Assembly (NCBI RefSeq): GCF_963675165.1 | Contig: NC_087393.1 | Location: 1,548,502 to 1,612,501, forward strand | Source of the DNA: Halichondria panicea | Lineage: Eukaryota > Porifera > Demospongiae > Suberitida > Halichondriidae | DNA: 64,000 nt | Reading direction: 5' to 3' | Shown: positions 1-64,000 of the stretch, piece after piece | Layout: each line of letters opens with the position of its first letter | Position numbering within the stretch: the first letter of the stretch is position 1 | Position numbers and translations under genes: made by a program | The notes under the pieces: model-generated | What the model was told of the DNA's origin: nothing | Database searches by the model: none | Seen by the model: only the letters and a program-made list of their open reading frames with translations

Positions 1-560
1 ACAACTGCACGAGGTAGTACAATAACAATACACACGCAGATATCCACGATACAGGTATATATATAGCTTGTACTATTATATGAACACCTATTGCAATTAG
101 AAGCTGTTATCCAACCCATTTACAACTGAGTAGTAGTAAACACTCTTTGATCCCTGTCGTGCATGTACTGTGCACATTTTGTGTGCATGTGCTTGCACTT
201 GACCCCATACGACAAACCACATTTACAACTTCAGACACCCGCATATTTTTGTGCTTTCCACATATTTTGTCTCGGTAGTCTTCTTTAAAAAAGAGGGTCT
301 TTAAAGGGTGGATGGTGGGCTTTAGGCTGACCACAGCCAATGTACCCTGGAGTATCCTGAGAGTTTCAATAGATATTTGTTAGTGTCAGAGCACATCATG
401 GTACAAGCATGCATGCATGCAGGCAACTAATAATTGGGGAAGTATAGAATAGGAATAGGAGAGCTCTATAACATGTGACAGAAAGGTGAAACCACAATGG
501 CCAGATTTCGTAACCACGTAGATTTTATATGGGTGCATAAGGTCATGTGTCCAGTAGATC
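1..560. other. No gene recognised
   Basis: Short overlapping open frames occur on both strands, but none has a recognisable domain, plausible codon use or a paired splice structure. The stretch ends at the TTAT word that begins the piggyBac tandem array. Confidence 0.6.
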
Positions 561-586
561 TTATTTTTCAAAACTTTTGAATCCAA

Positions 587-3500
587 ATGGAGCTGATTGG
601 ACTCCTTGACACTGTCAGCGAGCTTGAGCACACTGTCAGAGAGCTTGAGGAGGACCAGGAAGTCTGTTATGACCATGACGAGCCCAGTGATGACGATTTT
701 GAGACAGATCTGGAGAGTGATTCAGGTTTGTGTCATTGCACCATTAAATAGTGGTTGGGGAGGCAGCATTGTGATGCCCTAACGATATGTGGCCTCTTTT
801 TGGCGGAGGCGTCATGTGCATGCCTTTTGTGGCTCCTCCTACATTGTGTGAGCCTCTTTTTGGCGTCGCCTTGACTGCAGTACTGTACTGTACCCTAACC
901 CCCAGTTGTTAATGATATTCATAGCACCACACGCGTGCATTACGCCCACATATTGATATTCATGGTTGTTGTGGTTTGTTGGGCTCCTCCCACGAGCCTT
1001 TGATGTGGACGAGCCTTTTCCTCTGCTGTACTGTACCTATGTGCCCTAACCCCCCCCAGTAGTTAATTATATTCATAGCACCACTAGCGTGCGGTACGCC
1101 CACATAATGACATTCATGGTTGTTGTGGTTTGTTGGGCTCCTCCCACGAGCCTTTGATGTGGACGAGCCTTTTCCTCTGCTGTACTGTACCTATGTGCCC
1201 TAACCCCCCCCCCCCCCAGTAGTTAATGATATTCATAGCACCACTAGCGTGTGGTACGCCCACATAATGACATTCATGGTTGTTGTGGTTTGTTGGGCTC
1301 CTCCCACGAGCCTTTGATGGGGACGAGCCTTTTCCACGAGCCTTTTCCTCTGCTGTACTGTACCTGTGTGCCCTAACCCCCCCCCCCAGTAGTTAATTAT
1401 ATTCATAGCACCACACTCGTGCGGTACGCCCACGTAATGACATTCATGGTTGTTGTGGTTTGTTGGGCTCCTCCCACGAGCCTTTTCCTCTGCTGTACTG
1501 TACCTATGTGCCCTAACCCCCCCCCCCCAGTAGTTAATGATATTCATAGCACCACTAGCGTGTGGTACACCCACGTAATGACATTCATGGTTGTTGTGGT
1601 TTGTTGGGCTCCTCCCACGAGCCTTTGATGTGGACGAGCCTTTTCCTCTGCTGTACTGTACCTATGTGCCCTAACCCCCCCCCCCCCCAGTAGTTAATGA
1701 TATTCATAGCACCACTAGCGTGTGGTACGCCCACGTAATGACATTCATGGTTGTTGTGGTTTGTTGGGCTCCTCCCACGAGCCTTTGATGTGGACGAGCC
1801 TTTTCCTCTGCTGTACTGTACCTATGTGCCCTAACCCCCCCCCCCCCCAGTAGTTAATGATATTCATAGCACCACTAGCGTGTGGTACGCCCACGTAATG
1901 ACATTCATGGTTGTTGTGGTTTGTTGGGCTCCTCCCACGAGCCTTTGATGTGGACGAGCCTTTTCCTCTGCTGTACTGTACCTATGTGCCCTAACCCCCC
2001 CCCCCCAGTTGTTAATGATATTCATAGCACCACTAGCATGTGGTACGCCCACGTAATGACATTCATGGTTGTTGTGGTTTGTTGGGCTCCTCCCACGAGC
2101 CTTTGATGGGGACGAGCCTTTTCCTCTGCTGTACTGTACCTATGTGCCCTAACCCCCCCCAGTAGTTAATGATATTCATAGCACCACTAGCGTGCGGTAC
2201 GCCCACGTAATGACATTCATGGTTGTTGTGGTTTGTTGGGCTCCTCCCACGAGCCTTTGATGTGGACGAGCCTTTTCCTCTGCTGTACTGTACCTATGTG
2301 CCCTAAACCCCCCCCCCCCAGTAGTTAATGATATTCATAGCACCACTAGCGTGCGGTACGCCCACATAATGACATTCATGGTTGTTGTGGTTTGTTGGGC
2401 TCCTCCCACGAGCCTTTGATGTGGACGAGCCTTTTCCTCTGCTGTACTGTACCTATGTGCCCTAACCCCCCCCCCCCCCCCAGTAGTTAATGATATTCAT
2501 AGCACCACTAGCGTGTGGTACGCCCACATAATGACATTCATAGCCTGTCCCCCACCTGCACTGGCGAGCACTCTTGTGGTACTCTAATGATATTCATGCT
2601 TTGTTTCCGTGCAGATGCTGCAGTGGAGGATGATGACGAAATGGTCGATGGCATGGCTCCGACTCCCAAACGGAGGAAGCTGGCGAGGGACAATGGACTC
2701 CAAAAAGCTAAGTCCACAGGAAGATACCCCGTCTTTGGCGGTGTGGTCGGTCCTGTCGATCAACTTGATCCGTCTGTAACTCCATGCCTAGATTTTGTTA
2801 AGTTACTTTGGCCCGATAGTTTGTGTGAGTACATAGCCGAACAGACCAACCTGTACGCTAGGCAGTGTGGTGCTAAGGGTTGGTCAGCTACAAACAGTGC
2901 CGAATTGTGGGTGTTTTTGGGGATTGTACTAGAGATGGGCATTCATAGGCTCCCTGAAATTACGGACTACTGGTCCAAGGATCCCCTTTTAGGTGTACAA
3001 TGTGTGAGCAATGTAATGTCGCTCAAAAGGTTCCAAAGTTTATGGCGGTATCTGCACTGTGAGGACAATACGTCCATCACTGATGCACGTAAGGTAACTA
3101 GCAAGCTAAAAACTGTTTTAGAGACTCTTAAAGCCAACTACTTCATGAGGTATAATCCCAGTCAGGAGCTTTCCGTTGATGAGATGATGATAAAGTACAA
3201 GGGTCGTAAAAGCGGGAAAATTCATATGCCCAAGAAGCCTGTTAAACTGGGGTTCAAGGTATGGTGCTGCTCATGTTCATGCTGTGGGTATCTCTGTGTG
3301 TTTGATGTATACAGTGGTAAGCTCACCGATTCCTCTGGGAAAAAGATAGCTGTGAAAGGGCTTGTGAAAAATGTAGTCCATCGTTTACTCACTCCTTTTT
3401 ATGGTCATCAGCATGTTGTGTACATGGACAACTTTTACACGTCCGGTCCATTGATAGAAGAGTTGGCTAAGCAAAATGTGTTTACTGTCGGCACAATTTT

Positions 3501-4182
3501 GAAGAATGCTGCTGGTTTCCCAGCAAGTCTTAAGGATGTGGTACTCGACAAAGGTGACTATACGTCCATGACTGTTGGTGATATTTCTTACTCTATGTTT
3601 AACGACCGTAGAGTTGTGTCCTTTGCAACAAATGTGTTCCCTGACCATATGCCCCACACTGTAATGCGAATGCACAAAGACGGTACCCTACGCTCTCAGA
3701 GTGTCCCCCCCTGTCTCCCTGCATATAACATGTACATGGGAGGAGTTGACAATACAGGGCGTATGAGGAAAACCTATGGGTACGATAGAAAGTGTCGGCG
3801 GTATTGGTTCAGGATTTTCTTTCAATTCCTTGACGTTAGTGTGAATAATGCATACATTCTATACAGGCACAACTGTGTCAGGGTGGGTTCAAAGGCCATG
3901 CCTTTGAAAGGGTTTCGATTGGAACTAATTCATAGTCTATTGGGTGTGCCACGTACTCGTAGCAGTGCCTCAGGTCTGGCCAGTCTAAATATCGTTTTCC
4001 CCCCATCACAGGGCGCACGTGTGAGTGCAAATAGTGTCGGAGTGTCTCGTGGGCGCTGTCAAGTGTGTGTTCGGGAGAAGATCCCTAGCAGAGAGCAGCA
4101 ACACACTGCAATGGCATGTCCCCACTGTCGCATAAGAATATGCAAAGGACACTCTGTTATCGGACACACATGTGCTAGCTAA
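587..4182 (+). CDS. piggyBac-type transposase, copy 1 (two exons)
   Basis: Exon 1 is 587-725 and exon 2 is 2615-4182, joined across a 1889-bp GT-AG intron in phase 1, giving 568 aa. The N-terminus is acidic (DDDFETDLESDS) and is followed by a basic KRRK patch near residue 65. The piggyBac DDD triad is complete: SVDE (Asp about 235), YMDNF (Asp about 318) and GGVDN (Asp about 425). The C-terminus is a cysteine/histidine cluster (CQVC, CPHC, GHTC), as in piggyBac family Zn-binding tails. A polyadenylation signal follows at 4273. piggyBac transposases cut and paste DNA at TTAA sites in the nucleus. The frame is undamaged, so the protein could be active or domesticated. No terminal inverted repeats are visible near the gene, so this copy may not be mobile. 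Confidence 0.9.
886..2533 (+). repeat. ~160-bp minisatellite inside piggyBac intron 1 (copy 1)
   Basis: About ten units of roughly 140-170 bp. Each contains a C-run after GCCCTAA, TTAATGATATTCATAGCACCAC, a GTGCGGTACGCCCAC segment, GGTTGTTGTGGTTTGTTGGG and ACGAGCCTTTTCC. Units differ by a few substitutions and by the length of the C-run (7 to about 16). The array fills almost the whole intron, and the open frames across it are artefacts of repetition. Confidence 0.9.
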
Positions 4183-4272
4183 TGTGCTGTGTGACTGATT
4201 TTTGTTAGATGGTACTCTCCTGGTCTAAATTGGCCTTGGAGAGGGGAGGAAAGGGGTATTATTTCAATGATT

Positions 4273-4278
4273 AATAAA
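4273..4278 (+). terminator. Polyadenylation signal, piggyBac copy 1
   Basis: AATAAA lies about 90 bp after the stop codon, in a short 3' UTR before the second unit begins. Confidence 0.6.
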
Positions 4279-4370
4279 ATTGTGATAAAGAATTCAGTTG
4301 TATATGAGAGGCCCTAACCCACTCTGTTGTAAATTCTGTTGTAATTATTTTTCAAAACTTTTGAATCCAA

Positions 4371-7300
4371 ATGGAGCTGATTGGACTCCTTGACACTGTC
4401 AGCGAGCTTGAGCACACTGTCAGAGAGCTTGAGGAGGACCAGGAAGTCTGTTATGACCATGACGAGCCCAGTGATGACGATTTTGAGACAGATCTGGAGA
4501 GTGATTCAGGTTTGTGTCATTGCACCATTAAATAGTGGTTGGGGAGGCAGCATTGTGATGCCCTAACGATATGTGGCCTCTTTTTGGCGGAGGCGTCATG
4601 TGCATGCCTTTTGTGGCTCCTCCTACATTGTGTGAGCCTCTTTTTGGCGTCGCCTTGACTGCAGTACTGTACTGTACCCTAACCCCCAGTTGTTAATGAT
4701 ATTCATAGCACCACACGCGTGCATTACGCCCACATATTGATATTCATGGTTGTTGTGGTTTGTTGGGCTCCTCCCACGAGCCTTTGATGTGGACGAGCCT
4801 TTTCCTCTGCTGTACTGTACCTATGTGCCCTAACCCCCCCCAGTAGTTAATTATATTCATAGCACCACTAGCGTGCGGTACGCCCACATAATGACATTCA
4901 TGGTTGTTGTGGTTTGTTGGGCTCCTCCCACGAGCCTTTGATGTGGACGAGCCTTTTCCTCTGCTGTACTGTACCTATGTGCCCTAACCCCCCCCCCCCC
5001 AGTAGTTAATGATATTCATAGCACCACTAGCGTGTGGTACGCCCACATAATGACATTCATGGTTGTTGTGGTTTGTTGGGCTCCTCCCACGAGCCTTTGA
5101 TGGGGACGAGCCTTTTCCACGAGCCTTTTCCTCTGCTGTACTGTACCTGTGTGCCCTAACCCCCCCCCCCCCAGTAGTTAATTATATTCATAGCACCACA
5201 CTCGTGCGGTACGCCCACGTAATGACATTCATGGTTGTTGTGGTTTGTTGGGCTCCTCCCACGAGCCTTTTCCTCTGCTGTACTGTACCTATGTGCCCTA
5301 ACCCCCCCCCCCCAGTAGTTAATGATATTCATAGCACCACTAGCGTGTGGTACACCCACGTAATGACATTCATGGTTGTTGTGGTTTGTTGGGCTCCTCC
5401 CACGAGCCTTTGATGTGGACGAGCCTTTTCCTCTGCTGTACTGTACCTATGTGCCCTAACCCCCCCCCCAGTAGTTAATGATATTCATAGCACCACTAGC
5501 GTGTGGTACGCCCACGTAATGACATTCATGGTTGTTGTGGTTTGTTGGGCTCCTCCCACGAGCCTTTGATGTGGACGAGCCTTTTCCTCTGCTGTACTGT
5601 ACCTATGTGCCCTAACCCCCCCCCCCCCCAGTAGTTAATGATATTCATAGCACCACTAGCGTGTGGTACGCCCACGTAATGACATTCATGGTTGTTGTGG
5701 TTTGTTGGGCTCCTCCCACGAGCCTTTGATGTGGACGAGCCTTTTCCTCTGCTGTACTGTACCTATGTGCCCTAACCCCCCCCCCCCAGTTGTTAATGAT
5801 ATTCATAGCACCACTAGCATGTGGTACGCCCACGTAATGACATTCATGGTTGTTGTGGTTTGTTGGGCTCCTCCCACGAGCCTTTGATGGGGACGAGCCT
5901 TTTCCTCTGCTGTACTGTACCTATGTGCCCTAACCCCCCCCAGTAGTTAATGATATTCATAGCACCACTAGCGTGCGGTACGCCCACGTAATGACATTCA
6001 TGGTTGTTGTGGTTTGTTGGGCTCCTCCCACGAGCCTTTGATGTGGACGAGCCTTTTCCTCTGCTGTACTGTACCTATGTGGCCTAACCCCCCCCCCCCC
6101 AGTAGTTAATGATATTCATAGCACCACTAGCGTGCGGTACGCCCACATAATGACATTCATGGTTGTTGTGGTTTGTTGGGCTCCTCCCACGAGCCTTTGA
6201 TGTGGACGAGCCTTTTCCTCTGCTGTACTGTACCTATGTGCCCTAAACCCCCCCCCCAGTAGTTAATGATATTCATAGCACCACTAGCGTGCGGTACGCC
6301 CACATAATGACATTCATGGTTGTTGTGGTTTGTTGGGCTCCTCCCACGAGCCTTTGATGTGGACGAGCCTTTTCCTCTGCTGTACTGTACCTATGTGCCC
6401 TAACCCCCCCCCCCCCCAGTAGTTAATGATATTCATAGCACCACTAGCGTGTGGTACGCCCACATAATGACATTCATAGCCTGTCCCCCACCTGCACTGG
6501 CGAGCACTCTTGTGGTACTCTAATGATATTCATGCTTTGTTTCCGTGCAGATGCTGCAGTGGAGGATGATGACGAAATGGTCGATGGCATGGCTCCGACT
6601 CCCAAACGGAGGAAGCTGGCGAGGGACAATGGACTCCAAAAAGCTAAGTCCACAGGAAGATACCCCGTCTTTGGCGGTGTGGTCGGTCCTGTCGATCAAC
6701 TTGATCCGTCTGTAACTCCATGCCTAGATTTTGTTAAGTTACTTTGGCCCGATAGTTTGTGTGAGTACATAGCCGAACAGACCAACCTGTACGCTAGGCA
6801 GTGTGGTGCTAAGGGTTGGTCAGCTACAAACAGTGCCGAATTGTGGGTGTTTTTGGGGATTGTACTAGAGATGGGCATTCATAGGCTCCCTGAAATTACG
6901 GACTACTGGTCCAAGGATCCCCTTTTAGGTGTACAATGTGTGAGCAATGTAATGTCGCTCAAAAGGTTCCAAAGTTTATGGCGGTATCTGCACTGTGAGG
7001 ACAATACGTCCATCACTGATGCACGTAAGGTAACTAGCAAGCTAAAAACTGTTTTAGAGACTCTTAAAGCCAACTACTTCATGAGGTATAATCCCAGTCA
7101 GGAGCTTTCCGTTGATGAGATGATGATAAAGTACAAGGGTCGTAAAAGCGGGAAAATTCATATGCCCAAGAAGCCTGTTAAACTGGGGTTCAAGGTATGG
7201 TGCTGCTCATGTTCATGCTGTGGGTATCTCTGTGTGTTTGATGTATACAGTGGTAAGCTCACCGATTCCTCTGGGAAAAAGATAGCTGTGAAAGGGCTTG

Positions 7301-8118
7301 TGAAAAATGTAGTCCATCGTTTACTCACTCCTTTTTATGGTCATCAGCATGTTGTGTACATGGACAACTTTTACACGTCCGGTCCATTGATAGAAGAGTT
7401 GGCTAAGCAAAATGTGTTTACTGTCGGCACAATTTTGAAGAATGCTGCTGGTTTCCCAGCAAGTCTTAAGGATGTGGTACTCGACAAAGGTGACTATACG
7501 TCCATGACTGTTGGTGATATTTCTTACTCTATGTTTAACGACCGTAGAGTTGTGTCCTTTGCAACAAATGTGTTCCCTGACCATATGCCCCACACTGTAA
7601 TGCGAATGCACAAAGACGGTACCCTACGCTCTCAGAGTGTCCCCCCCTGTCTCCCTGCATATAACATGTACATGGGAGGAGTTGACAATACAGGGCGTAT
7701 GAGGAAAACCTATGGGTACGATAGAAAGTGTCGGCGGTATTGGTTCAGGATTTTCTTTCAATTCCTTGACGTTAGTGTGAATAATGCATACATTCTATAC
7801 AGGCACAACTGTGTCAGGGTGGGTTCAAAGGCCATGCCTTTGAAAGGGTTTCGATTGGAACTAATTCATAGTCTATTGGGTGTGCCACGTACTCGTAGCA
7901 GTGCCTCAGGTCTGGCCAGTCTAAATATCGTTTTCCCCCCATCACAGGGCGCACGTGTGAGTGCAAATAGTGTCGGAGTGTCTCGTGGGCGCTGTCAAGT
8001 GTGTGTTCGGGAGAAGATCCCTAGCAGAGAGCAGCAACACACTGCAATGGCATGTCCCCACTGTCGCATAAGAATATGCAAAGGACACTCTGTTATCGGA
8101 CACACATGTGCTAGCTAA
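4371..8118 (+). CDS. piggyBac-type transposase, copy 2 (two exons)
   Basis: Exon 1 is 4371-4509 and exon 2 is 6551-8118, encoding the same 568-aa protein as copy 1, with all three catalytic aspartates and the C-terminal Cys/His cluster. The intron is 2041 bp, 152 bp longer than in copy 1, because it holds one more minisatellite unit. Identical coding exons mean either a very recent duplication or homogenisation. A polyadenylation signal follows at 8209. Which copy, if either, is expressed cannot be told from sequence. Confidence 0.9.
4669..6478 (+). repeat. ~160-bp minisatellite inside piggyBac intron 1 (copy 2)
   Basis: Same repeat as in copy 1, about eleven units. Unit order and most variant positions match copy 1, with one added unit towards the 3' end, as expected after slippage or unequal exchange. 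Confidence 0.9.
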
Positions 8119-8208
8119 TGTGCTGTGTGACTGATTTTTGTTAGATGGTACTCTCCTGGTCTAAATTGGCCTTGGAGAGGGGAGGAAAGGGGTATTATTT
8201 CAATGATT

Positions 8209-8214
8209 AATAAA
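8209..8214 (+). terminator. Polyadenylation signal, piggyBac copy 2
   Basis: AATAAA about 90 bp after the stop codon, identical in context to the one after copy 1. Confidence 0.6.
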
Positions 8215-8325
8215 ATTGTGATAAAGAATTCAGTTGTATATGAGAGGCCCTAACCCACTCTGTTGTAAATTCTGTTGTAATTATAGAGAATAATAATTTG
8301 TAGATAACTGGTATTATTAATTATC

Positions 8326-9321
8326 ATGGACTGCCGCTATATTGACCCTAATTTCAACACAACATTAACTCTGCCAGCTGATGTCTACATTATCCAAGCA
8401 GCAGTACTCTCAGTAGTGTTTCCATTGAGCTTTGTTGGGACGGTAATGAATGTTGTTTTTATCTGTCGAAAGAATACTAACTTTCTAGTAAGAAGGATAG
8501 TCTACATGACTGTCACCACTACACTACAGCTTGGAGTATTTTGGGTTTGGAGCTTTCCTGCATTTAAACCAGATGAGTCAATGTACAACTTTTGTATGGC
8601 TGCTCATCTGTTGTATGACAGTGTAGCAATTGGTTTAACATGGATCATGGCTCTACTGGTCTGCTCTATCTACTTTACCCTGGTAAGACAACTGTGTGAT
8701 TGTTTCTCAAGACGGCATCCTGCAGTGCATGATCGGTCATGTTTAAAAAATTCTTGTTTGGAAACTTTATTTGTCGTAATAACATTGTTCGTTGGGTTAA
8801 TATTCGGTGTTCTTACATACGTAGAGGATATGCTCAGCCAAGTTCTGTTAACAATAGGGTTTTATTTAATACCGGCACTATTGCTGATAAGCTTTATAGG
8901 AAATATTGCTCTAATTATCTGGTTTTGTACTCTACGAAGAAGGCAAATCGCAAGGAGAAGAGATATACTAAAAGAAATTGGAATATTTTTCGTTCTTTTC
9001 TTTATTGTTTTGCTCGTGTTAGGGATAGATTTCACTGCTCCCTTTTCATTCGCATGGTTAATAGCTGCACAAACATTTATAGCAACTTTTATATCGTGTT
9101 TCCCACTCCTAGTTTTTGTTTACATGTGCTACAGTTTTCGTAGCAGAACAAGACATGTGAGGTTTGTCAACAGAGCAGATATTGAGACGGCTAGTCCAGG
9201 ACTACGAACTGCTCCACCCTCCACTAGAATCAGCCTACCTACGAACACAGCCGATCATGCTCCCAACTTCCTGAGCCCAAGTACAGCTGAGCCTTCAGAA
9301 GTGACGCTATTGATAAACTAA
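8326..9321 (+). CDS. Seven-transmembrane receptor-like protein
   Basis: Single-exon 331-aa protein. A short N-terminus with an N-glycosylation sequon (NTT near residue 11) precedes hydrophobic segments at about 21-47, 57-77, 88-120, 145-168, 172-198, 218-240 and 245-275. This is the layout of a G-protein-coupled receptor with an extracellular N-terminus. Basic loops (RRRQIARRR after segment 5, SFRSRTR after segment 7) fit the positive-inside rule. The cytoplasmic tail of about 55 residues is rich in Ser, Thr and Pro. I cannot assign a receptor class; no DRY or NPxxY motif is clear. A decayed paralogue lies at 17742-18804 on the other strand. The start is the first ATG, 42 bp after the piggyBac array. 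Confidence 0.75.
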   Translation: MDCRYIDPNFNTTLTLPADVYIIQAAVLSVVFPLSFVGTVMNVVFICRKNTNFLVRRIVYMTVTTTLQLGVFWVWSFPAFKPDESMYNFCMAAHLLYDSVAIGLTWIMALLVCSIYFTLVRQLCDCFSRRHPAVHDRSCLKNSCLETLFVVITLFVGLIFGVLTYVEDMLSQVLLTIGFYLIPALLLISFIGNIALIIWFCTLRRRQIARRRDILKEIGIFFVLFFIVLLVLGIDFTAPFSFAWLIAAQTFIATFISCFPLLVFVYMCYSFRSRTRHVRFVNRADIETASPGLRTAPPSTRISLPTNTADHAPNFLSPSTAEPSEVTLLIN

Positions 9322-10311
9322 TCATGCAGTGCCACATGATCACACGCTTGCATGCAATTAGAACAAACAAGTTTTGTTGATAAGGTGTATTGTGTATTTC
9401 CGGCTATTTCAGCTGGGACACGCATGCATGTTCAAAGAAAGTTACTACAATTCCATGCCATTCAGTTATACATGTAACTGACTTATACTTGAACTGTTGG
9501 TCCTCCCATGAGTGTCTGAATGACTTGACTGTGGCTCCCCTCCTGGTGCGGTGGGCACTTGTAATTTGTATAATGCTGAGCAATTTAATCCCTGAGTGTA
9601 GTATATAGCAATCATATTCTCCACTAAATCATCTACACGTATGTATGAGATACATGTAAAAGCCCAATCAATCGAAGTCTTCACCTACAGATGTTCCACT
9701 AAGGCGACCGACCATGCATGTATAGCCGTGAGAGGCAAGGTCAACATAATTATGCATCATATGCAGAGTAGGCCATGCTCATTGCACCCAGCTCATGGCC
9801 GGGACCCACTATGTGTACTGACGTCCCCTTCTCCCTCCTGTACTAGGCCTATAAACTGAGTAAGAGTTCAGTGGTCTTGGTCATCCCGTCAAACTTGGCT
9901 GTGATTCTACTGGCCAGAAGGGGGTACCGGGTACAGGTGGAAAGACAGCACTGATGCCATGATGGTAAAAACTCTTCTGCTGTGTAGTGCCAAGGCCCAT
10001 CATCCTGTAGGAGGACTGGAGGCTGAGCCCACTCACTGCACCACCATGACTGCACTAGCAAGCACTGGAAAAACCTTCACTGCTAGCCTCGATCCCAGGC
10101 CGCATTAAAGAGCCTTGTGAAAGAGGCTATGGCCTACGCCCACTTGCACTGGTTGCTAAATAAACATTGCAATGACATGATCATTGGATGTCATGTTGCC
10201 AGTGATATGATCATGTCATTGCATAGCGCTTTATACACTAGACATACCTGTATGACATTTGAGAATCCAACGACAGTCTAAAATCTGGGCAATTCAAGAC
10301 CTTTTATAATA
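9322..10311. other. Intergenic, no gene recognised
   Basis: Only short unsupported open frames are seen. One copy of the TAGCCTCGATYCCAGGCC dispersed repeat lies at about 10084-10128, next to an imperfect palindrome built on ATGACATGATCA near 10170-10225. Confidence 0.6.
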
Positions 10312-13300
10312 ATGGCTGCTGCTGTTGATGGTTGGAAAAGAAGCGGTCTTATCCGGGGTCGTGGTATCCCAGCACCCTCTGGCCAGCACCCTGTTGGCTG
10401 TGCTCACCTCATGCATAAGTTTGAGGATGACACGGACACTCTGTTAGTGCGACTGTTCTACCCCTGTCAGGAGGGAGGAAGGAGGTGTCGGTACACACAG
10501 TGGACACCACATAAGCGATACATCAAGGGCTATTTGGAGTATTCGAAGGTAAAGGCGGTTGGCTTCGTATCGACTGTGGTTGGATGGCTCACTGGTAAGC
10601 TGACCTGAGATAATGTGTACTGTACTATTTGTGGGTCCACTTTCATTGAGCATTGATGAGTGTTTATGTTAAGAGCCCAGTTTGGACCTCATAATGTTGT
10701 CATAACTTTGTCATAATAACCTGTAACCGTTGGACTATCTATAGCTTTAGAGGTGGTAAGCTCCAACCAGCTAAAAATTAGCATTTTCCCCAGTAGAAGC
10801 ATATCTGGCATATACCGTATAGTGGGTGATTTTTGTGGGGCAAAATATTTGTGGTTTTCGTGGTTTAACACTGGACCACGAATATTTTTCCCACGAATGA
10901 AGCTACCTTGCCTACCTTTACCTGCAGTGCAAGCAGCAACCATGAAAATAAAACCACGAATGGCTAAATATTGCTGAACCACAAATATTTGACCCCCGAA
11001 AATTACGGTATCAAGAGTAGATAAGAGTAAGAGTGTTGAACTGCTAGTAACAGCGATTTCCTTGACATGCGTCATCACTTGATAGTAATCAGTACTGATT
11101 TGTTATGGTAGCAACACTACAGTTCAGTGCTACAAACCACAGACCACAGTTTTACTTAACGGCACTCATTAATTGAATAGTGAAGACAGTGATGACGCAT
11201 GTCAAGGCAAATGCGGTTCCATGATTACTACAGCAGTTCAACACTCTTACTCTTATCTACTCTTGACGGTATAGATAATGTATATAACCACATAAAAAGC
11301 CTAAATGAAGCCATAATTTACCACAGGGCCAAACTCAACTACCGTATTACTAGAATGTTTTAGGAGCGTTGATCGCTTCGGTAAAAATGCCAAAATGCAA
11401 CCTAGGTTAGGGTCAAATCTACTGATTGGCTCATTCGCAATATTCTAGTGATACGGTGTTTTGCTGAGACTCTCGTTAATCCGGCCACCCTGGGGGACAG
11501 TGCAGCTTGGCCAGAATAGCGATGTGGCCACAATTCAGAAAATAACCGTAGCTAAAAAACAACCTACCTCAAATCTAATGACTAATTTTGCAGTTCTGTC
11601 TCGAGAATAATAATGTTCTCTATTTAAGTGTAATCTGCCAAACCACAAACAAAACGTCATATCCGACCATAATAAACTGCACTAAAAACCTAGTTTGGGG
11701 AAGCCAGTACTGGCCAGTATACGGAATAGGGAGTGTTTCAGGGCGAGTTGTGTACAGTAAACATCTATATATATAATAGTTAGACACTGTTTAGGAAGTT
11801 TCTACATGATTTAGAAGCCCAAAGGGCTGGTTGTAGTATCCCGAACGTAGTGAGGGTTCTACTAGCCCTGAGGGTTTCTAAATCATGTGGAAACTTCCTA
11901 AACAGTGTCTAAGCATTTTAGCAACCATGAGTTTCTATCCAATCAGATTTGAATGTTCTTATCTAATCTTTGCTACATGATTTTCTAAGTACAGTTGTAG
12001 TATGTAAGTACGTGATTTTCTAAGTTGGATAGAACACTACTTTTAGCCAATCAAATTGCAGTATTTATGGCAAACATGATCTAAATAGCTAGCAATATCC
12101 GTGCCAAACCAAATGGCCAATATATCGAGGTGGCCGTACTTTAGAGAGCGGAATAGTGAGAGTCTATACTGTATATCTAGCACCAATTTTTAAGCACATA
12201 ATTTTCGTGACTGACCTTGAACCTCGAAAATTTTGAACAATTCTGGTACTTTTGAGTAACCCGCAAATATTTGGTCTTTGAAAATTTGGCGCTATAAGTA
12301 TACGGTATCAAGATCAAGAAGCCTCTGAAATGTTGATGACCATAGACAGTCATCCACCTACTGTAATCCTCTAAGCTTGAATAAGTGTGTGGCCCCGTAA
12401 TCGACAAACTATACTTGTTACTCTGCAGAGCCAAAGGTTCCTGCACTCAGAGATGCACCTTTATATATGGGAAAGCAAGATGCAGAGGCTGAATGTTCTC
12501 CTTCAGAAGCCACACCTACTTCAAGCCCATCATTGTTCCCTGTGCTAGTGTACTCCCATGGGCTTGGTGCAATGAGCATGACCTACTCTGCCATTTGTTG
12601 TGACCTTGCCTCTCACGGCTATGTGGTCGCCTCAGTGGAACACAGGTTGGTACATATACTCTGCATTCATTGTTTGGTATGCACTGTAGACTTTTATGCT
12701 GTAAGTATGCAAGAGGGATAATCGAACGGTGTAATATAGTTGCATCATACTGGTTTCCAAGTATCATCCAACATCTACCGGTCATAGTTGGTTGCTTATT
12801 AAAAAAAACTCGGGGATCATTACCTAATCACATTGCAGGATTCTATACCCGACTTCACGAATGCATGCACTAACCCTCAGGAATTCCGCAAATAACTACA
12901 ATTTTTGATAATACTATTATAGTCGTGGTGCATGGCTTTAAGGTTACGGTAAACAGTTTGCTCATGAATATTCATGATTTTTCTTATAATGATTTTTGTG
13001 AAACTATAAATGCCATGAGAGAAATTTGAAGCACATACATGATAAATATATTGGTGTATCAATCTGTATGACAAGTATCAATCTTCAAAACATCTTCCAG
13101 TGGAAGCTCTGAGCGATCATCAAGTTACTAGAAACAACACAAAACTAGTAGTCATTTTAAACTTCCAAAAACACTTCTAGCTCTGTGTTCTTGGTCTTAT
13201 ATGATGCTTCTTACCATTCTGGAGGGCGTGTAGAAGCGTTTTTTTCTTTCCAGGCCAACAAACTCTCACAAAATAATAATATGTAGACTAACTCCACTTA

Positions 13301-16300
13301 AAATGGCGGCCAGAGCCAAGGAAAACAGCCTCTTGTGAGTTTTCAGTAGCCTTTTTCCGAAATATCTCTTCTACACGCCCTACATATAGTGAAGCTACAG
13401 TAGACTGTACCTAAGCTTTATAGTAAAAATGTCTATTCGAGCCATAAAATGACTACTGCGTTTCAGCTGGACTTCCAGCTCATTCTAGCTGGAAAAGATC
13501 ACTAGATCTAGCTCATGAATAATTAATGAGCAAACGGTTGACCGTAACCTTAAGTATCACATCCTGGGTATAATATCAATAGGTATATTTACCACATTCT
13601 GCATGTACTGTACTACACTCCTTAGATGCATGTCTGACGACATAATAATGTGGTCAGACAAAAGCACTGGGAGCATGTGATTTATACAATGATAGTTACT
13701 AACCCTAACCCTAACCCCAACCACTCAATTAGAAATAGGAGCGTACATATCTAATTATGGAACACTTATTACCCCCAGAGATCGCTCAGCATGTGTGTCT
13801 CATTTGCGAGTGCCCACACCAGGAAAAGATGGGCTTATGGATGAGTGGTTGGAGCATCGCTTCCTCAGAGAGGGGGAGAAAGAGTTCCCTGTCAGGAACG
13901 AGCAGGTGAGAGCTTCTTTATTGTCACTAATTTGGTCCTCATTCGTGAACGTCTGGTTTTGGTGTTACAGAATAGACACTGAGCCAGTCTGATTTGGGCA
14001 CGATCTAAGCATGTGTGACAATCGCAATTCCAGTTTTTAAGAAGCCAAAGGAGTATTTTGTTTGGATTGCCCAAAAATATACATTTTTGGTGGGATAAGT
14101 ACATATATCTACATAGTCATAGTGTGTGTAGGTCTATTAATTTTGTGCATGCAGGTAAAGAAGCGTTCATCAGATGCAAGAAGAGCCTTGGACGTGTTAG
14201 GATTGCTCAACGAGGGAGCACCCGTGGGGAACTTATTGGGGGTGGACCTCGACTTTGGTCAGTTCAAAGGTCGTCTTGATTTGAACATGGCTGGTATGAT
14301 GGGCCATTCATTCGGAGGAGCTACTGTCATCCAGACACTCAGTGAGGACCAACGTTTCAAGTGAGTTAAACTATGGAATTGCAACTTTCTTATGTAGAAT
14401 TTACTATGTGATTGTCATACAGAGGGGGGAGGGGGATACCCCCCCCCCTCTAAAATATGCATCCATATACTAGTTGTATGACTGAGTATTTATATGCAAA
14501 CGAAACCCTAACGCCCACCAGAATTCACCAAGACCATCTAATTAACTAGGCATGTCCCTGAATGTGTTTCCATATCCGGCGATATGACATACTTAAAGGG
14601 GATTGAATGGACAGTCAACTTTTTTTTAGCAACATTTTTGTTTGTGACTCAGACCCCCTCCTTTCAAATTGCCTGGATGCCTTTATTTCACCCCTCTACT
14701 TCAAAATCCTGTGTTACACCCTCATTGGCATGCATGTTGCACTACATGTATCTCAGTTTTTATGCCTCGAGGCGTAGCCGCACTAGGGCTACGGTAAAGC
14801 TGTGTGTCTGTTCCAGCTGTAACTGCTCAACAGTTGCAATTGTACTGTATTATCTCGATAATTATGACTATTTACACCCCCTCCTTCCACACATAGGACC
14901 ATGTACACTTGTTAATTTTTTTTTATTGTGTATAATAATTATATATGCAAAATACTTATTATGATACACAGTTGTAGTTCTTACCCGTGCTATTTACCCC
15001 CCCCCCTTCCACACACAGGACCATGAACAGTGTACTTCATTATTTATAGTTATAGTTCTTACCCGTGCTTGGACTTAGGAAGCACCCACCTGTCACATGC
15101 ATTCTTTGCCCCATTACACACACGTTGACCTGGGACAAAACGCATGCACACAAACACAATTACCATCCTCACTCACATTCACATTATGACAGGTGTGGTG
15201 TTTGCCTGGACACTTGGATGCTCCCAGTGCACAAGGAACTCTATGAGAACGGCTCAGTGATTCAACAACCCCTCATCTTCATCAACAGCTTCGACTTTCA
15301 GTGGAAGGAAAACATCGAACAGATGACAAAAATGACCACACCTCCAAACGAACAAGGGATATCGACATCTAGGATACTAACACTGATGTGAGTAGTATAA
15401 TTATATAGGCTTTTGTTATTATGATTGCACGGGAGTCATCTGTGTTTTATGAATTCATGGATTTGAACAACTAAAGCTCCATTTATTTTTCCGTTTTCAG
15501 TGGAAGCTATAATAGTATTATTATTATAGAGCCTTTTGTATCTAAATACAAACGTAATTAACTTAATTAGTACTAACAAGAAAAATGGTATGTATAGGTT
15601 CACCGACTGAGGATTAGTACATCATGGTTCATGCACTATCTCCTCCATATGCATGCAGAGGCACGAACCACTTGTACCAGAGTGATGTCCTGTTTCTGTT
15701 CCCTACCTGGTTGAGCTCCTCCACTCTCAGCACTCTGGACGTGAGCATTGCTCACGCAGTCAACATGGATACCAGTCACGCCTTCTTGAAAAGGCACTTG
15801 CTAATGGGTGAGTGGGGGATCGAGACGCTTGTAATCTGTCTTTATATCTGAGATGTTGTGTAATTGCGTGCGTACCTGTACGTTCCACTATCAAAAACCG
15901 TATTTGCTTGATCAGAGGCCGCTCTCGTATAAAGACCGCACTCATATAGTATAGCCTTTCTACAGCCCATCTTCAGTGAAATAGAAACCGCTCTCAAATA
16001 GTAGCCTCAGTGAACTTTGACCCTATCTGAGGTTATCATCTTTGCAGGTGTAGTATCTATGGTAGCAGTTAGCTCGATAGCAGCTTGTTACTGCTTTAGT
16101 AAGACTTTCTTATGGCAGAGTTCAAGTTTGTTCAAACATAAGGTTGAATTTGCTGGGGTGCCAGTAGGCCTAATAAACGCCTCTTTCGAATTGTAGCCTC
16201 CTTTGCCAGCAAAATGAAGCCGCGGCCTTTGATCGCACAAATACGGTATGTGTATAGAGCATACAATACAGTGAAGCCTCACAATATAAAAAATAATCTA

Positions 16301-16678
16301 TAAACTGTTGTCTTTTATAGGGTGATCAAAGAACACTCCATGAGATTTTGTCTATATTGAGATAGTCCTTTCAATATAAATTAGAGTGGACATTCCACTG
16401 TGCACTTATCCTTTGCTTGTATGGTTATGGTGAAAAGATCCTAATTGTTATTTTCCATGCATGCAGATCCGAGTTACCAGGGTCCGATTCCCAATCTTGA
16501 TGGGTGTGAAGGTCATTCTGAGCACATCCTCTTTGGTTCCAATATTGACATCACCCCATCCGACGAGGCAGGTCAAGAAGATCACGTGGCCACCACAGGA
16601 CAAGAGGAGGTAGTGAGTAGCGATGTTGGCGGTAACTCAGAGCAGAAACAAGAGTCTAGTGTGTCGTCTAATTTGTAA
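10312..16678 (+). CDS. Platelet-activating factor acetylhydrolase (PAFAH2/PLA2G7 family)
   Basis: Seven exons: 10312-10594, 12429-12645, 13779-13905, 14155-14360, 15193-15387, 15659-15807 and 16467-16678. They join in frame to 462 aa. The enzyme hydrolyses the sn-2 acetyl or short oxidised acyl group of PAF and oxidised phospholipids. The catalytic triad is visible: Ser261 in GHSFGG, Asp284 in CLDTW (23 residues later, the family spacing) and His347 in GTNH. Other family landmarks are LFYPC, VYSHGLGA and VEHRDRSA. No signal peptide is seen, so it resembles the intracellular PAFAH2 type more than the secreted plasma form. Introns carry several palindromic repeats. The last exon adds an acidic, Ser/Gln-rich tail. 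Confidence 0.9.
10813..11010. repeat. MITE-like palindromic element, PAFAH intron 1
   Basis: Bounded by TACCGTA and TACGGTA, with internal inverted ACCACGAAT/ATTCGTGGT words. No coding content. The right end abuts a second inserted palindrome. Confidence 0.5.
11011..11266. repeat. MITE with long inverted repeats, nested, PAFAH intron 1
   Basis: Arms of about 70 bp begin TCAAGAGTAGATAAGAGTAA and include CTTGACATGCGTCATCAC. A direct CGGTA on each side (11006-11010 and 11267-11271) looks like a 5-bp target duplication, so this element inserted into the end of the preceding one. Confidence 0.65.
11341..11457. repeat. Short palindromic element (TACCGTATTACTAGAAT ends)
   Basis: The terminal words TACCGTATTACTAGAAT and ATTCTAGTGATACGGT are inverted. 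The same family occurs at 49612-49817, inside an intron of the KDZ transposase. Confidence 0.55.
11780..11912. repeat. Palindromic MITE-like element, PAFAH intron 1
   Basis: Inverted arms of about 37 bp starting TTAGACACTGTTTAGGAAGT surround a central region with its own inverted AGCCC/GGGCT words. Confidence 0.65.
12168..12308. repeat. Weak palindromic element, PAFAH intron 1
   Basis: CACCAATTTT near the left end is inverted as AAAATTTGGCG near the right end, with internal CGAAAATT words. It resembles the 10813-11010 element in composition. Confidence 0.35.
12937..13555. repeat. ~620-bp inverted-repeat element, PAFAH intron 2
   Basis: Left arm TTTAAGGTTACGGTAAACAG with GCTCATGAAT is matched in inverse by ATTCATGAGC-type sequence and CCGTAACCTTAAG at the right. 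A second inner inverted pair (GAGGGCGTGTAGAAG and CTTCTACACGCCC) lies at about 13223 and 13367. No open frame. Confidence 0.6.
13697..13722 (+). repeat. Short interstitial telomere-like repeat
   Basis: Three CCCTAA units in a row in PAFAH intron 2, the complement of the metazoan TTAGGG telomere repeat. Confidence 0.5.
15893..16250. repeat. Dispersed repeat shared with 60685-61080
   Basis: Words such as TTGCTTGATCAGAGGCCGC, AACCGCTCTCAAATAGTAGCC and the reverse of TTTGCTGGCAAAGGAGGCTA recur in intron 4 of the Nudix gene in another order and orientation. The stretch lies in PAFAH intron 6. Confidence 0.5.
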
Positions 16679-16744
16679 GATAGTTATGCTTTAAGCTTCA
16701 GAATAGTGAAATTGTTAAAATTGTTTTTGATTCGTTCACTTTTT

Positions 16745-16750
16745 AATAAA
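16745..16750 (+). terminator. Polyadenylation signal, PAFAH gene
   Basis: AATAAA 67 bp after the stop codon. Confidence 0.6.
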
Positions 16751-17741
16751 CATTATCATATTGCATACGTATTTGAATAATTGTATAACTTAAGTCTTGG
16801 TTGCTTAATTAACATAAGTGCCATGCGCATGTATGTACACGACCTTAAAACGTCTCGAATTATAAGAGTGCATGGAAGCTTAAGTAGCTTCTACTGAAGC
16901 TTCCATGCACTCTTACAAGTATTTATACATTGGTAATGTATTAGCATTTCCTCCATGCATGCACTTATGATATAACATTGTATAATGACTATATGTACTG
17001 CTAAACAACTATACTATGTAGAGACAAAAAGCATAATTTTAAGTGATGTATACGTCCTTCTGCATGTGCTGTTGACTGTCAAGCTGTTTCTAGTCTTGAT
17101 CACAGTTGACAGTTGGTCAACAATTAAATACACTTTCATGCCTGACTGACGTGTATAATGAACTATTATTTTACAGTAAACCCACCAAGCCCGGGGATGA
17201 GGTGGTTTACGCTGTCATAAATCTCTAGAACCATAATAATTATGAGTGTACATGCATGTTATAATAATTATATATCCTACCGGTATGTGATATAGGCTAT
17301 GCATGCTAAGCTGAGCATCTACTCCCCTACTGTGATCTACATGGGAAGTACATGGGAAAAGTGCCTCAGAGCAGGTATACTATATGCATGGGACTTAGTA
17401 TACCTGCAAATTTACTTAGTTACAGTATACCTCAGCCACTTTAGTACCCTCACTACGCTCGGGATACTAAATCAGTGCCTTAGCAAGCTAGCCAGATACA
17501 AGATCTTTACCAAACGTGTCTAGATCTGGGGAGGGATTTGTACCATACTTATACCACCTATAGCAACGGTATGAAAGTAGTACGTACATATACTTATACC
17601 AGGAAGGACCAGTGATTTAAGTGATTCATGATCAGTTAGACTATATTTGTACGTTGTAAAAGGGATGAAATTGTAAAGCCCAGTACTGCAGTATATATAA
17701 TTATACAGGTACATTTATTCTCATTGAAATTGAAACTCTAA
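16751..17741. other. Intergenic, hairpins only
   Basis: No coding region is seen. A perfect-arm hairpin lies at 16863-16915 (arms TAAGAGTGCATGGAAGCTT). A weaker one at about 17174-17215 pairs ACAGTAAACC with GGTTTACGCTGT. Confidence 0.6.
16863..16915. repeat. Perfect-arm hairpin, 19-bp stem
   Basis: TAAGAGTGCATGGAAGCTT is followed after 15 bp by its exact reverse complement, about 190 bp downstream of the PAFAH stop codon. It could be a MITE relic or fold in a read-through transcript. Confidence 0.7.
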
Positions 17742-18804
17742 TTATACAGATACACAACAGCTATAATAAGAATCAGTCAGCCCTTGATGGTTTATCAATG
17801 GCGTCACTTCTGAAGGCTCAGCTGTGCTTGGGCTGAGGAAGTTGGGAGCATGATCGGCTGTGTCCGTAGGTAGGCTGACTCTAGTGGAGGGTGGAGCTGT
17901 TTGTAGTCCTGGACTAGCCGTCTCAATATCTGCTCTGTTGACAAACCTCACATGTCTTGTTCTGCTACGAAAACTGTAGCACATATAAACAAAAACTAGG
18001 AATGGGAAAGATGACATAAAAGTTGCTATACATGTAGTTGTTTGTGATAAAACCAAATCTCCAATTGATATAAAATCCATCCCTATATATAACACAAGCA
18101 GAATAATAACCAAAAGAACAAAAAAGATTCCAATTTCTTTCAGTACATCTTCTCTCCTTGCAATTTGCCTTCTTTGCAAAGTACAAAACCAGATGATTAA
18201 AACAATGTTTCCTATCAAGCTTATCAGTACTATTGTAGATCTAGGTGGTATAATTAGAGTTGCCAAAAATAGAGTTAATTTGAAATTTAATACCTGCTGA
18301 AGTATTCAAGTGCACTGAACACCAACCCAACAATCAATATTACTGTGACAAATAGAACTTCCAAACAGTAACTTAGCGAAGTCAATTGATCACTCCAAGG
18401 ACGCCTTCTTGTGTAACAATCACACAACTGTGTTACTAGGGGTATAAATAGATAGACAGTATAGCCATCATCCACAATAAACCAGTTGCTACACTGTCAT
18501 ACAATAGACGAACAGCAATACAAAACTGATACATCGACTCATTTGCTTCAGTGAATGCAGAAATGGTCCAAAGCCAGAACGCTCCCAGCTATAGTGTAGT
18601 GATGACAGTCGTGCCTTCTTACTATAGAAATTTAGTCTTTTTTCGACAGTAGATAAACACAATATTTAAGACCATCCCAACAAAACTCAATGGAAGCAAC
18701 ATTGAGATTACTGCTGCTTGAACGATGTAGGGTTCAGGCACAGTTCCATTCTGGGCTGCAGTGGAACCATTTGGATAGCTCTGACTAAGATAGTAACACT
18801 CCAT
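17742..18804 (-). pseudogene. Decayed paralogue of the seven-transmembrane gene at 8326
   Basis: Read on the minus strand, the N-terminus (IVQAAVISMLLPLSFVGM), middle (QLCDCYTRRRPW, LEVLFVTVILIVGLVFS) and C-terminus (SFRSRTRHVRFVNRADIETA) align with the 8326-9321 protein in order. After segment 1 the frame hits TAG-TAA, then a further TAG where the intact copy has a glutamine codon. A deletion and frameshift follow near 18435, and another break occurs near 18275. The last 174 codons are still open and very similar, so decay is recent or that part was copied by gene conversion. Confidence 0.85.
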
Positions 18805-19570
18805 TTATAACACAGATTTTTAAAAATTTCTTTAGATCAGCACCAAGTTTCGTGAATGTGAATGTTGTTGGCTTGCTTAATAGATTCTCATTCTACACCA
18901 ATCCACCCACATGCGCATGTGCTCATGATCATTTATGGCCTGACCATTGTGACTATTTTTGTCATGATTCCTATTGTTAAACCAATATGCTTCGACCAGG
19001 ATTGGCACTACTTCTGTAGCTTTTTAGCACTTTTCACGTCCAACTGTTATGGGAAGGATCACATCTGAATAGGAAGACCGTAGATCATCAACCACATCAT
19101 TACTTTTGTATAATATCAAAACTCATAACTTATACAAAATGCACATTCAATGCCACAAATTGTCACACAAATGTATGCATGTATGTATATACTGCATTGA
19201 CTGCATGTAATCATGCATGTCATGCCATGCATGTCCCTTAATAGAGAGAGGGGGGTAATTGTTTAGGGTCTTTTGTCACCCAAATGCATGCATATACTGC
19301 ATTAACTGCATGTAATCATTTTGAGAGAGAGGGGTAATTGTTTAGGGTCTTTTGTAGGATGCTTCACTGTACACTCAATGACATCCTTTTGCTTGTATAA
19401 AAATATACACTATAATTATATAGTGAAAGCTTGATTGAATTACGGGTGTGCATGACGTGGGTTTTGCCCAGTATACTGCACAAGGAGCTCTCATGCAGAA
19501 TGCATGGTGGGTGGTTCAACCAGAATGGTTCAACCATGGTTCAACTAGTACGTACATAGTAGGTGATGCC
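18805..19570. other. Intergenic, imperfect tandem duplication
   Basis: A roughly 90-bp segment (TATACTGCATTRACTGCATG through GAGAGAGGGG to TTTAGGGTCTTTTGT) is present twice, at about 19185-19275 and 19285-19360. No gene recognised. Confidence 0.55.
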
Positions 19571-19574
19571 TTCT

Positions 19575-19795
19575 GAAGATGGGCATGTTGTACTCACAGG
19601 TGAGTGAGGGGTCGGTCGATTGCAACTAGATCAAAATTTTGAATTTGCATGCATGCAATGCAGATTGGCGAGCAGCAGACAAGACAAACTCAGCCTCAGC
19701 TACCATGACAGGGTCCAATTCCCAATATTGATGGATATGAGAGTCATTCTGAGCTCTGAGCACATGCATGCATCCTGTTCCTTGGCCTTATCAGT
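19575..19795 (+). pseudogene. Fragment of PAFAH exons 6-7
   Basis: The stretch at 19685-19790 matches the start of PAFAH exon 7 (CAGGGTCCRATTCCCAATMT, then GTCATTCTGAGC) after a TGCATGCAATGCAG acceptor-like sequence. Sequence at 19575-19613 resembles the end of exon 6 and its GTGAGTG donor. The rest of the gene is absent. With the seven-helix pseudogene beside it, this marks an old duplication of the 8-16 kb neighbourhood. Confidence 0.6.
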
Positions 19796-19830
19796 GTTAA
19801 GCTAAGAATACAATGCCTCCACTCTGCCAC

Positions 19831-19880
19831 AGAGCTAGCCTCGATTCCAGGCCTTTTAATCGGCCTTGAATCGAGGCTAC
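19831..19880. repeat. Dispersed TAGCCTCGATTCCAGGCC repeat, palindromic copy
   Basis: GCTAGCCTCGATTCCAGGCC is followed by its inverse, GGCCTTGAATCGAGGCTA. Related single-arm copies lie at about 10084, 20732, 29088 and 61563. Confidence 0.7.
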
Positions 19881-20009
19881 CACAGAGAGGTAGATACACC
19901 CACCTTTTTAACTAATCACGCCCACCTGAATTAATGCTGACATCAGCAGGTTTGTTGAACAAACTGTTGTGAACGTGACTGAGCAGTTCTGTTGTGTTCT
20001 GTTGGCTTT

Positions 20010-23000
20010 ATGGAACCTGTGGCTGGTTCCTCCAGTGGAAGATGCGAGCAAGATCAATGTGGGGGGTGTCTGGTGGAGGAAAACTCTGGGGGCATGATCA
20101 TGCTTGTGAGAAATTTGATCTGTAGATCTACGTATATTCATAATTATGTGGTAGTATTATTATAAATTGAATTGTAGTCTGTGCCATGTCAATAGCTACA
20201 CTAAACGTTTGAGGGGAGTCCATTCTATGTGTACATTTTTAGAGTGTTAACTTGATTACTGTTACGACAATCTCGTCATGTGATACCTACCTCAACTGTC
20301 CAGACATGTAACGCTTGTGGAGCGGTGGTGACTGATCAACAGCTGGTGTTTGCTGGAGAGGGACAGTCAAGCAGTTACGGCACGAGGTTTGGCAGCAAGA
20401 AAAATAGTGGTGATACAGGTCGTCTTTACTATCTACAGTCCTACACCCAAGGACCACCCCCTATTGTGACCGACCCCTTAGCACTATGCATTCATCCTAG
20501 ATTTAATCTACCAATAGAAACCACCTTTTTAGTAAGACCACGTTTACCTAAGACCTGTTATGGATACTGTTCATTGTATCTTGTTCATTCATGCCTATGG
20601 TATGTATAGACATTGTGTAATTATAATATGCAGTACTTATTGTTCAGCACCCTGGGAGCATTGAGTCAGAAGGTGAAAGGTCGTTATGTGGATCTCCAGA
20701 AGAAAAGAGAGGTAAGATGCATGTCCATTACTAGCCTCGATTCCAGGCCGCACTCCTTGTTGAGGCCTTGTGAAGGAGGCTAGTCTATTACCAGGTATTA
20801 GAGATTGCATGCACTGCTGTCTCATACTGTCATGTATATCTCTAACCCCATCCCCACTTACAGAGAAGCCTGCTTGCTGTGATTGATAAGATGGGTTGCG
20901 ATGCTCATATCAGAGGAGCTGAATTACGAACGGTACACTCTCTTACTATAAAAATCTTCTTCTTCCTTCAAACAATTCCTCTCCTGCAGTGTAAGGACGA
21001 AGGCATACGCTTGCTGAAAAGCCTCAAATTCCACAAGACAAAACATGTTGCTGCTGGGTGAGTAGATTTCGGGCATGCATGCAGCTGGAAAAAATGTTTA
21101 GGCATAGCAGCATTTAATTATGAATTATAAATCCCTTGAATCTCTTTGTTCCTCCCTTGCAGACTGATCTACCTAGCTCTGAGAAGGCAGGGTCTTGCAG
21201 TCACCTTTAGAGACGTCTCGGTACGTACGCTATCCCTGCATGATCACATAATTGTGACGATAATTCTTATTGCAATAGCAACTGACTCATGTGGGAATGA
21301 AACCACTGAGAAGGAGTGTCATATGGCTCAAGAGGGAATGCAGTGCATCATCTGTAAGTTATATCCATCAAATTTGTCTCCAGCTAGTGCACACTAAAAT
21401 TCACTGTACAACTCTCCAGTTAAAAGTATTGGGTTTAATTTAATGATCACCCTCCTAACCGGGGGCAACGAGAATTTTGTTGTTGTTCTTGGATATGTTG
21501 TTCTTGTATCCAGTCTGTTGCGTATGATTTTTTTGCCACAGCATAATTTTTTCTTCCTTGCACCACCTCCAGCTCTCAGGAGGAGAAATTGTCAGTGATT
21601 TGCCGTTCACATTTGAGCAGAGAATACAACTATTGCTGGACCAATTGAAGTTACCAAAGAAAGAGACGAATGAAGCTAAAAGAGCTGCTAATGAGTGAGT
21701 CAAGGACAGACACCATTTCTTAATCGTACTATAATTATTATAGTCGCAAATCTAGGTAAGGATCGCAAATAATTTATGCCGAAGTTCTAGGAACTGTGCA
21801 TCCCTCAATCCACGTATCTCACCTAATCAACTATTCAAAGGCCAAGTGATATAACGCTCGCCAAATTTACCTCTATAATTATATGGTACACTAAATTGTG
21901 ATAAAAGAGTATATATAATCATGGCCTGTGAACAATTGTACTTCCTCTATTCTACAGTTTGAAGGAGATTTTGTTTGGTTCCAACGAGTAAGTGAGATTA
22001 ATTTTGGCTATTCAAATCTCGGCTCATCCTCTCACCCCTTTATAGAAAACTTGAGATCCACTCTTACTGTACTATCTTGATATTTGCTCTTGACCATGTC
22101 TACAAGGACAAGCCTCAGGCAGTAAGACAAACTCCTCCTCTTTGGCACTATTGATTTGTGCAGTTCCACAATTTTCTTACCCGTACTAATGCAATGAAAT
22201 GATGTACGAGTGCCTGCCAGTTTGAGGGTGTTTGGGGGAGGAGGGCAAGTACTCACTGTCATATAATTATACCTGTTAAAATACTATAATTATTTGTCCT
22301 TCTTTCTTGATTGTCATTGTAGGAACACTGGATTACTTCAGTCGCCAACCTTGTGCAAATTAAGACTACAACTATGACTAATGTGAGAACATGCATGATG
22401 TCACTATACAAAACGTATAGCTTTGTACAATAATGTCTACACGTGCATGGTTGCTAGCGGTGTTGGTTGGACTAACAGTGGCTGCATGTACATATTAACA
22501 GGAGCCCATAAATAAGAGAAGAAGCGGCTAACTTCAACGTATACTCGGGGATCACGTTTCGTAATTGCCGCTGAAACTGCTCTTCCTTGTATGGAAGCGA
22601 CTAAGTGCTTGCAACCGCAGCCCTGTATTGCGTATAACACGTGTAGGGATTCAAACGTAAGTGACTCTGTATAATTATATGGAAATGCGGTCATAACCAC
22701 TTACGAAACGTCATCTCCGTAGTCAGCCGCTTCTTCTCTTATTTATGGGCTCCTGGTATTAAGTATTATTTAGAACACACCTAGCCAAGATTAAGTGTTT
22801 TAATCTGCGTGCCGAGGATGGCCTCGAGGTTAACGTGGTGCTCGAGGCGCAGCTGAGAGCATTACGTAACCGAGAGGCCATCCGAGTGCACCAGATTAAA
22901 ACACGTGACTTAGCTAGGTGTGTTCTAAAGGATTTAGTGCTGTCACGTGAGCTCTAGCCTCGTGGCAGCTAGATCTAGCTACATTTCAAATCAATTGCTG

Positions 23001-25657
23001 GTGGCTAGCTAGCTAGCTAGACGTAATAGCAAGTTTTAGTAGGTTTGTAGATCCAGTAACTGATGCAGATACTATCTAAAGCTATCTGGACTGACTGGGC
23101 ATGTTCTCGACTTATTTCTCCTGCTGACCAACAGTCCCGATCCCACTACTGGATATGCCTCCAGCTGATCTGGCTTACTGGATGGGAAACTTTGTGCGCA
23201 AACTATATGGCAATGAGTATCTGGTTTGCTCTTTTGGAACGCTATGATATTTGAAGCACCTTTGATGAAACGATTATATGGATCTGGCTTAGGTACAGGT
23301 ACGTACATCTTCGAAGCAAGCTGAGTCTATTTCTCCAGACGAAAAAGCGATGCTATGGTCAAGTCAGCAATTCGGTACACTTACTACACATGAAACAAGT
23401 CGAAACGATAACATTCAACTTTCTAATACTTTTCAGCTTTGCTTGTATACGTATTCAATCTGCTTGTATTATTATTATAATTATGATTACATTCAGATTC
23501 AATCTGCTTGTATTATGGTTGTTTGATAAAAAGTGTGCATTAACAAACCTACTTAAAGCACACTTAACCAACTTAAAGCACACTTAAGTGTGGATTAAGT
23601 TATTTAATCCATGGTCACCTGACTGCTTTCAGATAAGCTGATTGGCTGGAGATCATGTGATCAGCACTAAGTAGGTATAATTTGCTAAACACAGGCTGAA
23701 ACACTCTATGAAAACTTATCCTGAACATGTAGAGGGCGACCACAATAATTAATTATAGACACATTTCACTTATTTTGTATGTACGTTTGTGTATGTTGTT
23801 TTGATAATCAATAACGCTTTTGTTTGTAGAAAGTCAGTATCATGAAAGATAAACTTTTCTCAGCTGCAAAGAAGATACCATCCCTGGGTAAGCCTCACAC
23901 ACCAACATAATCTGCTCCATTCACACAAATGTTCCCATTGTGTAGAATCACGGATCAGGGAGAAGGGAATACTTCGGAGAAATATAAACAAGTATATCCA
24001 TTACATTTTGGAGAACAAGAGTTATCTAATCAGCCTCAATAAAGGGTCAGTCATGTTTTATAATTATACTCACTTGCCTATTTCAATTTTGGCCCTCAAA
24101 CTGGAATAAATACTCCACTCCCAACGAACCTCTCAACATTATGAATATAATTGGCTTCTAAAGAATCACACCTGTATCAGTTCAATAGAAAGTAAATTGT
24201 ACCCCAGCAGATGTATTTGCACCTGGGTATATGTTATAGTTATTGACTGGTTGACTAGTAATTATGGCTTATAAACAACCAATGCCGAGGGCACAGCCCG
24301 AGGCTGAGGTTGTTTATAAACCATAATTACTAGGCAACCAGTCAACAACTGATTTATTTACTGCAAAAACAGCAAAACAGTCATTTGAACATCAGTGGAG
24401 ACAGTTAAACTTGCTCTCACAGCCTCAGAATTATGCAGTTAGAACAGTTACAGGCATAGAACTAGCAGTACTACTGTGGAGCTACATGAGCTAGCTAGCT
24501 AGGTTCAGCTAGCTGGAAGCCATGCATAAACTTTGACCAGACCCGCCCACCACTAAATGCAGCTGCGAGGTTTGTACGTACATGTAGGTAGCTAGCCTAG
24601 CTACGTACCTACCTGTACTGTAGCTCTGAACTAGTCTGTTATTGTCAACAACACCACAGTCTACTTGTAATCCTCTACTTCTGAGCCACAGCCTTGACTA
24701 CTGAGAAAGCACAGAGCAAGAATTTGACTACAGGCTTCAGCTAGCTCAGTTCAATACTGTCAAGCTTACACAACATTTTTGAATTTTTTTATTGCGTGCA
24801 ATCATAGATAATAGAGCACAGAAATCTCTATTATCTATGGTGCAATGTACCAAATTTTGTCAAGATGCATCATATCAATTCAAATCTGCTGAGGAAGTAG
24901 ATTATAAGAATAGTGCCTGGGGGAAGTAATTATATAATATAATTACTGGACATCACCTAGGATACGGACTGAATCAGTAAATAAATAAAATTATGTTGTC
25001 CAATCGGAAGTATTACCTGATTAAAGGCCAAGGCGTTTATTTTCTAACTGAACTTTCAGGGTGAGGCATTTAAACGAGACTGATGTCTCCCGCATTTAAT
25101 TGAGACCATAAAACCGGGCGATTAATATATACATGTTAGCTATAATTGCAGTTTTTCACTTTTAGAGAATCTAAAACCGATAATGAGTCGCCTGCTGAGG
25201 ATGAATCGAACATGGCTACTGAGCCCACCGCACCTAGTGGGGATATTTTCCCCAACATCATGTTACACCCCTCGACCAGAAGTAGACACAGACGGGAACA
25301 ACGTGCAATGGTCTCACCTACGGCATGTAGTGGTACCTCCCAGGAAGAAGAGAGATGTAGTGATCTGGACGATGCTGAACTCGATACGTACCTAGCAACC
25401 GATAAGGAGGTGGGCTATGTGGGGGGTAGCTGAATAGTTTGTGTAATACATAATTGCTATTTAAGTGCGACATTGTATATAGACTCGTATATACTACCTA
25501 TGTGTGATTTAAGGCGACCATAAGAGATACGTGCATACTAGCGTACAACTTAATAATTAACCCGAGCCCATAGAGTTACGGATTGTAGTATTATCATGTG
25601 AACTCTCTGTAGGTGAAGAAGAAGACACGTTACTTCAAGCGGCACCACATCATTTAG
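20010..25657 (+). CDS. BRF2: TFIIIB subunit BRF2 (RNA polymerase III initiation factor)
   Basis: Fifteen exons: 20010-20105, 20304-20386, 20648-20711, 20864-20932, 20990-21057, 21163-21220, 21279-21353, 21573-21694, 21958-21987, 22046-22121, 22323-22382, 23830-23887, 23946-24045, 25166-25409 and 25613-25657. They join in frame to 415 aa, close to the roughly 419 aa of vertebrate BRF2. BRF2 bridges TBP and RNA polymerase III at type 3 promoters such as U6. An N-terminal zinc ribbon (Cys12, Cys17/20, Cys34, Cys37) leads into the first cyclin repeat (IDKMGCDAHIRGAEL, KHVAAGLIYLALRRQG) and a second helical repeat. The C-terminus has the BRF2-type acidic helix (DLDDAELDTYLATDKEV) and a basic end. 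The donor of exon 2 is the least certain junction. Several MITEs lie in intron 11 and intron 13. Confidence 0.85.
20732..20785 (+). repeat. Dispersed TAGCCTCGATTCCAGGCC repeat
   Basis: CTAGCCTCGATTCCAGGCCG followed by GGCCTTGTGAAGGAGGCTAG, in BRF2 intron 3. This two-block arrangement is the standard form of the family in this window. Confidence 0.65.
22499..22756. repeat. MITE, BRF2 intron 11
   Basis: Inverted ends of about 33 bp, CAGGAGCCCATAAATAAGAG at the left and its reverse complement at the right. TATTAA occurs just outside each end and may be a target duplication. 258 bp, no open frame. Confidence 0.75.
22769..22929. repeat. Second MITE, BRF2 intron 11
   Basis: Ends TTTAGAACACACCTAGC and GCTAGGTGTGTTCTAAA are exact reverse complements. 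Inner words GTTTTAATCTG/CAGATTAAAAC and GAGGATGGCCTCG/GAGAGGCCATCCGA are also inverted. Lies 12 bp from the previous MITE. Confidence 0.75.
24244..24343. repeat. Palindromic element, BRF2 intron 13
   Basis: Arms of about 36 bp (GACTGGTTG, CTAGTAATTATGG, TTATAAACAACC) inverted around a 27-bp GC-rich centre. Confidence 0.7.
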
Positions 25658-25914
25658 GACTGAATTAAACTTCTTCCTTAGTTTCAGCAATAATGACATT
25701 ATTATTGTCTAGTAATTTTTATGCATTTATCGTTGGCTATTGATCATCATCATATTTATCAATTTTGTTGTATTAACACTATAGTGGAGGAGCCAAGTAA
25801 CAATTTAAAAAACTTCTAACGATGTTGTGTCAGCTACTTAGTCATGCATGTACAGCTACTAACTAACTATACATGCATACAATGAAAGCATTCTGGAGTA
25901 TTCAGGTATGTCTC

Positions 25915-28847
25915 TCACATGCCCAGGATCTTCTTGCCCCAGGCTACAATAGTGTCAGTGTCCACCACATCGTTCACAGTGGATCCAACGTCGTAGCCCA
26001 TGCTCTGATACTCGGTCAGCGAGAACATCTTATCTTTGCACTTGATATAAATGTCCTTGTTCGGGGTGTAAAACTGGTTATTCGCTGTAAATGGAACTAA
26101 TCCTTTCAATGAGTTGTCAGGATTGCAACTTCCAAACTCGTAAATGTTCGGGTTTCCAAGGACGCAGGAATTGTTAGACCACACCTCACCCCAACCAGAA
26201 GGGAGATCCCCAGTAGAGGCACCGTCACTATTAGCGCAAAAAGGCTTAGAGAAAAATCCCCCAACACCCTCCTCCACAAAGCTGTGCGCCGCATCAGGAT
26301 AGATGTATAGGTTGTACTTAACTACTTTTGTGTGTCCAAGGTAGTTCTTGTACCCTCCATAAATGAGAAAATTGTACGTGTCGTAATAATAGCAAGAGCC
26401 ATCGTCATGGTCTATTGGCCACGTGGAGTGATAGTTATTGATGAAAAAGTTTTGCGTCAGGTTAGTAGTGGCTGGTTGTAGAGACGGAGTAATTCCGTCG
26501 TTCACCTTTGTGAGATATGGTTGTCTGTCCCACGAATTAAATGGTCCATGATCGCCAGTCTCGCGAACCATGTTGAAACCCAGGTTATGAACTACATTGT
26601 GACCTCCTCCGAATCCGTCATTAAAATTGATACCAGCTCGAGGTCCATTGAATAACACATTGTTAGAGAATGTTGTTTGAGCAGTGAGAGCCTGAATGTA
26701 TGCTGAAGTTTGCTTGCCAAATATTCCAATCTCTCGCATTACATTGTTAGCAATAACATTTCCACGAGGTTGGTTGCCATTTGTTCCATCAATCAATTCT
26801 GTTGAGCCAACCGAAGCAATTGCGCTGTCACCCGTGAAAAAGAATTCATTATTTTTTATGAGAGTCTTTCTTATGTAATTGCTAAGAAAAATACCATTTC
26901 CACCAGGTGAATCAAATCGACAACTATGAATTGTTAGACCCTCGACACCTTCTGCAAACACAGCCCCTCCTCTGTGAATGGACCAGTCTCCTCCGCTGGG
27001 GACCTCGTACGAATCAAAATACGTCGGTTGAGTGTGAGCAAATGTAATGTTCATGAAAGTAATGTTGTAAACGGGTGAGTCCATTGATCCTTGCACATTG
27101 AATAGCCTCTTGAGTACAGTACCGACACCACTAGTAGGCAAAGTGCTGTTTGGATAAAGGTAGAGTTTCATTTCCGTTTCATTGTAAAACCATTCTCCAG
27201 GAGCATCCAATTCTTCAAAAATATTCTCCACATACCATTCAGCACCTGTTAAACAGCCTCTGGCCTCTTGATAGCCACCATAGTCAAACTGAATCTCTCG
27301 CTTGGTGTTGTCTCTTCCTTTCACTGCAAACTGCCAGTTCCCCCAGTGTCCACAGTGAAACGCATGTATCACTCCTGTTTCTGGATGTGTCCATGTGCGA
27401 TTAACGAATCCTTCCTGAGCAGAGTAAACCAGCCCCGTTGAGATGATGTATGTTGAACCACCCCCTCCAGTAGGATGCGTCGTGCCCCAGTAGGATTGTG
27501 GGGGGTTGAAAACAGCCACGGGCCCTCCAATCCCGATCTGAAACTGTGGGAAATGTGTCCCATTTCTTTCTGGACTTTCAATATGTATCTCTTCAGGTTT
27601 CCCTCTGTTCTGTGGTGGCATCCAGGTATCAGCTTTGGACACGTAGCCAGTCGGATTGGTGTGGAGACCCATGGTTTCTGGATTTCCATCAGGATATCGA
27701 GCACGCACAGCTCTTTGTCCATTTAGGAATAACGAAGTGAAAGGAATTGGGGCTTGCTTGCTGAGGTCTGCCACCATTATGTTGAGTTTCTTGCCACTGA
27801 TGTGACCTTGATCTGTTGTAGGTACCCATAGTCCATCAGCTCTGAAGTAGCACATCTTTGCAAAGGCTCCTGTTGAAGGCCCATGCCATGTGTAAGCAAA
27901 GCAAGTGTTTTCCTGTGCACACGCTTTTTGGCAGTCATCAGAACTGTTCATACTGCCAACAAATGTTGCCATTGAACTACTATCACCTGGATTTGAAACT
28001 GCCCCATTGATAGCATTTATTCCGTTCATCTGTGGTTCCATTCTGTTTACATATTGGTTCCACTGGAAAGTGTATTGTTTTCCTCCACTTATGAGTGTTG
28101 GCTTCGATTTATCTCCTTGAATGGTAAGGTGGCTATCATCATGTCCTAGATCAAGTGTATCAGTTAGGTAGTAATCTCCGGGGGCCAGTATAATCATTCC
28201 TTCGTCTGTTAGCTTGGTCTTTTGACCTCGATACAAGTCGACAGCATGGTAAACAGTTTTCACTGGTTTGTCAGAAGTTCCAGGGTTGTTGTCATCTCCA
28301 CTGTTAGAGTCAACATAAACAGTAATGTCAGGATTGCTACTTTTCAGAGCTTTATTTTCAGACAGGAGAGGTTTTTTGGAGCTTTTTGGAACTGGTGAAA
28401 TGTTACAAGCTGCTAATTGCAGTGCATCGTAGGCGTAATGTACTTGACTGTTAGGCTGCAAAAAAATCCATAAATGTTCTGACTTTCTGGAGAGAATAGG
28501 ATAGTATAGACTAATTTGTTATTATTATGGTAAATGGTGGAGCTCATCATCTATATATATATATACTGGTTATAGAATACTCAGATCTATCTACCACAAA
28601 TGTGAAATACACCTTAATCCAGCCTTAATCCAATATAGCTACCTAGATCTAGTTAGATCTATACCTGTTGAGTTAGAAGTTGGTTGGCAAAGTCCCAAGC
28701 CAGCTCCTTGACGGCACAGTCGAGCTTTGGGTCCACATTGACAGGCTTAGCACTGGCTCTCGGTAGAGGGGAGCCACCAGAGCCTGTACACTGCACCTCT
28801 TGCAAGGCAAAGAGTAAGCTGCACACAATAAGTGGATTTAGTTTCAT
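25915..28847 (-). CDS. Secreted parallel beta-helix protein, copy A
   Basis: Two exons on the minus strand: 28847-28665 (61 codons) and 28455-25915, 907 aa in all, phase 0 intron. Exon 1 encodes a signal peptide (hydrophobic LIVCSLLFALQ, cleavage likely near VQC/TG) and the conserved PVNVDPKLDC block. In exon 2 come a DITVYVDSNSGDDNNPGT start typical of pectin-lyase-fold repeats, a Cys cluster (DDCQKACAQENTCFAYTW, MCYF) resembling a PAN/Apple domain, and then a long right-handed beta-helix (IHSCRFDSPGGNGIFLSN, NNEFFFTGDSAIASVG, RGNVIANNVM). Many NxS/T sequons fit secretion. Substrate is unknown; the fold is common to polysaccharide lyases, hydrolases and adhesins. First of five tandem copies. 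Confidence 0.85.
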
Positions 28848-28930
28848 GCTTTCAAATGCACTGTTTGTATACAGTATGGATCCAGAGCTGCATCATTCTA
28901 GATTCATTAGAGTCTAGACTATCATGTGAC

Positions 28931-28950
28931 TGGAAAAGAGGGGTGGGGCT
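28931..28950 (-). promoter_or_regulatory. CACCC-box-like motif upstream of copy A
   Basis: AGCCCCACCCCTCTTTTCCA on the coding strand, 84 bp before the ATG. Retained upstream of all five copies even where the surrounding sequence has diverged; matches the KLF/Sp-type CACCC box. Confidence 0.5.
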
Positions 28951-29296
28951 GTGTTTTGCAGAATTTGACTAATTATAGCTACTGAGGATTAGAGGTCCTT
29001 AGTTGAATGCTATTCATTTACCTCAGCATAATTATCTCTATACATCTAGATCTAGCTATACACATATTTGTAGCTTACCATACTTCCTAGCCTCGATTCC
29101 AGGCTGAGGCGGCCTTGTGAAGGAGGCTACATGCTTCCATGAAATAGTATACTTTGTAACAATATTATTTTGTGCATAAAACAGATGATTACATAGGTGG
29201 AGCCATCTGAAGTAACAATACAATCATTTTTTCAGTAGCTAGATCTAGTGCTGCTAAAGTTAATATTAAAATGTACTTTATTTATTAAAAGCACCA
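28951..29296. other. Spacer between copies A and B
   Basis: No gene. Holds one TAGCCTCGATTCCAGGC dispersed repeat (29088-29129). The GGTGGAGCCATCTGAAGTAA block near 29195 is conserved in the spacers after copies B/C, D and E. Confidence 0.6.
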
Positions 29297-32171
29297 TCAC
29301 ATGCCCAGGATCTCTTTGCCCCAGGCTACAATAGTGTCAGTGTCCACCACATCGCTCACAGTGGATCCAATGTCATAGCCCATGCTCTGAAACTCGGCCA
29401 GCGAGAAGTTTTTGTTTTTACACTTGATATAAATGTCTTTGTTTGGGGTGTAAAACTTGTTGTTTGATGTAAATGGAACTATTCCTTTTAGTGACTTGTC
29501 AGGATCGCAACTTACGAAATCATAAACGTTCGGATTTCCAATGATGCAGGAATTGTTAGACCACATCTCACCCCAGCCAAGAATATCAATTGAGGCACCG
29601 TGACTAAAAGCACAGAAGGGAATAACTATAGTTTTTCCAATACTTTCCTCCACTAAGCTGTGCACCGCATCAGGATAGATATATAAGTTGTACTTGACCA
29701 CTTTTGTGCGTCCAAAGTGGCTTTTGGAACCTCCATAAATGAGAAAATTGTACGTGTCGTAATAGTAGCAAGAGCCATCGTCATGGTCTATTGGGAAAGC
29801 AGAGTGATAGTTATTTATGAGAAAGTTCTGTGTCAGATTAGTAGTGGCTGGTTGTAGAGACGGAGTCATTCCATCCTTCACCTTTGTGAGATATGGTTGT
29901 CTGTCCCACGAGTTAAATGGTCCATGATCGCCAGTCTCGCGAACCATGTTGAAACCCAGGTTATGAACTACATTGTGACCTCCTCCAAATCCATCATTAA
30001 AATTAATACCAGCTCGAGGTCCATTGAAGAACACATTGTTAGAGAAAGTAGTTTGAGCAGTGAGAGCCTGAATGTATGCTGAAGTTTGCTTGCCGAATAT
30101 TCCAATCTCTCGCATCACATTGTTGGCAATAAGATTTCCACGGGGTTGGTTGCCATTTGTTCCATCGATTAATTGTGTTAAGCCAACCGAAGCAATTGCG
30201 CTGTCACCCGTGAAAAAGAATTCATTATTTTTTATGAGAGTCTTTCTTATGTAATTGCTAAGAAAAATGCCATTTCCACCAGGTGAGTCAAACCGACAGC
30301 TGTGAATTGTTAGACCCTCAACACCTTCTGCAAACACAGCCCCTTCTCTGTGAATGGACCAGTCTCCTCCGCTGGGAACCTCGTACAAATCTAAATACGT
30401 GGGTTGAGTGTGAGCAAATGTAATGTTCATAAAAGCAATGTTGTAAACGGGCGAGTCCATTGATCCTTGTACATTGACTAGCCTCTTGAGTACAGTTCCG
30501 ACACCACTAGTAGGCAAAGTGCTGTTTGGATAAAGGTAGAGTTTCATTTCCGTTTCATTGTAAAACCATTCTCCAGGAGCGTCTAACTCTTCGAAAATGT
30601 TTTCCACATACCATTCAGCACCTGTTAAACATCCTCTGGCCTCTTGATAGCCACCATAGTCAAACTGAATCTCTCGCTTGGTGTTGTCTCTTCCTTTCAC
30701 TGCAAACTGCCAGTTTCCCCAATGTTTACAGTGAAACGCATGAACTACTCCTGTTTCTGGATGTGTCCATGTGCGATTAACGAATCCTTCCTGAGCAGAA
30801 TAAACCAGCCCCGTTGAGATAATGTATGTTGAACCACCCCCTCCAGTAGGATGCGTTGTACCCCAGTAAGATTGTGGGGGATTAAAAACAGCCACGGGCC
30901 CACCAATCCCGATCTGAAACTGTGGGAAATGTGTTCCATTTCTTTCTGGACTCTCAATATGTATCTCTTCAGATTTCCCTTTGTTTTGTGGTGGCATCCA
31001 GGAATCAGCTTTGGATACGTAGCCAGTCGGGTTCGTGTGGAGACCCATGGTTTCTGGGTTGCCATCAGGATATCGAGCACGCACAGCTCTTCGTCCATTT
31101 ATGAATAACGAGGTGAAAGGAATCGGGGCTTGCTTGCTGAGGTCTGCCACCATTATGTTGAGTTTCTTGCCACTGATACAACCTTGATCTGTTGTAGGTA
31201 CCCATAGTCCATCAGCTCTGAAGTAGCACATGTTAGCAAAGGCTCCTGTTGAAGGCCCATGCCATGTGTAGGCAAAGCAAGTGTTTTCCTGGGCACACGC
31301 TTTCTGGCACTCGTCAGAACTGTTCATACTGCTAACAAATGTTGCCATGTAACTACTGTCACCCGGATTTAATACTGCCCCATTGATAGCATTTATTCCG
31401 TTCATCTGTGGTTCCATTCTGTGTATGAATTGGTCCCACTGAAAAGTGTATTGTTTTCCTCCACTTATGAGTGTTGGCTCCGATTTATCTCCTTGCATGG
31501 TAAGGTGGCTATCATCATGTCCTAGATCAAGTGTATCAGTTAGGTAGTAATCTCCGGGGGCCAGTATAATCATTCCTTCGTCTGTCAGCTTGGTCTTTTG
31601 ACCTCGATACAAGTCGACAGCATGGTAAACAGTTTTCACTGGTTTGTCAGAAGTTCCAGGGTTGTTGTCATCTCCATTGTTAGAGTCAGCATAAATAGTT
31701 ATGTCAGCCTTGTTATTTTTTAGAACTTTATTTTCAGACAGGAGAGGTTTTTTGGAGCTCTTTGGAACTGGTGGAATGTTACAAGCTGCTAATTGCAGTG
31801 CATCGTAGGCATAATGTACTTGACTGTTTGGCTGCAAAAAATAAAAAATGGATTCCACAAACTACTAGATCCCTGTCTCTTTAATTAATATAGTCTACTG
31901 TTAAATACACCCATTGTAAATCAATCTATTAAGCTCAATATACAAATGTTAGATACACCTTAATCCTTAGATCCAGTATATCTACCTGTTCAGTCAGAAG
32001 TTGGTTGCCAAAGTCCCAAGCTAGCTCCTTGATGGCACAGTCAAGCTTTGGGTCCACATTGACAGGCTTAGCACTGGCTCTCGGTAGAGGGGAGCCACCA
32101 GAGCCTGCACACAGCACCTTTTGCAAGGCAAAGAGTAAGCTGAACACGATAAGTGGATCTAGTAGCTTCAT
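29297..32171 (-). CDS. Secreted parallel beta-helix protein, copy B
   Basis: Exons 32171-31986 and 31831-29297 give 906 aa. Same architecture as copy A: signal peptide (PLIVFSLLFALQKVLC), PVNVDPKLDC block, Cys cluster (DECQKACAQENTC), beta-helix and a conserved end (TIVAWGKEILGM). It belongs with copies D and E by shared replacements: WDQFIHRMEP (with E), KSHFGRTKVV and ILGWGEMWSNNSC. In this group the segment near residue 815 is shorter and differently ordered than in A and C. Separated from copy C by a spacer of about 200 bp. Confidence 0.85.
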
Positions 32172-32209
32172 GCTGCTGCCAGCTTATGTTTGCAGATTTA
32201 TTATACGAT

Positions 32210-32229
32210 TGGAAAAGAGGGGTGGGGCT
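32210..32229 (-). promoter_or_regulatory. CACCC-box-like motif upstream of copy B
   Basis: AGCCCCACCCCTCTTTTCCA on the coding strand, 39 bp before the ATG. Confidence 0.5.
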
Positions 32230-32371
32230 CTTGTGCAGAATTATTATGAAACACATTGATGTGTGGAGTCATCTCAACATAATAACTAAATCTAAATCTA
32301 GAATCTATTTGATCTATCATTTTGTTACAGTAATAGTTCTACTATCTTTGGAAATTTGTTTTTTCTCTACC

Positions 32372-35296
32372 TCACATGCCTAGGATCTTCTTGCCCCAGG
32401 CTACAATAGTGTCAGTGTCCACCACATCGTTCACAGTGGATCCAACGTCGTAGCCCATGCTCTGATACTCGATCAGCGAAAAGTTCTTATCTTTGCATTT
32501 GATATAAATGTCTTTGTTTGGGGCATAAAACTGGTTGTTTGATGTAAATGGAACTATTCCTTTTAGTGACTTGTCAGGATCGCAACTTCCAAATTCATAA
32601 ATGTTCGGATTTCCAATGATACAGGAATTGTTAGACCACACCTCACCCCAGCCGGACGGGAGAGTTTCGAGTGAGGCACCGTTGCTAGTAGCACAGAAGG
32701 GCTTGGAGAAGAATCCATCAACACCTTCTAACATCAAGCTGTGCACTGCGTCAGGATATATATACAGGTTGTACTTGACTACTTTTGTGTGTCCAAGGTA
32801 GTTCTTGTAGCCTCCATATATGAGGAAATTGTACGTGTCGTAATAGTAACAGGAGCCATCGTCATGATCTATTGGGAAAGTGGAGTGATAGTTATTTATG
32901 AGAAAGTTTTGCGTCAGATTAGTAGTGGCTGGTTGTAGAGACGGAGTCATTCCATCCTTCACCTTTGTGAGATATGGTTGTCTGTCCCACGAGTTAAATG
33001 GTCCATGATCGCCAGTCTCGCGAACCATGTTGAAACCCAGGTTACGAACTACATTGTGACCTCCTCCGAGTCCGTCATTAAAATTGATACCAGCTCGAGG
33101 TCCATTGAAGAACACATTGTTAGAGAATGTAGTTTGAGCAGTGAGAGCCTGAATGTATGCTGAAGTTTGCTTGCCGAATATTCCAATCTCTCGCATCACA
33201 TTGTTGGCAATAACATTTCCACGAGGTTGGTTGCCATTTGTTCCATCGATTAATTGTGTTGAGCCAACCGAAGCAATTGCGCTGTCACCTGTGAGAAAAA
33301 ATTCATTATTTTTAATGCTAGTGTTCCTCATGTAGTTGCTAAGGAAGATGGCGTTTCCACCAGGTGAGTCAAATCGACAGCTGTGAATTGTTAAACTCTC
33401 GACACCTTCTGCAAACACAGCCCCTCCTCTGTGAATGGACCAGTCTCCTCCGCTGGGAACCTCGTACGAATCAAAATACGTTGGTTGAGTGTGAGCAAAT
33501 GTAATATTCACGAAGGCAATATCAGAGACGGGTAAATCCATTGATCCTTTTACATTGAATAGTCTCTTGAGAACAGTTCCTATACCATTTGTAGGTAAAG
33601 TGCCATTTGGATAAAGATAAAGTTTCATTTCCGTTTCATTGTAAAACCATTCTCCAGGAGCGTCCAACTCTTCAAAAATGTTCTCAACGTACCATTCAGC
33701 ACCTCTTTTACAGCCTCTGGCCTCTTGATACCCACCATAGTCAAACTGAATCTCTCGCTTGGTGTTGTCCCTTCCTTTCACTGCAAACTGCCAGTTTCCC
33801 CAGTGTCCACAGTGAAACGCATGTATTACTCCCGTTTCTGGATGTGTCCATGTGCGATTAACGAATCCTTCCTGAGTAGAGTAAACCAGCCCCGTTGAGA
33901 TGATGTATGTTGAACCACCCCCTCCAGTGGGATGCGTCGTACCCCAGTAAGACTCTGGGGGGTCAAAAACAGATACAGGCCCACCAATTCCAATTTGAAA
34001 CTGTGGGAAATGTGTTCCATTTCTTTCTGGACTTTCAATATGTATCTCTTCAGGTTTGCCTTTATTTTGTGGTGGCATCCAGGAATCAGCTTTGGACACG
34101 TAGCCAGTCGGATTTGTGTGGAGACCCATAGTTTCTGGGTTCCCATCTGGATATCGAGCACGCACAGCTCTTCGTCCATTTATAAATAACGAGGTGAAAG
34201 GAGTTGGGGCTTGCTTGCTGAGGTCTGCCACCATTATGTTGAGTTTCTTGCCACTGATGTGACCTTGGTCTGTTGTGGGTACCCATAGTCCATCAGCTCT
34301 GAAGTAGCACATCTTTGCAAAGGCTCCTGTTGAAGGCCCATGCCATGTGTAGGCAAAGCAAGTGTTTTCCTGGGCACACGCGTTTTGGCAGTCATCAGCA
34401 CTGTTCATACTGCCAAAAAATGTTGCCATTGAACTACTATCACCTGGATTTAAAACTGCCCCATTGATAGCATTTATTCCGTTCATCTGTGGTTCCATTC
34501 TTTTTACATATTGGTTCCACTGGAAAGTGTATTGTTTTCCTCCACTTATGAGTGTTGGCTTCGATTTATCTCCTTGAATGGTAAGGTGGCTATCATCATG
34601 TCCTAGATCAAGTGTATCAGTTAGGTAGTAATCTCCGGGGGCCAGTATAATCATTCCTTCGTCTGTCAGCTTGGTCTTTTGACCTCGATACAAGTCGACA
34701 GCATGGTAAACAGTTTTCACTGGTTTGTCAGAAGTTCCAGGGTTGTTGTCATCTCCACTGTTAGAGTCAACATAAACAGTAATGTCAGGATTGCTACTTT
34801 TCAGAGCTTTATTTTCAGACAGGAGAGGTTTTTTGGAGCTTTTTGGAACTGGTGGAATGTTACAAGTTGCTAATTGCAGTGCATCGTAGGCGTAATGTAC
34901 TTGACTGTTTGGCTGCAAAAAAATTCATAAATGTTCTGACTTTCTGGAGAGAGTAGGATAGTATAGACTAATTTGTTATTATTATGGTAAATGGTGGAGC
35001 TCATCATCTATATACTGGTTATAAAATACTCAGATCTATCTACCACAAATGTGAAATACACCTTAGTCTAACCTTAATCCAATATAGCTACCTAGATCTA
35101 GTTAGATCTGTACCTGTTCAGTTAGAAGTTGGTTGGCAAAGTCCCAAGCCAGCTCCTTGACGGCACAGTCGAGCTTTGGGTCCACATTGACAGGCTTAGC
35201 ACTGGCTCTCGGTAGAGGGGAGCCACCAGAGCCTGTACACTGCACCTTTTGCAAGGCAAAGAGTAAGCTGCACACAATAAGTAGATTTAGTTTCAT
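32372..35296 (-). CDS. Secreted parallel beta-helix protein, copy C
   Basis: Exons 35296-35114 and 34912-32372 give 907 aa. An in-frame ATG three codons upstream (35305) is possible; 35296 is chosen because it aligns with copies A and B. Domain order is as in copy A. It groups with A by KSSNPDITVYVDS and the LPSGWGEVWSNNSC segment, but has private changes (SVFDPPESYW, NGTLPTNGIGTVL, KGSMDLPVSDIAF). The open frame is undamaged. Confidence 0.85.
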
Positions 35297-35368
35297 GCTT
35301 TGCAATAGTGACTGCAGAGACTGTATCCAGAGCTAGCTGCATCTAGATTCATTAGACTATCATGTGAC

Positions 35369-35388
35369 TGGAAAAGAGGGGTGGGGCT
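35369..35388 (-). promoter_or_regulatory. CACCC-box-like motif upstream of copy C
   Basis: AGCCCCACCCCTCTTTTCCA on the coding strand, 73 bp before the ATG. Confidence 0.5.
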
Positions 35389-38024
35389 GCATGTGTTGTG
35401 CAGAATTTGACTAATAGCTACTGAGGATTAAATTATTATTATAATCTATATAAGTCATTAACAGATAATTATATAGGTGGAGCCATCTGAAGTAACAATA
35501 CAATCATTTTTTCAGTAGCTAGATCTAGATCTAGTGCTGCTAAAGTCAATATTAAAATGTACTCTATTTATCTTAAAAGCACCATCACATGCCCAGGATC
35601 TCTTTGCCCCAGGCTACAATAGTGTCAGTGTCCACCACATTGCTCACAGTGGATCCAATGTCATAGCCCATGCTCTGAAACTCGGCCAGCGAGAAGTTTT
35701 TGTTTTTACACTTGATATAAATGTCTTTGTTTGGGGTGTAAAACTTGTTGTTTGATGTAAATGGAACTATTCCTTTTAGTGACTTGTCAGGATCGCAACT
35801 TACGAAATCATAAACGTTCGGATTTCCAATGATGCAGGAATTGTTAGACCACATCTCACCCCAGCCAAGAATATCAATTGAGGCACCGTTACTTAAAGCA
35901 CAGAAGATAGTTTTTCCAATACTTTCCTTCACTAAGCTGTGCACCGCATCAGGATAAATATATAAGTTGTACTTGACCACTTTTGTGCGTCCAAAGTGGC
36001 TTTTGGAACCTCCATAAATGAGAAAATTGTATGTGTCGTAATAGTAGCAAGAGCCATCGTCATGATCTATTGGGAAAGTGGAGTGATAGTTATTTATGAG
36101 AAAGTTCTGTGTCAGATTAGTAGTGGCTGGTTGTAGAGACGGAGTCATTCCATCCTTCACCTTTGTGAGATATGGTTGTCTGTCCCACGAGTTAAATGGT
36201 CCATGATCGCCAGTCTCGCGAACCATGTTGAAACCCAGGTTATGAACTACATTGTGACCTCCTCCAAATCCATCATTAAAATTAATACCAGCTCGAGGTC
36301 CATTGAAGAACACATTGTTAGAGAAAGTAGTTTGAGCGGTGAGAGCCTGAATGTATGCTGAAGTTTGCTTGCCGAATATTCCAATCTCTCGCATCACATT
36401 GTTGGCAATAACATTTCCACGAGGTTGGTTGCCATTTGTTCCATCGATTAATTGTGTTGAGCCAACCGAAGCAATTGCGCTGTCACCTGTGAGAAAAAAT
36501 TCATTATTTTTAATGCTAGTGTTCCTCATGTAGTTGCTAAGAAAAATGCCATTTCCACCAGGTGAGTCAAACCGACAGCTGTGAATTGTTAGACCCTCAA
36601 CACCTTCTGCAAACACAGCCCCTCCTCTGTGAATGGACCAGTCTCCTCCGCTGGGAACCTCGTACAAATCTAAATACGTCAGTTGAGTGTGAGCAAATGT
36701 AATGTTCATAAAAGCAATGTTGTAAACGGGCGAGTCCATTGATCCTTGTACATTGAATAGCCTCTTGAGTACAGTTCCGACACCACTAGTAGGCAAAGTG
36801 CTGTTTGGATAAAGGTAGAGTTTCATTTCCGTTTCATTGTAAAACCATTCTCCAGGAGCGTCTAACTCTTCGAAAATGTTTTCCACATACCATTCAGCAC
36901 CTGTTAAACATCCTCTGGCCTCTTGATAACCACCATAGTTAAACTGAATCTCTCGCTTGGTGTTGTCTCTTCCCTTCACTGCAAACTGCCAGTTTCCCCA
37001 ATGTTTACAGTGAAACGCATGAACTACTCCTGTTTCTGGATGTGTCCATGTGCGATTAATGAATCCTTCCTGAGCAGAATAAACCAGCCCTGTTGAGATG
37101 ATGTATATTGAACCACCCCCTCCAGTAGGATGCGTTGTACCCCAGTAAGATTGTGGGGGATTAAAAACAGCCACGGGCCCACCAATCCCGATCTGAAACT
37201 GTGGGAAATGTGTTCCATTTCTTTCTGGACTTTCAATATGTATCTCTTCAGATTTCCCTTTGTTTTGTGGTGGCATCCAGGAATCAGCTTTGGATACGTA
37301 GCCAGTCGGGTTCGTGTGGAGACCCATGGTTTCTGGGTTGCCATCAGGATATCGAGCACGCACAGCTCTTCGTCCATTTATGAATAACGAGGTGAAAGGA
37401 ATCGGGGCTTGCTTGCTGAGGTCTGCCACCATTATGTTGAGTTTCTTGCCACTGATACAACCTTGATCTGTTGTAGGTACCCATAGTCCATCAGCTCTGA
37501 AGTAGCACATGTTAGCAAAGGCTCCTGTTGAAGGCCCATGCCATGTGTAGGCAAAGCAAGTGTTTTCCTGGGCACACGCTTCCTGGCACTCGTCAGAACT
37601 GTTCATACTGCTAACAAATGTTGCCATGTAACTACTGTCACCCGGATTTAATACTGCCCCATTGATAGCATTTATTCCGTTCATCTGTGGTTCCATTCTG
37701 TGTACATATTGGTTCCACTGGAAAGTGTATTGTTTTCCTCCACTTATGAGTGTTGGCTTCGATTTATCTCCTTGAATGGTAAGGTGGCTATCATCATGTC
37801 CTAGATCAAGTGTATCAGTTAGGTAGTAATCTCCGGGGGCCAGTATAATCATTCCTTCGTCTGTCAGCTTGGTCTTTTGACCTCGATACAAGTCGACAGC
37901 ATGGTAAACAGTTTTCACTGGTTTGTCAGAAGTTCCAGGGTTGTTGTCATCTCCACTGTTAGAGTCAACATAAACAGTAATGTCAGGATTGCTACTTTTC
38001 AGAGCTTTATTTTCAGACAGGAGA

Positions 38025-38037
38025 CATTGCCAGCAAT
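38025..38037 (+). repeat. Element 1 left terminal inverted repeat
   Basis: CATTGCCAGCAAT, matched in inverse at 44734-44746. Beyond 13 bp the two ends diverge, although TTGGACAC/CTGGACAC recurs about 20-30 bp in. Confidence 0.85.
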
Positions 38038-38280
38038 TGCCATTGTATTTTGGACACTATTGTTCTAGCATCCTGTCTAAATATTTGTTCTATTTATATG
38101 AAAATTCAAATATTACTCAATCATTTTAACTACTGCGGAAATAAATGCTACTATAGACTATTGTAGTGCGTGCGCAAGATCTTCGCTGAACTAGCTACGT
38201 TCACTGCACTGGTGCTGGTGAGTAATATTATTGTTTACCTGTTGGTTGAGCTCATGTAGACTTCTGTGGTAGATTCTATC

Positions 38281-38416
38281 CTGTGGCAGATCTCTCTAGT
38301 CACTGTTACAGGCCGGTACAAGTAATAACAAAATACTGAGCATGCAGTACTGCCAGCTCAGTATTTTGTTATTACTTTTACCGGCCTGTAACAGTGACTA
38401 GAGAGATCTACCACAG
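38281..38416. repeat. Near-perfect 136-bp palindrome in element 1
   Basis: Arms of about 58 bp, including CTCTCTAGTCACTGTTACAG, GGCCGGTA and AATAACAAAATACTGAG, around a loop of about 17 nt. It lies between the left terminus and the first gene. It may be a nested MITE or a structural site of the element. Confidence 0.75.
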
Positions 38417-38486
38417 TAAATAATTATATAGAACAGTACAGTATAGTAGTCAGTTCTCAGTCATATTCTTCTCAGTCCTGTTCTAG

Positions 38487-38864
38487 TTACAACACTTTTA
38501 CTAAATTAAATTTAACTTTCTTTCTTGGCTCTTTGTTGTCCGCTTCTTTTGTGCTTTCTTCTTTTGTTTTTTTGGCTCTAAATCCTAGCAACGTGTAGTC
38601 TGGATTTAAAACTTCTGACACCTGGACATCGTATGTTTGGCTGAGCCTCACAACTTTCTTTAAATAGTTCTGGGCCTTTTTCTGAGACCCCATCGGAAAA
38701 TAATGTGTTCCAGTATCATCTGCTGTTGTAAAATAAAATTGTTTTCCCTCAGTTCCCATCTTTACTAGCGACCCAATAGGAAAGGAGTTCCTGTGGTGCC
38801 TGATCTCTCGTAAGTCGGAGTCGATGTAGTACGGGTACGGGTGGAAGTGGCAGCAATTTCCCAT
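38487..38864 (-). CDS. Unknown small basic-tailed protein of element 1
   Basis: About 125 aa from the ATG at 38864 (MGNCCHFHPYPYYIDSDLRE); the same frame stays open upstream to an ATG at 39014. The later start is preferred because the upstream codons look like leader, and it leaves about 165 bp to the divergent chromodomain gene for a shared promoter. The C-terminus is strongly charged (KKTKEESTKEADNKEPRKKV). A central YFTTADDTGTHYFPMGSQKK has the look of a small beta-rich domain. I recognise no family. It has no stops and sits inside the transposon, so it is probably a real passenger gene. Confidence 0.55.
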   Translation of the reverse strand: MGNCCHFHPYPYYIDSDLREIRHHRNSFPIGSLVKMGTEGKQFYFTTADDTGTHYFPMGSQKKAQNYLKKVVRLSQTYDVQVSEVLNPDYTLLGFRAKKTKEESTKEADNKEPRKKVKFNLVKVL

Positions 38865-39029
38865 CTCAATTCTTTCTCTGTTCTTTTTTGTATAGTAATT
38901 TACTGATTCACATGACAGTAATAGCATGCAATCAATGGTAGTAAAGTGTGTCAAATGAATAGAGATAAAATCTTTATGGTCACTAATTATTAATCTTCCA
39001 GCAGACCTGTTCATGCAGATCGACCTGTT

Positions 39030-39854
39030 ATGGACTCGTCAAAGAGGCAACGACCTGAGAAAGGATACTATTCCTACCTCCATAATATAAGCTCGGCTGA
39101 CATGGACTTATCTAGCATGCGGGAAGCACGAGATGTGAGAACCACTCTGAGCTGTAAGTCTGATGACAGTCTGCCAGAAGGGGTCTTCCTTGTTGAGAGG
39201 ATAATTCATCATCGACTAACTAAGGTACGTAACATTTTATGATATATAGCCCTATACGATTGATTCTATTTCTAGGGGAAAACGGAGTATTTGGTAAAGT
39301 GGGCTGGTTACTCATTGGAACAGTCTTCATGGGTCGCTAAGGAAGATGTGACTATCTCTACTATCCAGTAAGATTATTAAGTATGGCATGGCAGTGCACT
39401 GTGTATTACTATAATTATATCTGCACATTTCCCCCCTTTCAGATCATACAATACACCACAAGCACCACATACCGAGCTTATAAGCGACGCAACAAGAAGA
39501 TTTGTTCTGTCCATTCAATGTAGTTTAAATTTAGGTACTGTAAAATCCTGTAATTTAACTATAGATTTCCGGCTAGATGTATTTCGTTACCTATTTAAAG
39601 ATCGAGGAACCCAAATGACCCGCGGAAAGCTCCAACTTCAACAAACTGATTTTAACGATGAATATTTTATAGGTAGTTGGTATATTTTGTATGATAGATA
39701 TGGCAATGGCTGCACAGTAGATTTTCCTATTGTAGTATGTCCTAGAATTAAGTATGGACCGAAAACATATAGAAATAGCAATGGTGAAATGTTAGAGTCA
39801 CCTAGACTACTATCTGAAATTGTATGTGTAAATCTGGTGAAAAAACGTTGTTGA
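39030..39854 (+). CDS. Chromodomain protein carried by element 1
   Basis: Three exons: 39030-39224, 39276-39367 and 39443-39854, giving 232 aa. A chromodomain spans about residues 58-97: FLVERIIHHRLTK, then TEYLVKWAGYSLEQSSWVA, with the aromatic positions and the KWxGY and SxW signatures of the fold. Chromodomains bind methylated histone tails. In mobile elements (chromoviruses, some integrases) they guide insertion to chromatin marks. The remaining about 135 residues (LDVFRYLFKDRG, FIGSWYILYDRYGNGCTVDF) have no domain I recognise. Split across an intron within the chromodomain. Likely role in target choice or silencing of the element; this is inference. Confidence 0.75.
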
Positions 39855-40142
39855 TCATTGTTAATTGTTAATTGTTAATGCATGCATGGCCCAACCTGAG
39901 CAGCCAATACGCACTATGTGACTCATAACTAACTGCTTCAGGCCAATTCTCTACCATAATGCTTTTAATGACTCTCAAACAAATGGCTGGGTCAACACGC
40001 ATCCCGACTTACAGCTAACCTTGTCAGCCTTCCATTAGAGAGCACGGATTTGCCTACAATTATACATAGACTATGTCATAGTTAAAGCTAGCACCAGATT
40101 TAAACATGAACGAATGAATGTAAGACATAATTAGTCACATAG

Positions 40143-41269
40143 TCATTCAACATTAAGAGAAATGGTTTCTAAGCTAGGACGGTCATGAGCATGATAAGAA
40201 AGACATTCCTTAATTACATGGGCAAGTTCAGTTGACTTAATTACAATGGAGTTCATCTTCTTCATTATTCTACCTAATGAGTATATATCGCTCTGTGTGC
40301 TCTGTAAAACAAGCCCATCGCGGAGGTCTGGAGCTACTTGAGTGTGTTCTTTTATGTAAATAACTTTCTGTTCCTCGGTCAGGCAGTACTTCTTAGCATG
40401 CTTTTCTTTACATGCCTTTCCAAAATCCACAATACATGGCCGGATACATTCTAACAAAGTAGTCCCTAATACTACGTTGTCTACTTTAAGATCATTGTGA
40501 AGAATACTCAGCTTGTGCATGTATGATAGACCATCACAAATTTGGATCAGTATTTGCATCCATGTCTTAGGGCTTAATTTAATTTCGTTAGTCGAATACA
40601 AGGCAGAATATAATGAAACTTGTTGCTGCTTCACGCTTACATTAGACATTACTAAAGCTCTCCTGGTGGAACAAATACCAAAACAGTGTGGTATATAAGG
40701 GCTGGAATTTAATGTAAGTAATATACTGGCTTCATGCCTAATCGATTCGATTGAGGAGTCGGAAGTAAATGTTTTGACACAGACGTCAAAACACTCTTTA
40801 AAAATCATACGAGAGCATGTTCCAAACCGACCATTTCCTATATGAACATCACCACCCCCATCTGCTAAACATTTCTCACTTATCTCTGGAACTACAGTAA
40901 CTCCTCGCATAATATCAGCATTCGTACACATTCTTGGAGTTGCCTTGGGTAGACTGATTGCACTCGTCTTCATGGCTGCTGTTAGTAACTTTAGTGGTCG
41001 TTGGTGACTGCAGGATGTTCCCAGAGTTCCTGTCCGTAATTGCTTAGCTCGATACACGTTGAGTTCCCTGTATGAACAATATTATTTACTGGCTGTTAAT
41101 CAGCAACTTACAGTTTATAATCTATTGCCTTCTTCTTCCAATTCTGAACATTTTTCTCGGCACATTCAAGGCTCTTCTTCTCCATACACAGCTGCTTGCC
41201 AATTTTGTCAACTCTAGCTTTTCGATTGAGCCTCTTGAGCTTGGATCTTGAGAATGTCTGGTCAGCCAT
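40143..41269 (-). CDS. Protein kinase carried by element 1
   Basis: Two exons on the minus strand, 41269-41112 and 41067-40143, giving 360 aa. A basic, coiled-coil-prone N-terminus (KLKRLNRKARVDKIGKQL) precedes a complete kinase domain: glycine loop GNGRFG (about 130-135), ATP-binding lysine VCVKTF (Lys151), helix-C glutamate RHEA (Glu165), catalytic loop LHNDLKVDN (Asp245, HND in place of HRD), metal-binding DFG (Asp267), activation-segment end VAPDL and SDIYSLG. Every catalytic residue is present, so it should be active. The HNDLK/VDFGKA signature resembles multi-copy kinases I know from cnidarian and other aquatic invertebrate genomes. It is divergent from, and 214 bp away from, the transposase gene. 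Confidence 0.85.
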
Positions 41270-41483
41270 TTTGTAATAAGTCTAAGAGAACCAGAGGTCG
41301 CAAAATACCCGCCATAATGCATCTGAGAAGTGTTATCATGCTATTGAATGAGTACTGTGGTTAATTTAGTGGGTGATAACACCGCAGCCTATTCACCCGC
41401 CCACTCATATTGACATGGCTAATTAATTTTGTTACATAACAGCTCAAGGGACCTTTTGTTCCATTATCCCGGGCCTCCTAGCT
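41270..41483. promoter_or_regulatory. Putative bidirectional promoter, kinase and transposase
   Basis: 214 bp separate the two start codons, so both genes must be driven from here. No clear TATA box is visible. Confidence 0.45.
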
Positions 41484-44063
41484 ATGGCAGTAAACAAGCA
41501 GTCCAGAAGAGCAGAGAGCCTGTCCATCACCATCTCAAATTCAGCAAAGAAGTACTCTGACTTCAGCCACACAGAACCACAAGTACAGCCAAACTTCTCT
41601 CTCTCTATTCCTATCGAGTTGCTGCATCATTGGTACATGAACAAGAAGGCAGAAGAGACATTCATTAGCTTAGTTAATAGCATGGTAACAATAGTTAAAC
41701 TAGCACAAAGCGATCGTCTGGAGAAAAGGCTTGCAGAACAAGCTAGCAAGGTAGCAAGAAGGATACGGGGGCTAAAAGGAAGAAGGAGGTATGCCGTACT
41801 TGCTGGAGAATACAACCTCTTCGTGCTTGATGGAGAAGCAGAATCGTATTCTGAAATTGAGCAGCAACTATCCACTGAATCTCCACAGCCAACAACAATC
41901 CCCGAAACAAGTAGACCTACCACAGCACACATCAACAAAGGCAAAAAAGTTCACGAGGTATCACCACGACAGGTAAAACGAAAGCTAGCACACTGTAAGA
42001 GCTCTGCAGAGCAAGCGCTTTGGTTTTGTGAATCATTCGGTCTTCAGCCAGAATCTTTAGAGCTACGCAAACAGACAGGATCTCCCATCAAATTCAATTT
42101 TTTATCTAGCCCATCTCACAAGCCACAACATCAAACGCCAGCTCTTTCACCAAACGATTCTGCGAGGGTACAGCAAGCTCTTTATGTACTTGACAGGTTT
42201 GCTGTGAGTGACGAAGCTTATCATGAATTGAGCGTCGCATCTGATTTACCACCACTGTACCGAATCAAGGATGCTCGCCTCTCAATTAACAACTCTCTCG
42301 ACATCCGACATCTCGAAGGTCCTTATCCTGGTGCTTATAGACCACCGAAAGCTGCAATCCAGGAAGAGCTAGCTAAGATCGTAAGTAAAGAAGAAATTAT
42401 ACATTATTATTATGGATTATTATTTTAGGTTCATTCAGGGAAAGCTATCACCCAACCAGTAAAAGTAAAACTCAGTGGTGACGGAGCCAGATTCACAAGA
42501 TCATCCAATATCATACTTCTCTCATTTGCATTTCCAGAAATTCAAGACAATGTTTTATCAGGCATGGGTAAGCTTAACAATAAAAATATTAAACGAGAAA
42601 GTGGTGAAAATATTTTTATATTGACATTCATACAGGCAATCATACTTTTGCTGGCCTAAAAGCCGAAGAGTCGTATGAAACAATTAGTTCAGGACTATCT
42701 GAGGTATTGAAGGAGTTGAACGACATCATTTCACACCCACTACTCACTGTTGATGAAACAGAGTACCGCCTTGAGTTTTTCCTGGGTAGTGATTACAAGG
42801 TGAGAATGTATAGTTAATTACTGACTATAAAAATTGCATTATTAGTTTCTTTTACTGAGTATGGGCCTCAACAAAGCAACCTCTATGTACGCTTGTGTCT
42901 GGTGTACCATCAAGAAGGATGAAAGGTATATCTATAATTATTATATGCTTAAACCTAGCTTCCCCATTTGCCGCTATAGGTGGGATATGTCAAAGGATAG
43001 GGCTGACTACACCGTAACAAATGCAAGAACATTGAGTTCCCTACAAGCAAAAGGCGCACTTCCCAGCAGTAAACCAGCAAGTGTACGACTAGGATCAATT
43101 ACAACACCACTACTGAACATAGAGCCAGACCATATAATACCCGATGAGCTACACCTACTCCTACGTATAGCTGACGTTTTAACAAGAAATCTCATTCTAG
43201 AGATAGTGGCATCTGCTAAACAAGACAGACAAGGAAACGCACATATACTCACTCACCTACAAACACTACAGACGATCGTTAAAGACTGTGGTATCACGTT
43301 CAGGGTATGGGAAGCAAGGGGTCCAGATGGCAAAGCTTCTGGACATTACGAATGGACATCACTGCAGGGGAACGACACCAAGAAGTTTCTGGAACGTCTC
43401 CCAGTGAGGTTTGCTGACCTACTGAAGGAAGAAATTCAAGCTAAAATGGCCCAACTTTGGACAGTGAGTACTAATTAAATTTCCCTTCGCATTTTACAAA
43501 CATAATTATTTATATGGTCTGGCTCTATAGGAATTTCTCTCTGTGTATAAGATGGTTTCTAGCTGGACTCCACCTCCCAGTGAAGTGGTTGAGCAAAAGG
43601 TATAGTGTTAGTTTACTAGTAGGGAGAACCATTGTATCTAATTTACTATAATCTATCATGATAGGCGAAAGACTGGATAAGGCTTTTCTTGAGCTTGAAG
43701 CACAAGTGTCAAGGGTTTCAGGAAAAGAATATTACGCCCTATATGCACACACTGGTCTTTCACTTCCCTTACTTTATTTCAAAATACGGAAATGTCAAGA
43801 TGTTTAGTGGACAAGGTGAGTTCGAGTGTAAAGAGATAACATTTTAATCACCTTTTTCTCTAGGGGTGGAGAAAAATAATGATGACGCCAAGAGACACTA
43901 CTTCTCCAGTAATCTGCATGACCCAGTGGGGGAGGTTCTGAAAGCTGAAGCGAGAATAGACGAGACATCACAATTTAAGCGAAAGAAACGAAAGTACATA
44001 CGAAAAACTCCATTAGATTTAGTAGACATGAACAAACAGCCACGACTTGACTCTGAATCATGA
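41484..44063 (+). CDS. Transposase-like protein with RNase H-fold motifs (element 1)
   Basis: Eight exons, approximately 41484-42380, 42428-42567, 42638-42799, 42847-42926, 42980-43463, 43532-43600, 43666-43816 and 43865-44063, join in frame to about 726 aa. After a low-complexity N-terminus, exon 2 has KLSGDGARF, exon 3 ends FFLGSDYK, exon 4 has a knuckle-like YACVWCTIKKDER, and exon 5 has IIPDELHLLLRI. The order SGDG, GSDYK, CxWC, DELH is what I know from an unnamed protein family widespread in cnidarians, sponges and hydrozoans. The three aspartates fit a DDE-type catalytic core. Exons 7-8 (NITPYMHTLVFHFPYF, GQGVEKNNDDAK) match the family C-terminus, which ends in a basic KRKKRKYIRK tail. 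Confidence 0.75.
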
Positions 44064-44733
44064 TTAATTCTACCCAACATAATAATATAGTATACTATAT
44101 ATCCTGATAGATTGTACACATTTACTATCTTCAAGTAAATGACTGCTAGCCTATACTTACTTGCAGCCATATACACTCACTTTACATTGCTGGTACATTG
44201 CGATTAATGGGGAATTCCCCAAATTAGTGGCTCTACGCAGCTCTTGGGTATGTGTAGATAATGCGATACGTCATTGATAATTGTGGATTTTTTGACAAAA
44301 CTGGACACATTTTGGAACCGCTTAGTCCACTTTATATCGAGCAGCAGCCGCTTTAAGCAGCAGAGTAGGCCGTATATTTTTGCTGGCAATCGGCAAAAAT
44401 GAAAATATATGTGTAAGAATGCCGCAAATCAAACACAAAAATACAAAATAATCAAATTTTACAATACAATACACAAGACAAGCGCTGAAACATTGATCAA
44501 CAAAAGCAGTTAGGGAACTTATACAAGCTGGCTGGCTAGCTTCTTGTGGGATTCCAAGGTTAGCTAAGGTGTATTTCTTCTTCTTTGTATCGGCAAATCA
44601 ACTGAAAGTAGCTCCCTACAAGGGAAAAAGGGAAGCATAGCCTTTGGTCTCATAAGAACACATATAAAATCATACCGTAATATACAGAAAATTACTAACT
44701 GATTTACTGACATATTTTAATTGGTGTCCAGTC
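44064..44733. other. Element 1 right end, no gene
   Basis: No coding region recognised between the transposase stop and the right terminal repeat. AT-rich, possible 3' UTR and subterminal sequence. Confidence 0.6.
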
Positions 44734-44746
44734 ATTGCTGGCAATG
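44734..44746 (-). repeat. Element 1 right terminal inverted repeat
   Basis: ATTGCTGGCAATG, inverse of the left end at 38025. Confidence 0.85.
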
Positions 44747-45289
44747 GGTTTTTTGGAGCTTTTTGGAACTGGTGGAATGTTACAAGCTGCTAATTGCAGT
44801 GCATCGTAGGCGTAATGTACTTGACTGTTTGGCTGCAAAAAAATTCATAAATGTTCTGACTTTCTGGAGAGAGTAGGATAGTATAGACTAATTAAGTTAT
44901 TATTATGGTAAATGGTGGAGCTCATCATCTATATACTGGTTATAAAATACTCAGATCTATCTACCACAAATGTGAAATACACCTTAGTCTAACCTTAATC
45001 CAATATAGCTACCTAGATCTAGTTAGATCTGTACCTGTTCAGTTAGAAGTTGGTTGGCAAAGTCCCAAGCCAGCTCCTTGACGGCACAGTCGAGCTTTGG
45101 GTCCACATTGACAGGCTTAGCACTGGCTCTCGGTAGAGGGGAGCCACCAGAGCCTGTACACTGCACCTCTTGCAAGGCAAAGAGTAAGCTGCACACAATA
45201 AGTAGATTTAGTTTCATGCTTTGCAATAGTGGCTGCAGAGACTGTATCCAGAGCTAGCTGCATCTAGATTCATTAGACTATCATGTGAC

Positions 45290-45309
45290 TGGAAAAGAGG
45301 GGTGGGGCT
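45290..45309 (-). promoter_or_regulatory. CACCC-box-like motif upstream of copy D
   Basis: AGCCCCACCCCTCTTTTCCA on the coding strand, 73 bp before the ATG; its flanks are almost identical to those of copy C. Confidence 0.5.
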
Positions 45310-45340
45310 GCATGTGTTGTGCAGAATTTGACTAATTAGC

Positions 45341-45455
45341 GAGTTATTACACTTTCCAGATTGGTGGCAATGGACTCTGATGAATGGACCAACGGTAGAT
45401 TACGTCATGAGGAGGCTGAGAGCCTGCAGGGTGGGTGGGGCTCACACACACAAGC
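45341..45455 (+). repeat. Element 2 left terminal inverted repeat
   Basis: Starts GAGTTATTACACTTTCCAGA and includes GGCAATGGACTCTGAT, ATGGACCAACGGTAGATTAC and GGTGGGTGGGGCTCACACA; all recur in inverse at 55562-55676. Confidence 0.85.
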
Positions 45456-45639
45456 CCCATGCAGTATGCACACGTACACAGTACAGTGCTAGACGCTCAA
45501 GTATCCACTGCAGCATATCGCATGTAGACTAGATCTACTGTTGATTGAAGCATAGATAGTAGAAGAAGTAAGGGAGTAGTCTCTCGAAACATGTCTGTCG
45601 ATTCCTCTACTATATATCTATAATTGAAGCAACAATTTA

Positions 45640-47370
45640 AGAAAGGTATGGAACAGCTGGTCCAGGTCTCCTTGGTGTCGTCCTTTCACTCCCTACACAA
45701 AGTACAAGTGTTTAAACATTCTCGGTATGGCTCCGTTGGTATCAGGTAAACCTGAAAATGCATTCGTTGGTCCATTAAAGTTCCTATTTCAGTGGGTGGA
45801 CCAACGGGCTGGATAACAAGCAAGAAAATAGTTTACTTACATTGTACTTTGCATGCATTCTTTTTTATAGCCGTATCCGAGCTCATTTAAAAGCTTGGTG
45901 TCTTCGTTGGCATCAGGAAAACCTGCTCGTTAGTCCATACAGGAGGCCGTTTCTGGAAACTAGGTGGACCAACGGCCTGGACGACAAGTAAAAAAATAGT
46001 TCACGCACTTTGAATGCATTCTGTGTTCCCCAGTTTGGTGTGATTATGAGCTCATTTCAAAGCTTGGTGTCTCCGTTGGCATCATTATAAACTGGAAATC
46101 CTGCTTGTTGGTCTATGAGGTTTCCTGTTTCTGGAAACTGGATGGACCAACGGCCTGGACGACAAGTAAAAAAATAGTTCGCGCACTTTAAATGTATTCT
46201 TTTAATGTGTTCTCCAGTTTGGTGTGATTATGAGCTCATTTCAAAGCTTGGTGTCTCCGTTGGCATCATTATAAACTGGAAATCCTGCTTGTTGGTCTAT
46301 GAGGTTTCCTGTTTCTGGAAACTGGATGGACCAACGGCCTGGACGACAAGTAAAAAAATAGTTCGCGCACTTTGAATGTATTCTTTTAATGTGTTCTCCA
46401 GTTTGGTGTGATTATGAGCTCATTTCAAAGCTTGGTGTCTCCGTTGCATCATTATAAACTGGAAATCCTGCTTGTTGGTCTATGAGGTTTCCTGTTTCTG
46501 GAAACTGGATGGACCAACGGCCTGGACGACAAGTAAAAAAATAGTTCGCACACTTAGAATGTATTCTTTTTAATGTGTTCTCCAGTTTGGTGTGAGCAAG
46601 CTTGCATGGTGTCTCCGTTGGCATTATTAAACTGGAAAACCTGCTCGTTGGTCCATATAAGGTTTCATGTTTCTGGAAACTGGGTGGACAATTAATGGCC
46701 TGAACGACAAGTAAGAAAATAGTTCACGCACTTTCTTTTAATGTGTTCCAGGTTGGTGTGAGCTTCAAAGCTTGCATGGTGTCTCCGTTGGCATCTTTAA
46801 ACTAGAAAACCTGCTCGTTGGTCTATAAGATTTCCTGCTTCTGGAAACTAGGTGGACCAACGGTCTGGACAACAAGTAAGAAATAGTTCACGCAGCTTGA
46901 ATGCAATGTGTTTCAGGTTGGTGTCAGCTCATTTCAAAGCTTAGTGTCTCTTGTTTGCATCAATTAAGGAAACTAGGTGGACCAACGGCCTGGACGACAA
47001 GTAAGAAAATAGTTCACGCAGCTTGAGCATTCTTTTAATGTGTTCCTGCATAGTTGGTTGTCAGAGCTTGGTGGCTCTCCGTTGGCATCATGCAGTTATA
47101 CTAATAAACCTGGACGTTGGCCCATAACCTTTTCTGTTTTGGAAACTGGGTGGACCAACGGCCTGGACGACACTGACAGGTAAGAAAATAGTTCATGCAG
47201 CTTAGCTTGCATTCATTCTTTTATAGGTGGGTATCAGCTCATTTCAAATGCTGCATGCATGGTGGCTTTGTTGGAAACTCGAAAACCTGTTCCCTGCATG
47301 GTCTATCAGAATATCATATCCAGCCGGAAATTGGATAGACAACAGCCTATACGACAGGTAAGGTAATAAG
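45640..47370 (+). repeat. Element 2 left subterminal array
   Basis: About ten units of 130-185 bp. Each includes GTTGGTCYAT, GGTTTC, GGAAACTGGRTGGACCAACG, GCCTGGACGACAAGTAA and CATTTCAAAGCTTGGTGTCT. GTTGGTCC/GGACCAAC and GGTTTC/GGAAAC are complementary within each unit, so every unit can fold into a hairpin of about 45 nt. The core also appears in the terminal repeat. Confidence 0.85.
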
Positions 47371-47686
47371 TAACACACGACAGTCTGGTATGTACACTTT
47401 TACAGCTGTGATGATCACAATGATATCGACTAATTCAAGTCTATAATTATTAATTTTGTTTACACAATTTGTCAGACTACTGTCATAAAAACTCATACAG
47501 CTGCATCTACAGACTCTATTATACATCAGACTGAATGAAAGCCTCACTGCGACTCTGTATGCTGAAATCTACAATGACATTTAAGGATTCTGTTTCCGTG
47601 TAGAGTAAGGTATAAGTTGTTACACTGAATTCACTTTCATATTGTGTTTATGAGAATTTCATTGTTCCCACGTATACATCATATAG

Positions 47687-48733
47687 AGGCTGGCACTGGA
47701 TTCTTGTTGCTGTCAATCTCCCAAAGAAAACGTACGTTATTATGCATGTGATTGAGTTTCTGGATCGACCAGTACCCATACATGCATGTGAGCTCCTCAT
47801 GGATGCATTATATTGTGTGATAGGATTACATGTTTTATTGGTCTGTCAAAAAGGTTATTACTAATGTGAGTGCAATTTTCCTTTTCTGTAGTGTCTATGT
47901 TCTTGACTCCCAGTCGCCAATTCTCTCACCTTTTACTGAGCAGGCAACATGCATGCACAAGACATTAATCACTTCTTAAGCATGTGCATTCGATCACCTG
48001 CAAAGATGGATATACAGTGTGTGAAGGTATATAATTTATAATAATTTATAGAGTGCACATGCATGGGGTAATCATAAAAGTTAAATCATTGACTTGCTTA
48101 GTTGCCCCAAATGCAATTTTTTTTGTCTTCTTGGATACTCCACGCACTCCTTGTTTCGTGATGGATTTTATTTCACGAATGTTTATTGTATTAGGTGGCC
48201 GCTCAGGATGGAGTTGAATGTGGCATTCATGTGATACACAATAATTATTATGACAATGGTCAAGGTACGTGATGGTATATGTAAAAGCATTCGTGAGTAT
48301 TTACACTAACACAATAATTATTGATCAGTTTTCTGGACTACCTGCATCAAAGCACCTGCAAAAGTCTGTAAACACTGCTGAATTACGTGGATTGATCCTG
48401 TTATCATGCTACTCCACTCAACAAAGGTAAAAAAAATGATTTTGGCTACTCCCTCATGTGTACCTATATACTGCAGCCAAAAGACATCTCACGGCGTCAG
48501 AAGGAGTAAAAGGGTTGCTAATACAGATCTGCAGGTGAGTACACCACACTGACACGCACTCATGATTGTGTTCATGCATTCACAAACGTTGATTGCTATG
48601 TACTTGTATAATGTGTATATGAGCATGCTTCAATGCATGCTGGTATATAAACTATACCGACATTGTCTACTATGCAATAGACTGATGATGATGCCAGTGT
48701 ATCTGTTAAGAAGACAGCAAAATCGAAGCCTTA
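47687..48733 (+). CDS. Ulp1-like cysteine protease gene (C48 type), probably frameshifted
   Basis: Exons read on the plus strand carry the Ulp1 catalytic order: GWHWILVAVNLPKK (catalytic His, about 47687-47731), VYVLDSQ (Asp, from 47892) and VAAQDGVECGIHVIHN (oxyanion Gln and catalytic Cys, 48195-48264). Downstream exons give TAELRGLILLSC and a Lys-rich end with stop at 48731-48733. Ulp1 proteases cleave SUMO or ubiquitin-like modifiers; such domains have been reported in several eukaryotic DNA transposon groups. The frame shifts by one base between the Asp exon and the next block (near 47945), and the exon after the Cys exon also joins out of phase. 5' exons could not be settled. Either the copy is broken or my splice model is incomplete. 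Convergent with the transposase gene. Confidence 0.65.
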
Positions 48734-49036
48734 ACTGCTATTTTTACTTAACATTAATTGTATAGCTTGTAGTATAGCTCAGAATGTTTATTTTTTATTG
48801 TATATAATTATGTGCAATAATAATTATAGTTACTAGTTTCCCTCATATAGTTTCTCATCTGTTATTCCCCCATGCATATAATATGATTGTGTTGTGTGTA
48901 ATTTCTTCAGTCACCCCTTATTGTAACGCATGCATGATAAGTCAGAACAAGTGACGCCACAATTTTAAATTCATGGTTGTAAAAACAAAAAGTGCATGAC
49001 AAGACCATCATGCATGCATGTGAGTACATTATACTT

Positions 49037-52000
49037 ATAGTTTTTTCTGATTATGATACCATAAATAAAATCCACAATGTGTGAGGAAATTTCTTTTATT
49101 CATATACGACAGTGACGATTTGATTCTCTTCAAGCATGAATTGCTTTGCTCTACCATCTGGCTGTTCAAGGCATCATTATTGTCTATAGGTGCTCATTTT
49201 GTAAGCAACACTGCATCCTGTATGATATATAAGTGCATGGTAATTAAAATCATATAATTATACTTAACATACAATTATTATATACCTGAATGATTTGGCC
49301 AATGGAAACGATCTACTAGACCTAGAAACCGACTGTGCCTGAAAAAGGGGGGCTCTCTATTCAAGCAGTATTGGTGCAGGTTGCAACTATTGTCATATAT
49401 GATGACTTCAGGTGCTGCAGATACAAGGGCATATAATTATATTATGCAATTGCATGCCGGAAGAGTTCAAAAATAATCATCCCGATATATATAGCATTTA
49501 TACCTGATGAGAATCGTTCATATAAGATAGTGAAAGGAATGTTGGGGGATTCCTGAACTTCCATCAGTTGGAATCCATAGCAAATTCCTATACAATATTT
49601 ATGCAAATTAATGTACCATAATTATTACTAGAATGTTTTGCGAGCATCAAACATTTGCGAATTTTGCGAGGGTTGATCAATAAAATCCGCAAAACCTAAA
49701 TTATTACTAGTAAATACTTGCCAGAACACAATAGTTAGATCGCAAAGGGTCAAATTTTCTGCTGATTTGGCTCATTCGCAAAGGTTTTTCACCTGCAAAA
49801 TATTCTAGTAATACGGTAGAGGCGTAATAATTATAATTATCATGCATGCAGCATTACCATGCTGACAATACAGAGTATAAATATCCCCGGTAGCAGTGAT
49901 GGATGTCTTGAGCTTTTTTTTGTACATACAGAGGATTTAGAACTGTCAGCCTTATAAATTTTTCGTTTTCTTAGTGAAGGAAGCTTTGGAAAGTACGATA
50001 TCATATCATCATCATTAATGTCAGTGTGGTCACCAGTACTAGACTCTGTGAAGTCTTGCGTAAATGGGGCTAATGATAATTCCACAAGCCTTTTTAGTAT
50101 AGGCTGCAATGCTTCAGTGAGGTAAGAAGGAAGACATTCAATTAAAGTGAACAGTACTGGAGCTTCCTTTTGTAGAAAGGCCATCTTTTTTGCATTTGAC
50201 TTCAAGGAGCCAGAAGACTCCATTTCCTTTAGCATTTTGTGCACTTCTTCTGTAGGTGGTACCAAAGCACACACAGGTGATGCTGAACTGAGAGCTTGCA
50301 GTAAATTAATCCAGTGCTTGCAACAGGAGACAGCTGTATCAGCCTCGTTGACTTCTTTAGCTATTGTGGTGATAAGTTTGACCAAACTTGGTGCGTGCAA
50401 ATGTAGTAATTCTAGAAGAGAAGTGAATTCATGCTGGCTTATACACTTCTTTGTAGTAAACATCTTCAGCTGCGTGCGTGTTGTCTTGTTGTTGATGTAT
50501 ATCCGATCATGGAAACTAGTGTTGAAAGAAAATAAATACAGTAACTTTTCAGCTGTCCGCATGATCCTAAACTTATCACAACAATAATTGCTGAATAAGT
50601 AAAACAGCTTTCGCCACACTGTATATGATTACTATGATGAGAGGCACCTTCTACAAATGGATTCAAGTTTTGAATAAATCTGTGCATGCATGCTTGGCAA
50701 GGTATTTATTTTGTCTTAGCTCAGGGAGGACTATCATTATATATATAATCATTATATACAGTGGTTGATGACATGGGAAAATTTGCACTTATCTTCCAGT
50801 ACAGCTGATAGGGGATGAGGTTTTATGAATTCCAGAACCGTTGAGTTGGGACTTCCAGGGCATAAAAGGTCTTTTCTGAATGCTAAACAAGTAGCATCCA
50901 TGACAACAATGGGTGGACAATCTCCACACGCAGTGCACTGAAATCCTACTTGATAATCAATGTCTAACAGGTCAAGAAAGGCATACCACGACAACCGATA
51001 GTGATTGTATGTAAACATATACTTATTAAACTGATCGCCGAATCCTGCATCTTCATGGTTTTTAACCAACACACAATACTGGGTATATATAGTTGTTCTG
51101 AAGAGGAAATGTATCGTTAATAGTCAAAGTGCACACACATGCAACATTAATTACCTTCCCAAAAGGAATTGATGCATAAAACCTCGCAGAACTTCATAGG
51201 ATACCAGGAACTTGCCCATAGTCACTAATCCTACTAGTTGGCCATCAAATTCTTTACGTTTCTTAGATCCTGAGCAATACCTAACATGCACTGTTTGGTC
51301 AATATAATAATTGTTATGGATTTATACTTCTAAAGCCACCTACCATTCGCATTGATAACTGTATTGAGCAGTATAATTTTGCTCCGTACAGATTCCTGCT
51401 ACTTCATCTCGTGTAAGCGTACTGCACACTTTACAATATGTGTCGACTGAGCCCAAAATAGAAGTGTTGTTTACAATGTTGAAGCGATCAGCTACAGTAC
51501 ATGCCAGTTGTTGAGACAATTCACTTGATAAATTGAACGGTATATATACTGCTTGATGAAATTAAGGGACCGATACTGATGCACATGCACTTGTCTATTC
51601 TGCTGCACACTAGACAGATCTTTTGCAATTTTATTGAGGCAGTCATGTTTATCCTCATCCGGGCTATTCAATGCTTTCTCGACAATGTCCACATGTGGAA
51701 CTGTGCTGTTTATTGTACTTGCATGTACAACAGTACAGACCCCTTAATTGTTTATCATGAATACGAACTTGTGCAACACCATGGCCACTATATCAGCTCT
51801 TGTACATACCGCCTGCCCAATAGAGCATACAACCTGTAAATCATTATAATTATATAGTTGTGATTGGAGACGTACATGCATGCACAATAGTGTCCAACTT
51901 ACCTCTGTGCCAACATTTATACTGTAGGAGGTGTCCTCCTTGTGAGGTTCGATATTCAAAGCATACGAATGATCTGAATGGGTATGAGGATAATTCATAA

Positions 52001-54009
52001 ATATTAGCTGTGCATGCACTTTTTTAGAAGACATGTACCTGATAATTCTTGAGCTGATGTAATATTGTGAATATTGTCAGTCTCTTGGATAATCAGTCTA
52101 GTTGCTTCAATGTGGATACATTTAGAGCCAACAATGCTTGTGAATGCATCATATGTGGAATCAACCGAAGTGGAGCAGCTATTTAGTAAGTGGCCACGTG
52201 CACTATCACAACTGCACCAGTATACCCACTGTATACCATCACTGAAGTGCAACCCACAGCGTGAGACGAAAAGAAACTCCATGCTCTGTGAAGTTAATAG
52301 ATCAACAGACCAACTACATGCATGAATATAATTATACTTCATCTCTCTATAAGTTTTATAATATTATATGCATGCATGCAATTATACGCACGAAAAAGAT
52401 AATATACTTACTTCAAAGAGGAATCGATTCTATTGATTCCCTGTACAACAAACGACCGGAGAGAGTTGTCCAATGAGTTGAAAGCACGCTGTTCATGTAC
52501 ACTGATGAGATATGCAGACAGCAATGGCACTGGAATTCCAGATGGCTCTGTTTCTGACTTTGAAACATTATCCTGCAATGGCATGATTGTAGAGATCTAA
52601 TGTTTGAGTTTTAACTTTGTACAATTACCTGTACTTTGTATCCGGCTTGACTTAGTGTCATATCATCAAAAGGCTCATTATGGCCCTCTTGGTCACTCCT
52701 GAATTGAGTTGACACGATTCCCTTTCCCTGAACAACTCGGTGCATTTTCTTGATCTGACCTACAAATTGAACGATATAATACACACTTGGGATTAATTTA
52801 CTTCTTTGTGATCACTTAGCAATAGGTTGTGGATGGTACCGTATATTGGAGGATAGTTCTTTCTATTCCAAACTGCGAATGCATAATTCGCAATCGAAAT
52901 AAACGCAAAGAAAGAGCATGCGCATGCATTTCGCAATAGCAATCAGGCTTGTACATCAATATTGAATACCCCGCATACCCATAATTATAGATTTATACTA
53001 ATTATGCTTTAATTCTCTTACTAGGGTAGTGTTTCCTCTTCTTCTTTAACTTGTTTGAGCAAAATGAATATTTATCTTCGTTAGCCTCTCGAATCCGTTT
53101 CCATGAGTGGCTTATAACTGGATCATAGGCCTTCTATAATTGATGACGTGTTTTATTGCCACGAGTGCATTTGTACATAGCACATGCACAATGATAGCTA
53201 TACATTATTATAGCGACTCACTACATCAGTGTTGCAGATGTTGCATGAATGAATAGGAATCACCCATGCAGTGATACCCAACCAATTTTACTGATTACTC
53301 ATATACATGTCATTGGATACAATATATATATATAGATATACATGGGTATATATAATATACCCATGCACGGCAAATATCGTCATGGTCAATGTTGTTAGAT
53401 TAAGAAAACCGATTCAGGATCATATAGGCCTTCTATAATTGATGACGATATGATTGATGGATGTTATAGAGGTCCGGGATAATTATTTTATTGTTCACCC
53501 AAAAATAGCAATATAATTATATAGATAGGAGAAGTATCAATTTCAGCCCCACTATACGCCCCGTGTACGTATGTCAGGGTTTAGTGGGGATTTGATCAAT
53601 ATCCTGGGAGCCTGGGTGAAATCAAATCGCCTCTTTCCCTCCCATATACCCCCACTTCATAACCTCGGGATTTGACTATACACGCGTGCATGTGCTATAC
53701 ACTTCTCTCCATGGATATTGCTGTTGTAAGTTTGTATACTAAGGAACTCAAATTCTCACCCTATATCCCGCACCTCAGGGTTACCAAAACCCCACTATGT
53801 CCTACAGGGGGAGGGTGGCAGTGGGGACTGACATGGATCGGTGCATAATTCACTTGTGCATGGTATCACTATTTTTATATAGATCTAGACTGAGGCTCAG
53901 TATCACTGTTGCTCACCGAGAATTCAAAGTCATCTTGTTCATTGCCTGTGGCAGCCAAAGTCATCTTGTTCATGCCTGTGGCAGCCTGCTCTTCATTAGA
54001 ATCAGTCAT
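49037..54009 (-). CDS. KDZ-type transposase of element 2 (multi-exon, damaged 3' exon)
   Basis: About 15 minus-strand exons. Exon 1 is 54009-53917 (MTDSNEEQAATGMNK); next are 53133-53022 (HSWKRIREANEDKYSF), 52759-52629, 52572-52412 and 52313-52039. The last has a SWIM-like CxC...CxH signature (VYWCSCDSARGH, KCIHIEA). Later exons add a Cys cluster (TYCKVCSTLTRDE, SYQCEW), then QCTACGDCPPIVVMDATCLA near 50930 (first catalytic Asp), ICYGFQLM near 49580 and IIYDNSCNLHQYCLNREPPF with LVDRFHWPNHSG at 49421-49290. This motif series is that of KDZ transposases and of the HMGXB3-like genes derived from them. The final exon changes frame between MSTYR and LNSQMVEQSNS (about 49180), a probable frameshift. 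Exon edges between 52007 and 51345 and around 49900 are uncertain. Confidence 0.75.
49612..49817. repeat. MITE nested in a KDZ transposase intron
   Basis: Inverted ends TTACTAGAATGTTTT and AAAATATTCTAGTAATACGGTA. Same family as 11341-11457. It lies between the exon ending near 49900 and the one starting near 49588, so splicing would remove it. Confidence 0.6.
53110..53455 (+). repeat. Direct repeat pair inside element 2
   Basis: GGCCTTCTATAATTGATGAC, preceded by GGATCATA, occurs at about 53120-53147 and again at 53418-53448. The first copy overlaps the acceptor of transposase exon 2; the second lies in the intron upstream. Confidence 0.6.
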
Positions 54010-54189
54010 TATACAACCTAAGTCTAGATCAGAATTAAGCTGATGCATATTCAGAAAGATCAGATGTCATAATCGGCACCGCAGCCAGGTTTAAATCAAC
54101 CACATCAAATAGCAAAGTTTATGCAACAACACCCACACACACATATTCAAAAGATGCAGCTGTTCAACATTTCTGTTTTGAATGGTGTC

Positions 54190-55300
54190 TAACCACAGGA
54201 TGTCAGGTCCCACACTGAGGCAGCATGCACTGTATGTAATAGTAGTCAACAACTGGAGAAACATAATTATTTTCTTACCTGTCGTCCTGCATGGATTGGT
54301 CCATCGAATTTCCAGGAATAATTTTTATAGATCTACTTATACGATGGGGCCCATGCAGTTATCTCGTTTAATTGATGCCAATGGAGCCACCAAACTTGGA
54401 AAGTTGAAACCAACACAATAAATGCAAGCTGCATAAACTCTTTTCTTACCCCTGTTGTCTGTTGGTCTACCCAATTTCTAGAAACTGGAAACTTTAATAG
54501 ATCAACAAGCAGGTTTTCAATGCTAAAGGAGCCACCAAACATTGAAATGAGTACATGAAATCAAGCTGTGTGAACTATTTCTTGCTTGTTGTCCAAGGAT
54601 GTTGGTCTATCCAGTTTCCATAAACAGGTAACCTTATGGACCAACGAGCAGGTTTTCCAGTTTAATGATGCCAAAGGAGACACCAAGCTTTGAAATGAGC
54701 TCATACCAACCTGAAACACATTAAATTATGCATTCAAGCTGCGTGAACTATTTTCTCACTTGTCGTTCAGGTCGTTGGTCCACCTATAGTTTCCAGAAAT
54801 AGGAAACCTTATGGACCAACAAGCAGGTTTTGATGCCAACGGAGATACTAAGCTTTGAAACGAGCTGACACCAATCTGATACCAACATGGAACACATTAG
54901 ATAATGCATTCAAGTTGCGTGAACTATTTTCTTACTTGTCGTCCAGGCCGTTGGTCCACCTAATTTCCAGAAAAAGGAAACCTTATGGACCAACAAGCAA
55001 GTTTTCTGTTAATTGATGCCAATGGAGACACTAAACTTTGAAAAATGAGCTGTGACACCAGCCTGGAACACATTATTCAAGCTGCGCGACTATTTTCTTA
55101 CTTGCCGTCCAGGTCGTTGGTCCACCTAGTTTCCTGATGCCAACGAACCCCTGCAAGCTTTGAAATGAGCTGCCCACCTAGAACACTTTATGCAAGCTGG
55201 GTGAATTCTTTTACCAGTCGTCCAGGCAGTTGGTCCATGCACCTAATTTTAATAGGCCCCTTAATGGACCAACGAGCAGGTTTTAATGATGCCTGGAGCA
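54190..55300 (-). repeat. Element 2 right subterminal array
   Basis: Seven to eight units of the same hairpin repeat as 45640-47370 in inverse orientation (CTTACTTGTCGTCCAGGCCG, GTTGGTCCACCTA, ATGGACCAACGAGCAGG). The units are more diverged from one another than the left-hand ones. Confidence 0.85.
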
Positions 55301-55561
55301 ATCAAGCAAGTGTAACATGCAACACTGTTTGCTGTAGATCCTGTGAACAGAAGTTTGCAATGAATTGGATAAAGAAACTGGCAAACTGTAGGGCAACCCA
55401 GACATGCATTAAAAATTAAAATGTGCATGCAGCCTTCCATATCCTTTTGCTTCAAGACATAGCACATGCTGCAGGGGGTACTTTATATAACCATATTTCT
55501 GTGCTCTATTATCTATGATATAACTAGTCTATATATCTCTAGCTAGCTGTGTGTGGTATCA

Positions 55562-55676
55562 GCTTGTTGTGTGAGCCCCACCCACCATGCAAGCAGCTCT
55601 CAAGCCTCTATGATGTAATCTACCGTTGGTCCATTTATCAGAGTCCATTGCCACATTCTGGAAAGTGTAATACCTC
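55562..55676 (-). repeat. Element 2 right terminal inverted repeat
   Basis: Inverse of 45341-45455 with a few substitutions and small indels; the outermost 20 bp differ at one position. Confidence 0.85.
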
Positions 55677-55841
55677 AATTAGCTACTGAGGATTAAATTA
55701 TTATTATAATCTATATAACAGATAATTATATAGGTGGAGCCATCTGAAGTAACAATACAATCATTTTTTCAGTAGCTAGATCTAGATCTAGTGCTGCTAA
55801 AGTCAATATTAAAATGTACTCTATTTATCTTAAAAGCACCA

Positions 55842-58735
55842 TCACATGCCCAGGATCTCTTTGCCCCAGGCTACAATAGTGTCAGTGTCCACCACATTGC
55901 TCACAGTGGATCCAATGTCATAGCCCATGCTCTGAAACTCGGCCAGCGAGAAGTTTTTGTTTTTACACTTGATATAAATGTCTTTGTTTGGGGTGTAAAA
56001 CTTGTTGTTTGATGTAAATGGAACTATTCCTTTTAGTGACTTGTCAGGATCGCAACTTACGAAATCATAAATGTTCGGATTTCCAATGATGCAGGAATTG
56101 TTAGACCACATCTCACCCCAGCCAAGAATATCAATTGAGGCACCGTGACTAAAAGCACAGAAGGGAATAACTATAGTTTTTCCAATACTTTCCTCCACTA
56201 AGCTGTGCACCGCATCAGGATAAATATATAAGTTGTACTTGACCACTTTTGTGCGTCCAAAGTGGCTTTTGGAACCTCCATAAATGAGAAAATTGTATGT
56301 GTCGTAATAGTAGCAAGAGCCATCGTCATGATCTATTGGGAAAGTGGAGTGATAGTTATTTATGAGAAAGTTCTGTGTCAGATTAGTAGTGGCTGGTTGT
56401 AGAGACGGAGTCATTCCATCCTTCACCTTTGTGAGATATGGTTGTCTGTCCCACGAGTTAAATGGTCCGTGATCACTAGTCTCGCGAACCATGTTGAAAC
56501 CTAGGTTATGAACTACATTGTGACCTCCTCCGAATCCGTCATTAAAATTAATACCAGCTCGAGGTCCATTGAAGAACACATTGTTAGAGAATGTAGTTTG
56601 AGCAGTGAGAGCCTGAATGTATGCTGAAGTTTGCTTGCCGAATATTCCAATCTCTCGCATCACATTGTTGGCAATAACATTTCCATGGGGTTGATTGCCA
56701 TTTGTTCCATCGATTAATTGTGTTAAGCCAACCGAAGCAATTGCGCTGTCACCCGTGAAAAAGAATTCATTATTTTGGATGAGAGTCTTCCGCATGTAGT
56801 TGCTAAGAAAAATGCCATTTCCACCAGGTGAGTCAAACCGACAGCTGTGAATTGTTAGACCCTCAACACCTTCCGCAAACACAGCCCCTCCTCTGTGAAT
56901 GGACCAGTCTCCTCCGCTGGGAACCTCGTACAATTCTAAATACGTCGGTTGAGTGTGAGCAAATGTAATGTTCATAAAAGCAATGTTGTAAACGGGCGAG
57001 TCCATTGATCCTTGTACATTGAATAGCCTCTTGAGTACAGTTCCGACACCACTAGTAGGCAAAGTGCTGTTTGGATAAAGGTAGAGTTTCATTTCCGTTT
57101 CATTGTAAAACCATTCTCCAGGAGCGTCTAACTCTTCGAAAATGTTTTCCACATACCATTCAGCACCTGTTAAACATCCTCTGGCCTCTTGATAACCACC
57201 ATAGTTAAACTGAATCTCTCGCTTGGTGTTGTCTCTTCCTTTCACTGCAAACTGCCAGTTTCCCCAATGTTTACAGTGAAACGCATGAACTACTCCTGTT
57301 TCTGGATGTGTCCATGTGCGATTAACGAATCCTTCCTGAGCAGAGTAAACCAGCCCTGTTGAGATGATGTATGTTGAACCACCCCCTCCAGTAGGATGCG
57401 TTGTACCCCAGTAAGATTGTGGGGGATTAAAAACAGCCACGGGCCCACCAATCCCGATCTGAAACTGTGGGAAATGTGTTCCATTTCTTTCTGGACTCTC
57501 AATATGTATCTCTTCAGATTTCCCTTTGTTTTGTGGTGGCATCCAGGAATCAGCTTTGGATACGTAGCCAGTCGGGTTCGTGTGGAGACCCATGGTTTCT
57601 GGGTTGCCATCAGGATATCGAGCACGCACAGCTCTTCGTCCATTTATGAATAACGAGGTGAAATGAATCGGGGCTTGCTTGCTGAGGTCTGCCACCATTA
57701 TGTTGAGTTTCTTGCCACTGATACAACCTTGGTCTGTTGTGGGTACCCATAGTCCATCAGCTCTGAAGTAGCACATGTTAGCAAAGGCTCCTGTTGAAGG
57801 CCCATGCCATGTGTAGGCAAAGCAAGTGTTTTCCTGGGCACATGCTTTCTGGCACTCGTCAGAACTGTTCATACTGCTAACAAATGTTGCCATGTAACTA
57901 CTGTCACCCGGATTTAATACTGCCCCATTGATAGCATTTATTCCGTTCATCTGTGGTTCCATTCTGTGTATGAATTGGTCCCACTGAAAAGTGTATTGTT
58001 TTCCTCCACTTATGAGTGTTGGCTTCGATTTATTTCCTTGAATGGTAAGGTGGCTATCATCATGTCCTAGATCAAGTGTATCAGTTAGGTAGTAATCTCC
58101 GGGGGCCAGTATAATCATTCCTTCGTCTGTCAGCTTGGTCTTTTGACCTCGATACAAGTCGACAGCATGGTAAACAGTTTTCACTGGTTTGTCAGAAGTT
58201 CCAGGATTGTTGTCATCTCCATTGTTAGAGTCAGCATAAACAGTAATGTCACCCTTGTTATTTTTCAGACTTTTATTTTCAGACAGGAGAGGTTTTTTGG
58301 AGCTCTTTGGAACTGGTGGAATGTTACGAGCTGCTAATTGCAGCGCCTCATAGGTATAATGGACTTGACTGTTTGGCTGCAAAAAAGCAGAAAATCTCTA
58401 CAAGCTGGTATATAATACTAGCACAAAAACTACAATTCTGGAAGGCAACCCAGGCTAATTATAGTCTAACCTTTTTTTGTAGTGCCTAGACCTTTTTTTC
58501 TATGCTAGATCTTTAATAGGTAGACAGCAATAGTATGGATGTATACCTGTTCAGTCAAAAGTTGGTTGGCAAAGTCCCAGGCCAGCTCCTTGATGGCACA
58601 GTCAAGCTTAGGATCCACGTTGATGGGCTTAGCACTGGCTTTCGGCAAAGGGGAGCCATCAGAGCCTGCACACTGCACCTTTTCAGTTTGCAAGGCAAAG
58701 ACCAGGCTGCACACAAAAAGTACAATCTTCAGCAT
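55842..58735 (-). CDS. Secreted parallel beta-helix protein, copy E
   Basis: Exons 58735-58547 (63 codons) and 58376-55842 give 907 aa. Exon 1 is the most diverged of the five (signal peptide IVLFVCSLVFALQTEKVQC; PKASAKPINVDPKLDC). Exon 2 and the 3' flank are nearly the same as in copies B and D (WDQFIHRMEP, KSHFGRTKVV, ILGWGEMWSNNSC). This contrast suggests that exon 2 has been homogenised by gene conversion while exon 1 drifted. The frame is intact. The gene is the last of the tandem array, and about 220 bp separates it from the divergent Nudix gene. Confidence 0.85.
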
Positions 58736-58757
58736 CCTTCCAGCTCTGCCGTTGATT

Positions 58758-58776
58758 AGAAAAGAGGGGTGGGGCT
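58758..58776 (-). promoter_or_regulatory. CACCC-box-like motif upstream of copy E
   Basis: AGCCCCACCCCTCTTTTCT on the coding strand, 23 bp before the ATG. The rest of the upstream sequence no longer resembles the other copies, which makes this conserved block stand out. Confidence 0.55.
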
Positions 58777-58952
58777 CGGCGGCTGCTGTAGAAAGATTCA
58801 GCTGAGTCAGCTAAACTATTAATAACACTCTAGATCAGCTTTTCAGCTTTTCAGTTTTACAAACTCTTAGATCCTGGTATAATTAATAGACCAGGTATAT
58901 CATACTCTCACTAGGTCTAGTCTAGATCTATAGACTGTGAAGAATAGAGATC

Positions 58953-61900
58953 ATGTCGTGTACACTAACTCTCATTTCTTCATCGACAACACGAAAGGAA
59001 CCGATAGACTATGACCTCAAGTTACCAGTAGATGTGACCCAGTTGCCCAAGTTCTCTGTGACAGATATCTGGGAGAAGAAGATTAGCAATCCACTCAGAG
59101 ATAGGTGCGTTGTAGATTTAGATCTAAATTTCAACCCCCCTCGATGATACAATCGATTGCCTTTTCGATTTCACATGATATGCATGGCAACAGAATGTAA
59201 TGAATGGCTCCATGTGTTTGTGGAATCGCCATACTGTGTTATTTATCAGAGCTTTTATTAACTAATGTTGTTTTTCCCACTCCCTATAAGGCTAATGGTT
59301 GAGTGGTTGTTTTCCTACTCTGTTGCTCAGCAACAACTGGATGCCATGGTTGCAAAGATCAGTGAAGCAATTCAACAAAATTTACCGCCGAGCAAACCTC
59401 TCTCGACTCAAACTGAAAACGAACCCGACCCTCTGGTACAAAAATCTGTGCAATCAACAAGCACGCCCCATACACCAAGTGATTCACTGACCATCACAGA
59501 AGTACACAAGTTAGTTGTGTCAGTATGTTGCCCCGGTGGCAGTTATTACAGTCCTTGTTTTGTGGAGAAGTTACGAGAAACTTATCAGACCGACAAGGTG
59601 TACAACAAGCAGCTAGTTATTACCACCCAGCACTGGGACGTTTTGCAGAAGAAGAAAGACAACTTCGTTTGGTACAAGACCAAGATTCCCCGCTCGTATG
59701 TTCAGCATATTGAGATGCTTACCAACCATCGACTTTGGTTGCCTGTCGATAACGAGATGAATTTGTTTTTGGAGAACACGTTTCAAGAAGATCTGTATAG
59801 TAGCCGCACTGTTACAGTACCAAATACCGGAGAGGTGATTGATTTTATGTCTGGTACACTCTACGACAAAAAGAAACGAAAGACCTACTACATCCGCTCC
59901 ACTGTTCTAGCCATCTTGACAAAACAGTCCCTTGTGAAATGCCGCTTTGTAGGGGACGAGGCATACAAGCGTATTGCGAAGCGTTACGATGCAGCTGGCA
60001 TTTTGTTTTACTCTGTGCACCCACAAACTGGAAAGGCTGTTTTTTTGCTAGGGCATATGACGTACGGCTCATACACCTGGTGTGACTTTGGAGGACTCAA
60101 AAGCTACAAGAGGCTAAAGTGTGTAAATTAGTAGAAATCATTGTGTCAATATAGGGGCCGTTATAATAATATTATTATTACACGTACCACTACCCTTTGA
60201 TTAGGTACCTACAGTCTTCTGTTTTGACAATTATGCATGTGAACATATTTTCGCTTCCTCTATACATGTATACCTATATATAGGGAGGCAGCAAGACACG
60301 CAGCTGCTCGTGAGTGCTATGAGGAGACGCTCGGTGTTCTGGGAAGTATCAAAGTCTTGCAAAAAATGCTAGAGGACTTCAAAACCAATAATGTCTTCAA
60401 GGTACATATTATTATTTCTATAGCTACCAACACTTGGATTGTAATTTTGCACACAGGTTATTAATGAGGTGTACAACTACGTTGAGCACTTCTTGCGAAT
60501 TCCTTTCATGGACTATTCGAAGATATTTGAAGCAGCTGCTAAATGCCATTCTTCTTCTTTGGAGATTGACGAAATAGGGTAAGTATACATAATTATTACA
60601 ATAACAATGCCAGTTATGGTAGATTGGGCTTCAATTGCGAGGCTTTTTTGATGCGAATTGCAAGTTTTTTCACGCAAAGAGGGACCATATACGGTATATG
60701 CTTGATCAGGAGCCGCAGGTACTAATTGTTTCATTTTGCTGGAAGAGGAGGTTATAATTCGAGAGAGGCCACTGTTCAAGAACGGTGTTTATTAGCTCCA
60801 GCTAATTCAAAAACCTTTAGTTTGTCATCAAAAGTTCTTTTCACCTGCATACACTTTAACTTTGCCCCATGAGAAAGTCTTTGTGAAGCACTAACAAGCT
60901 GCTACTTGTACCTAGTAGCTACGTACATGTAGCTTAGCTGCTAGTATTAATAGCTGCCACATACAGAAATGCTAGAGTCAAAGTTCACTGCGGCTACTAT
61001 TTGAGAGCGGCTACTAAATGTTTCATTTTGTTAGCAAAGGAGGCTACTATTTGAAAGCGGCCTCTGATCAAGCATATATGGTACATGTAATTTGGCTTGT
61101 TTTTTGCATTCAATGCGCAATATAGTTAGAAACGCAGTCATAAAGCTTCATTCGCAGATAATTAACTACACTTTTGAAACCCCGTATATATTGTATTTGT
61201 GTTTCTTTCAGGTGGTTCACAATGAGTGCCATTAGACACGCTGTTCAAATGGGATTAAACAACGAACGTGTTATGGTCAATCTTGATGGCAAAGTAAGTG
61301 GCTAGTCTATTTTGTGTACGCTGGAGCACCCTCTGCACCCTTCTGGCTACACAATACTAATCACAACAGTGAAGCACCTTCATGAGCATAATATAGTATT
61401 GAAAAAAAACCATGGAATCAATGATGCTACTAATAGAACTGCCTCTTATTTATGCTAACAATGCAAAAAAATTCCACCCGGGATCGAACCGGGGACCTTG
61501 AGTGGGTTGAACTCACGTGATAACCACTATGGCTCATTTCAAAATTAGCAGTGTACCACCTACTAGCCTTGACCCCAGGCCGATTTTTCTTTGAAGGAGA
61601 AAAATATGGCTTTGTATGTATTAATTGCATGATGGGTGATAATCATTCCTATGTAGATGGTGTGGCCCATCCACGCCCATATACTATCTATTGTATAGTG
61701 AAGCAGCTTAGCTGTGGCTTATGCATGCCCTCTATTTGTGTTGTTCGAGAAGGCTGGTCTGAAGCCAGAAGAGAATCTCATCTACCTAAGACCGAGGCTA
61801 ACCACCTACCCACCTCACACTCATGTACATACATGCACTCGTACAGGTTAGCTGTGAGCTGCGGGTGGAGTTTGTCCACACCCTCTGCATTGCCGAGAAG

Positions 61901-62479
61901 CTTGGTGTTTTGGACTGCATCGACTACATAACAACACAGCTGCACACAAGCAGTTTAACCACACCCTCTAGACCCATCTCCTATCCCAAATCACAAACAA
62001 CAGAAGGCTTGTCTATCCGCCCCCCACATACAGCACCAGCAATGACCGAGGCATGTACTACTTCACACGTCACTATTGCTCTCGCTGAGAAAATATGTAA
62101 CACTGAGAATGATTCCATTGATAAAATGGTTGCACAAAAAGATGATACACTTAGCATGACAACATCGAAAGAACTCTTGGTTACTCCTTTCGGTGATTCT
62201 CCTCAGAGCACAGCAACAAGTAGTGAGGCTCTCGACTCTGATCTTGATGATTTGGTGAGCCGGTCTCGAGCTTGGTCATTTGAGGAATTTGTGGCTGGTC
62301 TACCTCCAGAGGACGAGGCAGCTGCTGGTGAGGAGAAAAGGAGTTCGCTGCTTAATGGACCGAGACAGAGGAAGGTGGAAAAGGAAGAAAGAAAAAAGAA
62401 AAATACAAGACCTCATCCCACTGTGAAGGGAAGAGCTGTACTTTACTATGGAATGGGTTCTGGCACCTTTGGAATATAG
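58953..62479 (+). CDS. Nudix-domain protein
   Basis: Six exons: 58953-59104, 59291-60118, 60284-60401, 60457-60578, 61212-61293 and 61847-62479, joining in frame to 644 aa. A roughly 280-residue N-terminal region with no family I recognise (LPVDNEMNLFLENTF, SGTLYDKKKRKTYYIR) precedes a Nudix fold: GILFYSVHPQTGKAVFLLG, WCDFGG, then EAARHAAARECYEETLG. The metal-binding ExxxxxxxRExxEE pattern is complete (Glu328, Arg336, Glu337, Glu340, Glu341), but the glycine-to-glutamate spacing is three residues longer than the classic box. EIGWFTM is a typical domain end. Nudix enzymes hydrolyse nucleoside-diphosphate-linked compounds; the substrate is unknown. The C-terminal 150 residues are Ser/Thr-rich, then basic. 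Confidence 0.7.
60685..61080. repeat. Dispersed repeat shared with PAFAH intron 6
   Basis: TGCTTGATCAGGAGCCGC near the left edge is inverted as GCGGCCTCTGATCAAGCA at the right edge; TTTCATTTTGYTRGCAAAGGAGG also recurs. Lies in Nudix intron 4. Confidence 0.6.
61470..61540 (-). tRNA. tRNA-Val-like relic (possible SINE head)
   Basis: Minus strand shows TAGTGGTTATCACG (D-arm region), a TGAGT/ACTCA anticodon stem with AAC at the anticodon position, GGTCCCCGGTTCGATCCCGGG (perfect T-arm and pol III B box) and TGGAATT. The acceptor stem does not pair (TGAAATG against TGGAATT), and position 33 is C rather than T. It is probably a pseudogene or tRNA-derived SINE in Nudix intron 5, not a working tRNA. 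Confidence 0.5.
61563..61612 (+). repeat. Diverged TAGCCTTGACCCCAGGCC dispersed repeat
   Basis: CTAGCCTTGACCCCAGGCCG then TTTGAAGGAGAAAAATATGGC; same two-block form as the other copies, in Nudix intron 5. Confidence 0.5.
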
Positions 62480-62575
62480 AGAATTTTAGGTGATCTGTGT
62501 CTTAAATTATTAAATTATGCTTTTGTACTTCACTATGGAATGGGTGCTGGCACCTTCGGAATTTTAGGTAATGTG
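62445..62575 (+). repeat. Short tandem duplication over the Nudix stop codon
   Basis: ACTATGGAATGGGTTCTGGC with CACCTTTGGAAT at 62445-62476 recurs at about 62525-62556, followed each time by a TTTTAGGTRATSTGTGTCTTA block. The first copy encodes the last nine residues. Confidence 0.7.
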
Positions 62576-62989
62576 TGTCTTACCTTAAGGTGACATAATT
62601 ATTTTCACAGATAACACACTAGTCAGGTAGATTTGTCTGCAATTTTCACTGCTTAGCTCATTTTGCAAATTCTGCTCAAATTGTGTTATTCATAGCATTT
62701 CTAATTACTTGCAAATCGTTTTTTAACGAGATTTATTGCATTTTCCAATTATCTGCGAGGACACATTTTTGCGATTTTACTCTCATTCACAGAAATTATG
62801 TCACGTACCTATCACCGTAGGGTAATTAAATCAATGTTGTTATGTGGATTTTGTGCATCATTAATTGCTATAGATAAAGACACAATAACGTGATCATGAC
62901 ATGGTGTCTAGTAGTTTATAGCTGCATACATTGCATTGTATTGGCAAAAGGAGGTTGGGTTCTAGTCTGCTGTCTTGCTCTTGTGCTGA

Positions 62990-63850
62990 CTGAGATCCAA
63001 AGATGGCTTAGCTAGATTAACTGTGCATGTGCAAACTCTCAGGCTGCTCTAAAAGGGAGCCTGCTGACTGTGAGGTGGAGATGAGTGACCCCAGCTACCA
63101 ATTTGAAGTCCACTCATGCAGGGATAGGTTCGTATCAGATAGATTTATATAGCAACGGATGCATGCCGCTTTATAGTTGATTCCCCTGTTTAATTTATTG
63201 GTATGACATTTACAATAATGACATGTGACATTTTTTCTTGTTCCAGAGTGATGCTGAAGTCGCTGTTCTCGTTCTCCCCTTCCACCCCTCAACAATACGT
63301 TCTCCATCTCACAATTCAGCAACGAGTATCGACAAGCATCAACAGTATGATCTCACCGCAGGCTGCAATCTCAAGAAGGAACAGTAAATTCATCACTGCA
63401 CATAACAGATATCAGACAAAGCAGTGAGATGTTCGCTCGGTTAGTTGTATCATGAAATACCTGCCCCGATGAAAAACACTACAGTCCTTTTTTTGTGGAG
63501 AAGTTACGAGAAACCTTTGAGAGTGACGAGGCATATATACAGTAAGCATCTAATCATTAATTTTATACGCATCACGTGGACATTCTACTCTGCACATCTG
63601 GAAGAGTCTTTTTTAATACTATAGGGCACATGAATCATAACTTTGAAGGTGAGCAAAATTGGCAAAATATAAGCTCTCATCCCTATAATCACTCGGTAAT
63701 TAAGCGCTTCTTCTTGATATTATATCGTATTTTGACTTTTTTCGTAGAAAGCCGTTATTTGGCGTAGTGACCGATATAATTTCCCCAAAATTTGCAAAAA
63801 TGCTAGAGGATGGCCAGGGCAAGTACGAAAAAGCGTGGAAACGAGCAAGC
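62990..63850 (+). pseudogene. Degenerate paralogue of the Nudix gene
   Basis: Fragments follow the order of the intact gene. A donor-like GGATAG/GT near 63128 resembles the end of exon 1. VMLKSLFSFSPSTPQQ after an acceptor at 63246 resembles RLMVEWLFSYSVAQQQ of exon 2. TTTTTGTGGAGAAGTTACGA at 63486 matches 59558. AATGCTAGAGGA at 63800 matches exon 3. Stops and large deletions separate them, and the Nudix box is not found. Confidence 0.65.
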
Positions 63851-64000
63851 GGTAGAAAGCCTACGTTAGTATACAACGTCATTCACATAATTGTGTATAC
63901 ATGCAAGAGTGAGTATATCACTGCATGGTATACGTACTTTGTTTAAGTGAGTATATTGATGGGAACACGTGATACAAATGCAATGTATATTAAGCAACTA
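63851..64000. other. Window end, no gene recognised
   Basis: AT-rich, no supported open frame; the degenerate Nudix paralogue may extend past the window. Confidence 0.5.

Follow-up and report, generated by a model that had tools for sequence, protein, structure and literature searches.

A recently active four-gene transposon

We found that positions 38025 to 44746 of the window (the whole 64,000-nucleotide stretch of the Halichondria panicea genome analyzed here) are occupied by a genuine, intact, recently active and unusual transposon of 6722 bp, which has recently reached at least 16 sites of the genome with all four genes together and inserts without target-site duplication. We give a probability of about 70% to the reading of this unit as an autonomous DNA transposon with a DDE transposase of the RAG1/CMCT (CACTA-Mirage-Chapaev-Transib/RAG1) type, including the passenger roles proposed below.

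The insertion interrupts the coding sequence of a member of a tandem gene family. Once joined, the two 400-bp flanks align with the paralogue at 34432 to 35225 of the window at 99% identity over 795 columns, and no base is gained or lost at the junction. This clean empty site confirmed the boundaries that the preliminary description had drawn from sister gene copies. The element begins and ends with CATTGCCAGCAAT...ATTGCTGGCAATG, perfect inverted repeats of 13 bp at 38025 to 38037 (forward strand) and 44734 to 44746 (reverse strand), the right one being the reverse complement of the left. The matching ends noted from the window are thus perfect and, moreover, common to all 16 complete copies, and the four genes described as undamaged are indeed all open in the window copy.

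A search of the genome (131 Mb in 39 contigs) recovered 14 uninterrupted full-length copies with 99 to 100% identity (approximately 99.9%), plus two further complete copies, each split by later insertions of other elements. All 16 are located at different sites, so that the gene set first seen at this locus is carried in full by 15 others. The 14 continuous copies have the same terminal bases, unrelated flanks, and a mean pairwise substitution of 0.1%. Truncated or decayed relatives were found on contigs 1, 3, 5, 9, and 13, and none in viral contigs. We counted 43 exact matches to the 13-mer across the genome. The paired ends of the 16 complete copies account for 32 of them and damaged copies for three; the remaining eight stand alone, a number below the 21 matches of a reversed control. 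Every exact 13-bp end pair encloses the full four-gene unit and the 13-mer search of the genome detected no short or gene-deleted derivatives with exact ends; it is therefore the entire element that has spread. CATTGCC alone, with approximately 16,700 genome matches, is unspecific and was discarded as a family tag.

A probable transposase resembling RAG1

The gene at 41484 to 44063 (forward strand) codes for a protein of 727 amino acids that is probably the transposase, judging from its similarity to the RAG1 core. Its eight exons, predicted from sequence (41484-42380, 42429-42567, 42636-42799, 42846-42925, 42980-43463, 43531-43599, 43665-43815, and 43864-44063), are separated by seven introns of 46 to 68 bp, all GT-AG, and the putative catalytic domain is distributed across seven exons. 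The gene is intact in 13 of the 14 continuous copies; the copy at C6:5075734 has a stop at codon 33.

An unguided local alignment with the core of mouse RAG1 (sequence confirmed from PDB) gave z scores of 8.7 to 9.3, with no shuffle reaching the score, versus −1.5 to 1.7 for six control proteins that included a piggyBac transposase. In this alignment, D398 is paired with the aspartate of GYDEK, C417-x2-C420 with the C-x2-C of RAG1 (CTLC), H639-x4-H644 with its H-x4-H (HKTLAH), and E664 with the glutamate of ASEGNE, while D482ELH is in register with DALH. In RAG1, the counterparts of D398, the C2C/H4H residues, and E664 are D708, the zinc ligands, and E962, respectively. The first catalytic aspartate is probably D317 (SGDGAR versus ESCDGMGD), a match made by eye that the algorithm left unaligned. 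A phmmer search of PDB with the C-terminal 85 amino acids ranked RAG1 first and in six of seven matches, with a weak E value of approximately 1.1. The alignment with the RAG1 core places the putative transposase near the CMCT clade, at a similarity too remote for placement inside a named superfamily. This remoteness is apparent from the Pfam search of the protein, which gave no match, and from the PDB E value of about 1.

Insertion without duplication and bipartite ends

We found no consistent target-site duplication at the 16 insertions, and the sole long flanking direct repeat lies within a (TG)n tract, an uninformative site. Considering the exact empty site together with the lack of a consistent repeat at all 16 sites, the 0-bp duplication is firm. 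It is the most unusual structural feature of the element and had been overlooked in the preliminary description. The choice of site is not random: the base four positions before the left end (−4) is G in 12 of the 16 sites (p = 5e-6, 200 position-by-base tests), and TG occupies −5/−4 in half of the sites. No corresponding base preference was seen to the right of the element at the same 16 sites, an odd asymmetry if the two strand transfers are symmetric.

Inside the terminal repeats, both ends carry the motif TGGACAC(T/C)A, as TGGACACTA at 38051 to 38059 (forward strand), 13 bp from the left repeat, and as TGGACACCA at 44722 to 44730 (reverse strand), 3 bp from the right one. The two motifs match at eight of nine positions and their spacings differ by exactly 10 bp. 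Among segment pairs drawn at random from inside the element, only 0.4% reach an equal match at an offset of 10 to 11 bp (p = 0.004). RAG signals have unequal spacers of 12 and 23 bp and the ends of ProtoRAG unequal spacers of 27 and 31 bp (PMC8289069). The resemblance is notable, yet, being an analogy based on one family, it should be taken as a lead and not as proof.

Relationship to known superfamilies

The hallmarks of the CMCT clade are CA..TG termini, C2C/H(3-4)H zinc ligands, and duplications of 2 to 5 bp (PMC12730594). The zinc-ligand pattern is found in the element, as are the CA..TG termini, present in all 16 complete copies, whereas the duplication is of 0 bp instead of 2 to 5. The element also differs from the clade by its 13-bp CATTGCCAGCAAT ends and by the kinase, chromodomain, and orphan genes. 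Since the 2- to 5-bp duplication is absent, we do not assign it as an ordinary member to any of the named CMCT superfamilies; we read it as working like, and probably deriving from, a CMCT/RAG1-type transposon. The remark in the preliminary description that no named superfamily with this gene set was known is too strong as far as the transposase is concerned, which has recognizable RAG1/CMCT-type catalytic features.

With the RAG-like elements (ProtoRAG/RAGL), the element shares a RAG1-type transposase accompanied by a separately encoded histone-mark reader, which is the PHD finger of RAG2L in those elements and, as a putative reader, a chromodomain protein here. Both have bipartite ends with unequal spacers, of 13 and 3 bp in the element as opposed to 12/23 in RAG or 27/31 in ProtoRAG. 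However, the end is of the CAC type in ProtoRAG/RAGL and CATTGCC in the element, the gene order is different, and the duplication is of 5 bp there (RAG/Transib duplications are mostly of this size [PMC7204232]) and of 0 bp here. None of the three remaining proteins of the element gave a Pfam match to a kelch domain like that of RAG2.

Duplications of 0 bp are possible in relatives of Harbinger (PMC12730594), and some members of Spy and other PHIS elements share this feature with the element, but their transposases are of a different family, to which we saw no similarity. There was likewise no Pfam match to an IS5/Harbinger-type DDE or recombinase domain in the proteins of the element. Among the papers searched, none described this element or any RAG1-type element with a kinase and a chromodomain protein.

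Passenger genes

The chromodomain gene (39030 to 39854, forward strand; predicted exons 39030-39224, 39276-39367, and 39443-39854) is intact in all 14 continuous copies. Its product of 232 amino acids matches the Pfam Chromo family (2e-12), with CBX2, CBX6, and HP1 as the closest relatives in PDB, and reading by eye against HP1 suggests that the positions of the aromatic cage are occupied by F, W, and Y. Neither Pfam nor Foldseek found a match for the C-terminal 136 residues; the predicted structure of the third exon had a pLDDT of 49, and its Foldseek matches were not meaningful.

The kinase gene lies on the opposite strand (40143 to 41269, reverse; predicted exons 41112-41269 and 40143-41067) and codes for approximately 360 amino acids with a full conventional domain (Pfam Pkinase, 8e-22), in which the catalytic K, E, D, N, and DFG appear by eye to be in place (VCVK, HNDLKVDN, and DFG). 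The nearest solved structures, all remote, are LRRK2 and other tyrosine-kinase-like enzymes. The gene is intact in 10 of the 14 continuous copies, three of the others sharing a 4-bp frameshift and one having a private 1-bp deletion; the split copy on contig 17 also has the shared frameshift, bringing the broken genes to 5 in the 16 complete copies. The same dead kinase is found in four copies at four different sites; movement therefore does not require the kinase to be intact in cis. In view of these broken copies, the earlier suggestion that the system senses the state of the host is not directly supported.

The fourth gene (38487 to 38864, reverse strand) codes for at least 125 amino acids, its reading frame being open to 39038, and is full length in 11 of the 14 continuous copies, with an in-frame 15-bp deletion in two and a frameshift in one. 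Searches of Pfam and PDB sequences assigned its product to no recognized family and gave no support to a methyl-CpG-binding domain. The predicted structure (pLDDT of 44) yielded no meaningful Foldseek matches.

Part of this gene set is probably older than the present burst of copies. An old relative at C13:3140806-3145427, known from search matches only, keeps the order chromodomain (+), kinase (−), transposase (+) with similar spacing, at amino acid identities of approximately 35% for the chromodomain, 57 to 72% for the kinase, and approximately 50% for the transposase; even a loose threshold revealed no fourth gene at this locus. Decayed fragments on contigs 3 and 13 hold remains of the kinase and the chromodomain genes, and the one on contig 3 of the fourth gene as well. 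These sequence matches, all from one genome, argue that kinase, chromodomain protein, and transposase have been stably associated since before the present burst. Instead of relatives with the transposase alone, the search led to one that keeps two of the passengers beside it, and the original view of a mobile element with a recurring set of passengers is supported by both the complete copies and this old relative.

Passenger genes are not exceptional in DNA transposons, in which the capture of host genes is common (PMC12730594). Examples are the alpha-kinase of IS3EU elements in fungi and the TET/JBP or SET genes found in many superfamilies (PMC12730594). Nucleases and a helicase travel in Kolobok lineages (PMC9587614), and RAG-like transposons encode RAG2L with a PHD finger, which in the sea urchin binds methylated H3K4 (PMC7204232). 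The preliminary description, in stating that cut-and-paste elements seldom carry accessory genes, overstated their rarity, as the IS3EU, TET/JBP, SET, and RAG2L cases illustrate. In the IS3EU elements of rust fungi that carry alpha-kinase and TET/JBP genes, the kinase gene is also opposite to the transposase and there is also a passenger related to chromatin or DNA modification. However, their kinase is an alpha-kinase and not a conventional protein kinase, their transposase and ends are unrelated to those described here, and their duplications are of 6 bp.

Alternative explanations and proposed mechanism

The kinase and chromodomain genes could be inert, captured by chance from the host and simply carried along. 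We consider this unlikely, even though host-gene capture is so common among DNA transposons (PMC12730594), a single kinase frameshift is common to four copies at four sites, and the fourth gene is frameshifted in one copy; order and orientation of the kinase and chromodomain genes have been kept in a relative despite a transposase identity of only about 50%, decayed copies retain remains of both, none of the 14 continuous copies has a damaged chromodomain gene, and derivatives with exact ends that have lost genes were not found. It is quite improbable that the resemblance to RAG1 is superficial and that the zero duplication comes from another chemistry, be it a PHIS/Spy-like DDE enzyme, a circular intermediate, or a tyrosine recombinase. 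This would agree with the asymmetric target preference and with the 0-bp duplications known in Harbinger relatives (PMC12730594) and absent in the CMCT members known so far, but not with a second aspartate, two zinc-ligand pairs, a DxLH, and a glutamate in register with RAG1 at z scores of 8.7 to 9.3 (controls reached at most 1.7), nor with the lack of IS5-type or recombinase matches in Pfam.

A further reading is that the 727-amino-acid protein is not the transposase and that the whole unit is cargo, moved in trans by another element with the same ends. In its favor, the copy at C6:5075734, whose transposase gene has a stop at codon 33, must have depended on a different copy unless it decayed once inserted. 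We regard this reading as very improbable, given that paired 13-bp ends occur only around the four-gene unit and that the protein itself has the catalytic features of the RAG1 type. As to segmental duplication or an assembly artefact, nothing speaks for them other than the high identity of the copies, and their probability is practically nil: sixteen unrelated flanks refute them, in addition to the identical end points and the exact empty site.

In an autonomous transposon with a RAG1/CMCT-type enzyme, as we prefer to read the element, the transposase would recognize bipartite ends made of the 13-mer and TGGACAC(T/C)A, at spacings of 13 or 3 bp that differ by one helical turn, would cut exactly at CA/TG, and would join both element ends to the target directly opposite each other. 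With less certainty, the CBX/HP1-like chromodomain protein may act with the transposase to tether the element to histone-methylated silent chromatin or to shield it from such chromatin, in a way similar to RAG2, which through its PHD finger connects RAG1 with histone marks. Equally less certain, the kinase might regulate the transposase, host repair, or silencing, and could be supplied in trans. The roles assigned to the chromodomain protein and the kinase are inferred and speculative.

Significance

Accessory genes as such have precedents; what is noteworthy here is the combination of a RAG1-type enzyme, a zero-length duplication, and a chromatin-reader partner. V(D)J recombination arose from RAG1-type transposases, and the element unites in one recently active unit an enzyme of this type that makes no target duplication, ends whose spacers differ by one turn, and a dedicated chromatin reader. 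A bolder and rather doubtful proposal is that it represents a separate lineage of transposons with the RAG1 fold, without target duplication, in which the chromodomain protein would be a RAG2-like targeting subunit and the kinase a switch. If true, this lineage would be an independent parallel to both the RAG1/RAG2 partnership and the 12/23 end-spacing rule. Two testable questions follow, namely, how a DDE enzyme yields a stagger of zero length and whether histone-mark readers became partners of RAG1-type transposases more than once. With copies that are nearly identical and 13-bp ends that are exact, the element is practical to assay.

A hairpin next to the left end

The stretch leading from the left end to the fourth gene contains a near-perfect hairpin of 171 nucleotides (38262 to 38432, forward strand) which, folded as RNA, reaches approximately −112 kcal/mol (z score of −21). 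A nested foldback MITE was rejected as its source, since the hairpin is found only in copies of the element. Parts of it are retained in the decayed copies on contigs 3 and 9, and it may give rise to small RNA or belong to the structure of the left end.

Insertions into the element and decay of its copies

Two complete copies of the element are split by large inserts of about 10.5 and 11.7 kb, one copy lying at C17:2197160-2214434 and the other, with the 11.7-kb insert, at C12:4254125-4272523. Both inserts sit in the short spacer separating the divergent kinase and transposase genes of the element; a tyrosine-recombinase-like ORF lies in one of them and a piggyBac-type ORF in the other. At 561-8284 the window also holds two intact piggyBac-type transposase ORFs (Pfam DDE_Tnp_1_7, 9e-69) with identical translations, arranged head to tail 3.9 kb apart and accompanied by inner tandem repeats. 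Since the C12 insert is about as long as three periods of this array (period 3.9 kb), the comparison suggests that piggyBac-type units form tandem multimers resembling those described for KolobokP (PMC9587614).

The old copies at C3:3521566-3615551 and C13:2521740-2552992 have been eroded chiefly through numerous small deletions and carry few substitutions, so that in both of them short gaps separate exact blocks of the element.

Terminal motif, hairpin, and host gene array

Across the whole genome, the 7-mer CATTGCC, with which the terminal repeat begins (window 38025-38031), outnumbers its reversed control approximately threefold (8438 and 8305 matches on the two strands, versus ~2780 per strand). 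Among the matches listed, many occur as pairs on the same strand with a spacing of ~570 or ~780 bp, which points to further abundant families of repeats that have no relation to the element. Specific to the element is a near-perfect hairpin of 171 nt (window 38262-38432), long enough for a small-RNA precursor.

The element breaks up one of the five copies of a beta-helix protein gene arranged in tandem on the minus strand (window 25915-58397); the protein is similar to GH141 and has a PAN-like region.
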